Assembly: GCF_008326305.1 (NCBI RefSeq)
Contig: NZ_BIXY01000044.1
Span: 1-56,321 of the forward strand
Length of the DNA: 56,321 nt
Origin: Dictyobacter arantiisoli
Lineage (GTDB): Bacteria > Chloroflexota > Ktedonobacteria > Ktedonobacterales > Ktedonobacteraceae
Direction: 5' to 3'
The notes beneath the pieces are model-generated. The model was not told where the DNA came from, made no database searches, and worked only from the letters and a program-made list of their open reading frames with translations. Each line of letters starts with the position of its first letter. The stretch's first letter is position 1. The position numbers were made by a program, and so were the translations under genes. Positions 1 through 56,321 of the stretch are shown in pieces.

Positions 1-79
1 TCAGTTGTCAAGGTACTCTTTGTTTTTGGTGTGTCGAGGAGCAGTACGTTTCTTTTCGCTTGCTCGCTTCAACTCCCGT

Positions 80-108
80 AGTATCGCATATCCCTTGTGG
101 TTTGTCAA
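80..108 (-). promoter_or_regulatory. Strong sigma-70-type promoter reading out of the left edge
   Basis: On the minus strand a perfect -35 TTGACA (108-103) is followed after exactly 17 bases by GATACT (85-80), four of six matches to TATAAT. Transcription would start near position 73 and leave the window. The consensus -35, ideal spacing and the CTTGACAACTGA motif downstream fit a stable-RNA promoter, but the transcribed gene is not in view. Confidence 0.55.
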
Positions 109-190
109 GCGTTTTTCCCGGGGGATTTGCGCTTGCGCTGAAATTCATTTTACTCATCGTTCGTGCTGTCTCCAGCAAGGAGACGATCCG

Positions 191-215
191 AAAAAAAGAG
201 CCGGCAGCTCCCGGC
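191..215 (-). terminator. Intrinsic terminator, leftward
   Basis: Read on the minus strand, GCCGG and CCGGC form a five-base-pair stem around a GAGCTG loop, followed directly by TCTTTTTTTC. It lies about 235 bases past the tyrA stop and ahead of the edge promoter, so it would close the tyrA transcript and insulate the next unit. Confidence 0.55.
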
Positions 216-449
216 AATCTCAACCAGGTTGGGAAGCGCGTGAGAGATGCATGATCTCAGAGGAGCCACCTTAGCGTGGCACACAGGATGTTCGAACAAA
301 CAGGAGCACAATCCCTTCAAAAAGGAAGGTGTGATTGTTTCGTTTCGACAGCTCGCTGATTATGCCATACAGCAATGACTTTGTCAAGCACTTCAATCTT
401 TGCACAAAAAAGTACTGCTGGAAAAGTTTTTGCGGCTATTTAATCACTC

Positions 450-1319
450 TTACTCTGTCTCTTCATTCAAATCTTGCCATTGCAGGCGTAATTGCCGTGA
501 CCTGGCAAATTCTTCGTTCAACTTACTGCTATGCATGGCAATTTGGTCGCGCAACATCGACAGGTTAGCCACATAAGCGTCCATCCAACGTACAATTGCT
601 GCACTATTCGTGAAACAAATATCCCGATACATCTCAGGACTGCCAGCAGCCAGACGGGTCGCATCCCGAAATCCACTTGATGCTAATAAAGAGGAGTCTG
701 CCCAGGTTGGATCTTCGGCTACCGTGCTCATCAATGCAGTCGAAGCCAAAAATGGAAGATGGCTCACTGCCGCCACCAGGCCATCATGCTCAGATGGTTC
801 TATAAAACGTGGATGAGCCCCTAATAACTCAACCAGGATAGCAACCTTCCGAACCGCACTGGCCGGTGTCCGTGCGGTAGGAGTCAGGCAATAAATACAC
901 TTTTGAAACAAATCAGCATCTGCAACTTCGATCCCACTTACCTCTTTGCCAGCCATCGGATGCCCTCCCACAAACGAAACATGAGTTGGTAAAAACTCTT
1001 CCGCCCAGGTGATGACTTGCGATTTTGTACTGGAAACATCTGTCACAACTGTCCCGGGAGTTAACGATGGCGCAATGATCTGCAGTAGAGTGCGCACAAC
1101 TCCTACAGGGGTCGCTAAAATTACTAAATCAGCACCACGGACAGCATCAGGTACATTTGTACACGCTTGATCAATCACCCCAATTTTGCGGGCACGTTCA
1201 CCAACCCCAGGACCTGAATCATATCCAACTACTTTTTGTGCGACTCCCGCTTTCTTCAATCCAAGCCCAATAGAGCCGCCAATCAGCCCCAGGCCGATAA
1301 TTGCCACATGATTAAACAT
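450..1319 (-). CDS. tyrA: Prephenate dehydrogenase
   Basis: It oxidatively decarboxylates prephenate to 4-hydroxyphenylpyruvate in tyrosine synthesis. The N-terminus is a Rossmann nucleotide-binding motif (VAIIGLGLIGGSIG at about residues 4-17) ending in an acidic residue in VVGYD. The family motifs DVSSTKSQV and GGHPMAGKE follow near the middle, and VSHLPFLAS lies in the C-terminal helical dimerisation domain. Length is 289 residues, the usual core size, with no C-terminal ACT domain, so feedback control by an ACT domain is not expected. The frame is open 12 codons further up, but the ATG at 1319 has AAGGAG ten bases upstream and starts exactly at the Rossmann strand. It stands alone, 140 bases after the phosphopantetheinyl transferase gene on the same strand. 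NAD or NADP preference cannot be read safely. Confidence 0.9.
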   Translation of the reverse strand: MFNHVAIIGLGLIGGSIGLGLKKAGVAQKVVGYDSGPGVGERARKIGVIDQACTNVPDAVRGADLVILATPVGVVRTLLQIIAPSLTPGTVVTDVSSTKSQVITWAEEFLPTHVSFVGGHPMAGKEVSGIEVADADLFQKCIYCLTPTARTPASAVRKVAILVELLGAHPRFIEPSEHDGLVAAVSHLPFLASTALMSTVAEDPTWADSSLLASSGFRDATRLAAGSPEMYRDICFTNSAAIVRWMDAYVANLSMLRDQIAMHSSKLNEEFARSRQLRLQWQDLNEETE

Positions 1320-1458
1320 AAAATCGGAGCTCCTTACTCTTTCATCTCCCAACATTTGCCCACTCTTTAGATTCGACCTATTATACTAAAACACCTGCCA
1401 AAATCATAGGGGCAACAAGCCATGTTGCACAACGATACGAATCTCCTCAGGAGAAGAT

Positions 1459-2208
1459 TTAGGAAACAAGGCTTGCAGGAACTTGCCAATACCTGATTTT
1501 ATCAGCAGTTCCTTCCAATGCCAGAGCTCCTGCATAAGGTGGCTCCACAGGCAAAGCAGTAAGTGACCAATTTTGTGCTACTGAAGGAATTTCGCGACAA
1601 GCTAATAATTGCGCTGGCAGATCAGGTCGTAATGTGACATCAAAAGAAGTCAGAGGAATAGACAGTCCCTTGCCACGAGCCTTAATGTAAGCCTCTTTAC
1701 GGGTCCAGCCTGCAAAAAAAGCCTGCGCTTTCTGCTCTCCAGACAAACTATTCAGTTGCTCATTTTCATCAGGAGAAAAATAATGCTGCGCTAGTTGCTC
1801 ATATTCAATATTTGTACGCATATATTCAACATCAATACCCACGGGATTCATCAAAGTAAAAGCATAGGCAACCATATTATATGAATGCGCCAGATTAAAA
1901 TAAACAAGAGGGTAGCGCTCACTTTCACTCAAAGCGGGCTTTCCATAGTCATTATAAGTAAAAATAATATCGCGAGGAGGACATGAACAATACTTTCCTA
2001 GCAGTATACGTAACAAGCCTCGTGCAATAATCGAGCGCTGCCTATCCTTCTCAAAATGAAAGCGACTTGCCCGCTCTCTCTCATCGTCGGATAACACTGA
2101 TGTAAGCCGAGAAATATCCGACAGCCAGGCATCAAAATATGTTCCCCAAACATGTATTTCCTGCCTGGTAAGTGTAAAGTTTTCAGGGGCCTCCTGCCAT
2201 ATTGCCAC
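1459..2208 (-). CDS. 4'-phosphopantetheinyl transferase, Sfp type
   Basis: Transfers the phosphopantetheine arm of coenzyme A to carrier proteins. Visible are the two superfamily signatures: VGIDVEYM (about residues 122-129), with the Mg-binding aspartate and glutamate, and the distal FAGWTRKEAYIKARGKGL (about 165-182), with the W-x-x-KEA-x-x-K core. At 249 residues it is the two-lobed Sfp/Gsp size rather than the about 120-residue AcpS. Sfp-type enzymes usually serve polyketide or peptide synthetases, none of which is in the window, so the target is unknown. It starts with GTG at 2208, preceded by GGAGG at good spacing. Ordinary single gene, intact. Confidence 0.9.
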   Translation of the reverse strand: MAIWQEAPENFTLTRQEIHVWGTYFDAWLSDISRLTSVLSDDERERASRFHFEKDRQRSIIARGLLRILLGKYCSCPPRDIIFTYNDYGKPALSESERYPLVYFNLAHSYNMVAYAFTLMNPVGIDVEYMRTNIEYEQLAQHYFSPDENEQLNSLSGEQKAQAFFAGWTRKEAYIKARGKGLSIPLTSFDVTLRPDLPAQLLACREIPSVAQNWSLTALPVEPPYAGALALEGTADKIRYWQVPASLVS

Positions 2209-2327
2209 AAGCTTCCTCCATGTTAAACTTCAATTTAGCCATTAAAAAAGAGAAGATGTAAATATAATCTTTACCATCTCCTCTTCTCGTATGAATGCGT
2301 TACAACCTGAAGAGTAAAACCTCTTCC

Positions 2328-3116
2328 TTAAAAGTATACAAGTTCTTCAAGCCACTCTTCAGCACCCGATCCAAGTGCATCGGCGAGCATTTTTGTCACC
2401 TGGTCACTGAGGAATTGTTTGCTCTCAACACGGTAAGCCGAGAGGAAGCGAGAAATAACAGAAACATTGTAACGCTTTAATAGATCTGCAGCAAACTGCT
2501 CCAACAATAATTCGTACGTGAGATACTCTTCAGGCGTGGTATCTTCATACCAATCAAATCCTCGAATGGTAACAGGCGTCTTCCCATCCAGTTCTGGCTC
2601 AAAGGCTTCCTCGTATTGCTCCAGGCCATCCTTATTGACAACGCCTTCAACATTGTTCAATTTCTGAGCCAACCATAACGCAATAAACTTAAATTGCCAT
2701 TCATCAGCCCATAAGGGGGTTTCATCTGGCCATGGACGCGGGTCATCTTCGAGATAAGCAACCGTCAACTCGTGGTAGAGCATAAACGCAAATTTTTCTG
2801 GCGTTACTACTCCAAAAATCGGATCGATTTCAAGCGGCACAACTAACGTCGCAGGAGTTGTCAGGTCTGTCATATATGGATGTGGCGAGTCTACTTCTTC
2901 GCTCTCACTGTGAGGGACGAGAGGCCAATCATCCATATTGACGAGCAATACTTCAAAATCAGGCATGTCAACATGGAGTAAAGCAGTAAGTTGCTTCGCT
3001 GCTTGATCCAATGATTGTAAAACCTGGTGGGCAAGGGTCTCCTCGCCCACCGGATAATACGCTGTAAAGGGCTCAATCACAGTTTTATAATGATCGTAAG
3101 GAAAGAGCATTGGCAC
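2328..3116 (-). CDS. Unknown protein with degenerate metallopeptidase-like motif, paired with a GTPase
   Basis: I do not recognise a named family. The 262-residue protein is acidic and soluble, with no signal peptide or membrane segment. Residues 113-121 read LYHELTVAY, where zinc peptidases of the gluzincin type have HExxH. Here H115 and E116 are kept but the second histidine is replaced by V119. About 20 residues on, PLWADEW resembles the PxWxxEG segment that supplies the third ligand in such enzymes. This suggests a peptidase-derived fold that has lost catalysis, but that is inference. It starts 3 bases after the stop of the upstream GTPase gene, so the two are almost certainly co-translated and may act together. 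The reading frame is intact. Confidence 0.65.
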   Translation of the reverse strand: MPMLFPYDHYKTVIEPFTAYYPVGEETLAHQVLQSLDQAAKQLTALLHVDMPDFEVLLVNMDDWPLVPHSESEEVDSPHPYMTDLTTPATLVVPLEIDPIFGVVTPEKFAFMLYHELTVAYLEDDPRPWPDETPLWADEWQFKFIALWLAQKLNNVEGVVNKDGLEQYEEAFEPELDGKTPVTIRGFDWYEDTTPEEYLTYELLLEQFAADLLKRYNVSVISRFLSAYRVESKQFLSDQVTKMLADALGSGAEEWLEELVYF

Positions 3117-3119
3117 AGT

Positions 3120-4355
3120 TTAGGCTTTCCCTTCTTCTATGAGCCTGTCGGGATCTTCCAACAACGGAACAGAATGTCCCTCTTGCAGCTCAGTAATTGC
3201 TTGTGCGCGCAGCGCATCAACGTTTTTATCACGACGGAAACGACGATACGTGTCCTTGTATAATTGCTGTAAACGCTTTGGATTTACTTGCTTGTTACCT
3301 TCATAATATTCCAGGGCGACTTGACCGATTGACCAGGTAGCTGCACCTGCAATTGCACCTGCCACAAAATCACCTCCAAATGGGACGGCTTTCGCAGCTT
3401 GCTGAGCCAGATAACGTAAACCCAATCCACCACCAATAGTAGCAATCAATTCACGTGCATGCTTCTTCGCATCGGCATTGTCCATCGGCTCACCATATAA
3501 AGCTGCCAGACGTAATACCAGACGAATCTGCGTTCCCAAAAGAATAGGAATATCTATAAATGGAATCGGTTCTAAGCCAGCGGCCAGGCTTACCAATGTG
3601 GCATTACGAATAATTCTTTGCGCCGCAGCGCGCCGATATGCGGGCAACTCACGGCCAATAGCCAGTGCAGCTTCTGGGCTGGCTTCAATAATTACCGGGA
3701 TCAACTCTTCAGCGATATTTTCGCCAGTTTTAGCAGAGACAGGAATAACACCAGGGGCTTCTAATAAAACAGCGACTTCTGTTGCCAGTTGATCGCCAGT
3801 TTCTCCTCTTTTGAGCTCATCGATTTTATTCACAGCTACGACCGTTGGCTTTTCAAAGCGTTTGATCACGTTATACAACTCGCGATCTGATGTCTGCAAG
3901 CCCTTTGAAGCATCTATCAAAAACACAATCACACTTGCCTGATCCATACCACTTTCCATTACATCGGGCAAATGTCCTGGAGTATCTACCAGCGTAAAGG
4001 GACCAAAGTCAGTGCGCACTAATGTTCGTGTCGTACCAGCCTGGGGGGATGCTGGAGATAATGTCTGTCCTTTAAGGGTATTAAACAGTGTACTCTTACC
4101 AGTGTTCGGCTGTCCAACCAGAACAACAGTATTATTAAGACCATCAAGTACTTCTTGTTGTGCTAACTTCCAGTTAACAGCTTTCATCAGCCCTTGAACC
4201 ATTGAGATATTCGCTGGCAGGTTGCGCAGCGTATGAATACTGAAATCCTTCAGAGTTTTCGGTTGATTCCGCTTGCGGAATATACTGGCAGTCAGATCAT
4301 TTCTCAATTTTTCACTACTGCCCTGGGTATTTGCTATTTGTTTTTTATTAGCCAT
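3120..4355 (-). CDS. Era/Der-like GTPase with C-terminal YcjF/DUF697-like region
   Basis: A TRAFAC-class GTPase of 411 residues. Motifs in order: G1 GQPNTGKST (about 82-90), a threonine-rich switch I (AGTTRT), G3 DTPGH, G4 NKID and G5 SAK. The GTPase domain is preceded by about 75 basic residues. It is followed by a C-terminal half with hydrophobic, glycine-rich helices (IPFIDIPILLGTQIRLV and GGGLGLRYL), resembling the DUF697/YcjF tail that associates with membranes. No KH domain is seen, so it is not Era itself. The frame could start at a TTG at 4361, but the ATG at 4355 fits the GGAAGGAAG ribosome site better. It is followed after 3 bases by the degenerate peptidase-like gene. The exact role is unknown; the GTPase call is firm. 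Confidence 0.8.
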   Translation of the reverse strand: MANKKQIANTQGSSEKLRNDLTASIFRKRNQPKTLKDFSIHTLRNLPANISMVQGLMKAVNWKLAQQEVLDGLNNTVVLVGQPNTGKSTLFNTLKGQTLSPASPQAGTTRTLVRTDFGPFTLVDTPGHLPDVMESGMDQASVIVFLIDASKGLQTSDRELYNVIKRFEKPTVVAVNKIDELKRGETGDQLATEVAVLLEAPGVIPVSAKTGENIAEELIPVIIEASPEAALAIGRELPAYRRAAAQRIIRNATLVSLAAGLEPIPFIDIPILLGTQIRLVLRLAALYGEPMDNADAKKHARELIATIGGGLGLRYLAQQAAKAVPFGGDFVAGAIAGAATWSIGQVALEYYEGNKQVNPKRLQQLYKDTYRRFRRDKNVDALRAQAITELQEGHSVPLLEDPDRLIEEGKA

Positions 4356-4675
4356 GCTCAACTTCCTTCCCTGACGTTGTTTAATGAAGTTTCTTTATAT
4401 CAACATGCCACAAGTACATTTTTTATTGTACCGCCCTGATATATTTCGCTAACAATGTTTACAACAATAGTACGAGCATATATAAGGACACGTTTCATGG
4501 AGAACGATAAGTCATCCTATAAAGTTTGTCTCCAGCCAAATAATGATGCTTTGATTCTAGCATACCGCATAGCCTCAAGCTAAAAAAATAGACTAATCGG
4601 TTCGTCTTATCTCATCCATAGGAGCTTACAGGCCCCATCACATACCCGACACGCATGAAAAAAGAAGAATCTTTC

Positions 4676-4705
4676 TTGACACATCGATACAATTTCTGCC
4701 ATAAT
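4676..4705 (+). promoter_or_regulatory. Sigma-70-type promoter for the small gene at 4777
   Basis: TTGACA (4676-4681), an 18-base spacer, then CATAAT (4700-4705). It points toward the 92-residue gene that begins about 70 bases further on. The rest of the 4356-4776 gap shows no gene. Confidence 0.6.
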
Positions 4706-4776
4706 CGTGTCAGGAAAATTACACATCGAAGTATATTCTTTTCACTTCATCGTTTTTCTGCAGAAGAGGCGTTATT

Positions 4777-5055
4777 ATGCAAAATATACCCATGCGCAAT
4801 GACTCAGCAGATCGAGAATATGAGGCTGGTTATACGCGCATTATGTGGCTGGCTGATCGGGCTCATCAACATGGTTGGCGCTTGAGTGAGCGCCAACTAA
4901 TTCACGAAATCATTCAACGGGAGAGAGCGGCACAAATCCGCGAAAAAAGCTCCCTTCCCATTGTTGGTACTGAAGTGCATTCCGCAGCCTGGAATCATGG
5001 ACAAGCTGATGCTTTGCGTGCTTTGCTACGCGGTCAACGGGAATCCAATGCTTAA
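4777..5055 (+). CDS. Small protein of unknown function (92 residues)
   Basis: Not recognised. The product is a small, charged, mostly helical, soluble protein (DREYEAGYTRIMWLADRAH, then SERQLIHEIIQRERAAQIR), without cysteines or membrane segments. The middle looks like a helix pair such as might dimerise or bind a partner. Support for a real gene is a good promoter 70 bases upstream, an ATG with AGAGG at seven-base spacing, and a large inverted repeat shortly after the stop. It stands alone between two opposing transcription units. A second in-frame ATG five codons later is a possible alternative start. Confidence 0.6.
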   Translation: MQNIPMRNDSADREYEAGYTRIMWLADRAHQHGWRLSERQLIHEIIQRERAAQIREKSSLPIVGTEVHSAAWNHGQADALRALLRGQRESNA

Positions 5056-5105
5056 CCATTTTATCCTATCATTTTTTTACAGACACATATAGCCATCAAA
5101 AAATA

Positions 5106-5170
5106 TGCCTGGATTGCAATAACCCTCATTAAGGATCTATCCAACAATCGTTAATGAGGGATGCCAGGCA
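5106..5170. repeat. Two-arm nested inverted repeat after the small gene
   Basis: TGCCTGG (5106-5112) pairs with CCAGGCA (5164-5170), and inside it CCCTCATTAA (5123-5132) pairs perfectly with TTAATGAGGG (5151-5160) around an 18-base loop. There is no T-run, so it is not a textbook terminator. It could end transcription of the 92-residue gene, stabilise its 3' end, or be a small mobile palindrome. Confidence 0.5.
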
Positions 5171-5338
5171 CCATTCGCTCCCCCCCTCGTTCTTCTCCTG
5201 TTGCTTCTTCAACTTTCGCCAGGTACAATATCCATACCCTATTCATTATGCCGCTCTATTCTCCTGTTCGAATAGACCCGATTGCAGCAACAGCTTGCAT
5301 ATGCACTGAAAAGTTATCGAGAGAAAGAAACAACACTC

Positions 5339-6055
5339 ATGAATCTCACAACACCTATTTACTCCGGTCCTCAACCAGGTTCACCAGAGCAAGTAAACGC
5401 CATTATTGCTGAAATACGACGTCTCTATCCAGGGGCAACCTGCTCGCTCAACTTTACCAATCCCCTGGAACTTTTGCTTGCAACGCAATTATCCGCACAG
5501 TGTACTGATGAACGCGTAAATATTGTTACGGCCAAACTTTTCAAGAAATATACCAATGTTGAAGATTTTGCAGCGGCCAGCCAGGAAGAATTGGAGCAAG
5601 ATATTCGCTCGACAGGCTTTTATCGCAATAAAGCAAAAAATATACGTGCAACTTGCCAGCGTTTGATTACTGAGTATAATAGTGAAGTTCCCCACACGAT
5701 GGAGGAACTATTGACGCTACCTGGAGTAGCCCGTAAAACAGCCAACGTGGTGTTGGGCAATGCCTTTGGTATCGTAGTTGGTTTTGTAGTTGACACGCAT
5801 GTGGGGCGCCTTGCCCGGCGATTTGGCTGGACGACAAATACTGATCCGGTCAAAATCGAACAGGAGTTAATGCTGATTGTTCCCAAAGACGATTGGCTTG
5901 ATCTCTCTCACTTGTTAATTTTTCATGGTCGAGCTATCTGTGATGCTCGCAGGCCGCTTTGTGAACAATGTACCATAGCCTCACTCTGCCCATCAGCATT
6001 TATCGCTGCCCCGATACGTAGTACAACTAAAGAGAATAAGAAAAACCAGCTATAA
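5339..6055 (+). CDS. nth: Endonuclease III (DNA glycosylase/AP lyase)
   Basis: Base-excision repair enzyme that removes oxidised pyrimidines and nicks abasic sites. The helix-hairpin-helix LPGVARKTANVVL carries the catalytic lysine, followed by the catalytic aspartate in VVDTHVGRLARRFG. Four cysteines of the iron-sulfur cluster are spaced C-x6-C-x2-C-x5-C (from CDARRPLCEQC). From the ATG at 5339 the protein has 238 residues, close to the usual 210-230. A TTG 19 codons upstream would add an unconserved tail, so I prefer the ATG. It converges with the lipid kinase gene, whose stop is 10 bases away. Confidence 0.93.
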   Translation: MNLTTPIYSGPQPGSPEQVNAIIAEIRRLYPGATCSLNFTNPLELLLATQLSAQCTDERVNIVTAKLFKKYTNVEDFAAASQEELEQDIRSTGFYRNKAKNIRATCQRLITEYNSEVPHTMEELLTLPGVARKTANVVLGNAFGIVVGFVVDTHVGRLARRFGWTTNTDPVKIEQELMLIVPKDDWLDLSHLLIFHGRAICDARRPLCEQCTIASLCPSAFIAAPIRSTTKENKKNQL

Positions 6056-6064
6056 AAAGCACTG

Positions 6065-6979
6065 CTACACACGTATCCATAATGCGCCGGGCAAAACCGC
6101 GGCATCGATCATCGTTACGCGCGACTCCTCGCCATCCGCTTGCATAGTCGCACCTTGCTTGCTCTCAATATGCACTGTTTTTGCACGGTAAAAGGTCACT
6201 TCGGGCTCACCAACATGTTTCCCTTGTCTGACACCAGGAAACAATCGCAAGACTCTCTTGATGGGCATGTACTCTACCACACAAATGTCCAGGAAACCAT
6301 CGGTATGATCAGCAACAGGATTAATTCTGAAACCAGCGCCATAGGCGGGTCCATTGGTAACAGCAAGCAAGATATAGCGCTTCTCATGCGTTTGTGAAAC
6401 CTTGCCAGCGTCAAAAAGAAAGGTCAACCAGGGGCAACGATGAAAATGAAAGAGAAGTTGCCATAATGCCGCAACATAGTATAATTGAGCACCACTCATC
6501 AGCGGTATATTTTTCATCTGATTGGTCATAGCACCTATTTCTGCATCAAGACCGATGCTAAAACCATTCGCAAAATAGCTATTGTTCACGCGACCTGCGT
6601 CTACATCTATCAATGTTCCATTAAAGGCATGCTCAATCGCTTCCAATGGTGCATGTGGAAGTTTTAAAGTATTCCAGGCAAAATCATTGCCTGATCCCGC
6701 CGCCACAATCCCTAATGGAACCCGCCTTCCAGCAGTGAGCAAACCATTTACTACTTCATGAATTGTTCCATCACCACCTACAACTATTATTGAACGATTT
6801 GCCATCGCTGCCTGCTGGGCCAGGTCTTTTGCTTCTCCCGGCGCCCGTGTCTCTCTATATTCTGCCTGATGCGAGACTATATACTGTTGAAGCAAATCCT
6901 GATATACTCGCATACGTCCTCGGTTCGCGGCAGGATTAAGAATGATGAGAGGATTCCCAATGGGAGTAGATGCCTTCAT
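6065..6979 (-). CDS. Diacylglycerol/lipid kinase family protein (YegS/BmrU type)
   Basis: Soluble lipid kinase fold of about 300 residues. The N-terminus has the strand PLIILNPAANRGRM, which begins nearly every member. The nucleotide-binding GGDGTIHEVVNGL lies at about residues 69-81, followed by GIVAAGSGNDFAWN, where the family has P.GTGND.AR. The C-terminal half is the beta-sandwich. Family members phosphorylate diacylglycerol, sphingoid bases or other lipids, and the substrate cannot be told here. The frame opens with TTG codons at 6988, but the ATG at 6979 has AAGGAG nine bases upstream. Monocistronic, convergent with nth. Confidence 0.85.
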   Translation of the reverse strand: MKASTPIGNPLIILNPAANRGRMRVYQDLLQQYIVSHQAEYRETRAPGEAKDLAQQAAMANRSIIVVGGDGTIHEVVNGLLTAGRRVPLGIVAAGSGNDFAWNTLKLPHAPLEAIEHAFNGTLIDVDAGRVNNSYFANGFSIGLDAEIGAMTNQMKNIPLMSGAQLYYVAALWQLLFHFHRCPWLTFLFDAGKVSQTHEKRYILLAVTNGPAYGAGFRINPVADHTDGFLDICVVEYMPIKRVLRLFPGVRQGKHVGEPEVTFYRAKTVHIESKQGATMQADGEESRVTMIDAAVLPGALWIRV

Positions 6980-7118
6980 TGGCAACAACTCCTTCCAAGT
7001 TGAATTATAGACGATACTCTGTCATGATATTCACTACTACTTATCCTTAACTAGGACAACTATCTCGTCTCGCTTGATTATGTAAGAGCCTTATTTTATG
7101 CTGCAGTAAGCTTTAAAA

Positions 7119-7973
7119 CTATAAGAGATACACATGTCGAGCATTTTCATTCCATAGTTTACGCTTTGCCACCACAGACAAATCAGCCGTCACAACATCT
7201 AAAGCCTCTACCCAACGTGGATAGCTCGTTGTTTCCAACACAACGGGCCAATCACCACCGAAAAGCACACGGTCTTCTCCAAAAGATGCTATCACATGGC
7301 TCACATATGGGGCGAGATCTTCAATCTGCCAATGCTCATGGTCTGCCTCAGTCACCAGACCACTAATCTTACACACAACATTGGAGAAGGCCGCCAGAGC
7401 CTTTATGTCGTCATACCAGGGCTCTAATATATGTCCTTGAATATCGGGCTTCCCAATATGATCCAAAATAAAAGTTGTTTCGGGACAGGCACACACCAAC
7501 TCAACCATACTGGACAATTGACCATGACGCACACAAATATCAAAAGAGAGCTGATATTCCGCGAGAAGTTGCACACCCCGCACAAAGTCAGGCCGCAAAC
7601 CATATGCGCTATCTGCTTCAGATTGCAGTAAACGACGTACCCCTTTTATTAAAGGGCTTATTTGCACCAATGTATCCAGATAGGCACGCACTCTTTCTCC
7701 AAATTCAAGCGGAGCATGCGCGACAATGCCCAGTAAACGTGAATCTTTGGCTGCTTGTTCTGCGGCCCATTTTGCTTCCGCTAAAGCATAATGGGGATCT
7801 ACATCCACCTCGACGTACACCATACCTTCCACAGAGACTCCCTGTGTATACTGTTGATATTCTTGTAAACCATAACGCCTGTTCAAAAGCTCTGTATCAT
7901 CCAACCAGGGAATACGAAAATGTTCGGGGTCCCACAAGTGCACATGAGCATCCAAAATTGGGAAATCAGGCAT
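7119..7973 (-). CDS. Amidohydrolase-2 family hydrolase (TIM-barrel, lactonase-like)
   Basis: Metal-dependent hydrolase of the amidohydrolase_2 family, 284 residues. The first strand has DAHVHLWDP (H-x-H metal or substrate ligands at about 9-17). Later strands carry DICVRHGQ, FILDHIGKPDI (the central HIGKP signature) and the closing VLFGGDWPV with its conserved aspartate. This set is shared by L-fuconolactonase, pyrone-dicarboxylate lactonase and related lactone hydrolases, so a sugar lactone or aromatic lactone substrate is plausible but unproven. The ATG at 7973 is preferred over the TTG at 7991 because an AAAGG element precedes it. Single gene; the 240-base gap to its right shows nothing clear. 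Confidence 0.8.
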   Translation of the reverse strand: MPDFPILDAHVHLWDPEHFRIPWLDDTELLNRRYGLQEYQQYTQGVSVEGMVYVEVDVDPHYALAEAKWAAEQAAKDSRLLGIVAHAPLEFGERVRAYLDTLVQISPLIKGVRRLLQSEADSAYGLRPDFVRGVQLLAEYQLSFDICVRHGQLSSMVELVCACPETTFILDHIGKPDIQGHILEPWYDDIKALAAFSNVVCKISGLVTEADHEHWQIEDLAPYVSHVIASFGEDRVLFGGDWPVVLETTSYPRWVEALDVVTADLSVVAKRKLWNENARHVYLL

Positions 7974-8213
7974 ACTATTCACACCTTTCAATGTTTCTAC
8001 GTTGCAACATCAAAATCAATTCAAGCAGTCAAATGGATAGTATTACTCACCACTGCTATCCGCTAGTAATAGTGGGCGTAGCAAAAAAAACGTCGGTTAG
8101 AATCATAACATATTTCATTCATCTAAAGTGGGAAAAGAGCTCATTTCACGATAGAGAAAAGAGCTTTCTCACACTTCAACTTCACATATTTCTCAAATAT
8201 GATAAAGACTCTA

Positions 8214-9740
8214 TTATCCCTGTATGCGAGGACGATATTGGATCGCTTCGGCGACATGGTTAGCAGCAATAAGATCACTGTTGGCTAGATCAGCAATGGT
8301 CCGGGCCAATTTCAGCACGCGGTGGTAAGCCCGAGCAGAAAGATGCATCTGTTGCATAGCAGCCTTCAACAACTTCTCTCCACCACTATCCACTCCGCAG
8401 AACTCCTGGATCTCGCAAGCACCCATATCAGCATTGCAGGTTAATCCAGTCGCTTGGAGACGTTGCAACTGGCGTTCACGGGCTTGCTGGACACGCATCT
8501 GGATAGTCACCGATGACTCGACGTTGCGCTTATCCGCCAGTTTCTCATAATCTACCCGTGGCACCTCAATATGAATATCAATACGATCCATGAGCGGGCC
8601 ACTGATACGCTTTTGATAGCGTGTAATAGCCAGTGCCGAACACGTACATTCACGAACAGGGTCACCATAGAAGCCACAAGGACAAGGATTCATGGCAGCA
8701 ACTAACATAAAATTTGCAGGATAGGTAATACTTCCCTGGGCACGAGAGATGGTGACAATTTTATCCTCTAGCGGCTGCCGCAAAACTTCCAATACATTCT
8801 TTCCAAACTCAGGTAACTCATCCAGAAAGAGCACGCCACGATGAGCCAGGCTAATCTCACCTGGTCGTGGCATACGTCCACCTCCGACCAGGCCAGCATG
8901 ACTGATAGTATGATGGGGAGCCCGAAATGGACGCTGACGCACCAATGGAACATCTGAAGAAAGCATGCCACTTACACTATATATTTTCGTTACATCTAAG
9001 GCTTCTTCAATAACCATGGAAGGAAGAATAGAAGGCATTGAGCGAGCTAGCAATGTCTTACCAGAACCTGGAGAGCCACTCATTAATACATTATGTCCAC
9101 CGCTGGCCGCGACTTCTAAAGCACGCTTCACATGTTCCTGACCTCGTACTGCTGACATATTCTGTCCACTATACATTTCCTCGATATTGAGCAAAGATGC
9201 ATCACGCTTATATTGCTGTATCAGTACGCTTCCATTTAAATGCTCTATCAATTGCCGCAATGTCTCAACCGGATAGATCTCAATACCCTCCACCAACGTT
9301 GCCTCCAGCGCATCTATAGCAGGAACGAAGACAGTTTTAATATGCTTCTCGCGTGCGAGAGACACCATTGGCAACACGCCATTGGTATGGCGTACACTAC
9401 CATCCAGCGATAACTCTCCCAGGAACAGAGCACCCTCTATCTGCTCATGCTTAACCACTTGCTCAGAAGCCAGGAGAATCCCTATCGCTATCGGCAAATC
9501 ATAGACGGGGCCTTCTTTACGCAAATCGGCCGGCGCTAGATTTACAGTAATACGTTTGAATGGAAATGTACAACCACTATTTTTGATAGCTGCACGCACA
9601 CGATCTTTAGCTTCATTCACTGCAGCATCAGGCAAACCCACAATCGCAAAGGCTGATAACCCAAATGCCAGATCCACTTCTACCTCGATCAGAGCACCTT
9701 CTAAACCAACGACAGCACAGCTACGAGCCATTGCCAGCAT
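8214..9740 (-). CDS. comM: YifB/ComM family Mg-chelatase-like AAA+ ATPase
   Basis: AAA+ protein of the YifB/ComM family; ComM is a helicase that drives branch migration during integration of transformed DNA. The order is typical: N-terminal ribosomal-S5/Lon-like fold (SCAVVGLEGALIEVEVDLA), a linker, Walker A GSPGSGKTLLAR (about residues 226-237), Walker B VLFLDELPEF, a four-cysteine stretch CPCGFYGDPVRECTC, the arginine-finger region MDRIDIHIEVP and the C-terminal Mg-chelatase lid. From the ATG at 9740 the protein has 508 residues, the normal length. TAGGAGG lies nine bases upstream, and the further open 31 codons do not match the family. It follows the deacetylase-like gene on the same strand, about 100 bases away. 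Confidence 0.92.
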   Translation of the reverse strand: MLAMARSCAVVGLEGALIEVEVDLAFGLSAFAIVGLPDAAVNEAKDRVRAAIKNSGCTFPFKRITVNLAPADLRKEGPVYDLPIAIGILLASEQVVKHEQIEGALFLGELSLDGSVRHTNGVLPMVSLAREKHIKTVFVPAIDALEATLVEGIEIYPVETLRQLIEHLNGSVLIQQYKRDASLLNIEEMYSGQNMSAVRGQEHVKRALEVAASGGHNVLMSGSPGSGKTLLARSMPSILPSMVIEEALDVTKIYSVSGMLSSDVPLVRQRPFRAPHHTISHAGLVGGGRMPRPGEISLAHRGVLFLDELPEFGKNVLEVLRQPLEDKIVTISRAQGSITYPANFMLVAAMNPCPCGFYGDPVRECTCSALAITRYQKRISGPLMDRIDIHIEVPRVDYEKLADKRNVESSVTIQMRVQQARERQLQRLQATGLTCNADMGACEIQEFCGVDSGGEKLLKAAMQQMHLSARAYHRVLKLARTIADLANSDLIAANHVAEAIQYRPRIQG

Positions 9741-9839
9741 ATTTACTATCCTCCTACCAGATAAGATGCTTACCATTTCTACCTCTACTTTATATAATGC
9801 GTATCGTGGTGCGTTATCTGGAAATATTTGCAAGAAAGA

Positions 9840-10991
9840 TCATATTTTCCACCAATGTTGGTGCCATTTGCGTGCAGTAAGCAGAGCCTGTTGTGTTTCC
9901 TGGCTAAAAATAGTCTGACAACGAAGCAACTCATTTGAAGTAGCATATAAATCAACGATGCCCAGATCGACTCCAACCAGGGCTTCAACAATGGCTGCCG
10001 TACAATAAGGGACATAGGGAGCGCTATAGCCCCCCTCATGGCACATAAGCAATCTTCCAGCACAAATATTCTCAGAAAATTCAAGCAGGCATCTGGTAAG
10101 ATTTCGATATCCATCCATAGTCATCATCATCTGTGCCAGTGGATCAAGCCAACTAGCATCCTGACCGGCAGAAACAAGCACAAGTTGGGGACGATACAGG
10201 GTTCCAATCGGTACAATAATCTGTTCAAAGGCTGCCAGGTAGCCTACATCTCCCGTACCTGGCGGCAGAGGAATATTGACAGTATAACCTCTACCCGCAT
10301 CAATACCTACCTGATCCAGATTACCGCCAGAGGGAGGGAACCAATCATGTTGATGGAGTGAGACAAATAATATTCCTGGATCAGCATAAAAAGCATCCTG
10401 GGTACCATTCCCATGGTGAACGTCCCAATCTACAATCATAATCCGTTCCAGCCCCAAAACACGTCTGGCGTACTGTGCAACCAGAGCGACATTATTAAAA
10501 AGGCAAAATCCCAATGCCTGATTGTGGGTAGCATGGTGACCAGGAGGACGCAATAAAGCATAGGCATTTCGCACTGTCCCGTCCAACACCGCCTGCACAG
10601 CGTTCATCGCACCACCAGCAGCATATACCGCAGCATCAAATGAACCAGGACTGAGCACAGTATCTTCGTCAATCTCACCCCAGGAGGCGGTCAATGGCCC
10701 GGTAACACCCTGGTATGAAAGCTCTCGTATACCAACAATGTATTCACGAGTATGACACATAAGTAACTCATCTTCCGACGCCGCACGGGCGGGTATTGGG
10801 ATCATACGTGCCGTCAGCTCAGCACCATCCAAAAACTCTTTGGTGCGCCGGATAATTGTGAATGCTGACGGATGCACTTCAGGAGATACTTGAAATGAGC
10901 CTTCACGCATGTTCACTTTATCTTCGACACCGGTATCGTGAGCCAAAAAACGTTTATCATAGACCAGGCCAGAGCCAGATGTGGCTGACAT
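9840..10991 (-). CDS. Histone deacetylase family protein (AcuC/acetylpolyamine amidohydrolase-like)
   Basis: Zinc-dependent deacetylase fold. Visible are RPPGHHATHNQALGFCLFNN, with the two active-site histidines; DWDVHHGNGTQ, supplying the zinc aspartate and histidine; SLHQHDWFPP; and SAGQDASWLDPLA, with the last zinc aspartate. The glycine-tyrosine HEGGY near the C-terminus, which carries the transition-state tyrosine, is also present. All catalytic positions seem intact in 383 residues. Bacterial relatives act on acetylated proteins or acetylpolyamines, and the substrate cannot be told. The ATG at 10991 has GAGAGGA upstream. It lies upstream of comM on the same strand without known functional link. 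Confidence 0.88.
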   Translation of the reverse strand: MSATSGSGLVYDKRFLAHDTGVEDKVNMREGSFQVSPEVHPSAFTIIRRTKEFLDGAELTARMIPIPARAASEDELLMCHTREYIVGIRELSYQGVTGPLTASWGEIDEDTVLSPGSFDAAVYAAGGAMNAVQAVLDGTVRNAYALLRPPGHHATHNQALGFCLFNNVALVAQYARRVLGLERIMIVDWDVHHGNGTQDAFYADPGILFVSLHQHDWFPPSGGNLDQVGIDAGRGYTVNIPLPPGTGDVGYLAAFEQIIVPIGTLYRPQLVLVSAGQDASWLDPLAQMMMTMDGYRNLTRCLLEFSENICAGRLLMCHEGGYSAPYVPYCTAAIVEALVGVDLGIVDLYATSNELLRCQTIFSQETQQALLTARKWHQHWWKI

Positions 10992-11224
10992 AACAAAACA
11001 TTCCTCTCTACATGTTATAAAATTATTAAAATTTTTACATACCTCAAAAACAGCTCTCGCAATGTACGCATCATTACTTTATCATATACGAAATTTCTGT
11101 CTGTCTATCCTACCAGTTAAGCCATTAAAAACGCTTAGATGATGGAGAGAAACACAATAAAATCCACTATGTGAGGACATCTCACAATGCTCTCATTAAG
11201 TAGTCCTAGAGGCAGTCAATGACG

Positions 11225-11253
11225 TGTACATGTTCTACGAACTGGTGTATAAT
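11225..11253 (+). promoter_or_regulatory. Probable promoter upstream of kinase 1
   Basis: TGTACA (four matches to TTGACA) at 11225-11230, a 17-base spacer and a perfect TATAAT at 11248-11253. It would leave a leader of roughly 300 bases before the kinase start. The rest of the gap from 10992 holds only a small inverted repeat, TGTGAG-5-CTCACA (11170-11186). Confidence 0.45.
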
Positions 11254-11417
11254 GCGAATGCTAGTGTGAAAACGGCCTGGACACCAAAAAACAAGGGACC
11301 TTATTTATTCATTGGTAACAACACATTGTCTGCTTAACTATACGAAGAGTTGTCTCCTCGTCACGTACTTTAATTCACACACGAACAGTTTATATTTTTA
11401 GCCACTTACTTAAATTT

Positions 11418-11435
11418 TGATCCCGGTACGGATCA
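11418..11435. repeat. Perfect six-base inverted repeat in the kinase 1 leader
   Basis: TGATCC, six bases, GGATCA. It lies between the promoter and the start of the kinase and could be an operator or a small RNA hairpin. No function can be assigned. Confidence 0.3.
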
Positions 11436-11563
11436 TCAACCGTCACCACCAGGGGATTATATGGGTAAAAGAGGATAGATGTTGCTATTTCACATTCTCA
11501 GCCCCCAATAAGTTCAATGTTCCCCGTTCACAAAACAAACAGAAACATTTTCTGGAGGCACGA

Positions 11564-13138
11564 ATGATAGAGACAATCCCATCAGGTACGATTGTGCATG
11601 GACGTTATCGTATCGAACGTGTGTTAGGAAGTGGTGGCTTTGGTCACGTCTACCTGGCACATGACCTGATGACAAACCAACAATCTGCGGTGAAGGAATA
11701 TTTAGTAACCGGTGCAAGCGGACAAGAGCAACTAAAACATGAGGCTCGCGTGCTTAGCCAGTTACACCATCCGAATCTGCCAGCATTTCTCGATACCTTT
11801 ATGGAACGGGGCCGCTATTATGTAGTCCTCAGCTATATTGAGGGCGACGATTTAACCGACATCGTCCGATTAATACGGCAACGCAATGATATTATTCCAA
11901 TCCCACAACTGTTGAGTTGGATCTTATCTATTTGTGATGGCGTTATGTTTATGCATAGCCAGCGCCCCATCGTCATTCACCGCGATATTAAGCCTGATAA
12001 CATTCGTATTACTCCTAATGGCACTGCGGTACTGGTAGATCTGGGCAATGCTAAAGCAGTCGCTGATGGCGCACGTACGCTTTTCTTCATTCGTCACCAG
12101 GGAACTCCTGGCTATGCACCACCAGAACAATATCCTGGTGGAACGGGCACGGATGCTCGTTCTGATGTCTATGCGCTGGGGGGAACGCTCTTTTTCGCCT
12201 TAACAGCTAATGAACCTCCAAGTGTCTCTACGCGTAATCAATCTGTCCAACAGGGACAACGGGATTTGCCATATTTACAAGATTACCTGGCGAACAATCC
12301 TCCGGAGGAGAGTCCCGAGGCCCATGCTGCACGGCAGTTCAGGCTCGGTGTTTCAAAACCCGCCAAGCCTGCACCACGTCATTCGCGGCATATTGCACAA
12401 CTTGGCGCACTCTCACCAGAAATACTGAATGCATTAAACCGCATTATTCAAAAATCGATGGCTCTGCGCCCACAAGATCGCTACCAATATGTAGCAGATT
12501 TCGCCAATGATTTAAAAAATGTGATTGCTGCACTACCACAACCACCAAACAGACCGCGGGATCCCAATAGTACCCAACCCGATCTGGCAGAAATGTATGA
12601 TGCATTACAGGCAGGAAGACAACAAGTTCAGCCACCGGTCACGTCTCCTTCCCAACTGCAACCCCAACAAATGGGGACACGTATGTGCCCTCAATGTCAG
12701 AATACGCTATCGCCTACAGCCGCATTCTGCCCACGTTGTGGCTTACAATTGCGACAATCTGGCAATCCTGGCAATCCACCGAATGCGCACGCAAGCGTTG
12801 AGATGGCCCTACCTGATCAGACACTGATAATGTCGCAGGAGCAGATGCGACAAGCTGCTTCAACACCTGCCCTGGCTCAAAGCAGGAGCAATAGGACATC
12901 AGCCCCCTCTGTCATACAACCTGATTATCAACAGTATGCAAATACATCCTCTCAGGCACAGGCTATGGTGATGTCGGCTCCAGTATTGCAGCCACATCTC
13001 ACTTCAGGGGATCATACAGCACAACCCAATAAATTCCCCAATGGAAGCCAGATAAATACAAGACTGCTTGTGATTGGTGGACTTACAATCCTGGTCCTAC
13101 TGCTGATTATTGTCTTTTTCCTGCTCCATCATGGTTAG
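11564..13138 (+). CDS. Hanks-type Ser/Thr protein kinase with zinc ribbon and C-terminal membrane anchor (kinase 1)
   Basis: Kinase domain at about residues 15-330: GSGGFGHVYLAHD (P-loop), AVKEY (lysine), HRDIKPDNI (catalytic loop), DLGNAK (a DLG in place of DFG) and YAPPEQY in the activation segment. Catalytic residues are present, so it should be active. A low-complexity linker carries a two-CxxC zinc ribbon (MCPQCQNTL ... FCPRCGLQL). The last about 25 residues are a single membrane helix ending HHG, so the kinase is cytoplasmic and tail-anchored with essentially no outside sensor. The ATG at 11564 has GGAGG six bases upstream; 49 further open codons lack family similarity. It stands alone with its own promoter, and its targets are unknown. 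Confidence 0.88.
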   Translation: MIETIPSGTIVHGRYRIERVLGSGGFGHVYLAHDLMTNQQSAVKEYLVTGASGQEQLKHEARVLSQLHHPNLPAFLDTFMERGRYYVVLSYIEGDDLTDIVRLIRQRNDIIPIPQLLSWILSICDGVMFMHSQRPIVIHRDIKPDNIRITPNGTAVLVDLGNAKAVADGARTLFFIRHQGTPGYAPPEQYPGGTGTDARSDVYALGGTLFFALTANEPPSVSTRNQSVQQGQRDLPYLQDYLANNPPEESPEAHAARQFRLGVSKPAKPAPRHSRHIAQLGALSPEILNALNRIIQKSMALRPQDRYQYVADFANDLKNVIAALPQPPNRPRDPNSTQPDLAEMYDALQAGRQQVQPPVTSPSQLQPQQMGTRMCPQCQNTLSPTAAFCPRCGLQLRQSGNPGNPPNAHASVEMALPDQTLIMSQEQMRQAASTPALAQSRSNRTSAPSVIQPDYQQYANTSSQAQAMVMSAPVLQPHLTSGDHTAQPNKFPNGSQINTRLLVIGGLTILVLLLIIVFFLLHHG

Positions 13139-13173
13139 ACACTGCTCCATTTAGCACAGGCAGTAGTCTAACC
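13133..13173. terminator. Hairpin overlapping the kinase 1 stop codon, between convergent genes
   Basis: GGTTAGAC plus ACTGC pairs with GCAGT plus GTCTAACC, with one bulged base. The left arm includes the stop codon region. There is no T-run on either side, so termination would be weak or factor-assisted. Confidence 0.45.
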
Positions 13174-13231
13174 AGGCTGACCTTCCGCATATCCAATACG
13201 GCTTAGCTTCAGACAAACATGCGTCAGTGGT

Positions 13232-14314
13232 TTAGTCCCACATTTCAGAGAACGTGCGGCGAACACGATTAAGCCAGGCAGGCAACGATGTCGCCCATGC
13301 CAGGTACTCCATGATATCGTCAATCACCATTCCTTCAGTTTCTTCTTCGGCATACACGAGATCTTCTAGTGGTCCATTCAAAGTAACCACTGGCGCGATT
13401 AACATCAATGCATCCACCAGTAAACTTGCTTCGCCTTTTACAGGAGGACATAGTTCACTATAGCCTTCAAGAAAACTCTGCACACGTTCGGGATCAAAGC
13501 CACGCTTGACCAGAGGTGGGGTCGCATCGCTACCAGGTAGCCAGGCCAATCCACTGAAGTAAAAGAGGGCATAGGCGACTTCAAAGATGCGCTTTTCCCA
13601 GCGTGCCGCCTCTAAACCTGTCACTGCGCTGACCCCAAAGGGTCCAAAGCGCAGATTCAAAGCGTGATAGTCCCCATGAATATGAAATTCCGGCAGGTTA
13701 TGATGGCTACCAATGGACATCATAGCTGCGGGCAAAACCGCCTCCCACTGGTCTGCCCATTCGGCCAGAGCAGAAGAGATAGCCTGCAGGGATGTATCAT
13801 TGGCACGATTGCGAGCAAGGTTCAGATATCCTTGCACGATACTGCCAACCTGCGCTTCCGCAGGCCAGTGGTGTGGCGTTCCCTGATATTGCTGTGACGT
13901 TTGATGGATACGCCCCAACATGGTGCCCGCAGACTTCACCCAATCAATACTACGCAGGCTGCCTGTACTAAAGAATTCTCCGCCAATCTGTTGCTGAATC
14001 TCAAAGAAATCCTCTCCCAGTTGAACGGTTGGTTCTCCCTGTGGGGTCAGTAACAACGACGGTACCGGAATACCAGCTTGTCGCAAATGCTGTTGAAAGG
14101 AGTACCGAAAGTGTGGATCTTCTCCCATTGGTCCTTCAGGGCGCTCGCGCAGCACATATTTCTGTCCATCGATTTCGATCAGTAAACTTAAATTGTCGGT
14201 GTGTAATGTTTCTAGCGGTCCTGAGTTTTTCCAGCTAGAAACGCCGAAAGCCTGCATGACCATGTTAAGATCAAGCAGGTTTTCTTCTGTGTTGGTATGA
14301 TTAAATTCATTCAT
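13232..14314 (-). CDS. Aminoglycoside-phosphotransferase-like kinase, possibly impaired
   Basis: Small-molecule kinase fold (APH/choline kinase type) of 360 residues. The N-lobe strand LLIEIDGQKYVLRERPEG supplies the putative ATP lysine or arginine, and IHGDYHALNLRF is a good Brenner motif (HGDxHxxN). The next metal-binding aspartate, normally in a VIDWE-like strand, is replaced: the strand reads VTGLEAARWEKRIFEVAY, with G-L-E where D is expected. Activity may therefore be altered or lost. It starts 25 bases after the rhodanese stop, on the same strand, so it is likely co-transcribed. No strong SD sits before the ATG at 14314; AAAGGAG lies about 19 bases away. Substrate unknown. Confidence 0.7.
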   Translation of the reverse strand: MNEFNHTNTEENLLDLNMVMQAFGVSSWKNSGPLETLHTDNLSLLIEIDGQKYVLRERPEGPMGEDPHFRYSFQQHLRQAGIPVPSLLLTPQGEPTVQLGEDFFEIQQQIGGEFFSTGSLRSIDWVKSAGTMLGRIHQTSQQYQGTPHHWPAEAQVGSIVQGYLNLARNRANDTSLQAISSALAEWADQWEAVLPAAMMSIGSHHNLPEFHIHGDYHALNLRFGPFGVSAVTGLEAARWEKRIFEVAYALFYFSGLAWLPGSDATPPLVKRGFDPERVQSFLEGYSELCPPVKGEASLLVDALMLIAPVVTLNGPLEDLVYAEEETEGMVIDDIMEYLAWATSLPAWLNRVRRTFSEMWD

Positions 14315-14339
14315 CAGTTGTCGGTTTCATCTACTCCTT

Positions 14340-15221
14340 TTAAATCTCAACTGGAAGATCTTGACGTATCCCCCATTCATTCCAGGAGCCATCATAGTTC
14401 GTCAATTGTGGATAACCCAGCATGGCAAGACTAAAAAGAACGCTAGTGGCAGCAACACCACCATTACAGTACGCCACGACACGTTGCGCAGGGTCAATAT
14501 GAGCCTCATCGATGATCTGCTTCAACTCTTCCTCTGAACGAAACGTGCCATCAGCAGGATTAATCAATTCCTCACGTGGTAAGCTCAACGCGCCTGGAAT
14601 GTGTCCCGCGCGACCAGCGCCCCGCACCACAGTACCATTATATTGTCCACTATCACGCGCATCCACCAGTGTTACCCCTTGCTTCCCCAGCATAGACAGA
14701 ACATCTTCAGCGCTCGCACGCAATTGAGGTTGCCGACGTGGTGTAAAGGTTGCCGCAGGATAAACTGGTTGCTCACTGTCCAGAGGTCGTCTTTCTCTCA
14801 TCCATTTGGGCAGTCCACCATTGAGCACCACTACTCGTGTATGTCCATAATAAGTAAGTGCCCACCAGAGACGGGTAGCAAACTGTGAAGCGGGATGCGC
14901 ATCGTAAGCGACTACAAGATGTTCATCACCAATACCAACCCGTTGCATCGCTTCCGCAAAATGTTCCGGCAACGCAATCTGCGCCTCAACGGGATCATTG
15001 TGATCTACAATATCTTGTGTCCAATCGATATAAACGGCACCAGGAATATGGGCCTGCGCATATTCCTCAGGGGCGCCAACATAGACTGCCTCCTGGGCAC
15101 CATCTTTCACAACTGTGCGCACATAACCACGCATATCTACCATGCGCACTGCCGGATCATGTAAATGATTTTCGAGCCAATCTGTCTCAACTAAAAATCG
15201 TGAGCGCTCTTCCTGTCCCAT
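14340..15221 (-). CDS. Thiosulfate/3-mercaptopyruvate sulfurtransferase (tandem rhodanese)
   Basis: Two rhodanese domains in 293 residues. The N-terminal inactive domain contains AHIPGAVYIDW, the C-terminal one GHIPGALSLPRE. The active-site cysteine is in VAYCNGGVAATSV (about residues 249-261). A CNGGVAAT loop rather than CRKGVTA or CGSGVTA leaves the donor uncertain: thiosulfate and 3-mercaptopyruvate are both possible. Length is typical for the tandem family. The gene lies 15 bases after the stop of the unknown membrane protein on the same strand, and 25 bases before the APH-like gene, so the three probably form one operon. Confidence 0.88.
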   Translation of the reverse strand: MGQEERSRFLVETDWLENHLHDPAVRMVDMRGYVRTVVKDGAQEAVYVGAPEEYAQAHIPGAVYIDWTQDIVDHNDPVEAQIALPEHFAEAMQRVGIGDEHLVVAYDAHPASQFATRLWWALTYYGHTRVVVLNGGLPKWMRERRPLDSEQPVYPAATFTPRRQPQLRASAEDVLSMLGKQGVTLVDARDSGQYNGTVVRGAGRAGHIPGALSLPREELINPADGTFRSEEELKQIIDEAHIDPAQRVVAYCNGGVAATSVLFSLAMLGYPQLTNYDGSWNEWGIRQDLPVEI

Positions 15222-15236
15222 TGTACATCTACCTCT

Positions 15237-15776
15237 CTACGCGAACAAACCGGCCGCATCGGGATTATCAGTACTCACAAAATGCGCAGGCGCACCCATT
15301 ACGGTCAATGACTTTACGTCAAGAATACGCATTGATGAGTTAGGTGTCTGCGTTGTAATATAGCGCTGAACAGTTAAGCCTAGAGGACGCGCCAGGATGA
15401 GCGATGCAGTAGAGGCTAATATGACATTATTCGCGGTGCTATATGGACGGCGCATTTTCGCAACCGCCATCGACGATAGCCCTGTCAATAAACCTGCCAC
15501 AGCAAGATTTGTGCCACAGCGCTCGTGCACAGCTAATTCTGGTTGTGTTGTACGCAATAATTGTAACGCTTCATCGGCAGCAGGACGAATAGCAGCAGTC
15601 GGCAAATCTCCAAATACAAAAAAGCCGGCGGCAAAAGAAATACCGGATAAACGTACTTCGGGATATTTACGGGAAAGGAGCACAATTGTAGCATGCTCAA
15701 GGGCGTGATTCTGCTTGACAGCACCGCCTAACAGCATTTGTTGTGCTACCTGGACAACAGGATTAATGGAACTCAT
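15237..15776 (-). CDS. Unknown protein with HALEHATI motif (DUF6391-like)
   Basis: 179 residues. The N-terminal QNHALEHATIVLLSRKY, then a glycine and phenylalanine-rich stretch ISFAAGFFVFGDLPT, resembles a family of uncharacterised proteins (I believe DUF6391), known mainly from cyanobacteria and related groups. Two hydrophobic helices follow (about residues 92-106 and 119-131), so membrane association is likely. The HxxxH-like pattern (HALEH) could bind metal, but that is speculation. It is the first gene of a probable three-gene unit with rhodanese and the APH-like protein. Confidence 0.6.
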   Translation of the reverse strand: MSSINPVVQVAQQMLLGGAVKQNHALEHATIVLLSRKYPEVRLSGISFAAGFFVFGDLPTAAIRPAADEALQLLRTTQPELAVHERCGTNLAVAGLLTGLSSMAVAKMRRPYSTANNVILASTASLILARPLGLTVQRYITTQTPNSSMRILDVKSLTVMGAPAHFVSTDNPDAAGLFA

Positions 15777-15892
15777 AATACTTGTCCTTCCATAGGAGCA
15801 TGCGACCGCCTGTTTTTCAGCGTTCTAAGAGGTCGCAAAAATTGATCTTCACAACGTAAGGACCGTCAATGCATCATACCATAACCCACAAC

Positions 15893-17296
15893 TTACGGAC
15901 CATACGCTATATTAAATACGACTATCTCGTCCCCAAAGTTGATTACATCCCCATCATTGAGCACGACCGGCTGAAAAACACGCACACTATTGACCAACGT
16001 CCCATTCGAGCTCCCCACATCATCCAGATACCAATGCCCATCCGCGAACCAGAGGCGCGAGTGACGCCGCGATACTGAGCGCCCAGAAATAATCAGATCG
16101 TTGCCATTGGTACGTCCAACCGTTGTCACATCCTGATGAAACCGATAGGAGCGCCCTTTCGCTGAACCGGTCTGAATGGTCAAACGCGCCAGCACAGGGC
16201 GACCATTGACCATAAAAGTATCATTACTGGCGCGCGAATTTGCTAGCTCATCCCCACAGGTCGTACAGTAAAGGCGCGAACTGGGATTGACGGCGCCACA
16301 ACGGAAACAGGTTACAGATGCGGCAGGATTACCACCCGCCTGCCCATGGTAAGGTCCACTTTGATTATACCCACCAGGCTGATTAGATACTGGTGAGACA
16401 CGATAGAGACGGGGCAGAGATAAATTGGATGCCGCCAGCGCGCTCGTCAAAGCATCTATGACCATATCCGCCGCTTGATAGCGATCATCAGCATGTTTGG
16501 CTGTCATTTTTTGCACAACCTGTATCACAGGAGCAGGTACGCCCTCACTCACCAGACGCTCGACTGGCAACGGCTCGTTAATATGCTTTACCGTGACCGT
16601 TAAAGGACTATCGGCGGTAAAGGGTACGCGACCAGTCAGACAATGAAACAGGACAATCCCTAGCGAATAAATATCGCTACGGCGATCTACCTTCTGTCCC
16701 ATACCCTGCTCAGGAGACATATATTGCGGTGTTCCAATCCCCGTCCCAACACGTGTCAAACTGGTGGATTCCTCAAGTAATTTAGCGATACCAAAATCTG
16801 AGAGCAAGAGATGCCCATCACGGCGTAGTAGCATATTAGCAGGCTTGACATCTCGGTGCACAATACCATTGCGATGGGCACAATCCAGTCCTTCGGCTGC
16901 CTGGATAATAAAGTCTATTGCTACAGGTACTGGTAATGGAGATTTTAGGCGATCTTTAAGCGTCCCACCATCCACGTGCTCCATCACAATATACGTAATA
17001 TTATCCTGTTCACCAAAATCATGTATTTGCACGATATTCGGATGCGCCAGCTTCGCTACTGAACGCGCTTCTTGTACAAAACGCTTCACGAAGATAGGAT
17101 CTCGCGCATGATAAGCTGGCAAGACCTTAATGGCGACATAGCGGTCCAGCGTCGGCTGATATGCTTTGAACACGGTCGCCATTCCGCCGACACCGATACG
17201 CTCAACGATTTGGAACTGACCTAATGACTTGCCAATAAGCGAATTGATATCACCGCTGTTCCCTGCTTGTTGAGGATAATTATTTCCTGACTGCAT
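15893..17296 (-). CDS. Hanks-type Ser/Thr protein kinase with zinc ribbon and C-terminal FHA domain (kinase 2)
   Basis: Kinase domain at about residues 30-290: GVGGMATVFKAYQ, AIKVLPAY (lysine), HRDVKPANML, DFGIAK and GTPQYMSPEQ, all intact. After a linker comes a zinc ribbon (CFRCGAVNPSS ... CTTCGDEL) and an FHA domain (TVGRTNGNDLIISG, SRRHSRLW, DVGSSNGTLVN), which binds phosphothreonine. No membrane segment is seen, so it is cytosolic. FHA-kinase fusions usually gather phosphorylated partners, or the kinase itself, through the FHA domain. It is monocistronic; 240 bases without a clear signal separate it from sucB. Confidence 0.92.
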   Translation of the reverse strand: MQSGNNYPQQAGNSGDINSLIGKSLGQFQIVERIGVGGMATVFKAYQPTLDRYVAIKVLPAYHARDPIFVKRFVQEARSVAKLAHPNIVQIHDFGEQDNITYIVMEHVDGGTLKDRLKSPLPVPVAIDFIIQAAEGLDCAHRNGIVHRDVKPANMLLRRDGHLLLSDFGIAKLLEESTSLTRVGTGIGTPQYMSPEQGMGQKVDRRSDIYSLGIVLFHCLTGRVPFTADSPLTVTVKHINEPLPVERLVSEGVPAPVIQVVQKMTAKHADDRYQAADMVIDALTSALAASNLSLPRLYRVSPVSNQPGGYNQSGPYHGQAGGNPAASVTCFRCGAVNPSSRLYCTTCGDELANSRASNDTFMVNGRPVLARLTIQTGSAKGRSYRFHQDVTTVGRTNGNDLIISGRSVSRRHSRLWFADGHWYLDDVGSSNGTLVNSVRVFQPVVLNDGDVINFGDEIVVFNIAYGP

Positions 17297-17539
17297 TACC
17301 CTGAAGGCTCCCTCTGTTCTTGCCGTGTGTGATCTATAACCATACCAGCATATCCACTCCCGGCAATATACCTCGCAATGGCGTTTATGTGAGACTTCAC
17401 CTTTAGCTAACCAGTAGCGATGCCTGAATCTGGATCATCAGACATCGTCACCGGCAAGTTATTTCAAATAGTGGTTCTTCTCTAGTCCCCTGATTATACA
17501 GGTATAAACGCATCATGTCGAGAGAAACAGGGCATTGAC

Positions 17540-18841
17540 TTATCCTTCAAGTAGCAGAGACTCTGGATCTTCGATCAGTTCTTTTACCGTTGTCAGGAAA
17601 CGCACTGCCTCACTCCCATCGACAATACGGTGATCATAAGAAAGTGCAACATACATCATAGGGCGAATAATGACAACCCCATCCAGTGCTATTGGACGCT
17701 GCTCTATCTTATGCATGCCCAGAATACCTACCTGAGGAGCGTTTAAAATTGGTGTCGATAGTAATGAGCCGAAGACACCACCATTCGTGATTGTAAAGGT
17801 GCCTCCCTGCAAATCGGCCAGGGAGAGTGTATTCGCCCGCGCACGCTTTGCAAGGTCAGCTACCTCACGTTCAATCTGTGCGAAACCCTTGCGGTCAGCA
17901 TTGCGCACCACGGGGACAACTAAGCCCTCATCTGTAGAGACCGCAATGCTGATATCATAATAGTGCTTGAGGATGATATCATTTCCCTGAATTTCAGCAT
18001 TGAGACGGGGATAAGCCTTTAAAGCACCGACAACTGCCCGTGTAAAGAAGGACATAAAACCAAGGGAGACATTATGCTTCTCTTTAAAGGCATCTTTACG
18101 ACGACTTCGCACATCCATGACCGCGCTCATATCAATCTCATTGAAGGTGGTGAGCATAGCCGCTGTATGCTGCGCTTCAACCAGACGCTGTGCAATCGTT
18201 TGCCGGCGGCGAGACATACGTATACGCTCCTCACGCCGATCACTGCTGTCTAATACAGCTTGAGGGGCTGGCGGCGTCACCGGACGTGGTTGCGGCGCTA
18301 CAGCCTGTGTTTCAACTACAGGAGGCTGTTTGGCTTGTCCCTGGACATTCTGCTCTAAATAGCTGACAACATCATCTTTCGTGACACGCCCATGGGGACT
18401 GCTACCGCGTACTTGCGCAATATCAACATGATGCTCGGCAGCAATACGGCGTGCCAATGGCGAAGGCGGACGTTGAGCATCAGCAAATGGAGCTGTACCA
18501 GATGCCACTGATTGATCTCGCATACCATTTTGTTGTGACTTTGCTTCTGCTGGAGCGGCTGCTATCTTTTCAGCTGGCACGGCTCCATTGCTGGCAACTG
18601 ACGCACCTTCACCAATCACACAGATCGCCTCACCCACCGCAACCACATCACCGATCTGCTTCAACACTTTCTGGAGCACGCCATCCTGCTCAGCGTTTAC
18701 TTCAACATTGATTTTATCAGTCTCAAGTTCAGCAAGGGTGTCGCCACGTTTAATCGTGTCACCCTCTTTTTTTAGCCAGGATGCGATTGTCGCATCTACA
18801 ATAGATTCACCTAGTTCAGGGACTCGAACTTCAATGGACAT
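17540..18841 (-). CDS. sucB: 2-oxoglutarate dehydrogenase E2, dihydrolipoamide succinyltransferase
   Basis: E2 component of the 2-oxoglutarate dehydrogenase complex, which makes succinyl-CoA in the TCA cycle. It has one N-terminal lipoyl domain (lipoylated lysine in [11 protein letters not shown]), a proline and alanine-rich linker, a peripheral-subunit-binding domain ([20 protein letters not shown]) and the catalytic acyltransferase core ending [18 protein letters not shown] with the active histidine. 433 residues is typical. Its start overlaps the end of sucA by 11 bases, and its GGAGG lies within the last sucA codons, so the two are translationally coupled. No E3 gene is adjacent. Confidence 0.94.
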
Positions 18842-21692
18842 AGTTTCCTCCGGGCTGCTTTAGTGGTAAATGGGAGGCTTCGGCAACGATTTGCTCTTGC
18901 TCTGCTATATATAAATCCCAGAAGCCTGCGGCTGGACTCGATCGCTCAGGACGAGAAATGATATTCACGGTAACGGTGGGAGCTACAATTTCTGATAAAC
19001 GAGGCAACATATAACTCCATGCACCCATATTCCGTGGCTCTTCTTGTACCCAGACAACTTCATGTGCATTGGGATAGGTATTCAAGATGCGCTTGATTTC
19101 TTCGCCAGGGAATGGATAGAGCATTTCAACTCGTACAATCGCGATACCTTCATTATGAGCATGACTATTATGTGCAAGCAAGTCAATAGCAATTTTACCG
19201 GTACATAGGACTATTCGCCGCACTTCGTCCGCTTGCCGACGCGCCTTCTGATCGTCTATAACAGGTTGGAAACTTCCCTGAGCAAGATCTTCTAAGTGCG
19301 AGGCTGATTGAGCATTACGGAGTAGCGCCTTGGGTGACATAATCACTAACGGTCGTGGATAGGTCTTCAAATTGTGCGCCTGCAAACGCAAAAGATGATA
19401 ATATTGAGCTGCAGTTGAACAATTTGCGACACGCCAGTTATCCTGTGCGGCCAATTGAAGATAGCGCTCTAAGCGTGCGCTTGAGTGCTCTGGTCCCTGT
19501 CCCTCATATCCATGAGGTAACAACAAGACGAGTGATGAATTTTGCTTCCACTTTGCCCGACCTGAAGCAATAAATTGATCAATAATAACCTGGGCAACAT
19601 TGGAGAAATCGCCAAATTGAGCTTCCCATAGGACAAGGGTATCAGGCGCATGGATACTATATCCATATTCAAAACCGAGCGCGCCTACTTCACTCAACGG
19701 ACTGTTATAAATGGAAAATGATGCCTGAGAATCAACCAGATGTTGCAATGGAATATAAATCTCATTGTTGTCCGTATTGTGAAGGACCGCATTGCGATGG
19801 CTAAACGTGCCCCGCTCGACATCCTGTCCGGTAAGACGAATTGGTGTACCATCAGCCAGGATAGAAGCAAACGCTAATGCTTCGGCCTGACCCCAATCTA
19901 TACCACCCTCAGGTCCCAAAGTTGTAGCTCTGCGCTGCAAAATACGCGCCAGTTTCGGATGCGGCGTAAAGCTTTTCGGCCAGCTTAATAATTCCTCATT
20001 ATAGGCTCGTATTTGTTCAGCAGGAACCTCAGTAGCGGTTGCCAGTACAGGCTTTTGCCGCTTACGCTTTGGATCAGGACGCTCCTCAACCGCATAAGCA
20101 CCGCTATCAGCCTCTTGCTTCGCCTGCTCCAATGTTGCCATTGCTTCGACAACCAGTTCATCAACCTCTTCTTGCTGGATCAAGCCTTGTTTTACAAGCA
20201 TTCGAGCATAGATTTCACGCACCGTAGGATGAGCACGAATGATATCGTACATCTTTGGCTGCGTAAACGCAGGTTCATCGCCTTCGTTATGTCCCCACCG
20301 TCGATAGCCAACTAAATCAATCAACACATCTTTATGAAATTGATCTCGATAGGCATGGGCGATACGTACCGCTGTTAAACAGGCATAGGGATCCTCGGCA
20401 TTTACATGAATAATTGGAATACTAAAACCCTTTGCCAGATCGCTTGCAAAAGGCGTTGAGCGGCTATCTTCGGGATCAGTGGTAAAACCAAGTTGGTTAT
20501 TGGCAATAATATGAATAGTGCCACCTACCCAATAGCCACGTAAATGCCAGAGGTTCATTGTTTCAGCGACAACGCCTTCGCCCGGGAAAGCAGCATCACC
20601 ATGAATCAGGATCGGCAACGTTTTGTCAACATCCTGCAACGGCGCACCTGCTACGATGCGTATTTCCTGCGAGGCCCGGGCGATCCCTTCAACCACAGGA
20701 TTAATAAACTCCAGATGGCTGGGATTGGGTGGGAGTACAACCTTCAAATCCACTGCTGCACCTTCACCAAAGATATGTTCAGCTCCCAGATGATATTTCA
20801 CATCACCAGTCCATCCATATCCAAAACTGTCGGTAAGTGGAATTCCTTCCTCGTGCTTTGAGTGTGAAAATTCCGCCAGAATCGCAGCATATGGCTTGCC
20901 TAAGACGTGGGCCAGCACATTCAGCCGACCACGATGTGCCATACCTATGACAACTTCTTTGGTCTCAGAATCGATTGCGCCTCCAATGATCTCATCGAGC
21001 ATTGGCAAGAGCATATCCATGCCTTCAATAGAAAAACGCTTCTGTCCAGCGAAAGTTTGATGCAAATAACGTTCAAACGTTTCTACCTGCGTTAAACGCT
21101 TCAAAAATTTTCGGGCTCCCGCCACACTGGGATCTCGATGATACAGGTTTAAACCAACAGCATCGCGCAACCAGCGCCGCTCATCTGGACTCTTTACCTG
21201 ATCAAACTCATAACTTATGGTGCCTGAATACATACCCTTCAGAGCATCTATCGCTTCCAGTGCGTTCTCTACACCTTCCGCTGAATGGCCTCCAATCGCC
21301 TTGGGAGAAAGTTGCTCTAAATCCTCCTTCGTCAAACCATAGGTTTCAGGCTTGAGCGCTGGATCACCTAATGGCTCACTTCCCAATGGATCTAAATGCG
21401 CTCCTAAATGCCCCTTTTCACGCAAGGCATGAGCATAGGTAGAAGCGGCTACAATTTTTACAACTTGATTACGTGAGAAAGCTGGCGTGTTTTCATGATC
21501 AATAGACGGCTTTGCGGTATCCTGCGTGCTTTGTTTCTTCTGTAGTGATGCATCCGCCACATCTTCCGGGGTCCAGGTCTCAAAAATGGCACGTGTCGCG
21601 GCATCGACCGATGCAGGATCTTGCTGATAACGTTCAAAGAGTTCAAGAACGTAACCCGCATTGGGACCATAATAGCTTTCTAGATTTTGCAT
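18831..21692 (-). CDS. sucA: 2-oxoglutarate dehydrogenase E1
   Basis: Thiamine-diphosphate-dependent decarboxylase of 953 residues. The N-terminus [21 protein letters not shown] is the short E2-docking region. Then come [39 protein letters not shown] (thiamine-diphosphate and Mg site), [11 protein letters not shown] and the C-terminal transketolase-like domain ([25 protein letters not shown]). The frame is open 36 codons further, but the ATG at 21692 has AAGGA five bases upstream and begins where homologues begin. A palindrome CTATG-GTAT-CATAG (21804-21817) lies in its upstream region and may be an operator. The first gene of sucA-sucB. Confidence 0.94.
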
Positions 21693-22024
21693 AATATTCC
21701 TTAGGTTACCTTCACACGAGTTAGTATAACTTACGGAACACGAAATTGAGGAATGAGCCTCGTTGCTCGTGTCTTCTATCCAGGTATTGTATTCTACCAT
21801 TTACTATGGTATCATAGCTTTACCATACTCCAAAATATTCACGGTACTATAGACCGCTGAAATTAAGACGAATCGCAAGTCAATTTAGTCTCAACAGGAT
21901 AGAGAGCATGCGAATAATGGAGATGCAGCAAAAAATACACAGCGAAACGCATTGTTCCTTCTCGTCAGGTAAGCTGATTGCCGAATGAGAATAGGCAGTA
22001 CATCACGATAGAAATAATATCTCA

Positions 22025-22473
22025 CAAAGGCAAAGATGGAGCGAGTAGACCGTCAAGCTTGTTACAGAGAGTCCACATATGGTGTAAGCGGATACAAGCC
22101 ACGCGTCGAAAATCACTCCAGAGCCACGAGCCGAAACATACCGCCGGCCTTGCAAGGCATGGCGCAGGTGTCCTCTCTCGACATATATCCTTTTCAGATA
22201 TACCCGTCGTCTATGAAGACAGATACGTGTGTAGGCGTAGTCGGCCCCTTCCCGTTATCATGAAGGCATGTAATCCGCCCGCCATTCCCGTATGCGTTCT
22301 TAACATCTACGCACCCTTACAAGACGAGCAAAACCGTTGACATGGGGAAACTCTCGCTGGGAACTGTAACGGAATACAGTGTAATGAAGTGAATTCGGCT
22401 CTGATGTTGCCGGATTAAACAGGGTGGTACCACGGGATTTCCTCTCGTCCCTTTGCGGGCGAGGGGTTTTTTT
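22025..22473 (+). promoter_or_regulatory. T-box leader, isoleucine-specific, controlling alaX-ileS
   Basis: A tRNA-sensing transcription attenuator. The T-box proper, GGGTGGTACCACGGG, is at 22422-22436, directly followed by a terminator of a GC-rich stem and seven T (22441-22473). Stem I is visible: the AGTA motif (22044-22047), AGAGAG then GGTG-x-AAG (about 22066-22088), and a 3' strand reading GAA-A-ATC-A (22108-22115). This leaves the specifier ATC, an isoleucine codon, facing the S-turn. TGGAG and CTCCA close the stem. The T in TGGT of the T-box pairs with discriminator base A, as in tRNA-Ile. Uncharged tRNA-Ile should therefore raise expression of the downstream genes. Confidence 0.92.
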
Positions 22474-22494
22474 GTTGATGAAAAGGAACCGAGC

Positions 22495-23223
22495 ATGAAA
22501 ACAAAGCTCCTTTACCATACAAATAGCTTTACCTATGAGTGCACTGCCACCATTGTGGCGATTGAAGGCGATGATATCGCCCTGGATGCTACCGCTTTTT
22601 ATCCAGGTGGTGGTGGACAAATGGCGGATCGTGGCATCATTACCTGGGAGAATCAGGATTATCCTGCCAGTGTCATTTCGATGCATAAAAGGAATGATAT
22701 TGTCTGGCACTCCCTTGATTATCCACCACCGCCTCTGGGGACGAAAGTTGTGGGTACCATCGATTGGGATTTCCGTTATCAGATGATGCGCACCCATACT
22801 GCCTTACATATTCTTTGCGGTATCATCTGGAAAGAATTTGGTATTCAAGTCACCGGGGGACAGATGTATCCTGATCGCGCACGTATGGATTTCGCGATGG
22901 AAAATTTGGATAAAGAACGCATCAACTACATTGAAGAACAGGTCAATACAGCTATTGAAGCAGATTATCCAATTCGTGTCTATTCCCTACCGCGCGAAAA
23001 AGCATTCGCGATTCCAGATCTGGTTCGCACAAAAATCAACCTGTTACCACCTGATATCGAAGAGGTGCGCATTGTTGAAATTGTCGGTCTGGACTTACAG
23101 GCTGATGGTGGAACACACGTCAACCATACACGCGAGGTCGGTGGTATTCGCATAACTAAAACAGAGAATAAGGGCAGAATTAACAAACGTTTGGAAATTA
23201 TGCTCGATTCTTACAATTCGTAA
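22495..23223 (+). CDS. alaX: Alanyl-tRNA editing protein, AlaX type
   Basis: A free-standing homologue of the AlaRS editing domain that hydrolyses Ser- or Gly-tRNA(Ala). From the ATG at 22495 (AAGGAA upstream) it has 242 residues, the AlaX-M size. Seen are FYPGGGGQMADRG (glycine-rich motif of the N-terminal barrel), the first zinc ligands in RTHTALHIL (HxxxH), and QADGGTHVNHTREVGGI near the C-terminus. The last motif is CGGTHV in many relatives; here Asp stands for Cys, so zinc binding may use a different set of ligands. It is the first gene behind the isoleucine T-box and is followed by ileS. Confidence 0.88.
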   Translation: MKTKLLYHTNSFTYECTATIVAIEGDDIALDATAFYPGGGGQMADRGIITWENQDYPASVISMHKRNDIVWHSLDYPPPPLGTKVVGTIDWDFRYQMMRTHTALHILCGIIWKEFGIQVTGGQMYPDRARMDFAMENLDKERINYIEEQVNTAIEADYPIRVYSLPREKAFAIPDLVRTKINLLPPDIEEVRIVEIVGLDLQADGGTHVNHTREVGGIRITKTENKGRINKRLEIMLDSYNS

Positions 23224-23314
23224 TTATTTATCCCTTATTGCATTCATTGTAATACAAACATTTCGTCTGCGTGCCATTTTTTATTCGTAGCCCTTATACG
23301 CAGAGGAGGACAGA

Positions 23315-26300
23315 GTGTCAGTAAAAGCAAATGTATTCAATCCCGTTGTGGCAGCGGATCGTGTCGATTATCCACAGCTTGAACATACCATCCAAAACTG
23401 GTGGGCGACCCATAATATCCTTCAGCAGTATCTGCATCGCAATGAGCAGAGTGAGAAACGCTATTCTTTCCTGGATGGCCCAATTACCGCGAACAATCCC
23501 ATGGGTGTGCATCACGCATGGGGCCGTACCTACAAAGATCTCTATCAACGCTTCAAAACAATGCAAGGCTATAAGCAACGCTACCAGAATGGCTTTGACT
23601 GCCAGGGTCTCTGGGTAGAGGTTAATGTTGAGCAAGCCCTCGGCCTCAAAACCAAACGGGATATTGAGGACTATGGCATCGCGGCTTTCGTGGAAAAATG
23701 TAAAGAGCGCGTCTTTACCTTTGCTAAACGCCAGACTGAGCAGTCGATTCGCCTGGGCTACTGGATGGATTGGGATAATAGTTACTACACTCTTTCAGAT
23801 GAGAACAACTATACTATCTGGTCTTTCCTGAAGAAATGCCGGGAACGTGACCTGCTTTATAAAGGGCACGATGTAATGCCATGGTGCCCACGCTGTGCCA
23901 CTGGTATCTCAAATATGGAGATGGAGGCTGAGGGATATAAGGAACTGACCCATCTGAGTCTGTATGTCCGCTTCCCACTGCTGGATCGACCAGGAGAATA
24001 TCTACTGGCATGGACCACAACGCCCTGGACGCTAGCAGCCAATGTGGCAGCAGCCGTCAATCCAGAACTCACCTACGCAAAAGTAGAACAGGATGGCGAG
24101 TACTACTATCTCGTCGAATCATTGCTGTCGGTGCTGAAAGCGTTGAAAGGCCGCGACAAGGGCGAGTATAAGGTTGTTGAAACCCTTAAAGGCAGTGAAA
24201 TGGTGGGCTGGAAATACCAGGGACCGTTCGATGAACTTCCTGCTGAAAAAGGGATCGTGCACACGGTAATCCCCTGGAAAGAGGCCAATGCCACCGAGGG
24301 TACCGGGATCGTGCATATCGCTCCTGGTTGTGGTAAAGAGGACTTTGGCCTCTCGAAGGAACTGGGACTGCCGGCAATCGCTCCCGTTGATGAGTTTGGT
24401 GTGTACAAAGAAGGCTTTGACTGGCTGACAGGCAAACAGACCAGTGAAGTCGGTCCGCTGGTTGCGGAGAACCTGACGAAAAAGGGATTGCTCTATCGCC
24501 CACAAAATTACAAGCATCGCTATCCTACCTGCTGGCGCTGCAAAACTGAGTTGATCTTCCGCCTGGTTGACGAATGGTTCATCTCGATGGATACACTCCG
24601 CTATGAAATCATGGATGTTGTGCGCCAGATCAATTGGATTCCCGCTTTCGGCTTTGATCGCGAGATGGATTGGCTGCGCAATATGGATGATTGGATGATC
24701 TCGAAAAAGCGCTACTGGGGACTGGCATTGCCTATCTTCGATTGTCAGCAATGCGGCAATTTCGAAGTAATCGGCAACCGTGAAGAGTTACAGGCGCGAG
24801 CAGTTGCGGGCTGGGAAGAGTTCGATGGTCATACCCCACACCGCCCATATATCGATGGCATCAAAATCAAATGTCAGAAGTGTGGGAATGAGGTCTCGCG
24901 CATCAAAGATGTGGGAAATCCCTGGCTGGATGCCGGTATCGTGCCTTATTCTACTATACACTATCGCACCGATCATGAGTATTGGAAACAATGGTTCCCG
25001 GCCAATTTTGTGACCGAATCGTTCCCTGGCCAGTTCCGCAACTGGTTCTACTCGATGTTGGTGATGAGTACAGTACTGGAGAAGACGGCTCCCTTCAAGA
25101 CACTCTTTGGCTATGCCACATTGATGTCTGAAGATGGCACACCCATGCACAAATCCAAGGGCAATATGATTGTCTTTGATGAGGCAGCAGAACGTGTCGG
25201 ATCTGATACCATGCGCTGGCTCTATGCTAATCATACACCAGAACAAAATCTGAACTTTCCCAGTATCCCTACTGATAAGGATATGCAGAAGTCGGCGGAG
25301 AGCGGCCTCCCGGTGCGCTTGAGTGAAAAGTGGATGTTGACCCGGCGTACGCTGGATAAAATCTGGAATGTTTACTGGTTCTTTGTTACTTATGCGAACA
25401 TTGACCAGTTTGATCCCACCCAACATCAACTCCCAATGGCGAGTCGTAGCGAGCTAGACCATTGGATCATCTCAGAGCTACAGCAGACGATCCGCGATGT
25501 GACTAGCGGATTAGAGCAATACGATACAACGAAACCTGCCGAGGCCCTGCAATCATTCCTGGAGGACCTCTCAAACTGGTATCTACGCCGTAGCCGTGAG
25601 CGCATCTGGAAATCTCAGTTGGATGATGATAAGCTCGCTGCTTATCTGACACTCTATGAATGTCTGACGACCTTACTTACAATGTTGTCACCCTTTATGC
25701 CATTCTTGACTGAAGAAATTTATCAGAATCTGGTGCGCAGTGTAGATCAAACAGCGCCCCAAAGCATTCACCTCTGTGATTGGCCACAGGTAGACCAGGC
25801 ATTGATCAATGAACAATTGACCAATGAGACACATCTGGTAATGCGTATTGTAGGACTGGGACGCGCAGCGCGTGAGAAAGCTCAAATCCGTGTGCGCCAG
25901 CCTCTGAACGCGCTCTATGTCCACGTGCCAACTGTCGCTGAGGAGGAGGCGCTCCAACGTTTAAGTGATCAGGTACTTGAAGAACTGAACATCAAACATC
26001 TAGAACTTATGAGTGCGGACAGTGCAATGCTGAACTATACCCTGAGACCGCAGGTCAAAATCCTGGGACCCAAATACGGTCCACTGGTACAAAAAATCCT
26101 GGGGCATCTCAAAGGGCTTTCAGCTCATGAGGCCCAGGAAGCCGCAACCCAACTCAACTCAACAGGAACATTGACATTGACTATCGCAGGTCAGGAAGTG
26201 TCATTAACACCGAATGAAGTTGAGGTGCTGGCAACCGCCCGTCCTGGCTTTGTGACAGCCGAAGAGCGAGGATATATTGCCGCGCTCGAAACAACGATCA

Positions 26301-26629
26301 CACCACTGTTACGTGAAGAAGGCATGGTCCGCGACCTGATCCACTTCATCCAGGATATGCGTAAAAAAGCAGGTTTCAATATTGAGGATCATATCGGGCT
26401 GGCAATCTATACAGATCGCGAACTGGCACAGATTCTGCAACCCTACCAGACAGAGATCATGTCAGAGACGTTGGCCTTGAATCTGCTCCTTTCCATTAGC
26501 CCACGTGATTTCCCGTCCTTTGAAGAGGTTTATCGCGAACATATCTCGCCCGAGTCGACGAAGAAACTTGGTAACTATACCATTGATATCGTGCTTGGTA
26601 AGAATGTGCGCGATGGGAAACATGTATAG
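23315..26629 (+). CDS. ileS: Isoleucyl-tRNA synthetase, divergent type
   Basis: Class I aminoacyl-tRNA synthetase of 1104 residues that charges tRNA-Ile. The HIGH region reads NNPMGVHHAWGRTYKDLYQRF and the KMSKS region MHKSKGNMIVF, both altered from the common forms. A large insertion (CP1 editing domain: LLAWTTTPWTLAANVAA, with EGTGIVHIAPGCGKEDF) shows the Ile/Val/Leu-specific editing fold. CPRC and CWRC zinc knuckles are present, and the C-terminal anticodon domain has YLRRSRERIWKS. It starts with GTG at 23315 after AGAGGAGG. Isoleucine is supported by the T-box specifier ATC upstream. It is closed by a strong terminator at 26663. Confidence 0.9.
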   Translation: MSVKANVFNPVVAADRVDYPQLEHTIQNWWATHNILQQYLHRNEQSEKRYSFLDGPITANNPMGVHHAWGRTYKDLYQRFKTMQGYKQRYQNGFDCQGLWVEVNVEQALGLKTKRDIEDYGIAAFVEKCKERVFTFAKRQTEQSIRLGYWMDWDNSYYTLSDENNYTIWSFLKKCRERDLLYKGHDVMPWCPRCATGISNMEMEAEGYKELTHLSLYVRFPLLDRPGEYLLAWTTTPWTLAANVAAAVNPELTYAKVEQDGEYYYLVESLLSVLKALKGRDKGEYKVVETLKGSEMVGWKYQGPFDELPAEKGIVHTVIPWKEANATEGTGIVHIAPGCGKEDFGLSKELGLPAIAPVDEFGVYKEGFDWLTGKQTSEVGPLVAENLTKKGLLYRPQNYKHRYPTCWRCKTELIFRLVDEWFISMDTLRYEIMDVVRQINWIPAFGFDREMDWLRNMDDWMISKKRYWGLALPIFDCQQCGNFEVIGNREELQARAVAGWEEFDGHTPHRPYIDGIKIKCQKCGNEVSRIKDVGNPWLDAGIVPYSTIHYRTDHEYWKQWFPANFVTESFPGQFRNWFYSMLVMSTVLEKTAPFKTLFGYATLMSEDGTPMHKSKGNMIVFDEAAERVGSDTMRWLYANHTPEQNLNFPSIPTDKDMQKSAESGLPVRLSEKWMLTRRTLDKIWNVYWFFVTYANIDQFDPTQHQLPMASRSELDHWIISELQQTIRDVTSGLEQYDTTKPAEALQSFLEDLSNWYLRRSRERIWKSQLDDDKLAAYLTLYECLTTLLTMLSPFMPFLTEEIYQNLVRSVDQTAPQSIHLCDWPQVDQALINEQLTNETHLVMRIVGLGRAAREKAQIRVRQPLNALYVHVPTVAEEEALQRLSDQVLEELNIKHLELMSADSAMLNYTLRPQVKILGPKYGPLVQKILGHLKGLSAHEAQEAATQLNSTGTLTLTIAGQEVSLTPNEVEVLATARPGFVTAEERGYIAALETTITPLLREEGMVRDLIHFIQDMRKKAGFNIEDHIGLAIYTDRELAQILQPYQTEIMSETLALNLLLSISPRDFPSFEEVYREHISPESTKKLGNYTIDIVLGKNVRDGKHV

Positions 26630-26662
26630 TTTGTACGTAAATAAAAAGATGTAATCAACCAG

Positions 26663-26697
26663 GAGTCCTATTGCCTGTTCAATAGGACTCTTTTTTT
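26663..26697 (+). terminator. Intrinsic terminator after ileS
   Basis: GAGTCCTATT and AATAGGACTC form a perfect ten-base-pair stem around an eight-base loop, followed by seven T. It ends the alaX-ileS transcript 33 bases after the stop. Confidence 0.92.
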
Positions 26698-26731
26698 GCT
26701 AGCATGCTAAAAAGTATATAAAGGTATTTAC

Positions 26732-28234
26732 ATGCATCTGAAAGAAGCCACTATTGCTGAATTACAAGCGGCCATGTCACAGGGTCACCTCACAGCCCGC
26801 CAACTGACAGAAAGCTATCTGAAACGAATCCATAGTATTGATCAGCATGGGCCAACGCTCAATTCAATTATTGAACTCAATCCAGACGCCCTCACCATTG
26901 CGACAGCATTAGATGAGGAACGCGCTCTTCAAGGATCACGAGGACCACTTCATGGCATTCCAATTATCCTCAAAGATAATATTGCTACCGCCGACGCTAT
27001 GCAGACAACAGCTGGCTCGCTAGCACTGGTCGGCTCACGACCTCCACGCGATGCCTTTGTGGTACAAAAGCTGCGGGCCGCAGGCGCGGTTATCCTGGGA
27101 AAAAGCAACTTAAGTGAATGGGCGAATTTTCGTGGCAATCCATCGATCAGTGGTTGGAGCGGTCGCGGTGGTCAAACGCATAATCCCTATGTCCTGGATC
27201 GCACTCCCTGTGGATCGAGTTCAGGTTCCGCCGTCGCGGTAGCAGCTAATTTGACCTCGGTCTCACTGGGCACTGAAACTGATGGATCTATTATCTGCCC
27301 GGCCTCAATGACAGATATAGTTGGCATCAAACCCACGGTCGGGCTTACCAGCCGGGCGGGCGTTATTCCTATCGCCCATAGCCAGGACTCCGTTGGTCCC
27401 ATGGCTCGTACAGTTGCGGATGCCGCTCTTGTGCTTGGTATCATTACAGGTATGGATGACCGCGATGCAGCAACACGAGAAAGTGCAACCCATCTCCAGA
27501 CTGATTACACCCAATTTCTAGATGCCGATGGGCTACGTGGAGCCCGTATCGGAGTTACACGTAGTGTCTACTTTGGCTATAGCCATAAAGCAGATGCCCT
27601 TATTGAGTCAGCACTTACACAACTTGCATCGCAAGGTGCCATCCTGATTGATCCAGCGGATATCATCACTGCGCAACAAATGGCTAAATCAGAGGTTGAG
27701 AACCAAGTCTTGCTTTACGAGTTGAAAGCCGATCTTAACAAGTATTTGAGTGAACTGACAGACTCATCAGTTCATACCCTGGCAGATATTATCACCTTTA
27801 ATCTCGAGCATGCAGATCAAGAGTTACAGTTATTTGGGCAGGAGCAACTGATTCAAGCACAGGCTACCAGCGGGCTTGACAATACCATATATCAGGCAGC
27901 CCTGGCGAGCAGCCGCCAGCTTTCACGGCAGGCAGGTATTGACGCAATCATGGATAAATATCAATTAGATGCTCTGGTCATGCCCAGTTGTAGCCCTGCC
28001 TGGCATATCGACCCGGTTAACGGAGATCATTATAGCGGGAGTAGTACACAGGCAGCAGCTATGGCTGGATATCCAGCGATCAGCGTTCCAGCAGGCCACG
28101 TACAGGGATTACCAGTCGGCATTACCTTTACAGGCAGAGCTTATAGCGAGCCAACGCTAATCAAACTCGCTTACGCTTTTGAACAAGCAACAAAAGCACG
28201 CCGTGAGCCCACTTACCTGCCCACCATTCAATAA
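26732..28234 (+). CDS. Amidase (amidase signature family)
   Basis: Amide hydrolase with the Ser-cisSer-Lys triad: lysine in PIILKDNIATAD (about residue 78), cis-serine in CGSSSGSAVAVAAN and the nucleophile in TETDGSIICPAS. 500 residues, intact. N- and C-terminal parts match stand-alone amidases rather than GatA: there is no GatB or GatC gene here, and DNIATADAMQTTAGSLAL is common in amidases acting on small amides or peptides. The substrate is unknown. No signal peptide, so cytosolic. An AAAGG element stands seven bases before the ATG. It lies right behind the ileS terminator, so it needs its own promoter. Confidence 0.88.
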   Translation: MHLKEATIAELQAAMSQGHLTARQLTESYLKRIHSIDQHGPTLNSIIELNPDALTIATALDEERALQGSRGPLHGIPIILKDNIATADAMQTTAGSLALVGSRPPRDAFVVQKLRAAGAVILGKSNLSEWANFRGNPSISGWSGRGGQTHNPYVLDRTPCGSSSGSAVAVAANLTSVSLGTETDGSIICPASMTDIVGIKPTVGLTSRAGVIPIAHSQDSVGPMARTVADAALVLGIITGMDDRDAATRESATHLQTDYTQFLDADGLRGARIGVTRSVYFGYSHKADALIESALTQLASQGAILIDPADIITAQQMAKSEVENQVLLYELKADLNKYLSELTDSSVHTLADIITFNLEHADQELQLFGQEQLIQAQATSGLDNTIYQAALASSRQLSRQAGIDAIMDKYQLDALVMPSCSPAWHIDPVNGDHYSGSSTQAAAMAGYPAISVPAGHVQGLPVGITFTGRAYSEPTLIKLAYAFEQATKARREPTYLPTIQ

Positions 28235-28256
28235 TTAACCGCATCAACACCAACAA

Positions 28257-28290
28257 CAAGGGGGCATTGAAATGCTTGAAAGCCCCCTTG
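28257..28290. terminator. Bidirectional hairpin between convergent amidase and HAD genes
   Basis: CAAGGGGGC pairs perfectly with GCCCCCTTG around a 16-base loop. It is flanked by short T or TTG repeats on the minus side only. It separates two convergent genes and probably stops transcripts from both. Confidence 0.6.
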
Positions 28291-28363
28291 TCCAGTCAGA
28301 CAGACATCACTATAAATCTGCGATATTGAGCGGAGCTGATTAAAAGTGCATGTGTATGGATAT

Positions 28364-29098
28364 TTAATTCCAGCGATCCAATAGTGGCAAAAGTTCGGCC
28401 AGGGTAGAGATGATAGCGGTAGGATGAATATGTGCAGGTTCAGGCCAGGGATAATCAGTCTTTTTCCATACACCTCGCATGCCTACCCCCAGTGCACCAG
28501 ATACATCATCAACCAGACGATCACCTACCATCACACACTCTTCGGGTGCAACCTGCAACCGCTTACAAATCTTAAAAAAAGCCTCAGGATGCGGCTTAGA
28601 GTGGAAAAGATCGGAGGTATAAACAACCACATCCAGCAATGTGTTCAGGCCATGCAGGACCAGGTCAGCGTTATGCCAATCGGCCGCCCACCAGGTATTA
28701 GAAAGCAAGCCCAGACGATATCCTCGTTTTCGTAACTCAATCAATGTCGATGCAGCGTCAGGAAACACCATCGACCAACCATCGACAGCCTGTGCATAGC
28801 CATCCAGCGCCAACTCTAGATCGTCTATACCTACATCACATTTTAGAGTTCGGAATCCTTCAAGCAAAACTTCCGCTGGCGTGTTACTCGTCTGCACAGT
28901 ATTCACGCGTTTCCAATGCTCTAACTCAGCATTACGCATGGATTCTACGTAACGGCTACGCTCAGGCCACCCATGGGTGGCGCTTTTAGCAACAAGATAA
29001 TCGTAGGAAAGCGCCCAACGCCGACAGATATCATCATCCCAGTCCGGCCAATCAATCAATGTGCCCCCCAGATCAAAAATGACAGCTTTAATAGCCAT
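28364..29098 (-). CDS. HAD-superfamily hydrolase (subfamily IA, phosphatase-like)
   Basis: A phosphatase fold of 244 residues. Motif I reads VIFDLGGTLIDW, where the second aspartate of DxD is replaced by G, as in a known subset of HAD proteins. Motif II is GLLSNTWW, motif III is HSKPHPEAF with its lysine, and motif IV is VMVGDRLVDDVSGA. Between motifs I and II is a helical cap, typical of subfamily I. With the general-acid aspartate missing, phosphatase activity may be slow or absent. Substrate unknown. Monocistronic. Confidence 0.82.
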   Translation of the reverse strand: MAIKAVIFDLGGTLIDWPDWDDDICRRWALSYDYLVAKSATHGWPERSRYVESMRNAELEHWKRVNTVQTSNTPAEVLLEGFRTLKCDVGIDDLELALDGYAQAVDGWSMVFPDAASTLIELRKRGYRLGLLSNTWWAADWHNADLVLHGLNTLLDVVVYTSDLFHSKPHPEAFFKICKRLQVAPEECVMVGDRLVDDVSGALGVGMRGVWKKTDYPWPEPAHIHPTAIISTLAELLPLLDRWN

Positions 29099-29748
29099 AC
29101 GCGTATAATCCTCTCAAACACACAACTCTCACACATATTCCACACGGACAACCTGCAATCTCCACACTCTCTATCCCTTCTTCACATATGTACCCTATAC
29201 AAAAGATTATTTACACTTCAGACCAAGATGAATATTTAAAGCTATCCGATCTTCACAAGCATACTACACGATAATTTTTTCTACCTGAAGATGGTAGTGA
29301 AATTGTGCCTTATCAAGGTTATTTGGATCGTGATAACTACTTCAAAAGTATTTTATCATTTTTCATACATACTGGGCAAGCCTCTGTATAAAAGTACTTA
29401 CGATCTCTATAGCATTAAGCTAGCATGCAAGCAGTACGGGCAGCGCTAAACAACAAAGATAGTAATGCGTCGCCCTTAAGACTATCTAAGTGTTTGATTC
29501 CCGTGATTTTCACAGTCTCTGTGCATGAGTTTTCGCACCTGCGGTGCTCAAACATCTTTTTAGTGTGTGGTGCAGGAAAGGTGCTGTGCACCTTTCCTGC
29601 ACCACACACTAAAAAGGGCGCAGGCGCTTGCGCGCCTGCCAGCAGGTGAGCATTAAGATCCCGATAAAGAAAGGATCAAATACGGTAAAAATATGAGAAA
29701 AGACATATTTTATCACCTGTACATGATCCCATTTCGCCAGACAAAAAA
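29099..29748. other. 650-base non-coding gap with hairpins
   Basis: No gene is supported; the two short frames here are palindrome-driven noise. The gap holds a cluster of three close hairpins, described separately at 29534-29652. The remainder (29099-29520) is AT-rich with no clear promoter pair. Confidence 0.5.
29534..29652. repeat. Hairpin cluster with a perfect 29-base-pair stem
   Basis: Three palindromes in about 120 bases. First, GCACC-TGC-GGTGC (29535-29547). Second, a perfect 29-base-pair inverted repeat with a TGT loop (arms 29556-29584 and 29588-29616), whose outer ends are CTTTTTAG and CTAAAAAG. Third, GCAGGCGC-TTGC-GCGCCTGC (about 29621-29640). No reading frame is associated with it. 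A perfect stem of this length is too long and too exact for an ordinary terminator and suggests a palindromic mobile or regulatory element, such as a small inverted-repeat transposable element or REP-like unit. Confidence 0.75.
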
Positions 29749-30690
29749 CTAGTCCACTAAACCTTTACGTCGCATCTGCTCCAGGTCGTACTCGATAGGA
29801 GCCAGTGGACTGATACCAGCTGAAATACACGCCCAGCCAACAATCGAGAAGCCAGTTGTCAGTCCATGAATCAACTGAGCTGTATTATGGGTAGTAACCG
29901 CCTGCACACATTGTTCTCGTAATTCTACAGCTTTCTCCGTTGTATACTGTCCGGCAAATCCTTGTAGCAAGGCAGTATGAGGATTAAATTGCTCATATGT
30001 CAGATCATTAATCGCAGCCAACAGGAATAACCAATAACCTACCTGACTTCCCTCCAGTGCCGTATCTTCCGGCAAATTCGTATGTATGTGCTCACCTGTT
30101 TGCACACCGATCAATTCGCTTAGTTCATCAGCGAGCCGTCCCTCAAGGAAGGTTTGATTCTTCTCATGTAACAGGCGAGATGTGTTCGAAATGGCAGTTC
30201 GATCTTGATCCCTCAAAGAAGCATAGACCGCATACAACTGGCGTAACGACTGCTCCAGTTGCAGTGGTGTCTGAACCGCAGCATCATCCTCATTTGAACT
30301 CAATGGGACTTCCTCTTTCTCCGTTTGATAGATATCCTCTGGATCAAACACACGCTCAGCAACAATCTCTAAACGATCATCTGGCAGTAGTTGACGGTAA
30401 TAACAACTTTGATAACCCTCATGGCATGCCGCATCCCCATGCTGAAAGATACGAATCAAAAGACTGTTTTCTTCGCAATTTACAAAGATAGCACGCACAT
30501 CCTGCACATTGCCGGATTGCTCGCCCTTATGCCAGATTTTATTGCGGGAACGGCTAAAAAAATGCGTCTGACCAGTCTCACGTGTCAATTGCAGCGATTC
30601 TTGATTCATAAAAGCTACCATTAACACCTCATTGGTAGCATCATCTACAATCACAGCAGGGACTAATCCCTGGCTATCAAAATTTAACAT
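29749..30690 (-). CDS. hisI: Phosphoribosyl-AMP cyclohydrolase with extra C-terminal domain
   Basis: Opens the purine ring of phosphoribosyl-AMP in histidine synthesis. Residues 1-110 are His[19 protein letters not shown], then the zinc cysteines C72, C89 and C96. The Mg site, usually DCDxD, reads N71-C72-E73-E74-N75, so the acidic ligands are mostly lost. A further about 190 residues follow a charged linker. They are helical ([36 protein letters not shown]) and occupy the place of HisE (phosphoribosyl-ATP pyrophosphatase) in HisIE fusions, but without clear HisE motifs; a divergent MazG-like fold is possible. It overlaps hisF by seven bases and ends the his operon. Function of the tail is inference. 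Confidence 0.82.
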
Positions 30691-31451
30691 GGCCGTACTA
30701 TTACCCCTTTTGACTGTAAGTATTGCTTGACATCGCGTACACGAAATTCTCCGAAGTGGAATATCGAAGCTGCCAGAACAGCATCAGCGCCCCCTTCAGT
30801 GAGCCCTTCATACATATGCTCCAGAGTACCAACGCCACCAGAAGCAATTACCGGCACCGTCACTGCCGCCGAAACTTTGGCATTCAAAGTGATATCATAT
30901 CCTCGTTTCGTCCCATCACGATCCATGCTGGTCAGTAATATTTCGCCCGCACCCAGGGCAACGCCGCGTTGCGCCCATTCCAGCACATCGAGTTGCGTCG
31001 GCGTGCGGCCACCATGCACATACACTTCATAACCGCTTGGCATGGCGGAATTAGCCCGTGCATCAATCGCCAGCACAATACACTGCGCCCCAAACTGCTC
31101 TGATCCAGCCGTAATCAGCTCAGGATGCTGTACGGCTGCTGTATTCAACGACGTCTTATCCGCCCCGGCCCCCAGCGTCGCACGAATGTCTTCTACCGAG
31201 CGAATACCACCGCCTACAGTGACAGGAATAAACACTTGTTCAGCAGTTCGCCGCACCACATCAAGCATAGTAGCCCGTTTCTCATACGAGGCGGTGATAT
31301 CCAGAAATGTTACTTCATCCGCGCCTTCCAGATTATACAATTTCGCTAACTCGACCGGATCACCAGCATCGCGTAAATTGACAAAGCTTACGCCTTTTAC
31401 CACACGGCCATCCATCACATCCAGGCAGGGAATAATACGCTTCGTTAGCAT
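30684..31451 (-). CDS. hisF: Imidazole glycerol phosphate synthase, cyclase subunit
   Basis: Converts PRFAR plus ammonia to imidazole glycerol phosphate and AICAR. A (beta/alpha)8 barrel of 255 residues; the catalytic aspartates lie in [15 protein letters not shown] (residue 11) and VLAIDARAN (about 130). Phosphate-binding loops [11 protein letters not shown] and VTVGGGIRS are present. It follows hisA after five bases and works with HisH, which is encoded upstream. Confidence 0.96.
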
Positions 31452-31456
31452 AGCCT

Positions 31457-32173
31457 TTACCTTTCAATTTCACGAATAGCACTGGCGAGATCGACCGCTC
31501 CAGTATAGATCGCCTTGCCCACAATCGTTCCCTCTACTCCACTCTGGGCCAGGGCATGCAGATCTTTCAGCGAGCTCACTCCACCGGAGGCGATTAATGC
31601 ACTCGACACCGCCTGTTGCATCTCAGCAAGCGCTGGCAGATTAGGCCCAATCAAAGCACCATCACGTGCAATATCAGTATAGATAAAACGCTGCACTCCG
31701 ATGGCTGACAATTCTCGAGCCAGATCAACGGCCTTCACCTGCGATGTTTCCAACCAGCCAGCAATAGCCACCAGACCATCACGTGCATCCAGACCGACAA
31801 CAATTCTTTCCTGCCATCTATCCAATGCCTGCTGCAATAATTCCCGATTTGTGATCGCCACAGTGCCGAGAATAACCCGCTCCACGCCCACCTCAAGGAT
31901 TTGCTCAATATGCTCCAACGTGCGCATACCGCCGCCAACCTCAATCCGTAGCGTCGTGGCTGCGCGAATACGTTTGATCAATTCAATATTCACCGGATAT
32001 CCTGCTTTAGCACCATCCAGATCGACCAGATGCAGCCAACTGGCTCCGGCCGCTTGCCAGCGTAGTGCCACCTCCACAGGATCAGTATCATAGGTGGTTA
32101 CCTGAGCGTAATCGCCTTGAAAGAGACGCACACAACGCCCATCCTTAATATCAATGGCAGGTAATATAATCAT
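31457..32173 (-). CDS. hisA: ProFAR isomerase
   Basis: Amadori isomerisation of ProFAR to PRFAR. A (beta/alpha)8 barrel of 238 residues with [17 protein letters not shown] at the N-terminus (catalytic Asp 8) and the second catalytic aspartate in [12 protein letters not shown]. Phosphate loops [10 protein letters not shown] and [11 protein letters not shown] are seen. I place the start at 32173, where ATG overlaps the hisH stop as ATGA; a start 12 bases upstream is also open but non-homologous. Confidence 0.95.
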
Positions 32174-32778
32174 TGCTGCACCCATTTCACAAAATTTTTG
32201 AGCACCTGCATTCCCACATCCCCACTCTTTTCAGGATGAAATTGTGTACCCCAGACTTGCTCAGTAACAATCACACTACAATAGGGAGAACCATAATCAG
32301 TGACAGCCGCGACGCCCGTTTGATCTTGCGGCTCTACATAATAAGAGTGCGCAAAATAAAAATAGGCATCACTCGGCACATCTGCGAAAATAGGCAGTCC
32401 CGCCTGCAAAGGGCGAATCTGATTCCAGCCCATGTGGGGAATTTTGGGACCATGCGGAATACGGCGTACTGCACCACGGAACAAATGCAAACCATCTACC
32501 CCACCCTCTTCATGATGATCTGCCAACAACTGCATGCCCAGACAGATACCCAGAAATGGCTTCCCCTGAGATGTGGCTTCACGAATAGCACTATCAAGTC
32601 CACGTGCTGTCATACGAGCCATCGCTGCTCCACCTGAGCCAACACCGGGCAGGACCACGGCCTGGGAATTGGCTACGACCAGTGGATCGTCTGTCACCTG
32701 TACCTGCGCTCCAACATGTTCCAGAGCTTTCTCAATACTCCGAATATTGCCTGCTCCATAATCGATAATGGAAATCAT
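32170..32778 (-). CDS. hisH: Imidazole glycerol phosphate synthase, glutaminase subunit
   Basis: Class I glutamine amidotransferase of 202 residues that feeds ammonia to HisF. The nucleophile is in GICLGMQLLADH (C80 region), and the histidine and glutamate of the triad in TQFHPEKSG. The oxyanion loop PGVGSGG is normal. The ribosome site ATAGGAGGATAG lies inside the last codons of the upstream HAD-APH gene, four bases away, so translation is coupled. Its stop overlaps hisA as ATGA. Confidence 0.96.
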   Translation of the reverse strand: MISIIDYGAGNIRSIEKALEHVGAQVQVTDDPLVVANSQAVVLPGVGSGGAAMARMTARGLDSAIREATSQGKPFLGICLGMQLLADHHEEGGVDGLHLFRGAVRRIPHGPKIPHMGWNQIRPLQAGLPIFADVPSDAYFYFAHSYYVEPQDQTGVAAVTDYGSPYCSVIVTEQVWGTQFHPEKSGDVGMQVLKNFVKWVQQ

Positions 32779-32782
32779 ACAC

Positions 32783-35140
32783 CTATCCTCCTATGATTGA
32801 GAAATTGCCCATCTGCATGACCTGCGAAAGTCCCAACCAACATATCGCTGCTGACCGCTTCGTAGTATCTAACAAATTCACTGTCAACAGTGGACAACAC
32901 ATCAAGGCCAGACGAACTATTTCTTCCCAGTTGTCCGGCAATGCCTGATGCTCACGTAAGAGCTCAAGCAAGGGCATAATCAGATGCGTCCGTTTCGTAG
33001 CAAGGATAGCTTGCCGTACTGGTGTCACCTGATAATTATGCTCAATCACAATACGTGAATCCTCAATGTGCACCGAAATCTGGAGGTCTTGTTCAACCTC
33101 TTGTGGAAAATACATCCAGGTGGCAAAAACGTTATGAAAGAACGGTTTGACGACATCTAATAGTGGAGAATGGCGTCCGGCAAAGGCGGGATCAAAATAT
33201 TGATAGGTAGTGCTATGCTCTAAAAACACATTCCCAAAGTGGGCATCCCCATGGCCAACCACGGTCAAAGCGGCCTGCGCGGGCTGCAAAACCTCTCTGG
33301 CGCGCTCGATTAACTGGCCCAATGTTTGCCCATACTCCGAGGCATTACCTCCCACATCTTCGCCATTGATGGTCCATTGATACTGTAACAGATCCGCGAA
33401 GGATAGAGCCTGCCCACCTTGCTCATATGTGTTCTGGCCAGGCAAGGGAAACCATTTGTCCTCGTAAAAGCTCTGCAAACGTCCACCAGTCAAACGATGC
33501 CAGAACAATTGATGAATCGGGGCCTGCTCATGCTCTTCAACTGTACTCTTTTGTAACGTCTCACGATAGATTGCCAGTAACCGTTCACATTCCAATTGTT
33601 CAGCCGATCTTAGCATCTCAACGTTGGCCTGAGAGGTATCACCAGTCTCCACTGCACGCATCAAATCAAACATCACCGGGGCATGAATGACAGGATAAAT
33701 AACCATCTGCTGCCCCTTCTCATGCACGGTACGCAAAGGCAATACAATATTATAACCCGCATGATGCAATAACTCGGCATGATAATACTCTTCCAAAATC
33801 CCCTGTTCCTCGACATGAGTTTTGAAAAAATACTCTTCGCCGCCAACTCGATAGATACCGTTGAAGGAATTAAGCGAGACTGCTTTAGGTGTCAAAGTGA
33901 TCTCATCCACTGGCACTTTGAGATGATGGGTAAACCAGCGTCGCAATAGCATCTCAGCCTTATTAAGCTCTATAAATTGCATCCGCTGGATGGTTATCAG
34001 ATCATCTAAACGTGTCAGAAGCTCCGGTACCCTGGAAACGTCAGGGATCAGGAAATCTGGCTGGCTAAGCTCCAATTGCTGGCGCGCATCTACGGTCAGG
34101 GCACCCGTTAGAACAGCTATGACGATAGCTCCGGCGGCCTGACCACCACGTACATCGCTGGTCGTATCCCCAACGACAATAAAACTTCCACGTGGCGGAG
34201 CAGACTCACCAATCTGATAGTCTGGATCTGCGGCTTTGAGAAATTGATAGGGATGTGGTTTGACCAGCGAAGTATTGTCATCCCGCAAAGCCAGCTGCTC
34301 TTCAGCCAGTGCGACCTCTGTATGGGTCATGACATAGGCTGGATCAAAATACTTCCATAATCCATAATTTCGCAGCGGAACCACCGCCTCTGAACGAGGG
34401 CGACCGGTGGCAATACCTAAGGTATAGCCCTGCTCCTTGAGCGTACGTAAAGTCTCATGCAAGGTCTCTACTGGCAACACTGGCTGTTCCATAGCAATAC
34501 AAGCATATGGCCTCGCCTGTGTGGGAGAATGATGGTAGACCTGAGTATATAATTCATCACCTAGATAGATCTCTTGGAAGAGCTCCTGACAACTGGACCA
34601 GAAGAGGCTATAGCGTGCAAACACGCCCTCAACCGGCTGCCCAAAGATCTCATTGGCATGAATAGTCAGGTTTTCAAATAATTCCAATCCTACATAATTC
34701 TGAAAAGCAGGCTCGTTCAGACGCTGGTAGGCTCGAGCGGAAATGTCACTTCCCAAACCTGCGTGGGCTAATGCTGTACGAAAAGCTGCCAACCAATCTG
34801 CATCCCATGGTTGTATCGGGAAGAGGGCAGTACGCTCCGGCACGCTCTCCACTTGCTCTAATAAATAGAGTAAACAGAGGCACACAGCAGCAAAACAGGT
34901 ATCCCAGTTGGAGTTAAGAGAGCGTGCCTTAAAACTAAGCATAACCGATTCTGGCAAGACGTCATGGCTCCAACGTATACATTCCTCAGCATCAGCCGGT
35001 GAGACGTAAGACGTCGCGCCATTCACATTCCAATAGCGAGGACTATACAATAACTCATGCAGTACCAAACCCGCCGCAATCCAGTATGTCATCTCGCTCG
35101 TTATCACGCCATCCAGATCAAAAACAACAACGTTGCTCAA
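32783..35140 (-). CDS. Two-domain HAD hydrolase - APH-like kinase fusion, first gene of the his operon
   Basis: 785 residues without signal peptide. Residues 1-385 form a HAD phosphatase with a very large cap: motif I VVVFDLDGVITSE (D8, D10), cap about 12-235, motif II GIATGRPRS (T245), motif III VKPHPYQF (K294), motif IV VVGDTTSDVRGG (D325, D329). Residues 395-785 form an APH/choline-kinase-like lobe pair: lysine in EEYFFKTH (K440), VVGHGDAHFGNVFL (HGDxHxxN, D632, N637), and FDPAFAG (D650). Every catalytic residue of both folds seems present. It starts with TTG at 35140 (AAAGGGATATT upstream) and ends four bases before hisH, with the hisH ribosome site inside its last codons. The role is unknown; a phosphatase-kinase that adds and removes a phosphate, or a histidinol phosphatase, are guesses. 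Confidence 0.75.
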   Translation of the reverse strand: MSNVVVFDLDGVITSEMTYWIAAGLVLHELLYSPRYWNVNGATSYVSPADAEECIRWSHDVLPESVMLSFKARSLNSNWDTCFAAVCLCLLYLLEQVESVPERTALFPIQPWDADWLAAFRTALAHAGLGSDISARAYQRLNEPAFQNYVGLELFENLTIHANEIFGQPVEGVFARYSLFWSSCQELFQEIYLGDELYTQVYHHSPTQARPYACIAMEQPVLPVETLHETLRTLKEQGYTLGIATGRPRSEAVVPLRNYGLWKYFDPAYVMTHTEVALAEEQLALRDDNTSLVKPHPYQFLKAADPDYQIGESAPPRGSFIVVGDTTSDVRGGQAAGAIVIAVLTGALTVDARQQLELSQPDFLIPDVSRVPELLTRLDDLITIQRMQFIELNKAEMLLRRWFTHHLKVPVDEITLTPKAVSLNSFNGIYRVGGEEYFFKTHVEEQGILEEYYHAELLHHAGYNIVLPLRTVHEKGQQMVIYPVIHAPVMFDLMRAVETGDTSQANVEMLRSAEQLECERLLAIYRETLQKSTVEEHEQAPIHQLFWHRLTGGRLQSFYEDKWFPLPGQNTYEQGGQALSFADLLQYQWTINGEDVGGNASEYGQTLGQLIERAREVLQPAQAALTVVGHGDAHFGNVFLEHSTTYQYFDPAFAGRHSPLLDVVKPFFHNVFATWMYFPQEVEQDLQISVHIEDSRIVIEHNYQVTPVRQAILATKRTHLIMPLLELLREHQALPDNWEEIVRLALMCCPLLTVNLLDTTKRSAAICWLGLSQVMQMGNFSIIGG

Positions 35141-35400
35141 AATATCCCTTTCAATCTATCTCTCGGAAAGATAATTGATATCAACCATATTCCCGACATG
35201 CTATTCTTTTTACATTTGTCATACGCAAGCGCTCCAGGGATCAGAACTGCGTCGGCTGCTACCTGAAACGACAAACAAGAGCAACGTTGCCCATAGTTAA
35301 TCAAGAAAGAATATTCAAATGCCAGATCAGTACTATAAAGATAGTGTATCATCCAATCACGCCGTTACGCGACATCGCACACCTCATCAGTGTTCGCACA

Positions 35401-35444
35401 ATAAAAATGGGTGGATAGCGACGCATACAATGTGCTATCCACCC
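35401..35444 (-). terminator. Intrinsic terminator after argB
   Basis: Read leftward, GGGTGGATAGC and GCTATCCACCC make an 11-base-pair perfect stem around 14 bases, followed by ATTTTTAT. It lies about 30 bases past the argB stop. The rest of the gap (35141-35400) contains only a short palindrome TTGATATCAA (35175-35184), near the start of the leftward HAD-APH gene. Confidence 0.8.
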
Positions 35445-35474
35445 CCTTCACCATGCACGTATTTCGACATCTTT

Positions 35475-36344
35475 TTAACGGATAATCATAGTACCTGCGC
35501 CCTTGTCGGTGAATAGCTCACGCAACAGAACATGTGACTCGCGGCCATCGACAATATGCACGCGCGGCACAGCAGCCAGCGCATCCAGGCATGCCGTTAC
35601 TTTTGGAATCATGCCGCCGCTAATCACACCATCATCAATCAACTGGCGAGCTTCGCTTTCGCGCACCTCAGTCATCAATGTACCATCGGCGCGGCAGATA
35701 CCAGCGACATTACTCAAGAAGATTAACTTTTCAGCATTCAGCGCTCCGGCCATATGAGCCGCGACCAGATCAGCATTAATATTCAAACAGGTTCCGTCCG
35801 GGCCTTCACCAAGAGGGGCCACCACAGGAATAAAACCCTCTTTCAAAAGTGCCTCAACCGGCATCGGATCGACAGAATCAATTTCGCCCACAAAACCCAG
35901 ACGCTCATCACTAATATGAGCGCGTACCATGCCACCATCAGTTCCACACAATCCAATCGCTTTTCCGCCCATCTGAGAGGACATCAATACCAGGCCCTGA
36001 TTTATCTGACCCAATAACACCATACGCACCACATCCAGGGTAGCGGCATCCGTTACACGCAGGCCATTGACAAAGCGTGTAGGCAGATTAAGTTTGGTCA
36101 ACCACTCATTAATATATGGGCCGCCACCATGCACTAGCACAGGATACGCACCCAACGCACGCAACCAGATGATATCTTGCAACACCCCACGCTGATGCTC
36201 TAATGTACTTCCACCCAACTTGATCACCAGCGTTTTTCCCTTTAAAAAGTCGATATATGGGAGCGCTTCACCCAATACCTGGGCAATAAGGTGGTGATCA
36301 CTGATAACATCGCCTTCCGGCGTGCGTGAAAATGAGATTGCCAT
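35475..36344 (-). CDS. argB: Acetylglutamate kinase
   Basis: Phosphorylates N-acetylglutamate in arginine synthesis. Amino-acid-kinase fold, 289 residues: KTLVIKLGGSTLE (phosphate loop), VLVHGGGPYINEW (substrate and ATP), INADLVAAHMAGALNAEKLIFLSNVAGI and MIPKVTACLDAL with the conserved lysine. No extra N-terminal helix of the arginine-inhibited hexamer type is obvious, but about 30 residues precede the first strand. Second gene after the argC T-box, 80 bases downstream of argC. Confidence 0.95.
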   Translation of the reverse strand: MAISFSRTPEGDVISDHHLIAQVLGEALPYIDFLKGKTLVIKLGGSTLEHQRGVLQDIIWLRALGAYPVLVHGGGPYINEWLTKLNLPTRFVNGLRVTDAATLDVVRMVLLGQINQGLVLMSSQMGGKAIGLCGTDGGMVRAHISDERLGFVGEIDSVDPMPVEALLKEGFIPVVAPLGEGPDGTCLNINADLVAAHMAGALNAEKLIFLSNVAGICRADGTLMTEVRESEARQLIDDGVISGGMIPKVTACLDALAAVPRVHIVDGRESHVLLRELFTDKGAGTMIIR

Positions 36345-36424
36345 GAGCCCTACTCCTCAGAATGAAATTCTTATGATTCCATATCGAATATTGTATTATT
36401 GTAAAATACCACTTCAAGTTGAAC

Positions 36425-37513
36425 CTATGGATGCACGGCGAGTGATGTTAATCCTGCAATCTCTGGCAATCCATACAGTATATTCGCATTTTGTATCGCC
36501 TGTCCTGCCGCTCCCTTAACCAGATTATCCAGACAGGAAACGACGATCAGGCGTCTGGCACGGCTATCAACGATTGGATAAATAAAACAATGGTTGCTGC
36601 CGTATGTCCATTTCGTATGTGGTGGTTGATCAATCACATGTACAAACGGTTCATCTTTATAGTACTGCTCATAAAGAACACGTACTTCCGCTGTCGTGAT
36701 GAGAGGCTCAACGCCGTTTTGCTTGAGATCAGCATAACAGGTAGCCAGAATACCACGTGTCATAGGCATCAAATGCGGAACAAATGTAATACGTAACTCT
36801 TGTTCAAAGGGATGCCCACCGGCAATAGCAGATGCCGTTAGCTCTTGCGCAATTTCAGGCATATGTCGATGCCCGGACAATCCATAGGCACTGACATCCT
36901 CATCTGCTTCGGGGAAATGGTAGATTAAACTTGGGCTGCGTCCCCCGCCACTGATGCCGGTCTTTGTGTCAATAATGACATCCGGCTTAACGATGCCAGC
37001 CGCCACTGCTGGACTTAGTGCAAGAATAGAGGTCGTTGTATGACATCCAGGATTGGCTACCAGCGATGCCGCAGCGATACTCTGTCGATAGTGTTCACAA
37101 AGTCCATAGACGGCAGATTCTAGTAATGCCGGAGCGGGATGTGTATGTTTATACCATTCTTCATAGACTGCCACATCGTGTAAGCGAAAGTCGGCCGATA
37201 GGTCTATTACTTTCATACCGCGTTGCAACAGTTTCACAACGGCTTCCGCTGCCGCGGCGTGCGGAAGGCAAACAAAAGCCAGGTCGGTCTGCGCTGGTTC
37301 TTCGGTAATTACAAGGGTAGGATCTATTGCTGGACGCCGACCATCACTTATGGGTACACCAGCACGCAAGAACGGAAAAATCTCTTCCAGACGCTTCCCA
37401 ACGGTGCTACGACCGGTTACAGAGGTCACCTCAAATGTGGGGTGCTGCGCAATCAGGCGTAGCAGTTCCGATCCTGTATAGCTTGTTACATTCACAATAG
37501 AAACAGTCGTCAT
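36425..37513 (-). CDS. argC: N-acetyl-gamma-glutamyl-phosphate reductase
   Basis: NADPH-dependent reductase in arginine synthesis, 362 residues. Rossmann motif TSYTGSELLRLIAQHP at the N-terminus, catalytic cysteine in VANPGCHTTTSIL (about residue 148), GHRHMPEI carrying the acid-base histidine, and PHLMPMTRGI. From the ATG at 37513 (AAGGGG seven bases upstream) it begins like homologues; the six codons before are not conserved. The gene lies directly behind a T-box leader, and argB follows. Confidence 0.95.
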   Translation of the reverse strand: MTTVSIVNVTSYTGSELLRLIAQHPTFEVTSVTGRSTVGKRLEEIFPFLRAGVPISDGRRPAIDPTLVITEEPAQTDLAFVCLPHAAAAEAVVKLLQRGMKVIDLSADFRLHDVAVYEEWYKHTHPAPALLESAVYGLCEHYRQSIAAASLVANPGCHTTTSILALSPAVAAGIVKPDVIIDTKTGISGGGRSPSLIYHFPEADEDVSAYGLSGHRHMPEIAQELTASAIAGGHPFEQELRITFVPHLMPMTRGILATCYADLKQNGVEPLITTAEVRVLYEQYYKDEPFVHVIDQPPHTKWTYGSNHCFIYPIVDSRARRLIVVSCLDNLVKGAAGQAIQNANILYGLPEIAGLTSLAVHP

Positions 37514-37549
37514 ATACCGTCCCCTTCGCAATTTCTCTACTCAACAACA

Positions 37550-37935
37550 ATAAAAAAAGCCTTCATCCCTCATGCTTATACTGCAAGGGACGAAAGCTAT
37601 CTCTGCTCCCGTGGTACCACCCGGATTGTCTTCCACACTTACATCGAGAGATCACAATAGCTGTAATCTCAATTCTCAATACCACGCTGTAGCGAAGGTG
37701 GAAAGACCACTCTTTCTAGCTATATGCTGCGCGGGAGCCACCCACCTATCCTACTTGTCATATGGTTATAGTTTTTTTCTCTATTACTGACAAAAGCAAA
37801 CGTTTGCCAGCCTCTATAACCAGGACTTTCTTCGGACAACCGCTCACGAAGGGGTTCTGCGTGGGTCTCACCATTCCGGCTTCTCAGCATACAGCCAGAT
37901 CTCTGTCGGCTCCCAACGTCATACTAGTTTCGCTC
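37550..37935 (-). promoter_or_regulatory. T-box leader controlling argCB
   Basis: On the minus strand the T-box motif GGGTGGTACCACGGG (37622-37608) is followed by a terminator stem, GCTTTCGTCCC pairing with GGGATGAAGGC, and a T-run (about 37598-37551). Stem I is recognisable: AGTA (37925-37922), a CAGAGA bulge element, TGCTGaGAA, then GCAGAACCCCTTCG. The bases facing AGTA after GAA are C-CCC (37854-37851). By analogy with the ileS leader, the specifier would be CCC (proline), not arginine. CGT lies a few bases on but within the closing helix. TGGT pairs with discriminator A. The class is certain; the amino acid is not. Confidence 0.85.
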
Positions 37936-37974
37936 AACGCGGGTCAGTCTTTATTTATAAAGTTGTTATTGACA

Positions 37975-38003
37975 AGCATAACAACAAAATCTTTATCTGT
38001 CAA
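37975..38003 (-). promoter_or_regulatory. Promoter for the argCB T-box transcript
   Basis: Minus-strand TTGACA (38003-37998), exactly 17 bases, then TATGCT (37980-37975). The start point near 37968 gives a leader of about 450 bases, enough for the T-box. Confidence 0.7.
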
Positions 38004-38184
38004 TTAGTAATTTTTATAGTAGGATCACAAACATATGTCAAAATTAACTATATCATCCGTTTTTTTCAAACGGCAGTTTCTCCTTGCCCTGACCTCTCAC
38101 ATCGAGTAAAATGATTGCTGGACATGCATACATCACATCTCCTGGTAGAAAAATACGTGCTAATCGAGGAGGCCTTTCAAATTC

Positions 38185-39669
38185 ATGCCGATGACAAAAG
38201 ATGCTCAACGCGAAAAAACCACGGCAGCACTTTCCTCCGTGCTGGCAGCTGTGGGCCTGACAGGATTAAAAATCCTGGTGGCAATTCTCACAGGAAGCCT
38301 GGGCATTATGGCAGAAGCCGCTCATTCCGGGCTCGATCTGATCGCTGCCCTGATGACCTTTTTTGCGGTCCGTGTCGCTGACCGCCCCGCTGATGCTGAT
38401 CATAATTATGGCCATGGGAAGGTTGAGAATCTTTCCGCCCTGCTAGAAGCTCTTTTGCTGTTACTCACGGCGGCCTGGGTAATCTTTGAAGCGTCTCAAC
38501 GCTTGCTATTTCATACAGGACATGTTGAGATCAACATCTGGGCCTTTATCGTCATGCTGGTTTCAATTGTAGTGGATATCACGCGTTCACGGCTGCTTCT
38601 CAGAGTGGCAAAAAAACTCGGTAGCCAGGCACTTGAGGCTGATGCCTTGCACTTTAGCACTGATATCTGGAGCTCCGCTGTCGTGATCTTGGGTCTGCTT
38701 ATCGTCTATCTCACCCAGATTTTTCATCTCCCGATCTGGCTAGAACAGGCTGATGCCATCGCAGCCTTTGGTGTCTCGGGGATCGTCATCTGGGTCAGTC
38801 TCAAACTCGCCCGTGAGACCAGCGATGCTCTCCTTGATAAATCACCAGGTCCACTTGCCATGCAGATTCAACAAAAACTGATGTCCCTGGAGCAAGTGAT
38901 CAGTGTACGCCGTGTGCGAGTACGCCGGGCCGGAAACAAGTGTTTCGCCGATGTGATTATTCAAGCGTCACGTTTGCTCTCATTTGATCAAATTCACCAA
39001 CTCAGCGAATCGGTAGAACAAGCCACTATAACAGAAGTGCATGCCTTCTCAGCCCTGGATGATATTGATGTGGTTGTTCATGTAGAGCCGGTCATTTCCT
39101 CCCAGGAAAGTATTACTGATCAGATTTATTATCTGGCTGAACATCATGGCGTCCATGCACATCATATTCATGTACGCGAGGTTGCAGAACAACTTGAAGC
39201 GGATTTTGACCTTGAAGTTCAGGCCGATATGAGCCTTGAACAAGCCCATGCTGTGGCAACACGCCTTGAGCAGGCGGTCCTACAAACCAATCAACGACTT
39301 CGCCGCGTGACGACACATCTGGAACCACCTGATGAAAAAATCGTTCAGCGCCAGGATGTGACGGACCAATACCAGGAAATGGCTTCGCATATGTGCCGCA
39401 TTGCAGACGGCATTGCAGGAACAGGGAGCGCCCATGATATTCATCTCTACCGTCCTAGCAAAGCACTGGCTGAAATACGAGGACATAGGACCAAAGGCGC
39501 GCCAGAGTTAGATCTTGTTCTTCATACCATTTTTGATGCCCAGGCTCCTCTCAGCCAGGTTCATATTGACGCGGAAAAGATTAAACGTGCATTACGCCGC
39601 TCTTACCCGAACTTAAATACAGTGATTATTCATACAGAACCACCTGAAGCCAGCATATCCAGAAGCTAG
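38185..39669 (+). CDS. Cation diffusion facilitator (CDF) metal transporter with three tandem C-terminal domains
   Basis: Divalent metal-proton antiporter. Residues 1-210 hold the six-helix membrane domain, with metal ligands in AEAAHSGLDLIAA and EADALHFSTDIWSS. HNYGHGKVENLSALLEA is the conserved loop. At 494 residues it is far longer than the usual about 300. The cytoplasmic part has three consecutive ferredoxin-like repeats, each ending in a similar strand: DIDVVVHVEP, RRVTTHLEPP and NTVIIHTEPP. The cytoplasmic parts are rich in H, E and D (HHGVHAHHIHVRE). The extra domains may buffer or sense metal; that is inference. GAGGAGG lies about 13 bases before the ATG. Exact metal unknown (Zn, Fe or Mn are all possible). 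Confidence 0.87.
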   Translation: MPMTKDAQREKTTAALSSVLAAVGLTGLKILVAILTGSLGIMAEAAHSGLDLIAALMTFFAVRVADRPADADHNYGHGKVENLSALLEALLLLLTAAWVIFEASQRLLFHTGHVEINIWAFIVMLVSIVVDITRSRLLLRVAKKLGSQALEADALHFSTDIWSSAVVILGLLIVYLTQIFHLPIWLEQADAIAAFGVSGIVIWVSLKLARETSDALLDKSPGPLAMQIQQKLMSLEQVISVRRVRVRRAGNKCFADVIIQASRLLSFDQIHQLSESVEQATITEVHAFSALDDIDVVVHVEPVISSQESITDQIYYLAEHHGVHAHHIHVREVAEQLEADFDLEVQADMSLEQAHAVATRLEQAVLQTNQRLRRVTTHLEPPDEKIVQRQDVTDQYQEMASHMCRIADGIAGTGSAHDIHLYRPSKALAEIRGHRTKGAPELDLVLHTIFDAQAPLSQVHIDAEKIKRALRRSYPNLNTVIIHTEPPEASISRS

Positions 39670-39760
39670 GAAGCCTGTTCTCTCTGTTCAACTCCCAAAG
39701 CGGAGCCGCTTAAATACGCCCTTGATCAAATTTCCCAGCCCATATATGCTAACGCAACGG

Positions 39761-39788
39761 TTGACGTTCCCCAATCGTTTATTATAAT
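39761..39788 (+). promoter_or_regulatory. Promoter upstream of kinase 3
   Basis: TTGACG (39761-39766), a 16-base spacer and a perfect TATAAT (39783-39788). It would give a leader of about 300 bases before the kinase; no structure in that leader is certain. The rest of the 39670-40090 gap shows nothing else. Confidence 0.5.
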
Positions 39789-40090
39789 GAGGAAGAACCA
39801 TCACAAGTATCACCTTCTCTATTTCTTTCCTTTGATGACATGTCAGGGATAAGTGTGATACCTTATATAATTGTAAACAGATACTCTATGCTCAGATAAA
39901 GATTATCTGAATCTGGAAACTAGAGGAGCCATTAAGGAAATCGCTAAATATTATCTTGCCTGAAAAAGGAGCTCCACAAAGGGACTTGCTGATTGAGTCG
40001 GGCAAGGTACAAGGGAATGAGCCTTAATAGAAATATTTCTTATGCAAACTACCAACCAGTTGATACATTTCATTGAGAGGAAAAGCGAGC

Positions 40091-42271
40091 GTGGTAACCG
40101 ATAGCAATGAGTTACTAGGGCAGACGCTCGGAACATGTACACTCCAACGTCTCCTAGGACGCGGTGGTATGGGTGCAGTGTATCTGGCGCGACAATCACG
40201 TCCACGGCGCATCGTCGCCGTCAAAGTGCTGTTACCTGGCATGGTGCTTGAACAACGATCACGGGCCGAATTCCTGGCCCGCTTCCGTCGTGAAGCCGAT
40301 GCTATTGCGGCACTGGATCATGTCAACATTATGCCTGTATATGAATACGGCGAACAAGGCGATCTTGCCTATCTTGTCATGCCCTATGTAACAGGTGGCA
40401 CACTCCGCGATGTCCTGGAGAAACGCGGCATTCTCTCCCTGGAAGAAGTTGTGCCCATCATCGAACAGGCAGCGGCTGGACTGGATAGTGCACATACACA
40501 GAGCATTGTCCACCGCGATCTGAAACCTGGTAATATTTTGTTTCACGCCGATGGTCGTATTCTGCTTGCCGACTTTGGCTTAGCCAAAGTTTTGAAAGAT
40601 GTCACTGATCAAGAAAATAGCCAGGGCCACTTGACCAGCATCGGTACAATCGTCGGGACACCCGAATATCTTTCTCCAGAACAAGGCACAGGCGATGCCA
40701 TCGACTACCGTACCGATGTCTATTCTCTGGGGGTTGTACTCTATCAGATGCTTGCCGGGCGCGTCCCTTTTACTGGAACCTCTCCAGTTGCGGTAGCCAT
40801 TAAACATACGCTTGAACAAGCTCCCCCTCTCACCCGCTTCAATCCTCAGGTACCAAAGAATGTTGAAGCCGTCGTAATGAAGGCAATGGCAAAGTCTCCT
40901 CACGACCGCTTTGACAGCGCAGGTATCTTTGCACAGGCATTACGACAAGCGGTCGCTGAAACGCTGGGAGATAGCTTTCCCAGTGTCCTACCATCCTCTT
41001 CAGGAGAGCATTTTACGCCTGTGTATCCCCTTACCCAGGAGAAAATAACCGAAGGACAACCGGAACGTCAGACAGAAGAAGATGAAATGCCCACTGAGGC
41101 GATGAAGCATCCGCTTGATAAAAAAAAGGATGTGGCAAATCAAATTCCTTCCATGTCAACAATGCTCATGGAAGAAGATGAAGATGTGGACAGCCATAGC
41201 AAAAAAACCGAGGTTGCACCACGTCTTTCAGAACGTACCCAAAACCGCCTTCAAGCCCTCCCAACTGTGATTACAGATCAGGGCCGCAACAACACTACTT
41301 TTGTTGATAATATCGACCCTGTAGCGATGCCAGAAAATGCTGGATTGCAAAAAGCACGCAGGACAGAATCTTCAGCACAGTGGAATACTGACAATCCTGT
41401 ACAGCAGCCACAAATCCTGCTTTCGCAACCGCAGAACTATCAACGTAGTATAACCACACCTAAAAAATCTCGTACCATGCTCATCGTTGGCGCACTCCTT
41501 GCCGTAGTTGTCATACTGGGAGGAGGGTTAGGATTAGTGACTCATATCTTTAACTTGAGCAGCAATACAAATCAAACAGGCATCCCCCTTATATCAGGTC
41601 ATGCAACCAGTACGGCCATCAACACAAAAGCAACACTGACGACACCGGGCACAACAGCGGGAAAAACAAATCCTGCTTACCCACTTCCCAGTTCTAAATC
41701 GCCTGGCCCCGGAGATGGTACACTCGGTGCCCTCATCTATGGTACTAACTATCCAGGCATGTGTGACCCCAAAAAAGGCACGTGGACCAATATAAATATC
41801 CAGGCGACATGCGGACCAACGCAACTGCGACTCACCAATCCTACCTCAGATGACGCGGGAGTTATTTTAACTCAACTGCCAAATGGACAGACTTTACCTG
41901 CTAACTATGCTATTCAGGTTCAAGTGAAGCTTAACACACCAGATAGTCAGCTTGGTATCTATTACCATAGATCATCAGATGCTAACTACTCATTTATGGT
42001 AGGCAATGGAGCATGGACATCAAATTACAGTAAATCGACACAGGGTTCTCTGGCTGACGTTCCCATCCATGGCACAAATCTTAACGGTTTGGTTACTATT
42101 GATGTTCTGGTGTCTGGAAATAAGTTTATCTACTACATTAATGGAGTTCGGGAAGGTGATTCCAGCAGTGGTTATCCAGGCACCGATACAGGTGGAAATA
42201 TTGGTCTTACAGTAGGCCAGGGCTCCGATGTGTCCTTCCAGAATCTGGCAATTTACAACTACACAGCTTGA
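40091..42271 (+). CDS. Transmembrane Ser/Thr protein kinase with extracellular beta-sandwich domain (kinase 3)
   Basis: Kinase domain at about residues 15-280: GRGGMGAVYLARQ, AVKVLLPG (lysine), HRDLKPGNIL, DFGLAK and GTPEYLSPEQ, all intact. A long charged, low-complexity linker (about 290-455) follows, then one membrane helix (MLIVGALLAVVVILGGGLGLV). The outside part is a threonine and proline-rich stalk and about 150 residues that look like a jelly-roll or concanavalin-type sandwich (YAIQVQVKLN, YYHRSSDANYSFMVG, VLVSGNKFIYYING, NIGLTVGQGS). Such domains often bind sugars or cell wall polymers, so it may sense an external ligand. The GTG at 40091 with GAGAGG upstream is the likeliest start. 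Followed by a bidirectional terminator. Confidence 0.88.
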   Translation: MVTDSNELLGQTLGTCTLQRLLGRGGMGAVYLARQSRPRRIVAVKVLLPGMVLEQRSRAEFLARFRREADAIAALDHVNIMPVYEYGEQGDLAYLVMPYVTGGTLRDVLEKRGILSLEEVVPIIEQAAAGLDSAHTQSIVHRDLKPGNILFHADGRILLADFGLAKVLKDVTDQENSQGHLTSIGTIVGTPEYLSPEQGTGDAIDYRTDVYSLGVVLYQMLAGRVPFTGTSPVAVAIKHTLEQAPPLTRFNPQVPKNVEAVVMKAMAKSPHDRFDSAGIFAQALRQAVAETLGDSFPSVLPSSSGEHFTPVYPLTQEKITEGQPERQTEEDEMPTEAMKHPLDKKKDVANQIPSMSTMLMEEDEDVDSHSKKTEVAPRLSERTQNRLQALPTVITDQGRNNTTFVDNIDPVAMPENAGLQKARRTESSAQWNTDNPVQQPQILLSQPQNYQRSITTPKKSRTMLIVGALLAVVVILGGGLGLVTHIFNLSSNTNQTGIPLISGHATSTAINTKATLTTPGTTAGKTNPAYPLPSSKSPGPGDGTLGALIYGTNYPGMCDPKKGTWTNINIQATCGPTQLRLTNPTSDDAGVILTQLPNGQTLPANYAIQVQVKLNTPDSQLGIYYHRSSDANYSFMVGNGAWTSNYSKSTQGSLADVPIHGTNLNGLVTIDVLVSGNKFIYYINGVREGDSSSGYPGTDTGGNIGLTVGQGSDVSFQNLAIYNYTA

Positions 42272-42298
42272 CGCACTGCACAGAATAAACAACAAAGC

Positions 42299-42340
42299 AG
42301 AGGAGCATAATCTCATGTGGATTATGCTCCTCTTCTTTGT
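42299..42340. terminator. Bidirectional terminator between kinase 3 and ribY
   Basis: AGAGGAGCATAATC and GATTATGCTCCTCT form a perfect 14-base-pair stem with a seven-base loop. TCTTTGTTT follows on the plus strand and GCTTTGTTGTT on the minus strand. Confidence 0.88.
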
Positions 42341-42356
42341 TTGATGCTCACACAAT

Positions 42357-43379
42357 CTAATTATTGGTATAGAATTGAGAAAGATCCGTAATGGGTGCGA
42401 TCACTTTCTGGGATGCCAGAAACTTTTCGGTGGAAGTCCAGGCGGTTGGATCATTATAGCCAGGATTACCTTTCCCCTGGTATATTGGAATCGTGGCTTT
42501 AAGCACTTGCAGGGCCACATCGGGATTTACCCCGGGTATTAAGGGCTTGCTGATATTAACTGCTCCCTGGGGATCAGCAACCACATCCTTGACACCTTTC
42601 AGGGTTGCTCGCACAAAAGCATTCACTACCTGCTTTTGATTGGTGTAGGTATCTTTTGTCGTGATAATGCCATTTGAGACCAGTGGCATATAGTCCGAAA
42701 CATCAAACGTACGCACATGGAAACCATTGCGCTCAAGCTGCAATGGCTCATTGTTAGAATAACCAACCACGGCATCCACTTTATGCGACATCAAGGCAGA
42801 GATCTGGTTGAAACCAATAGACTGCACTTTGACATCATTGGTTGTAAGATGACCCGCTTGCAATAAAGCTAATAATCCTGTATAGGTAGCACCAAAGGGT
42901 CCAGGCACGCCAATAGTATGACCTTTAAGATCAGACAACTGTTGAATCCTGGCATCTTTGGGCACAATTAAACTAACAGGATACTTCTGAAAAATAGTCG
43001 AGGTATCGATAGCTTGCAGGCTTTTATTTTTATCATAAGCGGCCAACAGCTCATCACCGCTGGCAAACACAAAGGTATTTTTTCCGGCGATCATCGTACC
43101 AATCAGATCAGTGACGATGCCATGATGGAAGGTCACATTCAGGCCAGCATCTTTATAATAGCCCTTTGATTGCGCAACATAAAAAGGGGCAAATTGGATA
43201 TCAGGATTATATCCCAACCCGATTGAAACATCCGTCAGGGACTTATCCGCTGTAGTTGATGAGTTTCCTGAAGAGTTACTGGTAGAAACTGGTCCTCCAC
43301 ATGCGGCCAAAAACATGACACACACCAATGCGAGTGATACAAATGACCAGGTCACAGACAAACGACGATAGATTGTCAT
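42357..43379 (-). CDS. ribY: Riboflavin ABC transporter substrate-binding lipoprotein
   Basis: Periplasmic-type binding protein of the NMT1/THI5 fold, 340 residues. The N-terminus is a lipoprotein signal ending in FLAACGG (lipobox LAAC), so it is anchored outside the membrane. Fold markers include SIGLGYNPDIQFAPFYVAQSKGYY and GVPGPFGATYTGLLALL. The family binds thiamine precursors or similar compounds, but the FMN riboswitch two features upstream and its pairing with the adjacent permease point to riboflavin, as known for RibXY in Chloroflexi. It lacks a partner ATPase in the window. A terminator-like hairpin separates it from ribX, so it may be expressed separately. Ligand is inference. Confidence 0.85.
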   Translation of the reverse strand: MTIYRRLSVTWSFVSLALVCVMFLAACGGPVSTSNSSGNSSTTADKSLTDVSIGLGYNPDIQFAPFYVAQSKGYYKDAGLNVTFHHGIVTDLIGTMIAGKNTFVFASGDELLAAYDKNKSLQAIDTSTIFQKYPVSLIVPKDARIQQLSDLKGHTIGVPGPFGATYTGLLALLQAGHLTTNDVKVQSIGFNQISALMSHKVDAVVGYSNNEPLQLERNGFHVRTFDVSDYMPLVSNGIITTKDTYTNQKQVVNAFVRATLKGVKDVVADPQGAVNISKPLIPGVNPDVALQVLKATIPIYQGKGNPGYNDPTAWTSTEKFLASQKVIAPITDLSQFYTNN

Positions 43380-43443
43380 CTAAATGCTTTCTCCATTCAA
43401 AAGGTTGCGTATTAAGCAGTAGCGATCTGACACTGATGTGCGC

Positions 43444-43480
43444 AAAAAGCGTGAAGTGACCCAAAAATACCACTTCACGC
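43444..43480 (-). terminator. Intergenic terminator hairpin between ribX and ribY
   Basis: Read leftward, GCGTGAAGTG and CACTTCACGC make a perfect ten-base-pair stem around 12 bases, followed by TTTTTGCG. It lies inside the ribX-ribY unit and could reduce read-through or protect the ribX end. ribY may then have a promoter of its own. Confidence 0.65.
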
Positions 43481-43548
43481 ATTATATATGCATTGAACAG
43501 AGCAGATCATCCGGCTAGCTATTCTCAGGTGAATGCGAGCTCACAGCA

Positions 43549-44424
43549 TCAATATATCACTTCTGCGAGCTTCACTAATAATGCAGTGGCGCTATAATAG
43601 ACGGCTGCAAGCACCGCCAGAATAATAACAGTTGCAAACATAAAAGCCATATTATATTGATGTAAAGCCATTTGCACCAACGCACCCAATCCCTGATCAG
43701 GGCTACAGAAAAATTCACCGACCAGTGCCCCGGTGATTGATAAGGTTAAACCGGTACGGACCGAAGCGAGAATGGCAGGCAAGGCCAGAGGAAACTCAAT
43801 TGCGGATAATAAGGACCAGCCAGAGGCTCCTTCAAGACGGGCGGCATCCAACAATTCGCGCTCGATCGTTCGAATCCCAAGCACTGTATTTACCACCATG
43901 GGGAATAATACTACCAGCATACACACAACTATCACAGGTAGCACACCCATCCCCAACCAGAGGTAGAGAAATGGAGCGATGACAATGGCTGGTATAGCCT
44001 GCCCGGCGGATAAATAGGGCTGTACGGTATATGCCACCAGGCGGGACTTAGCAATGCCATACCCTAACGGCAAGGCCACAGCTACCCCCAGCAGAAAACC
44101 AAAAAAGCTCTCTTGTAGCGTGATGCCAATATGTTCCCAATACAAACCTGAACTAAAGCCGTCAATCAAGCTAGCAAACACATCTTTTGGAGCAGGTAAG
44201 ATAAATGCATTCACGCTTCCAGTCGCGGTTACGATATACCAGGCCAGCAGTAATAGTGCGCCGAGTAGAAAAGGAGGAAGAGTCAGGACACGATTCATGA
44301 TCTTCCAGGTCGTGCCCCTGGTAGCACGAGTCTCTTTCACGCTGCTTGCCGCAGCATCGTTTCCTTGATATTTTTGACGCACATCCAGTCGTGCACCATC
44401 AGTCCTTGAAGTTGTAGCACTCAT
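43549..44424 (-). CDS. ribX: Riboflavin ABC transporter permease
   Basis: Permease of the ThiX/SsuC type, 291 residues with about six membrane helices; the ATPase-contact loop is in LLDAARLEGASGWSLLSAIEFPLALPAI (EAA-like motif). About 45 polar residues precede the first helix. The preceding FMN riboswitch strongly implies a riboflavin role: RibX is the known partner of RibY in Chloroflexi, where the pair is described without a dedicated ATPase. It is the first gene of the unit. The ATG at 44424 has GAGGG about ten bases upstream. Confidence 0.88.
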   Translation of the reverse strand: MSATTSRTDGARLDVRQKYQGNDAAASSVKETRATRGTTWKIMNRVLTLPPFLLGALLLLAWYIVTATGSVNAFILPAPKDVFASLIDGFSSGLYWEHIGITLQESFFGFLLGVAVALPLGYGIAKSRLVAYTVQPYLSAGQAIPAIVIAPFLYLWLGMGVLPVIVVCMLVVLFPMVVNTVLGIRTIERELLDAARLEGASGWSLLSAIEFPLALPAILASVRTGLTLSITGALVGEFFCSPDQGLGALVQMALHQYNMAFMFATVIILAVLAAVYYSATALLVKLAEVIY

Positions 44425-44593
44425 ACAAATATAATCCCTCGGTCATAGCTAATACTAACGTGCTCACCCATTTTGCTGACGGTTTGTCTGCAAGCAAACA
44501 AAGTGATACGTCAATTCAACTAACCCAGGGGGTCATGTAAGGGAGATTCCTCAAACCATGTTTCGCTCTATTACATTCGTAAAACGCAAAGAG

Positions 44594-44793
44594 AGCGATG
44601 ATCAAATGCATCATCGCACATGGTTTCTGCATAACCTTCTCCCATCCGGACTGTACCGTCGGCTTCGGAATTGCACCGAATCAATCATATACATAGTCAA
44701 GAAGCGACTGCATATAGACTCGCGGGCTTGATAGGGCTCTTTTTAAGCTTGCTACCTTACCGCCGGTCGGGAATTTCACCCTGCCCCGAAGGT
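44594..44793 (-). promoter_or_regulatory. FMN riboswitch (RFN element) upstream of ribX
   Basis: The aptamer at 44793-44634 shows the conserved core in order on the minus strand: GAAGGT of P1, GGGTGAAATTCCCGACC then GGCGGT, AGCCCGCGAG, GGTGCAATTCC, GCCGACGGTACAGTCCGG and ATGGGAGAAGGT closing P1. It is followed by a hairpin (GCGATGAT with ATCATCGC, 44617-44594) and TCTCTTT, which is a likely terminator that FMN would favour. High FMN should thus reduce expression of riboflavin uptake. The ribX start lies about 170 bases further on, with no gene between. Confidence 0.95.
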
Positions 44794-44898
44794 CTCTTTG
44801 CTAGTAAGTATGCCATATAGTTGCACTATAATGCAAGTGTTTAAGCCAACTCCATCAACACATCAAACATTCTGGACTTATACAAACATGCCTGGTGC

Positions 44899-45205
44899 TT
44901 ATAAGTTTGTCGTACGGTGGAATTCCTCGGCATAAGCAACGCCATACCTTTTACCAAGCTCTGCGCTCCATCCTCGTAGCATGTGCTCTATATCAGAGAA
45001 AAACTCCCCCACCTGACCGACATGTGCGTGTAGTGCCAACACTTTCGTATCCAGCGTTGTAGAGATATCGCTACCGTAATTGTGTACAGGCGCCCCCATA
45101 ATGTAGATTTCAGAAACTTTATGCGGTCGCAATCCTTCTGCCAATAGTTCAGGAAAGTCCCAGGGATTCTGGGAGGATCGCTCTCTTTTTCTGTACTTCT
45201 TGCTC
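44899..45205 (-). pseudogene. Remnant of a LmbE/PIG-L family deacetylase
   Basis: An about 95-codon frame reads NPWDFPELLAEGLRPHKVSEIYIMG, then DISTTLDTKVLALHAHVGQVGEF and RYGVAYAEEFHR. This matches the C-terminal third of LmbE/PIG-L N-acetylglucosaminyl deacetylases. The catalytic N-terminal part (HPDD zinc motif) is absent: the sequence before it changes frame and runs into the DoxX terminator. It therefore looks like a truncated, decayed copy. No promoter or ribosome site is evident. Confidence 0.7.
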
Positions 45206-45227
45206 CATCACAACCATTCATCCTTTC

Positions 45228-45279
45228 AAAAAAAGCTCGCCTGACCTCAGATACTGGAAAAATCTGGGACAAGCGAGAC
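45228..45279 (-). terminator. Intrinsic terminator after the DoxX gene
   Basis: Read leftward, CTCGC and GCGAG form the base of a hairpin with a second helix of AGAT/ATCT and CC/GG pairs, followed by C and seven T (45234-45228). Confidence 0.75.
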
Positions 45280-45312
45280 TTCAATCTATTTCCCTATATT
45301 GTACACACTCTT

Positions 45313-45675
45313 CTATTCGCTATCTCCTGTGATGACTAACAACAAACCACCGATACAGGCAAGATTCTTAAAAAACTGCGTCTGCTGATTTGCGCGGCTG
45401 GCCGCTTCTTGCTCCTTCCAGAAGGCATGTCCTACGACTGTTGTTGCCGCCAGAGGTCCAACCAGTGCCAGTGCCGATAATTTTGGCAACAGGCCGGCCG
45501 CCAGGGTAGAGCCAGCTACTACCATAACAGCACCATTCAAAATGGTAGCCTGATGAGGATAAGGCAATCCTGCCTTCTCAACCAGCTTTTCACGATACTC
45601 CGGCTGCATAATTATTCCTGCTCCCCCATAAATGAAAAGGGAACCCAGGAAAAGTCGGCCCAGGGTTTTCAACAT
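45313..45675 (-). CDS. DoxX family membrane protein
   Basis: 120 residues, three to four membrane helices with the opening LGRLFLGSLFIYGGAGIIMQPEY characteristic of the DoxX/SURF4-like family. Functions in the family range from quinone-linked thiosulfate oxidation to oxidative stress complexes, and none can be assigned here. The ATG at 45675 has AAGGAG upstream; the 15 earlier codons are probably untranslated. It stands alone and converges with no gene: the deacetylase remnant lies beyond its terminator. Confidence 0.8.
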   Translation of the reverse strand: MLKTLGRLFLGSLFIYGGAGIIMQPEYREKLVEKAGLPYPHQATILNGAVMVVAGSTLAAGLLPKLSALALVGPLAATTVVGHAFWKEQEAASRANQQTQFFKNLACIGGLLLVITGDSE

Positions 45676-45890
45676 ACTGATTGCTCCTTCCAAATATCTG
45701 CACCAGCAAACTCTAGCCATCTAAGGAACTATCACCATAGATCAGAAGAGGCCACAGAGTCATTCAGCCAGCACATCACGACTACTTTAATATTCATTTC
45801 GTCACAATGCAACCCCTTTCTCCATTATCAAGCAGCCATTAAACTGAATGCAAGCACGACCCATACAGACCCAGTTAAAAACATTGTCGC

Positions 45891-45920
45891 TTGGCAGTCC
45901 CTCTTGCAAGAAGATATAAT
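45891..45920 (+). promoter_or_regulatory. Promoter of the F420 cluster
   Basis: TTGGCA (45891-45896), an 18-base spacer and a perfect TATAAT (45915-45920). The -10 box ends 18 bases before the cofE ATG, giving a short leader that contains GAGGAGG. Confidence 0.7.
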
Positions 45921-45938
45921 AATCACACGAGGAGGGCT

Positions 45939-46697
45939 ATGAGCACAGAATTACGCATTATTCCGATCACAGGCATCGGCGAAATCAACCCCGGCACTGA
46001 TCTGGGCGTTCTTATTTATCAAGCACTACAGCAGCAACAGCTTACACTACAAGCGGGCGATGTATTGGTAGTGACACAAAAAATTGTTTCTAAAGCTGAA
46101 GAACGTCTCGTTAACCTGGAAACTATTGAACCATCAGCATTTGCTCGAGCGTTTGCTGAACGCAATGATAAAGATCCACGACACGTTGAAGTTGTTTTGC
46201 GCGAAAGTAAACGTATTGCGCGCATGGAGCGCGGCGTTATGATTAGCGAGACCTATCATGGTTTTATCTGTGCCAATGCTGGCGTCGATGAATCCAATGT
46301 TGAAGGCGGAGAATTTCTGACATTGCTGCCGGTTGACTCCGATCAGTCTGCGCGTGCCATTCGGAGTCGTTTGCAAGCATTGAGTAATGAAGAAGACATC
46401 GCTATATTGATCTCGGATACCTGGGGTCGGGCCTGGCGCAATGGACAGGTCAATATGGCAATTGGAGTGGCAGGCATGGAGGCACTGACCGATTATCGCG
46501 GACAACATGATGCCTATGGCTATGAGTTACGCGCCAGCATTATTGCAGTCGCCGATGAACTATCTTCGGCGGCTGAACTTGTCATGGGTAAGGTTGACCG
46601 TATCCCGGTGGCTCTTATTCGTGGATATCGCTATACACCTGGAGAAGGCACGGTTCACACCCTGACCCGGGATAGCGCTACCGATATGTTCCGTTAG
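45939..46697 (+). CDS. cofE: F420-0:gamma-glutamyl ligase
   Basis: Adds gamma-linked glutamates to coenzyme F420-0 with GTP. 252 residues from the ATG at 45939 (GAGGAGG six bases upstream). Seen are TGIGEINPGTDLG, VVTQKIVSKAEERLV (metal and GTP region), ICANAGVDESNVEGG and SDTWGRAWRNGQVNMAIGVAGM. It is the single-domain CofE form; the nitroreductase that is fused to it in the FbiB protein of actinobacteria is here the next gene. First gene of cofE-nitroreductase-cofD-cofC. Confidence 0.94.
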   Translation: MSTELRIIPITGIGEINPGTDLGVLIYQALQQQQLTLQAGDVLVVTQKIVSKAEERLVNLETIEPSAFARAFAERNDKDPRHVEVVLRESKRIARMERGVMISETYHGFICANAGVDESNVEGGEFLTLLPVDSDQSARAIRSRLQALSNEEDIAILISDTWGRAWRNGQVNMAIGVAGMEALTDYRGQHDAYGYELRASIIAVADELSSAAELVMGKVDRIPVALIRGYRYTPGEGTVHTLTRDSATDMFR

Positions 46698-46723
46698 TCT
46701 TGAATAGGTTTTGTAGTATTTTC

Positions 46724-47410
46724 ATGAAAGAACTCAATCACACTGGAGATCAAGCTGCCGGAGAGCCAGCAGAATCAGCGCACGCCTTATCCACACTACG
46801 GCGTGTCGATGATCTGGCTGCGTTGATGCGAAGCCGTCGCAGCGTTCGTCAATACCAGGACATTCCTGTGCCACACGATCTCTTGCACCAGATGATAGAA
46901 GCGGCACGCTGGGCCCCATCTCCACACGGCCGTCAACCCTGGCGTTTTGCGGTCTTAACTCGAACAACACCCAAACAGCAACTTGCGGATGCGATGGGAC
47001 AAACCTGGCAGCAAAATCTGGAGATGGATGGACAAGCGCCAGATATCGTGGCACTACGCATGGAAAAATCGCGCCAACGTATTTTGCAGGCACCAGCTAT
47101 CATTCTCCCTTGCCTTTATCTAGAAGATCTTGATCAGTATCCTGATGCGCAACGGCAGGCGGATGAAAAAACCATGGCGGTACAAAGTATTGGGGCTGCC
47201 ATCCAAAACATGCTGCTCACGGCTTATGAGTTGGGATTGGATACAGGATGGATGTGCGCCCCACTCTTTTGTCCAGAAGTGGCCTGTGCGGCTCTTGATC
47301 TCGATAGTCGACTTATTCCCCAGGCATTGATTACGGTAGGTTACGCAGCGGCCGATCCAAAACGTCGCCCGCGCCTCCCTTTGGATAGTTTGATAGTTCG
47401 TTTTGATTGA
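46724..47410 (+). CDS. FbiB-like nitroreductase, probable dehydro-F420-0 reductase
   Basis: Flavin-dependent nitroreductase fold, 228 residues: RSRRSVRQYQDIPV (FMN phosphate), AARWAPSPHGRQPWRF, LLTAYELGLDTGWMCAP and PQALITVGYAA. In actinobacteria this domain is the C-terminal half of FbiB and reduces dehydro-F420-0 to F420-0; in Thermomicrobium a separate gene does so. Its place between cofE and cofD supports the same role. The start is uncertain: the ATG at 46724 is 26 bases after the cofE stop, with a poor ribosome site, and a TTG at 46700 is also possible. FMN-dependent activity is inferred from the family. Confidence 0.83.
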   Translation: MKELNHTGDQAAGEPAESAHALSTLRRVDDLAALMRSRRSVRQYQDIPVPHDLLHQMIEAARWAPSPHGRQPWRFAVLTRTTPKQQLADAMGQTWQQNLEMDGQAPDIVALRMEKSRQRILQAPAIILPCLYLEDLDQYPDAQRQADEKTMAVQSIGAAIQNMLLTAYELGLDTGWMCAPLFCPEVACAALDLDSRLIPQALITVGYAAADPKRRPRLPLDSLIVRFD

Positions 47411-47418
47411 GGTAATCT

Positions 47419-48351
47419 ATGATCGTCGTTCTCGCAGGTGGTGTTGGCGCTGCACGTTTCTTACAAGGTCTGATACAGGTCGTTCCCCAGGAGGAGATTA
47501 CCATTATTACCAACACAGGGGATGATCGGGTCTTCTATGGCCTGAATGTGTCTCCTGATACAGATATAGTGATCTACACCCTTGCTGGTGTCGTTGATGA
47601 GAAGTTTGGCTGGGGTATTCGCGATGATACCTACCACACGATGCAACAATTGACCAGCTATGGCAATGAAGATTGGTTTATGTTGGGTGATCGCGACCTG
47701 GCAACCCATATCCATCGTACGGCTCGCTTACGTGAGGGTAAAACCTTGAGTGAGGTTGCTGACGAACTGCGCCAGCACTTTGGACTCAAATTGCGCATAC
47801 TCCCGATGAGCAATCAAACAATTGAAACCCACATTCAGACACCCGCAGGACTTTTCCATTTTGAGGAATACATGATCCAGCGCAAGTGTTCTGATGAGGT
47901 ACAAGATGTTCTATTCGTAGGAGCGCAGGAAGCTAAACCAGCGCCAGGTGTCATCGAAGCCTTGAAAAGTGCAGACGCCATCTTACTGGCTCCCAGCAAT
48001 CCTATTGTGAGCATCGGCAGCATCTTAGCCGTGCCGGGGATTCATGATGCGTTGCATGAAACAAGTGGCATGATCGTTGCCGTCAGCCCCATCGTTGGTG
48101 GTGCTCCCATTAAAGGGCCCGCAGATAAACTGATGCGCGGTCTCCATATGGATGTATCTGCTGTTGGCGTGGCAAGGCACTATCGAGATTTTCTGGATGT
48201 CATGGTAATTGATAAGCAAGATGCCCAACTCGCTGAAGCCATTGAGGACCTGGGCATTCCTACATCCATCACCAATACTATTATGAGTGACAGCGAAGCC
48301 AAAGCCAATCTGGCACGTCATGTATTAAATGCGGCGGGACTGTCGTATTAA
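47419..48351 (+). CDS. cofD: 2-phospho-L-lactate transferase
   Basis: Transfers the phospholactyl (or phosphoenolpyruvyl) moiety from the guanylylated donor to Fo, giving F420-0 or its dehydro form. 310 residues: VLAGGVGAARFLQGL at the start, TNTGDD with the Fo site, GLNVSPDTDIVIYTLAG, MLGDRDLATHIHRT, LAPSNPIVSIGSIL and SPIVGGAPIKGPADKLM. GAGG precedes the ATG. It begins eight bases after the nitroreductase stop, so translation is probably coupled. Confidence 0.95.
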   Translation: MIVVLAGGVGAARFLQGLIQVVPQEEITIITNTGDDRVFYGLNVSPDTDIVIYTLAGVVDEKFGWGIRDDTYHTMQQLTSYGNEDWFMLGDRDLATHIHRTARLREGKTLSEVADELRQHFGLKLRILPMSNQTIETHIQTPAGLFHFEEYMIQRKCSDEVQDVLFVGAQEAKPAPGVIEALKSADAILLAPSNPIVSIGSILAVPGIHDALHETSGMIVAVSPIVGGAPIKGPADKLMRGLHMDVSAVGVARHYRDFLDVMVIDKQDAQLAEAIEDLGIPTSITNTIMSDSEAKANLARHVLNAAGLSY

Positions 48352-48412
48352 AAATTGCTCATCTGCCAATCACGCGGATAGGGAGCGAGCAATAGACTAG
48401 AGGACGTCTGGT

Positions 48413-49063
48413 TTGTCTATACAACAACAAAAAATAGTGAAATTTGCCGCCCTTGTGCCGGTCAAATCTCTTGATCAAGCGAAAAGTCGTCTCGCTGCTC
48501 ACTTACAACCGGAGCAGCGAGCAACTCTTATGCTAGATATGCTCCGGCATGTCTTGTTGACCTTGCGCGATAGTCATGCCTTTGACCATATTTCGGTTGT
48601 CAGTTCCGACCAGGATGTCCTGCGGTATGCCCAACAGTGGGGCGCCCAGGCCCTTTTAGAGGAGCAGGCGGGACATAATCCCGCCCTTACGGCCGCAGCC
48701 ACCTATGAATATCAGCATGGAACAACAGCTCTGTTAACCATATCTGCCGATCTCCCACTCCTGCAGGTGGAAGATGTTTGCAATCTTGTAGAAATAGCAC
48801 ATCAGCACGATGTGATTATCGCGCCTTCTCAGGATGGGACTGGCACCAATGCATTGTTGACCCGACCACCACTGGTCCTTCCTTATCGCTTTGGTATCAA
48901 TAGCCGTTATCATCATCAATACGAAGCTGAACAAAGACAGCTTCGCTACTACTGTTATAGCAGTATTGGGCTGGCACTGGATATCGATACTATTGAGGAT
49001 ATTAACGCTTTTCAGACCTATGACGAGCAGGATCTGGCATGCTGCACATCTAGTTATCTGTAA
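48413..49063 (+). CDS. cofC: 2-phospho-L-lactate (or phosphoenolpyruvate) guanylyltransferase
   Basis: Makes the guanylylated donor used by CofD. 216 residues with a nucleotidyltransferase opening, ALVPVKSLDQAKSRLA, then ISADLPLLQVEDVCNLV and the RFGINSRYHHQYEA region with its substrate residues. It starts with TTG at 48413, after AGAGGA eight bases upstream. This is the last gene of the F420 cluster; FO synthase (cofG/cofH or fbiC) is not in the window. Whether the substrate is phospholactate or phosphoenolpyruvate cannot be read. Confidence 0.9.
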   Translation: MSIQQQKIVKFAALVPVKSLDQAKSRLAAHLQPEQRATLMLDMLRHVLLTLRDSHAFDHISVVSSDQDVLRYAQQWGAQALLEEQAGHNPALTAAATYEYQHGTTALLTISADLPLLQVEDVCNLVEIAHQHDVIIAPSQDGTGTNALLTRPPLVLPYRFGINSRYHHQYEAEQRQLRYYCYSSIGLALDIDTIEDINAFQTYDEQDLACCTSSYL

Positions 49064-49149
49064 TAATGGGGTGATTGCTTCAGACAAATCTTGATAAAAA
49101 GGTGGTTACAATACATAAAAGAAAGAAATATCAAGCCATACAACACAGA

Positions 49150-49166
49150 TTGTGCACAATGCACAA
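49150..49166. repeat. Palindrome upstream of glnA, possible operator
   Basis: TTGTGCA, three bases, TGCACAA: a perfect 7-3-7 inverted repeat, about 200 bases before the glnA start, in the otherwise featureless gap 49064-49371. It has the shape of a repressor or regulator site. No named nitrogen-regulator consensus is claimed. Confidence 0.4.
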
Positions 49167-49371
49167 GAGCGGACCAGTAACTTTCGGATAAACTGTCTGT
49201 AGTATACTCCTCCATAACCGTCATATTATAAGGGCAGATAGAAGCGATCTCGTGGATGTAAGGATTGCGAAACTTATCCCATGAAGTAATCGCGTAAGGC
49301 ATACCGGGCAATGCACGCCACCCCTTCCTGCAACGATGCGAGGATATCATGTTAAGAGGAGAATAAGACAG

Positions 49372-50805
49372 ATGACCCCAGAGGAAGTTCTGAAGCTAGC
49401 AAAAGAAAATGGAGTCAAGATAGTAGACTTCAAATTTTCTGATCTACCAGGAACATGGCAGCACTTTAGTGTACCAGTCCATGTACTATCAGAAGATTTA
49501 TTTACGGAAGGTCTGCCATTTGATGGCTCCAGCGTTCGCGGTTTCCAGGCCATCAATGAGAGCGACATGCTCGTTATTCCTGATGCAAATACCGCATTCC
49601 TCGATCCTTTCACAGCCGTTCCAACCTTGAGCCTCACATGTGATATTGCCCATCCAGGTCCTGCCGGTAGCCAGAAACCTTACTCTCGTGATCCACGCTA
49701 CATTGCTAAAAAAGCAGAAGCTTATCTGCGCAGCACGGGAATTGCTGATACCGTTTTCGTTGGTCCAGAAGCTGAGTTCTACATCTTTGACAACGTTCGC
49801 TATGCATCACAGGACAACATCCAGTATGCAGAGATTGATTCGGAAGAGTCTCAGTGGAATAGCCGTGGTAAAGATGGCGTGCGCAATCTGGGTCATCTGA
49901 TGAATGTCAAAGGTGGTTATTTCCCGGTCGCTCCTAATGATACCCACCAGGACCTCCGCACAGAAATGGTGCTGAACCTGGAAGCGCTTGGTATTACGGT
50001 AGAAGCACACCACCACGAAGTTGGTGCCGCTGGACAGTGCGAAATCGACTACAAGTTCGGTCCATTGCTCGATACCGCTGACAAGCTTATGCTCTTCAAA
50101 TATGTGATCAAAAATACTGCTCACAAGTATGGCAAGTCAGTCACCTTCATGCCCAAACCAGTTTATGGTGATAACGGTTCCGGTATGCATACTCACCAGA
50201 GTCTGTGGAAGGATGAGAAGCCTCTGTTCTTTGACGCCGAGGGCTACGCCAATCTTTCCAAACTGGCTCGCTACTACATTGGTGGTATCTTGAGCCACGC
50301 TCCATCCATTCTGGCAATTGCAGCACCTTCAACCAATAGCTACAAGCGTCTGGTTCCTGGCTTTGAAGCTCCTGTTAACCTGGTCTTCTCACAGGGTAAC
50401 CGTAGTGCGGCTGTGCGTATCCCTCGTACTGAGAGCGCGAAAGCAACCCGCATGGAGTTCCGCCCGCCCGATCCAACCGCCAACCCTTATCTCCTCTTCT
50501 CAGCTCTGCTGATGGCCGGACTCGATGGCATTCGTAATGAGATCGATCCCAGCCAGTATGGTTATGGTCCAGTCGACAAAGACCTGTACAGCATGACTCC
50601 TGAAGAATTGAGCGAGATTAGCTCGGTTCCTGGCTCGTTGGATGAGGCGTTAAAAGCCCTGGAGAATGATCACGCATACCTGCTTGAGGGTGGCGTTTTC
50701 ACTCCTGACTTACTGGAAAAATACATCGAGTTGAAACGTGAGCAAGCCGATCAGGTTCGTTTACGCCCGGCTCCGATTGAATTTTCCATGTACTACGATG
50801 CCTAA
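49372..50805 (+). CDS. glnA: Glutamine synthetase type I
   Basis: Ammonia assimilation from glutamate and ATP. 477 residues: KIVDFKFSDLPGTWQHF and PFDGSSVRGF at the start, HHEVGAAGQCEID and FMPKPVYGDNGSGMHTHQSLW for metal and substrate, NRSAAVRIPRTES for ATP. Near residue 400, DKDLYSMTPEELSE matches the adenylylation loop (the tyrosine of DLYxxPxEE), so control by adenylylation is possible. The ATG at 49372 follows AAGAGGAG; the preceding 12 open codons are not conserved. Monocistronic with a strong terminator. Confidence 0.95.
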   Translation: MTPEEVLKLAKENGVKIVDFKFSDLPGTWQHFSVPVHVLSEDLFTEGLPFDGSSVRGFQAINESDMLVIPDANTAFLDPFTAVPTLSLTCDIAHPGPAGSQKPYSRDPRYIAKKAEAYLRSTGIADTVFVGPEAEFYIFDNVRYASQDNIQYAEIDSEESQWNSRGKDGVRNLGHLMNVKGGYFPVAPNDTHQDLRTEMVLNLEALGITVEAHHHEVGAAGQCEIDYKFGPLLDTADKLMLFKYVIKNTAHKYGKSVTFMPKPVYGDNGSGMHTHQSLWKDEKPLFFDAEGYANLSKLARYYIGGILSHAPSILAIAAPSTNSYKRLVPGFEAPVNLVFSQGNRSAAVRIPRTESAKATRMEFRPPDPTANPYLLFSALLMAGLDGIRNEIDPSQYGYGPVDKDLYSMTPEELSEISSVPGSLDEALKALENDHAYLLEGGVFTPDLLEKYIELKREQADQVRLRPAPIEFSMYYDA

Positions 50806-50868
50806 AAGCTTTCTTGCCTGGCAGAACTAAAAGTAGCAAGCAAGATCTAAAGCTAATCCGAAACAGGA

Positions 50869-50910
50869 AGCAGCCGTTAAGTGTTTTACGATACTTAACG
50901 GCTGCTTTTT
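50869..50910 (+). terminator. Intrinsic terminator after glnA
   Basis: AGCAGCCGTTAAGT and ACTTAACGGCTGCT form a perfect 14-base-pair stem with a ten-base loop, followed by TTTTTAC. It lies 64 bases past the glnA stop. Confidence 0.9.
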
Positions 50911-51178
50911 ACTTCTTTTTCAGATCGTTTCTTCCAGACCAATGAAAAGCTTGTAGCCGACTTCAGAGACATTTTCGACCAGATAATAACAAAGTATTTT
51001 ACTCGTATTCAAACTTATGTTATTTTGTAAATAGATAAGTACTAGAAAGCTACCTCAGTCTTAATACTTTGTTCGTCATAACGTCATACACATAGATAAA
51101 AAACACTTACAGGCAAAGGTGTTATAGTTATACCATAACAGATTGTTTGTCTAACTGCATCCTTAGAGAGGTACGATT
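50911..51178. other. Upstream region of moaA with inverted repeat
   Basis: AT-rich non-coding stretch. TGTTAT (51120-51125) and ATAACA (51135-51140) form an inverted repeat with a nine-base spacer, about 40 bases before the moaA start. It could be an operator overlapping the promoter; no clear -35/-10 pair is seen. Confidence 0.35.
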
Positions 51179-52174
51179 ATGGAATTACTCACGGATAGTT
51201 ATGGAAGACGTATCAAAAGTATGCGTATCTCCATTACTGATAAATGCAATTTCCGTTGTACGTATTGCATGCCTGCTGAGGGACTTCCCTGGCTGAAAAA
51301 AGCTGAAATCCTTTCCTTTGAAGAGATTACACGCATTGCTCGTGTAGCAGTCAGCATTGGCATTGAGCAGATTCGCTTAACTGGTGGTGAACCCCTGGTT
51401 CGTAGAGATGTCCCGGAACTTGTCAGTCAGTTGAAAAAGATTGAGGGACTGCACAGTTTGAGTCTGACGACCAATGGTATTTTGCTCAAACAACAGGCAA
51501 AACCTTTGGCTGAAGCTGGCCTGACCCGCATTAATGTTAGCCTGGACTCTCTGCTGCGCGAGAAATTTGCACAGTTAACCCGTCGCGATCAACTCGAACA
51601 GGTACTAGAAGGTCTGGCCGAATTAGAAAAATACCCGGCTATTCATCCCATCAAGATCAATGCAGTTGCCATACGCGGCTATACAGAGGAAGAAGTGCTT
51701 TCCTTCGCTCAGCTGGCTCGTAGCAAAGCCTACCTTGTTCGCTGGATCGAGTTCATGCCTCTGGACGCAGATCAACTCTGGCGCAAAGAAGATATTCTCA
51801 CCGGCGCGGAAATCAAACAAATTATTGAGGCCGAATATGGTCCATTACAGCAAATTAAGTCCGGCGACCCCTCAGAGACAGCACGCCGCTACACATTTAG
51901 TGATGGCATCGGAGAAGTAGGCTTCATTAATCCTGTAAGTGAGCCCTTCTGCTCTACCTGTGATCGTATTCGTATTACTGCCGATGGGCAATTGCGCACG
52001 TGTCTGTTTGGCACAGAGGAAACCGATCTTCGCGCTGTGGTGCGCTCAACAACTGATGATGATTTACTTATACAGACGATACGTGAAGCTGTCAAAAATA
52101 AAGAGTTAAAGCATTATATTGGAGATAAAAGGTTTAAGAGAGCCAGCAGAAGTATGTCTAGGATAGGTGGATAA
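51179..52174 (+). CDS. moaA: GTP 3',8-cyclase (molybdenum cofactor synthesis)
   Basis: Radical SAM enzyme that starts molybdopterin synthesis. 331 residues. The N-terminal cluster is CNFRCTYCMPAEGL (C-x3-C-x2-C) with GGEPLVRRD as the SAM loop. The second cluster, in the C-terminal part, has PFCSTCDRIRITADGQLRTCLFG. The protein ends in RIGG, the conserved C-terminal diglycine tail of MoaA. No other moa or moe gene is near. GAGAGG precedes the ATG at good spacing. A short stem ATCAATC-4-GATTGAT (52175-52192) lies immediately after the stop. Confidence 0.95.
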   Translation: MELLTDSYGRRIKSMRISITDKCNFRCTYCMPAEGLPWLKKAEILSFEEITRIARVAVSIGIEQIRLTGGEPLVRRDVPELVSQLKKIEGLHSLSLTTNGILLKQQAKPLAEAGLTRINVSLDSLLREKFAQLTRRDQLEQVLEGLAELEKYPAIHPIKINAVAIRGYTEEEVLSFAQLARSKAYLVRWIEFMPLDADQLWRKEDILTGAEIKQIIEAEYGPLQQIKSGDPSETARRYTFSDGIGEVGFINPVSEPFCSTCDRIRITADGQLRTCLFGTEETDLRAVVRSTTDDDLLIQTIREAVKNKELKHYIGDKRFKRASRSMSRIGG

Positions 52175-52418
52175 ATCAATCGCTTGATTGATAGTCCATG
52201 TCTTTTACATATACAAGTGATACGTTCCAGTTCTTATTTTGTTCATTAATAAAGTGTAAGACGTTGTAAAATGAATGTTACAAATAAAGGGCACAGATCG
52301 TCATTATAGTAGAATGGACAAAACATATATTGACTGAAATATACTTTTGTCTCCCTGTATTAAAATCGGAATTGACATCCGTTGGCCTGACTAGAATTCG
52401 GGCCGGAAAGAGGAAATT

Positions 52419-52646
52419 GTGGCAAACGAGGATGCGGATTTGCTCACCGTCGGCGAGGTTGCCAAACAACTGCGCGTTGACGACACCACTGTGCGTAGAT
52501 GGATAAAGAGTGGTGTACTTGAGGCTATTTCACTACCTCATAGTGGTATACGTCAGGCCTATCGTATACGTCGTTCAACCCTGGATGCCTTACTCGCAGC
52601 CCCGCCGCCTTTACCAGAGGATACAACTGACGAAGAAACGGAATAA
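52419..52646 (+). CDS. Small helix-turn-helix protein, excisionase/MerR-like
   Basis: 75 residues starting with GTG, AGAGGA upstream. Residues 8-55 form a winged helix-turn-helix as in excisionases and BldC-type MerR relatives: LLTVGEVAKQLRVDDTTVRRWIKSGVLEA, then a short wing with YRIRRSTLDALLA. The tail is acidic (EDTTDEETE). Such proteins bind DNA as small regulators or as phage recombination directionality factors. No integrase is near, so a regulator is likelier. A TTGACA (52372-52377) precedes it, without a good -10 box. Single gene with its own terminator. Confidence 0.82.
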   Translation: MANEDADLLTVGEVAKQLRVDDTTVRRWIKSGVLEAISLPHSGIRQAYRIRRSTLDALLAAPPPLPEDTTDEETE

Positions 52647-52652
52647 ACCGTT

Positions 52653-52706
52653 AGCTTCCGCGCTGCTAGCATCCTTCTCTATCTGGCAGTATCGGAGGCT
52701 TTTTTT
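52653..52706 (+). terminator. Intrinsic terminator after the HTH gene
   Basis: AGCTTCCG and CGGAGGCT pair (one G-U) around a loop that contains a smaller GCTGCTAGC palindrome, followed by six to seven T. It lies a few bases after the HTH stop. Confidence 0.75.
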
Positions 52707-52747
52707 GCTGCACCTTTATTCTATAACCTTTTTTAGTATGATTGAAA

Positions 52748-53290
52748 TTATTCATAAAGCTCTTTTTGATATAACTGTAATCCTTCGATAACTGGTCGAT
52801 TTTTCATTTTCATGCCACATTTCGCCGCTAACCGGGACGTTGCATCATCAGCAACCGGTAACAATGCCTCAAAGAAAATAGGGAACTGCTCCCTTTCAGC
52901 CTCAAATTCAAATTCGGTCGCGCTGATGCGCGCACGATTTAAAGCCCCCATCAACAAAGCTCTCCCGGCGTTTCTTCTTCTTTGCGCTGGATGGACACTC
53001 CCCCGACAAACAAAATGATACCCTTCCTGGTCATGCTGATACTGCAGGACTGTATAACCAATAATTTCTCCCTCGATTCCTTCCAATGTACCAGCCTGTC
53101 CCCACACCAGCATCTCATCATCATCGTCGGTCATCACAAAAGCGTTAGCAGGAGCATCCAGTTCAGGATCAAGCAGCCAGCGGGTAAACGCAGCTTCATC
53201 CACTTCCCTGGTTTGATCAACTACGACGGAACTGCTTTGTACCATGACTAATGATGGAAGGTCACTATAACGAAAATTTCGAATACGCAT
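52748..53290 (-). CDS. GNAT family N-acetyltransferase
   Basis: 180 residues with a typical acetyl-CoA fold: RNFRYSDLPSLVMVQ at the start, then the central acetyl-CoA signature CRGSVHPAQRRRNAGRALL (V-x-P-x-x-RRR-x-x-G-x-A) and an adjacent helix. The C-terminal part has CGMKMKNRPVIEGLQLYQKEL, seen in many GNAT proteins. Substrate unknown. Leftward and convergent with the HTH gene. Confidence 0.85.
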   Translation of the reverse strand: MRIRNFRYSDLPSLVMVQSSSVVVDQTREVDEAAFTRWLLDPELDAPANAFVMTDDDDEMLVWGQAGTLEGIEGEIIGYTVLQYQHDQEGYHFVCRGSVHPAQRRRNAGRALLMGALNRARISATEFEFEAEREQFPIFFEALLPVADDATSRLAAKCGMKMKNRPVIEGLQLYQKELYE

Positions 53291-53932
53291 AAGCTTCTCA
53301 CAATCTTACTATCTATCCTGATTCAAAAAGTTACCTGTAGTAGAAACATCTTCAGGTTACAATCATACCTTATGCAAATGACAGAATAAAGCAGTTATAC
53401 GCAGGAAAAAATATACATATATGGTATATTTTAGTATTCCATCTTTACTCATATTGATGGCTTCGCTAAGGCTCTTAATTTCTTGATAAAGGCCACATCT
53501 AAACTAGAGAAATCTATCAACAATGATTCAGAAACACAACAGAATACTATACGGGATAATCTATCTGCAATAATCCTTAAGTACATTTAAATAGCTGCAT
53601 GGATAAAAAAGGGCGCATTTTCAGCTCGATAAAATAAACGAATGGACAAAAAGAGGGTATACGGCAAAGGACAATTTCCTTTTTGCGTACTTGAGAAAAA
53701 AATCATTCGAGTTTACAATAAAAAAGCCAATGTAGAAACGTGACATCGTCTGTACAAAAGCAGCATGTAAGTCATAAAGTGTTGAAAAACTGCAAATTGA
53801 GCAGTGTTTGGCACAGCTAGAAAGGAAAAAATATACGTCTGCTAAGCCCGAAGCTTATTGATTGTTCGTTATTGTAGGTTTAAACTCTTCAATAACCACA
53901 TAAAGATGAAGATCGCTTCAAGGAGTTGCAGA
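53291..53932. other. AT-rich gap before egtB with an inverted repeat
   Basis: No gene is supported. AAAATATAC (53408-53416) and GTATATTTT (53424-53432) form a perfect nine-base inverted repeat with a seven-base spacer, a possible operator or low-melting promoter element. No convincing promoter pair for egtB was found. Confidence 0.4.
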
Positions 53933-55231
53933 GTGGCTAAAAATATTCAGGACTACGCAACACAGACTCAACCTTCCCCTCGTCAATCTCTGATTGATTG
54001 CTATACGCGAGTACGTCATTTTACTGAACAACTGTGTGTGCCATTGGAGACTGAGGATTACGTTATTCAATCAATGCCAGACGTGAGTCCAACGCGCTGG
54101 CATCTCGCCCATACTGCCTGGTTTTTTGAGACCTTTTTATTGTCTCCCAATGTAGCTGATTATGCTTCACCACATCCTCAGTATGCCTACCTGTTCAATT
54201 CTTACTACAACTCGGTTGGTGAGCGCCATAATCGTTCTCAACGCGGTTTGATTTCACGTCCTACGGTGAGCGAGACCTATACGTATCGTCACTATGTAGA
54301 TCAATGCGTCACTGACTTCCTGGCTTCTTGTGATGAACAACTTCTCGAAAAGATTACACCGGTATTGACACTGGGTATTCATCACGAACAACAACATCAG
54401 GAATTGATGGTGACCGATATCAAACATGTTCTCTCTTGTAATCCTCTGTATCCAGCTTACCATGAGCAAATACCTCAAAAAACCGCCCAGGTCCCGCCGC
54501 TTGAATGGATTAGCTATCCAGAACAGCTTGCCTGGATCGGCTATCAGGGGCAGGATTTTTCCTACGATAATGAGGGCCCGGTACATCGCCAGTTTGTCGA
54601 TGCGTATCAGTTAGCATCACGCCTGATTACAAATAGAGAATACCTTGACTTCATGCAGGATGGCGGTTATCAAAATCCCCTTCTCTGGTTATCCAGTGGC
54701 TGGAATACTGTCCAGGCAGAACACTGGCAGGCTCCTCTCTATTGGATAAAACAGGATCATGATTGGTATGTAATGACCCTCAGCGGATTGCGTCTGGTTG
54801 ATCCTGACGAGCCAGTCTGCCATGTCAGTTATTATGAGGCTGATGCCTATGCTCGCTGGGCAAAGGCACGCCTGGCAACCGAAGCAGAATGGGAAATCGC
54901 AGCATCTCATCTTCCTATCACTGGGAACTTTGCTGAACAACGCACGTTCCATCCAGAGCCACTGTCAACCCTGCTCACCTCTGACCAGCCAGCACAAATG
55001 TTTGGGGATGTCTGGGAATGGACGCAGAGTGCCTATCTCCCCTACCATGGCTATCAACCAGCGCCAGGAGCACTTGGCGAATACAACGGGAAATTTATGT
55101 GTAACCAATTTGTGCTGCGTGGTGGCTCATGCGCGACCTCTATCACCCATATCCGGCCCACCTATCGCAATTTCTTTCCACCAGATGCGCGCTGGCAATT
55201 TATGGGTATTCGCTTAGCTCGGGAGGTGTAA
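53933..55231 (+). CDS. egtB: Ergothioneine biosynthesis sulfoxide synthase
   Basis: Iron enzyme that couples trimethylhistidine (hercynine) to a thiol in ergothioneine synthesis. 432 residues from the GTG at 53933, which has AAGGAG seven bases upstream (25 earlier open codons are not conserved). The N-terminal DinB-like domain supplies iron ligands in HLAHTAWFFETF and HHEQQHQELMVTD. The C-terminal FGE-sulfatase domain includes YEADAYARWAKARLATEAEWEIA, GDVWEWTQSAY and LRGGSCATS. No egtA, egtC or egtE is near, so the thiol may be free cysteine, as in EgtB types that use cysteine; this is inference. egtD follows. Confidence 0.92.
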   Translation: MAKNIQDYATQTQPSPRQSLIDCYTRVRHFTEQLCVPLETEDYVIQSMPDVSPTRWHLAHTAWFFETFLLSPNVADYASPHPQYAYLFNSYYNSVGERHNRSQRGLISRPTVSETYTYRHYVDQCVTDFLASCDEQLLEKITPVLTLGIHHEQQHQELMVTDIKHVLSCNPLYPAYHEQIPQKTAQVPPLEWISYPEQLAWIGYQGQDFSYDNEGPVHRQFVDAYQLASRLITNREYLDFMQDGGYQNPLLWLSSGWNTVQAEHWQAPLYWIKQDHDWYVMTLSGLRLVDPDEPVCHVSYYEADAYARWAKARLATEAEWEIAASHLPITGNFAEQRTFHPEPLSTLLTSDQPAQMFGDVWEWTQSAYLPYHGYQPAPGALGEYNGKFMCNQFVLRGGSCATSITHIRPTYRNFFPPDARWQFMGIRLAREV

Positions 55232-55298
55232 AATTTTACAGCACATAGAAGAACAGCTTGAACGATATGATTTCGCGCCCAGGCAAGATACATTTCGC

Positions 55299-56228
55299 AT
55301 GGAGATTCTGCAAGGATTGCGCAAACCATATAAAGAACTTCCCAGTAAATACTTCTATGATGAGGTCGGCTCTCAATTGTTCGACCGCATCACTGAAGTC
55401 GATGATTATTACCTGACGCGTACAGAATCGCTTATCCTGCAACAGCAAATCGAAGCTATCGCCGCTGCACTCGGTCCACAATGTATGCTTATTGAGTATG
55501 GCAGTGGAAGCAGTATTAAAACACGCCAGTTACTTGACCATCTGGTAGATCCTATAGCATACGTACCCATTGACATCTCGAGGGAACATCTATTACAGGC
55601 ATCGCTCACGCTCGCTCATGCCTACCCTACATTAGAGATTCTCCCCATTTGTGCAGACTATACCAGTGCTTTTGCCTTACCTCAGCCATCGAGGCCAGGT
55701 AAACGCAAGGTGGCTTATTATCCAGGATCAACAATCGGCAATTTTGATAGCGAGCCCGCTAAACGCTTCCTGTCTCAAATCGCGCAAACCTGTGGAAAAG
55801 GGGGCGGTTTACTGATAGGAGTAGATCTAAAAAAAGATTTTGCAATTCTGCATAAAGCCTACAATGACTGCGATGGCGTGACAGCACAGTTCAATTTACA
55901 TTTGCTCGAACGGCTTAATGAGGAGTTGGCGAGCAATTTTCAACTTGACCAGTTTGGACATTATGCATTTTATAATCCTGGTCAGGGGCGTATCGAAATG
56001 CACCTCGTTAGCTTACAAAAGCAAGAGGTGCAGTTTGGTGACGAAACAATCACCTTCGATAACTTCGAAAGCATTTGGACCGAAAGTTCCTACAAATACA
56101 CGCTTGACGAATTCCGGCAACTGGCAAATAGTACCGGTTTCCAGGTCGAACACGTCTGGCTTGACCCTCAGCAACTTTTTAGTATTCAGTACCTCTCAGA
56201 ACTTATCCGAAAACGTGGAAGGAGATGA
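55299..56228 (+). CDS. egtD: L-histidine N-alpha-methyltransferase
   Basis: SAM-dependent enzyme that trimethylates histidine to hercynine. LPSKYFYDEVGSQLFDRITEVDDYYLTRTE opens the conserved core, IEYGSGSSIKTRQLL binds SAM, and YYPGSTIGNFD is typical of the family. 309 residues from the ATG given here. The frame continues upstream with no stop for 22 codons. Translated from an ATT at 55233, these read as the missing N-terminal helix of EgtD (EEQLERYDFAPRQ), and GGGAGG lies six bases before that ATT. The true start may therefore be this rare ATT, at the egtB stop; the ATG has no clear ribosome site. Confidence 0.9.
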   Translation: MEILQGLRKPYKELPSKYFYDEVGSQLFDRITEVDDYYLTRTESLILQQQIEAIAAALGPQCMLIEYGSGSSIKTRQLLDHLVDPIAYVPIDISREHLLQASLTLAHAYPTLEILPICADYTSAFALPQPSRPGKRKVAYYPGSTIGNFDSEPAKRFLSQIAQTCGKGGGLLIGVDLKKDFAILHKAYNDCDGVTAQFNLHLLERLNEELASNFQLDQFGHYAFYNPGQGRIEMHLVSLQKQEVQFGDETITFDNFESIWTESSYKYTLDEFRQLANSTGFQVEHVWLDPQQLFSIQYLSELIRKRGRR

Positions 56229-56283
56229 TAGAATCAAGAACAAGGAAAGGAACACGAATCCCCCAAGCAAAGGAGAAACCAAG

Positions 56284-56321
56284 ATGGCCCGAACCAAACC
56301 GTGGGAAGTCAGTGACCAATT
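56284..56321 (+). mobile_element. Start of an IS5-type transposase, cut by window edge
   Basis: The last 38 bases begin with ATG after AAAGGAG and read MARTKPWEVSDQ. This matches the conserved opening of IS4/IS5-superfamily transposases. Only 12 residues are in view, so family and intactness are uncertain. The 55 bases between egtD and this start may include the left end of the element; no terminal repeat is proven. Confidence 0.6.

What the first reader, a model, noticed from the sequence alone, without database searches (positions are those of the whole stretch)
32783..35140. HAD phosphatase fused to an APH-like kinase, translationally coupled to hisH
A 785-residue protein joins a large-cap HAD domain (D8/D10, T245, K294, D325) to an APH/choline-kinase-like domain (K440, D632, N637, D650), each with its catalytic residues. 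It is the first gene of a five-gene his operon: the hisH ribosome site lies inside its last codons. No fusion of this kind is known to me as a histidine enzyme. It could be a missing histidinol phosphatase with a regulatory kinase-like domain, or a phosphate-handling pair (kinase plus phosphatase on one small molecule). Both readings are inference.
Basis: partly seen in the sequence, partly recalled or inferred. Interest (0 to 1): 0.65.

Follow-up and report, generated by a model that had tools for sequence, protein, structure and literature searches.

The report
Kinase-phosphatase fusion replacing histidine enzyme HisB
In a family of soil bacteria a protein made of a phosphatase joined to a sugar-kinase-like enzyme sits where the textbook histidine enzyme HisB normally sits, and it occurs only in genomes that lack HisB and carry an altered HisD, which suggests that these bacteria finish making histidine by a route not yet described.

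Summary
In detail: a 785-aa HAD-APH fusion (minus strand, 32783-35140), first gene of HAD/APH-hisH-hisA-hisF-hisI. It occurs in 27 of 29 genomes of the family and stays directly before hisH in 25 of 27 informative genomes, often after hisG, the slot that hisB fills in relatives. All catalytic residues of both halves are invariant. The larger finding lies behind it. None of the 29 genomes encodes imidazoleglycerol-phosphate dehydratase (IGPD). Their only HisD is a variant (Q259E, D360N, H367A in E. coli numbering), and those tested have no clear histidinol phosphatase. The two genomes without the fusion also lack hisA/hisF. In another Chloroflexota order the kinase half exists alone, usually adjoining the same variant hisD. 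There 65 genomes carry it, 66 carry IGPD, none carries both; HisD type follows the same split. In two families a separate HAD gene follows the kinase gene. I conclude that HAD-APH replaces HisB in a non-canonical late half of histidine biosynthesis (about 0.65). The chemistry is inferred: phosphatase removes phosphate, kinase makes a hydroxyl leave as phosphate; preferred order via imidazolylglycerate and imidazolepyruvate (about 0.4). No biochemistry was done. Plasmid homologues in Proteobacteria look catabolic.

The parts
32783..35140 (-). HAD-APH fusion gene, 785 aa (TTG start at 35140, TAG stop at 32783)
34010..35140 (-). HAD phosphatase half (residues 1-377), large helical cap, 1qyi-like; D8, D10, T245, K294, D325, D329 invariant
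32786..34009 (-). APH/choline-kinase-like half (residues 378-785); K440, E451, D632, N637, D650 and SLNS(F)NG loop conserved; found alone in other Chloroflexota
32170..32778 (-). hisH; its Shine-Dalgarno (GGAGG) lies in the last codons of the fusion gene
31457..32185 (-). hisA
30684..31451 (-). hisF
29749..30690 (-). hisI (PRA-CH) with a long conserved C-terminal part, perhaps a divergent HisE

Best explanation
HAD-APH takes the place of HisB in a non-canonical late half of histidine biosynthesis. SHOWN: these genomes keep the genes that make imidazoleglycerol phosphate (IGP: hisG/Z, hisI, hisA, hisH, hisF), have no IGPD, carry only a variant HisD, and have HAD-APH (or APH alone) in the his gene cluster. 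INFERRED: the APH half uses ATP to phosphorylate a hydroxyl of the imidazole-glycerol side chain, so that it leaves as phosphate, with the imidazole ring helping the elimination; this achieves the dehydration that IGPD does with a metal. The HAD half removes the terminal phosphate. Preferred order (about 0.4): IGP -HAD-> imidazole glycerol -variant HisD (four-electron oxidation of the terminal alcohol of a diol)-> imidazolylglycerate -APH-> imidazolepyruvate -aminotransferase-> histidine. In families without the HAD a HisN- or HisJ-type phosphatase would do its step. The confidence given is for the replacement of HisB, not for the order.
For: IGPD absent from all 29 family genomes, present in the relatives with hisD/hisA/hisF but no HAD-APH, where it precedes hisH. 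The two family genomes without HAD-APH lack hisA/hisF. Kinase-only homologues: 65 of 154 genomes of another order, IGPD in 66, both in 0; among 136 hisD+ genomes P about 3e-30 ignoring phylogeny; 26 genera against 24, and split inside one family. The kinase gene follows hisD in 29 of 30 loci, mostly convergent with hisG-hisZ. Variant HisD (E/N/A) in 28/28 and 29/29 loci of APH-type genomes, canonical Q/D/H in 30/30 IGPD-type loci. HisD-APH-HAD as three adjacent genes in two other families. All kinase and HAD catalytic residues kept.
Against: No biochemistry or growth data. HisA/HisF were tested in only 10 genomes of the family, and not in the APH-only order. In one family (f96) the kinase gene is mostly not beside hisD. 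Proteobacterial homologues lie in what look like catabolic operons, so the kinase may act on something else. The HAD gene is missing beside APH in the f74 loci examined. NCBIfam's hisD model accepts the variant HisD. G019 and G020 keep variant HisD although no hisA/hisF was found in their assemblies.
Confidence: 0.65

Rival explanations
1. Bifunctional HisB analogue with canonical intermediates (a sub-case of the replacement idea). APH converts IGP directly to imidazole-acetol phosphate by kinase-assisted elimination, HisC transaminates, HAD is the histidinol phosphatase, and the variant HisD still oxidises histidinol.
For: E. coli HisB is also a HAD phosphatase (N) plus dehydratase (C) just before hisH (PMC5516325). 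No HisJ or HisN over cut-off in the family genomes tested.
Against: Does not explain why HisD changes Q259, D360 and H367 exactly where IGPD is lost, nor why hisD and the kinase gene overlap or adjoin in two phyla.
Confidence: 0.25
2. HAD-APH is an accessory or regulatory protein; IGP is dehydrated by an unrecognised enzyme encoded elsewhere.
For: Enzymes of unknown sequence cannot be excluded by profile search; the searches here test only for IGPD.
Against: The exclusion pattern with IGPD is carried by this very gene; catalytic residues are invariant; the kinase-only form is the one unassigned gene that is constant in the hisD/hisG cluster.
Confidence: 0.12
3. The variant HisD-APH pair makes or degrades another imidazole (or polyol) compound, and these bacteria get histidine otherwise or need it.
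For: Plasmid homologues sit with an ABC transporter, alpha-hydroxy-acid oxidase and dehydrogenases.
Against: The genes to IGP are conserved and linked; the only two family genomes without HAD-APH are those without hisA/hisF; in G020 hisI overlaps variant hisD.
Confidence: 0.13
4. One reading: HAD is a histidinol phosphatase and the kinase-like half is regulatory or has lost activity.
For: No canonical histidinol phosphatase seen in the family genomes tested.
Against: The kinase half is at least as well conserved as the HAD half, exists alone, and keeps K, D, N, D; IGPD would still be missing.
Confidence: 0.05

Closest known systems
Bifunctional HisB of E. coli (HAD histidinol phosphatase + IGPD)
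   Same: Two-domain protein, HAD at the N terminus, gene directly before hisH (PMC5516325)
   Different: The C-terminal half has the APH kinase fold, not IGPD; the HAD half matches a large-cap 1qyi-type HAD, not a histidinol phosphatase model
S. aureus protein Q8NW41 (PDB 1qyi), uncharacterised HAD
   Same: Same fold and length as the HAD half (phmmer E 1e-31 over residues 5-379; Foldseek top hit)
   Different: Stand-alone, function unknown; no kinase partner known to me
APH / choline kinase superfamily (APH(9)-Ia, APH(3'), homoserine kinase 2ppq, MTR kinase)
   Same: Fold and catalytic residues
   Different: No sequence relative in the PDB by profile, about 10-14% identity by structure, own SLNS(F)NG loop, linked to his genes
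HisD and DHPS-3-dehydrogenase HpsN (for the partner protein)
   Same: Partner is of the HisD fold and keeps catalytic E326/H327 and zinc ligands H262/H419
   Different: E259/N360/A367 and PRGKG(A/S)F instead of HisD Q/D/H and G(S/T)APL; HpsN keeps Gln248, Asp352 and His359 and has GRY(A/S)H (PMC11382572): a third class

Membership tests
Bifunctional HisB (HAD HolPase + IGPD) | IGPD domain PF00475 | tested here: not met
   no hit in the fusion nor in the genome
Bifunctional HisB (HAD HolPase + IGPD) | HAD domain at the N terminus | tested here: met
Bifunctional HisB (HAD HolPase + IGPD) | gene directly before hisH in a his operon | tested here: met
   25 of 27 informative genomes
HAD superfamily phosphatases | motifs I-IV (DxD, T/S, K, D) | tested here: met
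   D8, D10, T245, K294, D325 invariant
HAD superfamily phosphatases | phosphatase activity | not testable with these tools
   needs purified protein
APH / choline kinase superfamily | fold and K, HGDxHxxN, D residues | tested here: met
   fold; residues
APH / choline kinase superfamily | Pfam APH model at gathering cut-off | tested here: not met
   17.7 bits against 23.2; no Pfam hit for the stand-alone form
Aminoglycoside resistance enzymes | aminoglycoside substrate | not testable with these tools
   his-operon context argues against it
Histidinol dehydrogenase HisD (partner protein) | canonical Q259/D360/H367 and GSAPL-type motif | tested here: not met
   E/N/A and PRGKG(A/S)F in nearly all of 28 + 29 loci
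DHPS dehydrogenase HpsN (partner protein) | GRY(A/S)H motif with His126 | tested here: not met
   motif PRGKG(A/S)F against PMC11382572

The most novel reading that the evidence does not exclude
A second, non-homologous route from IGP to histidine that skips imidazole-acetol phosphate and histidinol: dephosphorylation first, oxidation of imidazole glycerol by a new HisD class, ATP-driven dehydration of imidazolylglycerate by an APH-fold kinase, then transamination of imidazolepyruvate.
Probability: 0.4. Interest if true: 0.93.

Novelty: new variant of a known kind. Interest (0 to 1): 0.8.

Why it matters
Histidine biosynthesis is regarded as one invariant pathway, and no alternative to IGPD is known to me; nothing in the held literature that I searched describes one. 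IGPD is a herbicide target (PMC10978614 abstract). If right, dozens of Chloroflexota genera that automated tools would call histidine auxotrophs are prototrophs by a new route, an APH-fold enzyme has a dehydratase role, and many genes annotated 'hisD' are another enzyme. It makes a clear prediction that can be tested with a few proteins.

Tried and rejected
A simple 'missing histidinol phosphatase' was my starting view; it fails because IGPD is missing as well and HisD is altered. That IGPD is lost by assembly gaps: rejected, 0 of 29 genomes while controls ring in 13 of 14. HpsN membership of the variant HisD: rejected on motif. Phage spread of the kinase: no match in phages. A PDB sequence relative of the kinase half: none. 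Papers on IGPD gaps in these bacteria: none found; GapMind and the 2018 gap-filling paper report histidinol phosphatase gaps but no IGPD gap in the passages I read. The 1qyi-type HAD outside Chloroflexota was seen once, on a Monoglobus plasmid, and not followed.

Full report
OBSERVATION. The ORF at 32783-35140 is on the minus strand, 785 aa, TTG start. Pfam finds a HAD domain clearly and an APH domain weakly. AlphaFold (mean pLDDT 84.5 for the fusion, 89.4 for the kinase half) with Foldseek gives 1qyi, an uncharacterised S. aureus HAD, for the first half and APH(9)-Ia/APH(3')-type kinases for the second. In 21 homologues D8, D10, T245, K294, D325, D329, K440, D632, N637 and D650 never vary. 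The stop lies 4 nt before hisH, and the hisH ribosome site GGAGG is in the last codons.

FAMILY AND SYNTENY. In the window's class (47 genomes) the fusion occurs in 27 of 29 genomes of the window's family (Ktedonobacteraceae such as Dictyobacter, Ktedonobacter, Tengunoibacter) and in none of the other families. It is followed directly by hisH in 25 of 27 genomes where this can be seen. In other genera hisZ and hisG lie directly before it; hisG and the fusion overlap by 4 nt in L036, L047 and L055. In G028 the fusion has left hisH but stays with hisG. E. coli and the two relatives that have IGPD (G001, G002) carry hisB, or a hisD-hisB open frame, in that slot before hisH.

MISSING ENZYMES. IGPD (PF00475) is absent from the window's genome (97% complete) and from all 29 family genomes, while the search rings in 13 of 14 control genomes and in G001 and G002. 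hisD is found in 28 of the 29. hisA and hisF are present in 8 of 10 family genomes tested; the two without them, G019 and G020, are exactly the two without HAD-APH. Both are draft genomes, so this is co-absence rather than proven loss. The HisN model gives 52 bits in the window's genome, nothing in G038 and G042, and at most about 167 bits in the family, against a cut-off of 275. The HisJ model gives at most 67 bits against 90 in 12 family genomes. The family therefore has no clear known phosphatase of the pathway either, although some HisN-like proteins may still do the job.

THE KINASE HALF ALONE. Among 400 Chloroflexota genomes one further clear homologue appeared, G258, with the kinase half only, 414 aa. 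Its gene overlaps hisD by 4 nt and converges on hisG-hisZ. In that order 65 of 154 genomes have it and 66 have IGPD; no genome has both. Among the 136 hisD-positive genomes the split is 63, 65 and 8 with neither. The chance of no overlap is about 3e-30, which ignores shared ancestry; by genus it is 26 against 24, and family f74 contains both kinds. In 29 of 30 loci examined hisD adjoins the kinase gene. In f96 it mostly does not. In f92 (G418) and f96 (G541) the order is hisD, kinase, HAD as separate genes; that HAD is 32% identical to the window's HAD half in G418. Fusion in one family and adjacency in two others tie the two activities together.

VARIANT HisD. The HisD of APH-type genomes differs from canonical HisD at three active-site positions: Q259 to E, D360 to N, H367 to A, and has PRGKG(A/S)F (with rare deviations) where HisD has G(S/T)APL. 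The three substitutions hold in all family loci and APH-only loci that cover the positions (28 and 29 loci), while 30 of 30 IGPD-type loci, G001, G002 and E. coli have the canonical residues. Q259 and D360 are zinc ligands in HisD; the matching Gln248 and Asp352 are kept in the diol dehydrogenase HpsN, whose His359 aligns with H367 (PMC11382572; the numbering match is mine). The variant is thus neither standard HisD nor HpsN. In the tree it forms one branch (100/100) with the HisD-like proteins of the plasmid operons described next. It keeps E326/H327 and E414, so a four-electron oxidation is expected. In G020 hisI overlaps this hisD, which again ties it to histidine.

OUTSIDE CHLOROFLEXOTA. 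Kinase homologues at 33-36% identity lie on 106 plasmids, mainly of rhizobia and Klebsiella. Each annotated operon I read has the variant HisD, an alcohol dehydrogenase and a short-chain dehydrogenase beside an ABC transporter; most also have an alpha-hydroxy-acid oxidase, and a HutC-like or other UTRA regulator and a HisC-type aminotransferase occur in several. In Klebsiella hisD and the kinase gene overlap. These look catabolic, and the hosts are known to have their own hisB (own knowledge). So HisD variant and kinase form an old working pair. Such a pair most simply acts on consecutive intermediates (inference).

MECHANISM. Shown: gene content, linkage, exclusion, residue patterns. Inferred: activity. 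IGPD removes water from the imidazole-glycerol side chain. An APH-fold kinase could do so by phosphorylating the hydroxyl next to the ring and letting phosphate leave; phosphorylation followed by elimination is known from lanthipeptide synthetases and from the hydroxylysine kinase/phospholyase pair (own knowledge). If the HisD variant and the kinase act in sequence, and the HisD variant takes a diol instead of an amino alcohol, the order becomes: phosphatase, imidazole glycerol, HisD variant, imidazolylglycerate, kinase, imidazolepyruvate, aminotransferase, histidine. Many aromatic aminotransferases could do the last step (own knowledge). I give this order 0.4, the canonical order with HAD-APH as a HisB analogue 0.25, and the common claim (it replaces HisB) 0.65.

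LIMITS. No assay. The exclusion statistic is not phylogenetically corrected. That Ktedonobacteria are histidine prototrophs is assumed from their genes, not known to me.

Noticed in passing
window 44630-44797 (-): FMN riboswitch (Rfam RF00050, 115 bits), upstream of an ABC permease-like gene (43549-44424) and a substrate-binding-like gene (42357-43379) on the same strand: perhaps a riboflavin importer.
   Followed up: no
window 28364-29098 (-): A second HAD gene (244 aa) follows hisI here and in several relatives (L031, L032, L043, L044, L051, L059): another candidate phosphatase for the pathway.
   Followed up: partly
window 29749-30690 (-): HisI with a conserved C-terminal part of about 190 aa that matches no Pfam HisE model; may be a divergent HisE or a new regulatory part.
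   Followed up: partly
L122 7947-9911 (G001): HisD and IGPD in a single 654-aa open frame: a hisD-hisB fusion in a related family.
   Followed up: no
L043 about 9246 (Dictyobacter kobayashii): The fusion reading frame is broken by a frameshift at the domain junction; assembly error or a natural split.
   Followed up: partly
window 45891-49063 (+) and 53858-56228 (+): Genes that look like F420 biosynthesis (CofE, CofD, CofC) and ergothioneine biosynthesis (EgtB, EgtD), judged from sequence only.
   Followed up: no
L308, L309, L311, L312, L313, L314: Widespread plasmid operon in rhizobia and Klebsiella with variant HisD, APH-like kinase, dehydrogenases, often an alpha-hydroxy-acid oxidase, and an ABC transporter; substrate unknown.
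   Followed up: partly
L112:7944-9257, L155:8012-9400, L308:5822-7147: NCBIfam's hisD equivalog model (TIGR00069) accepts the variant HisD far above its cut-off, so it is annotated as histidinol dehydrogenase.
   Followed up: yes
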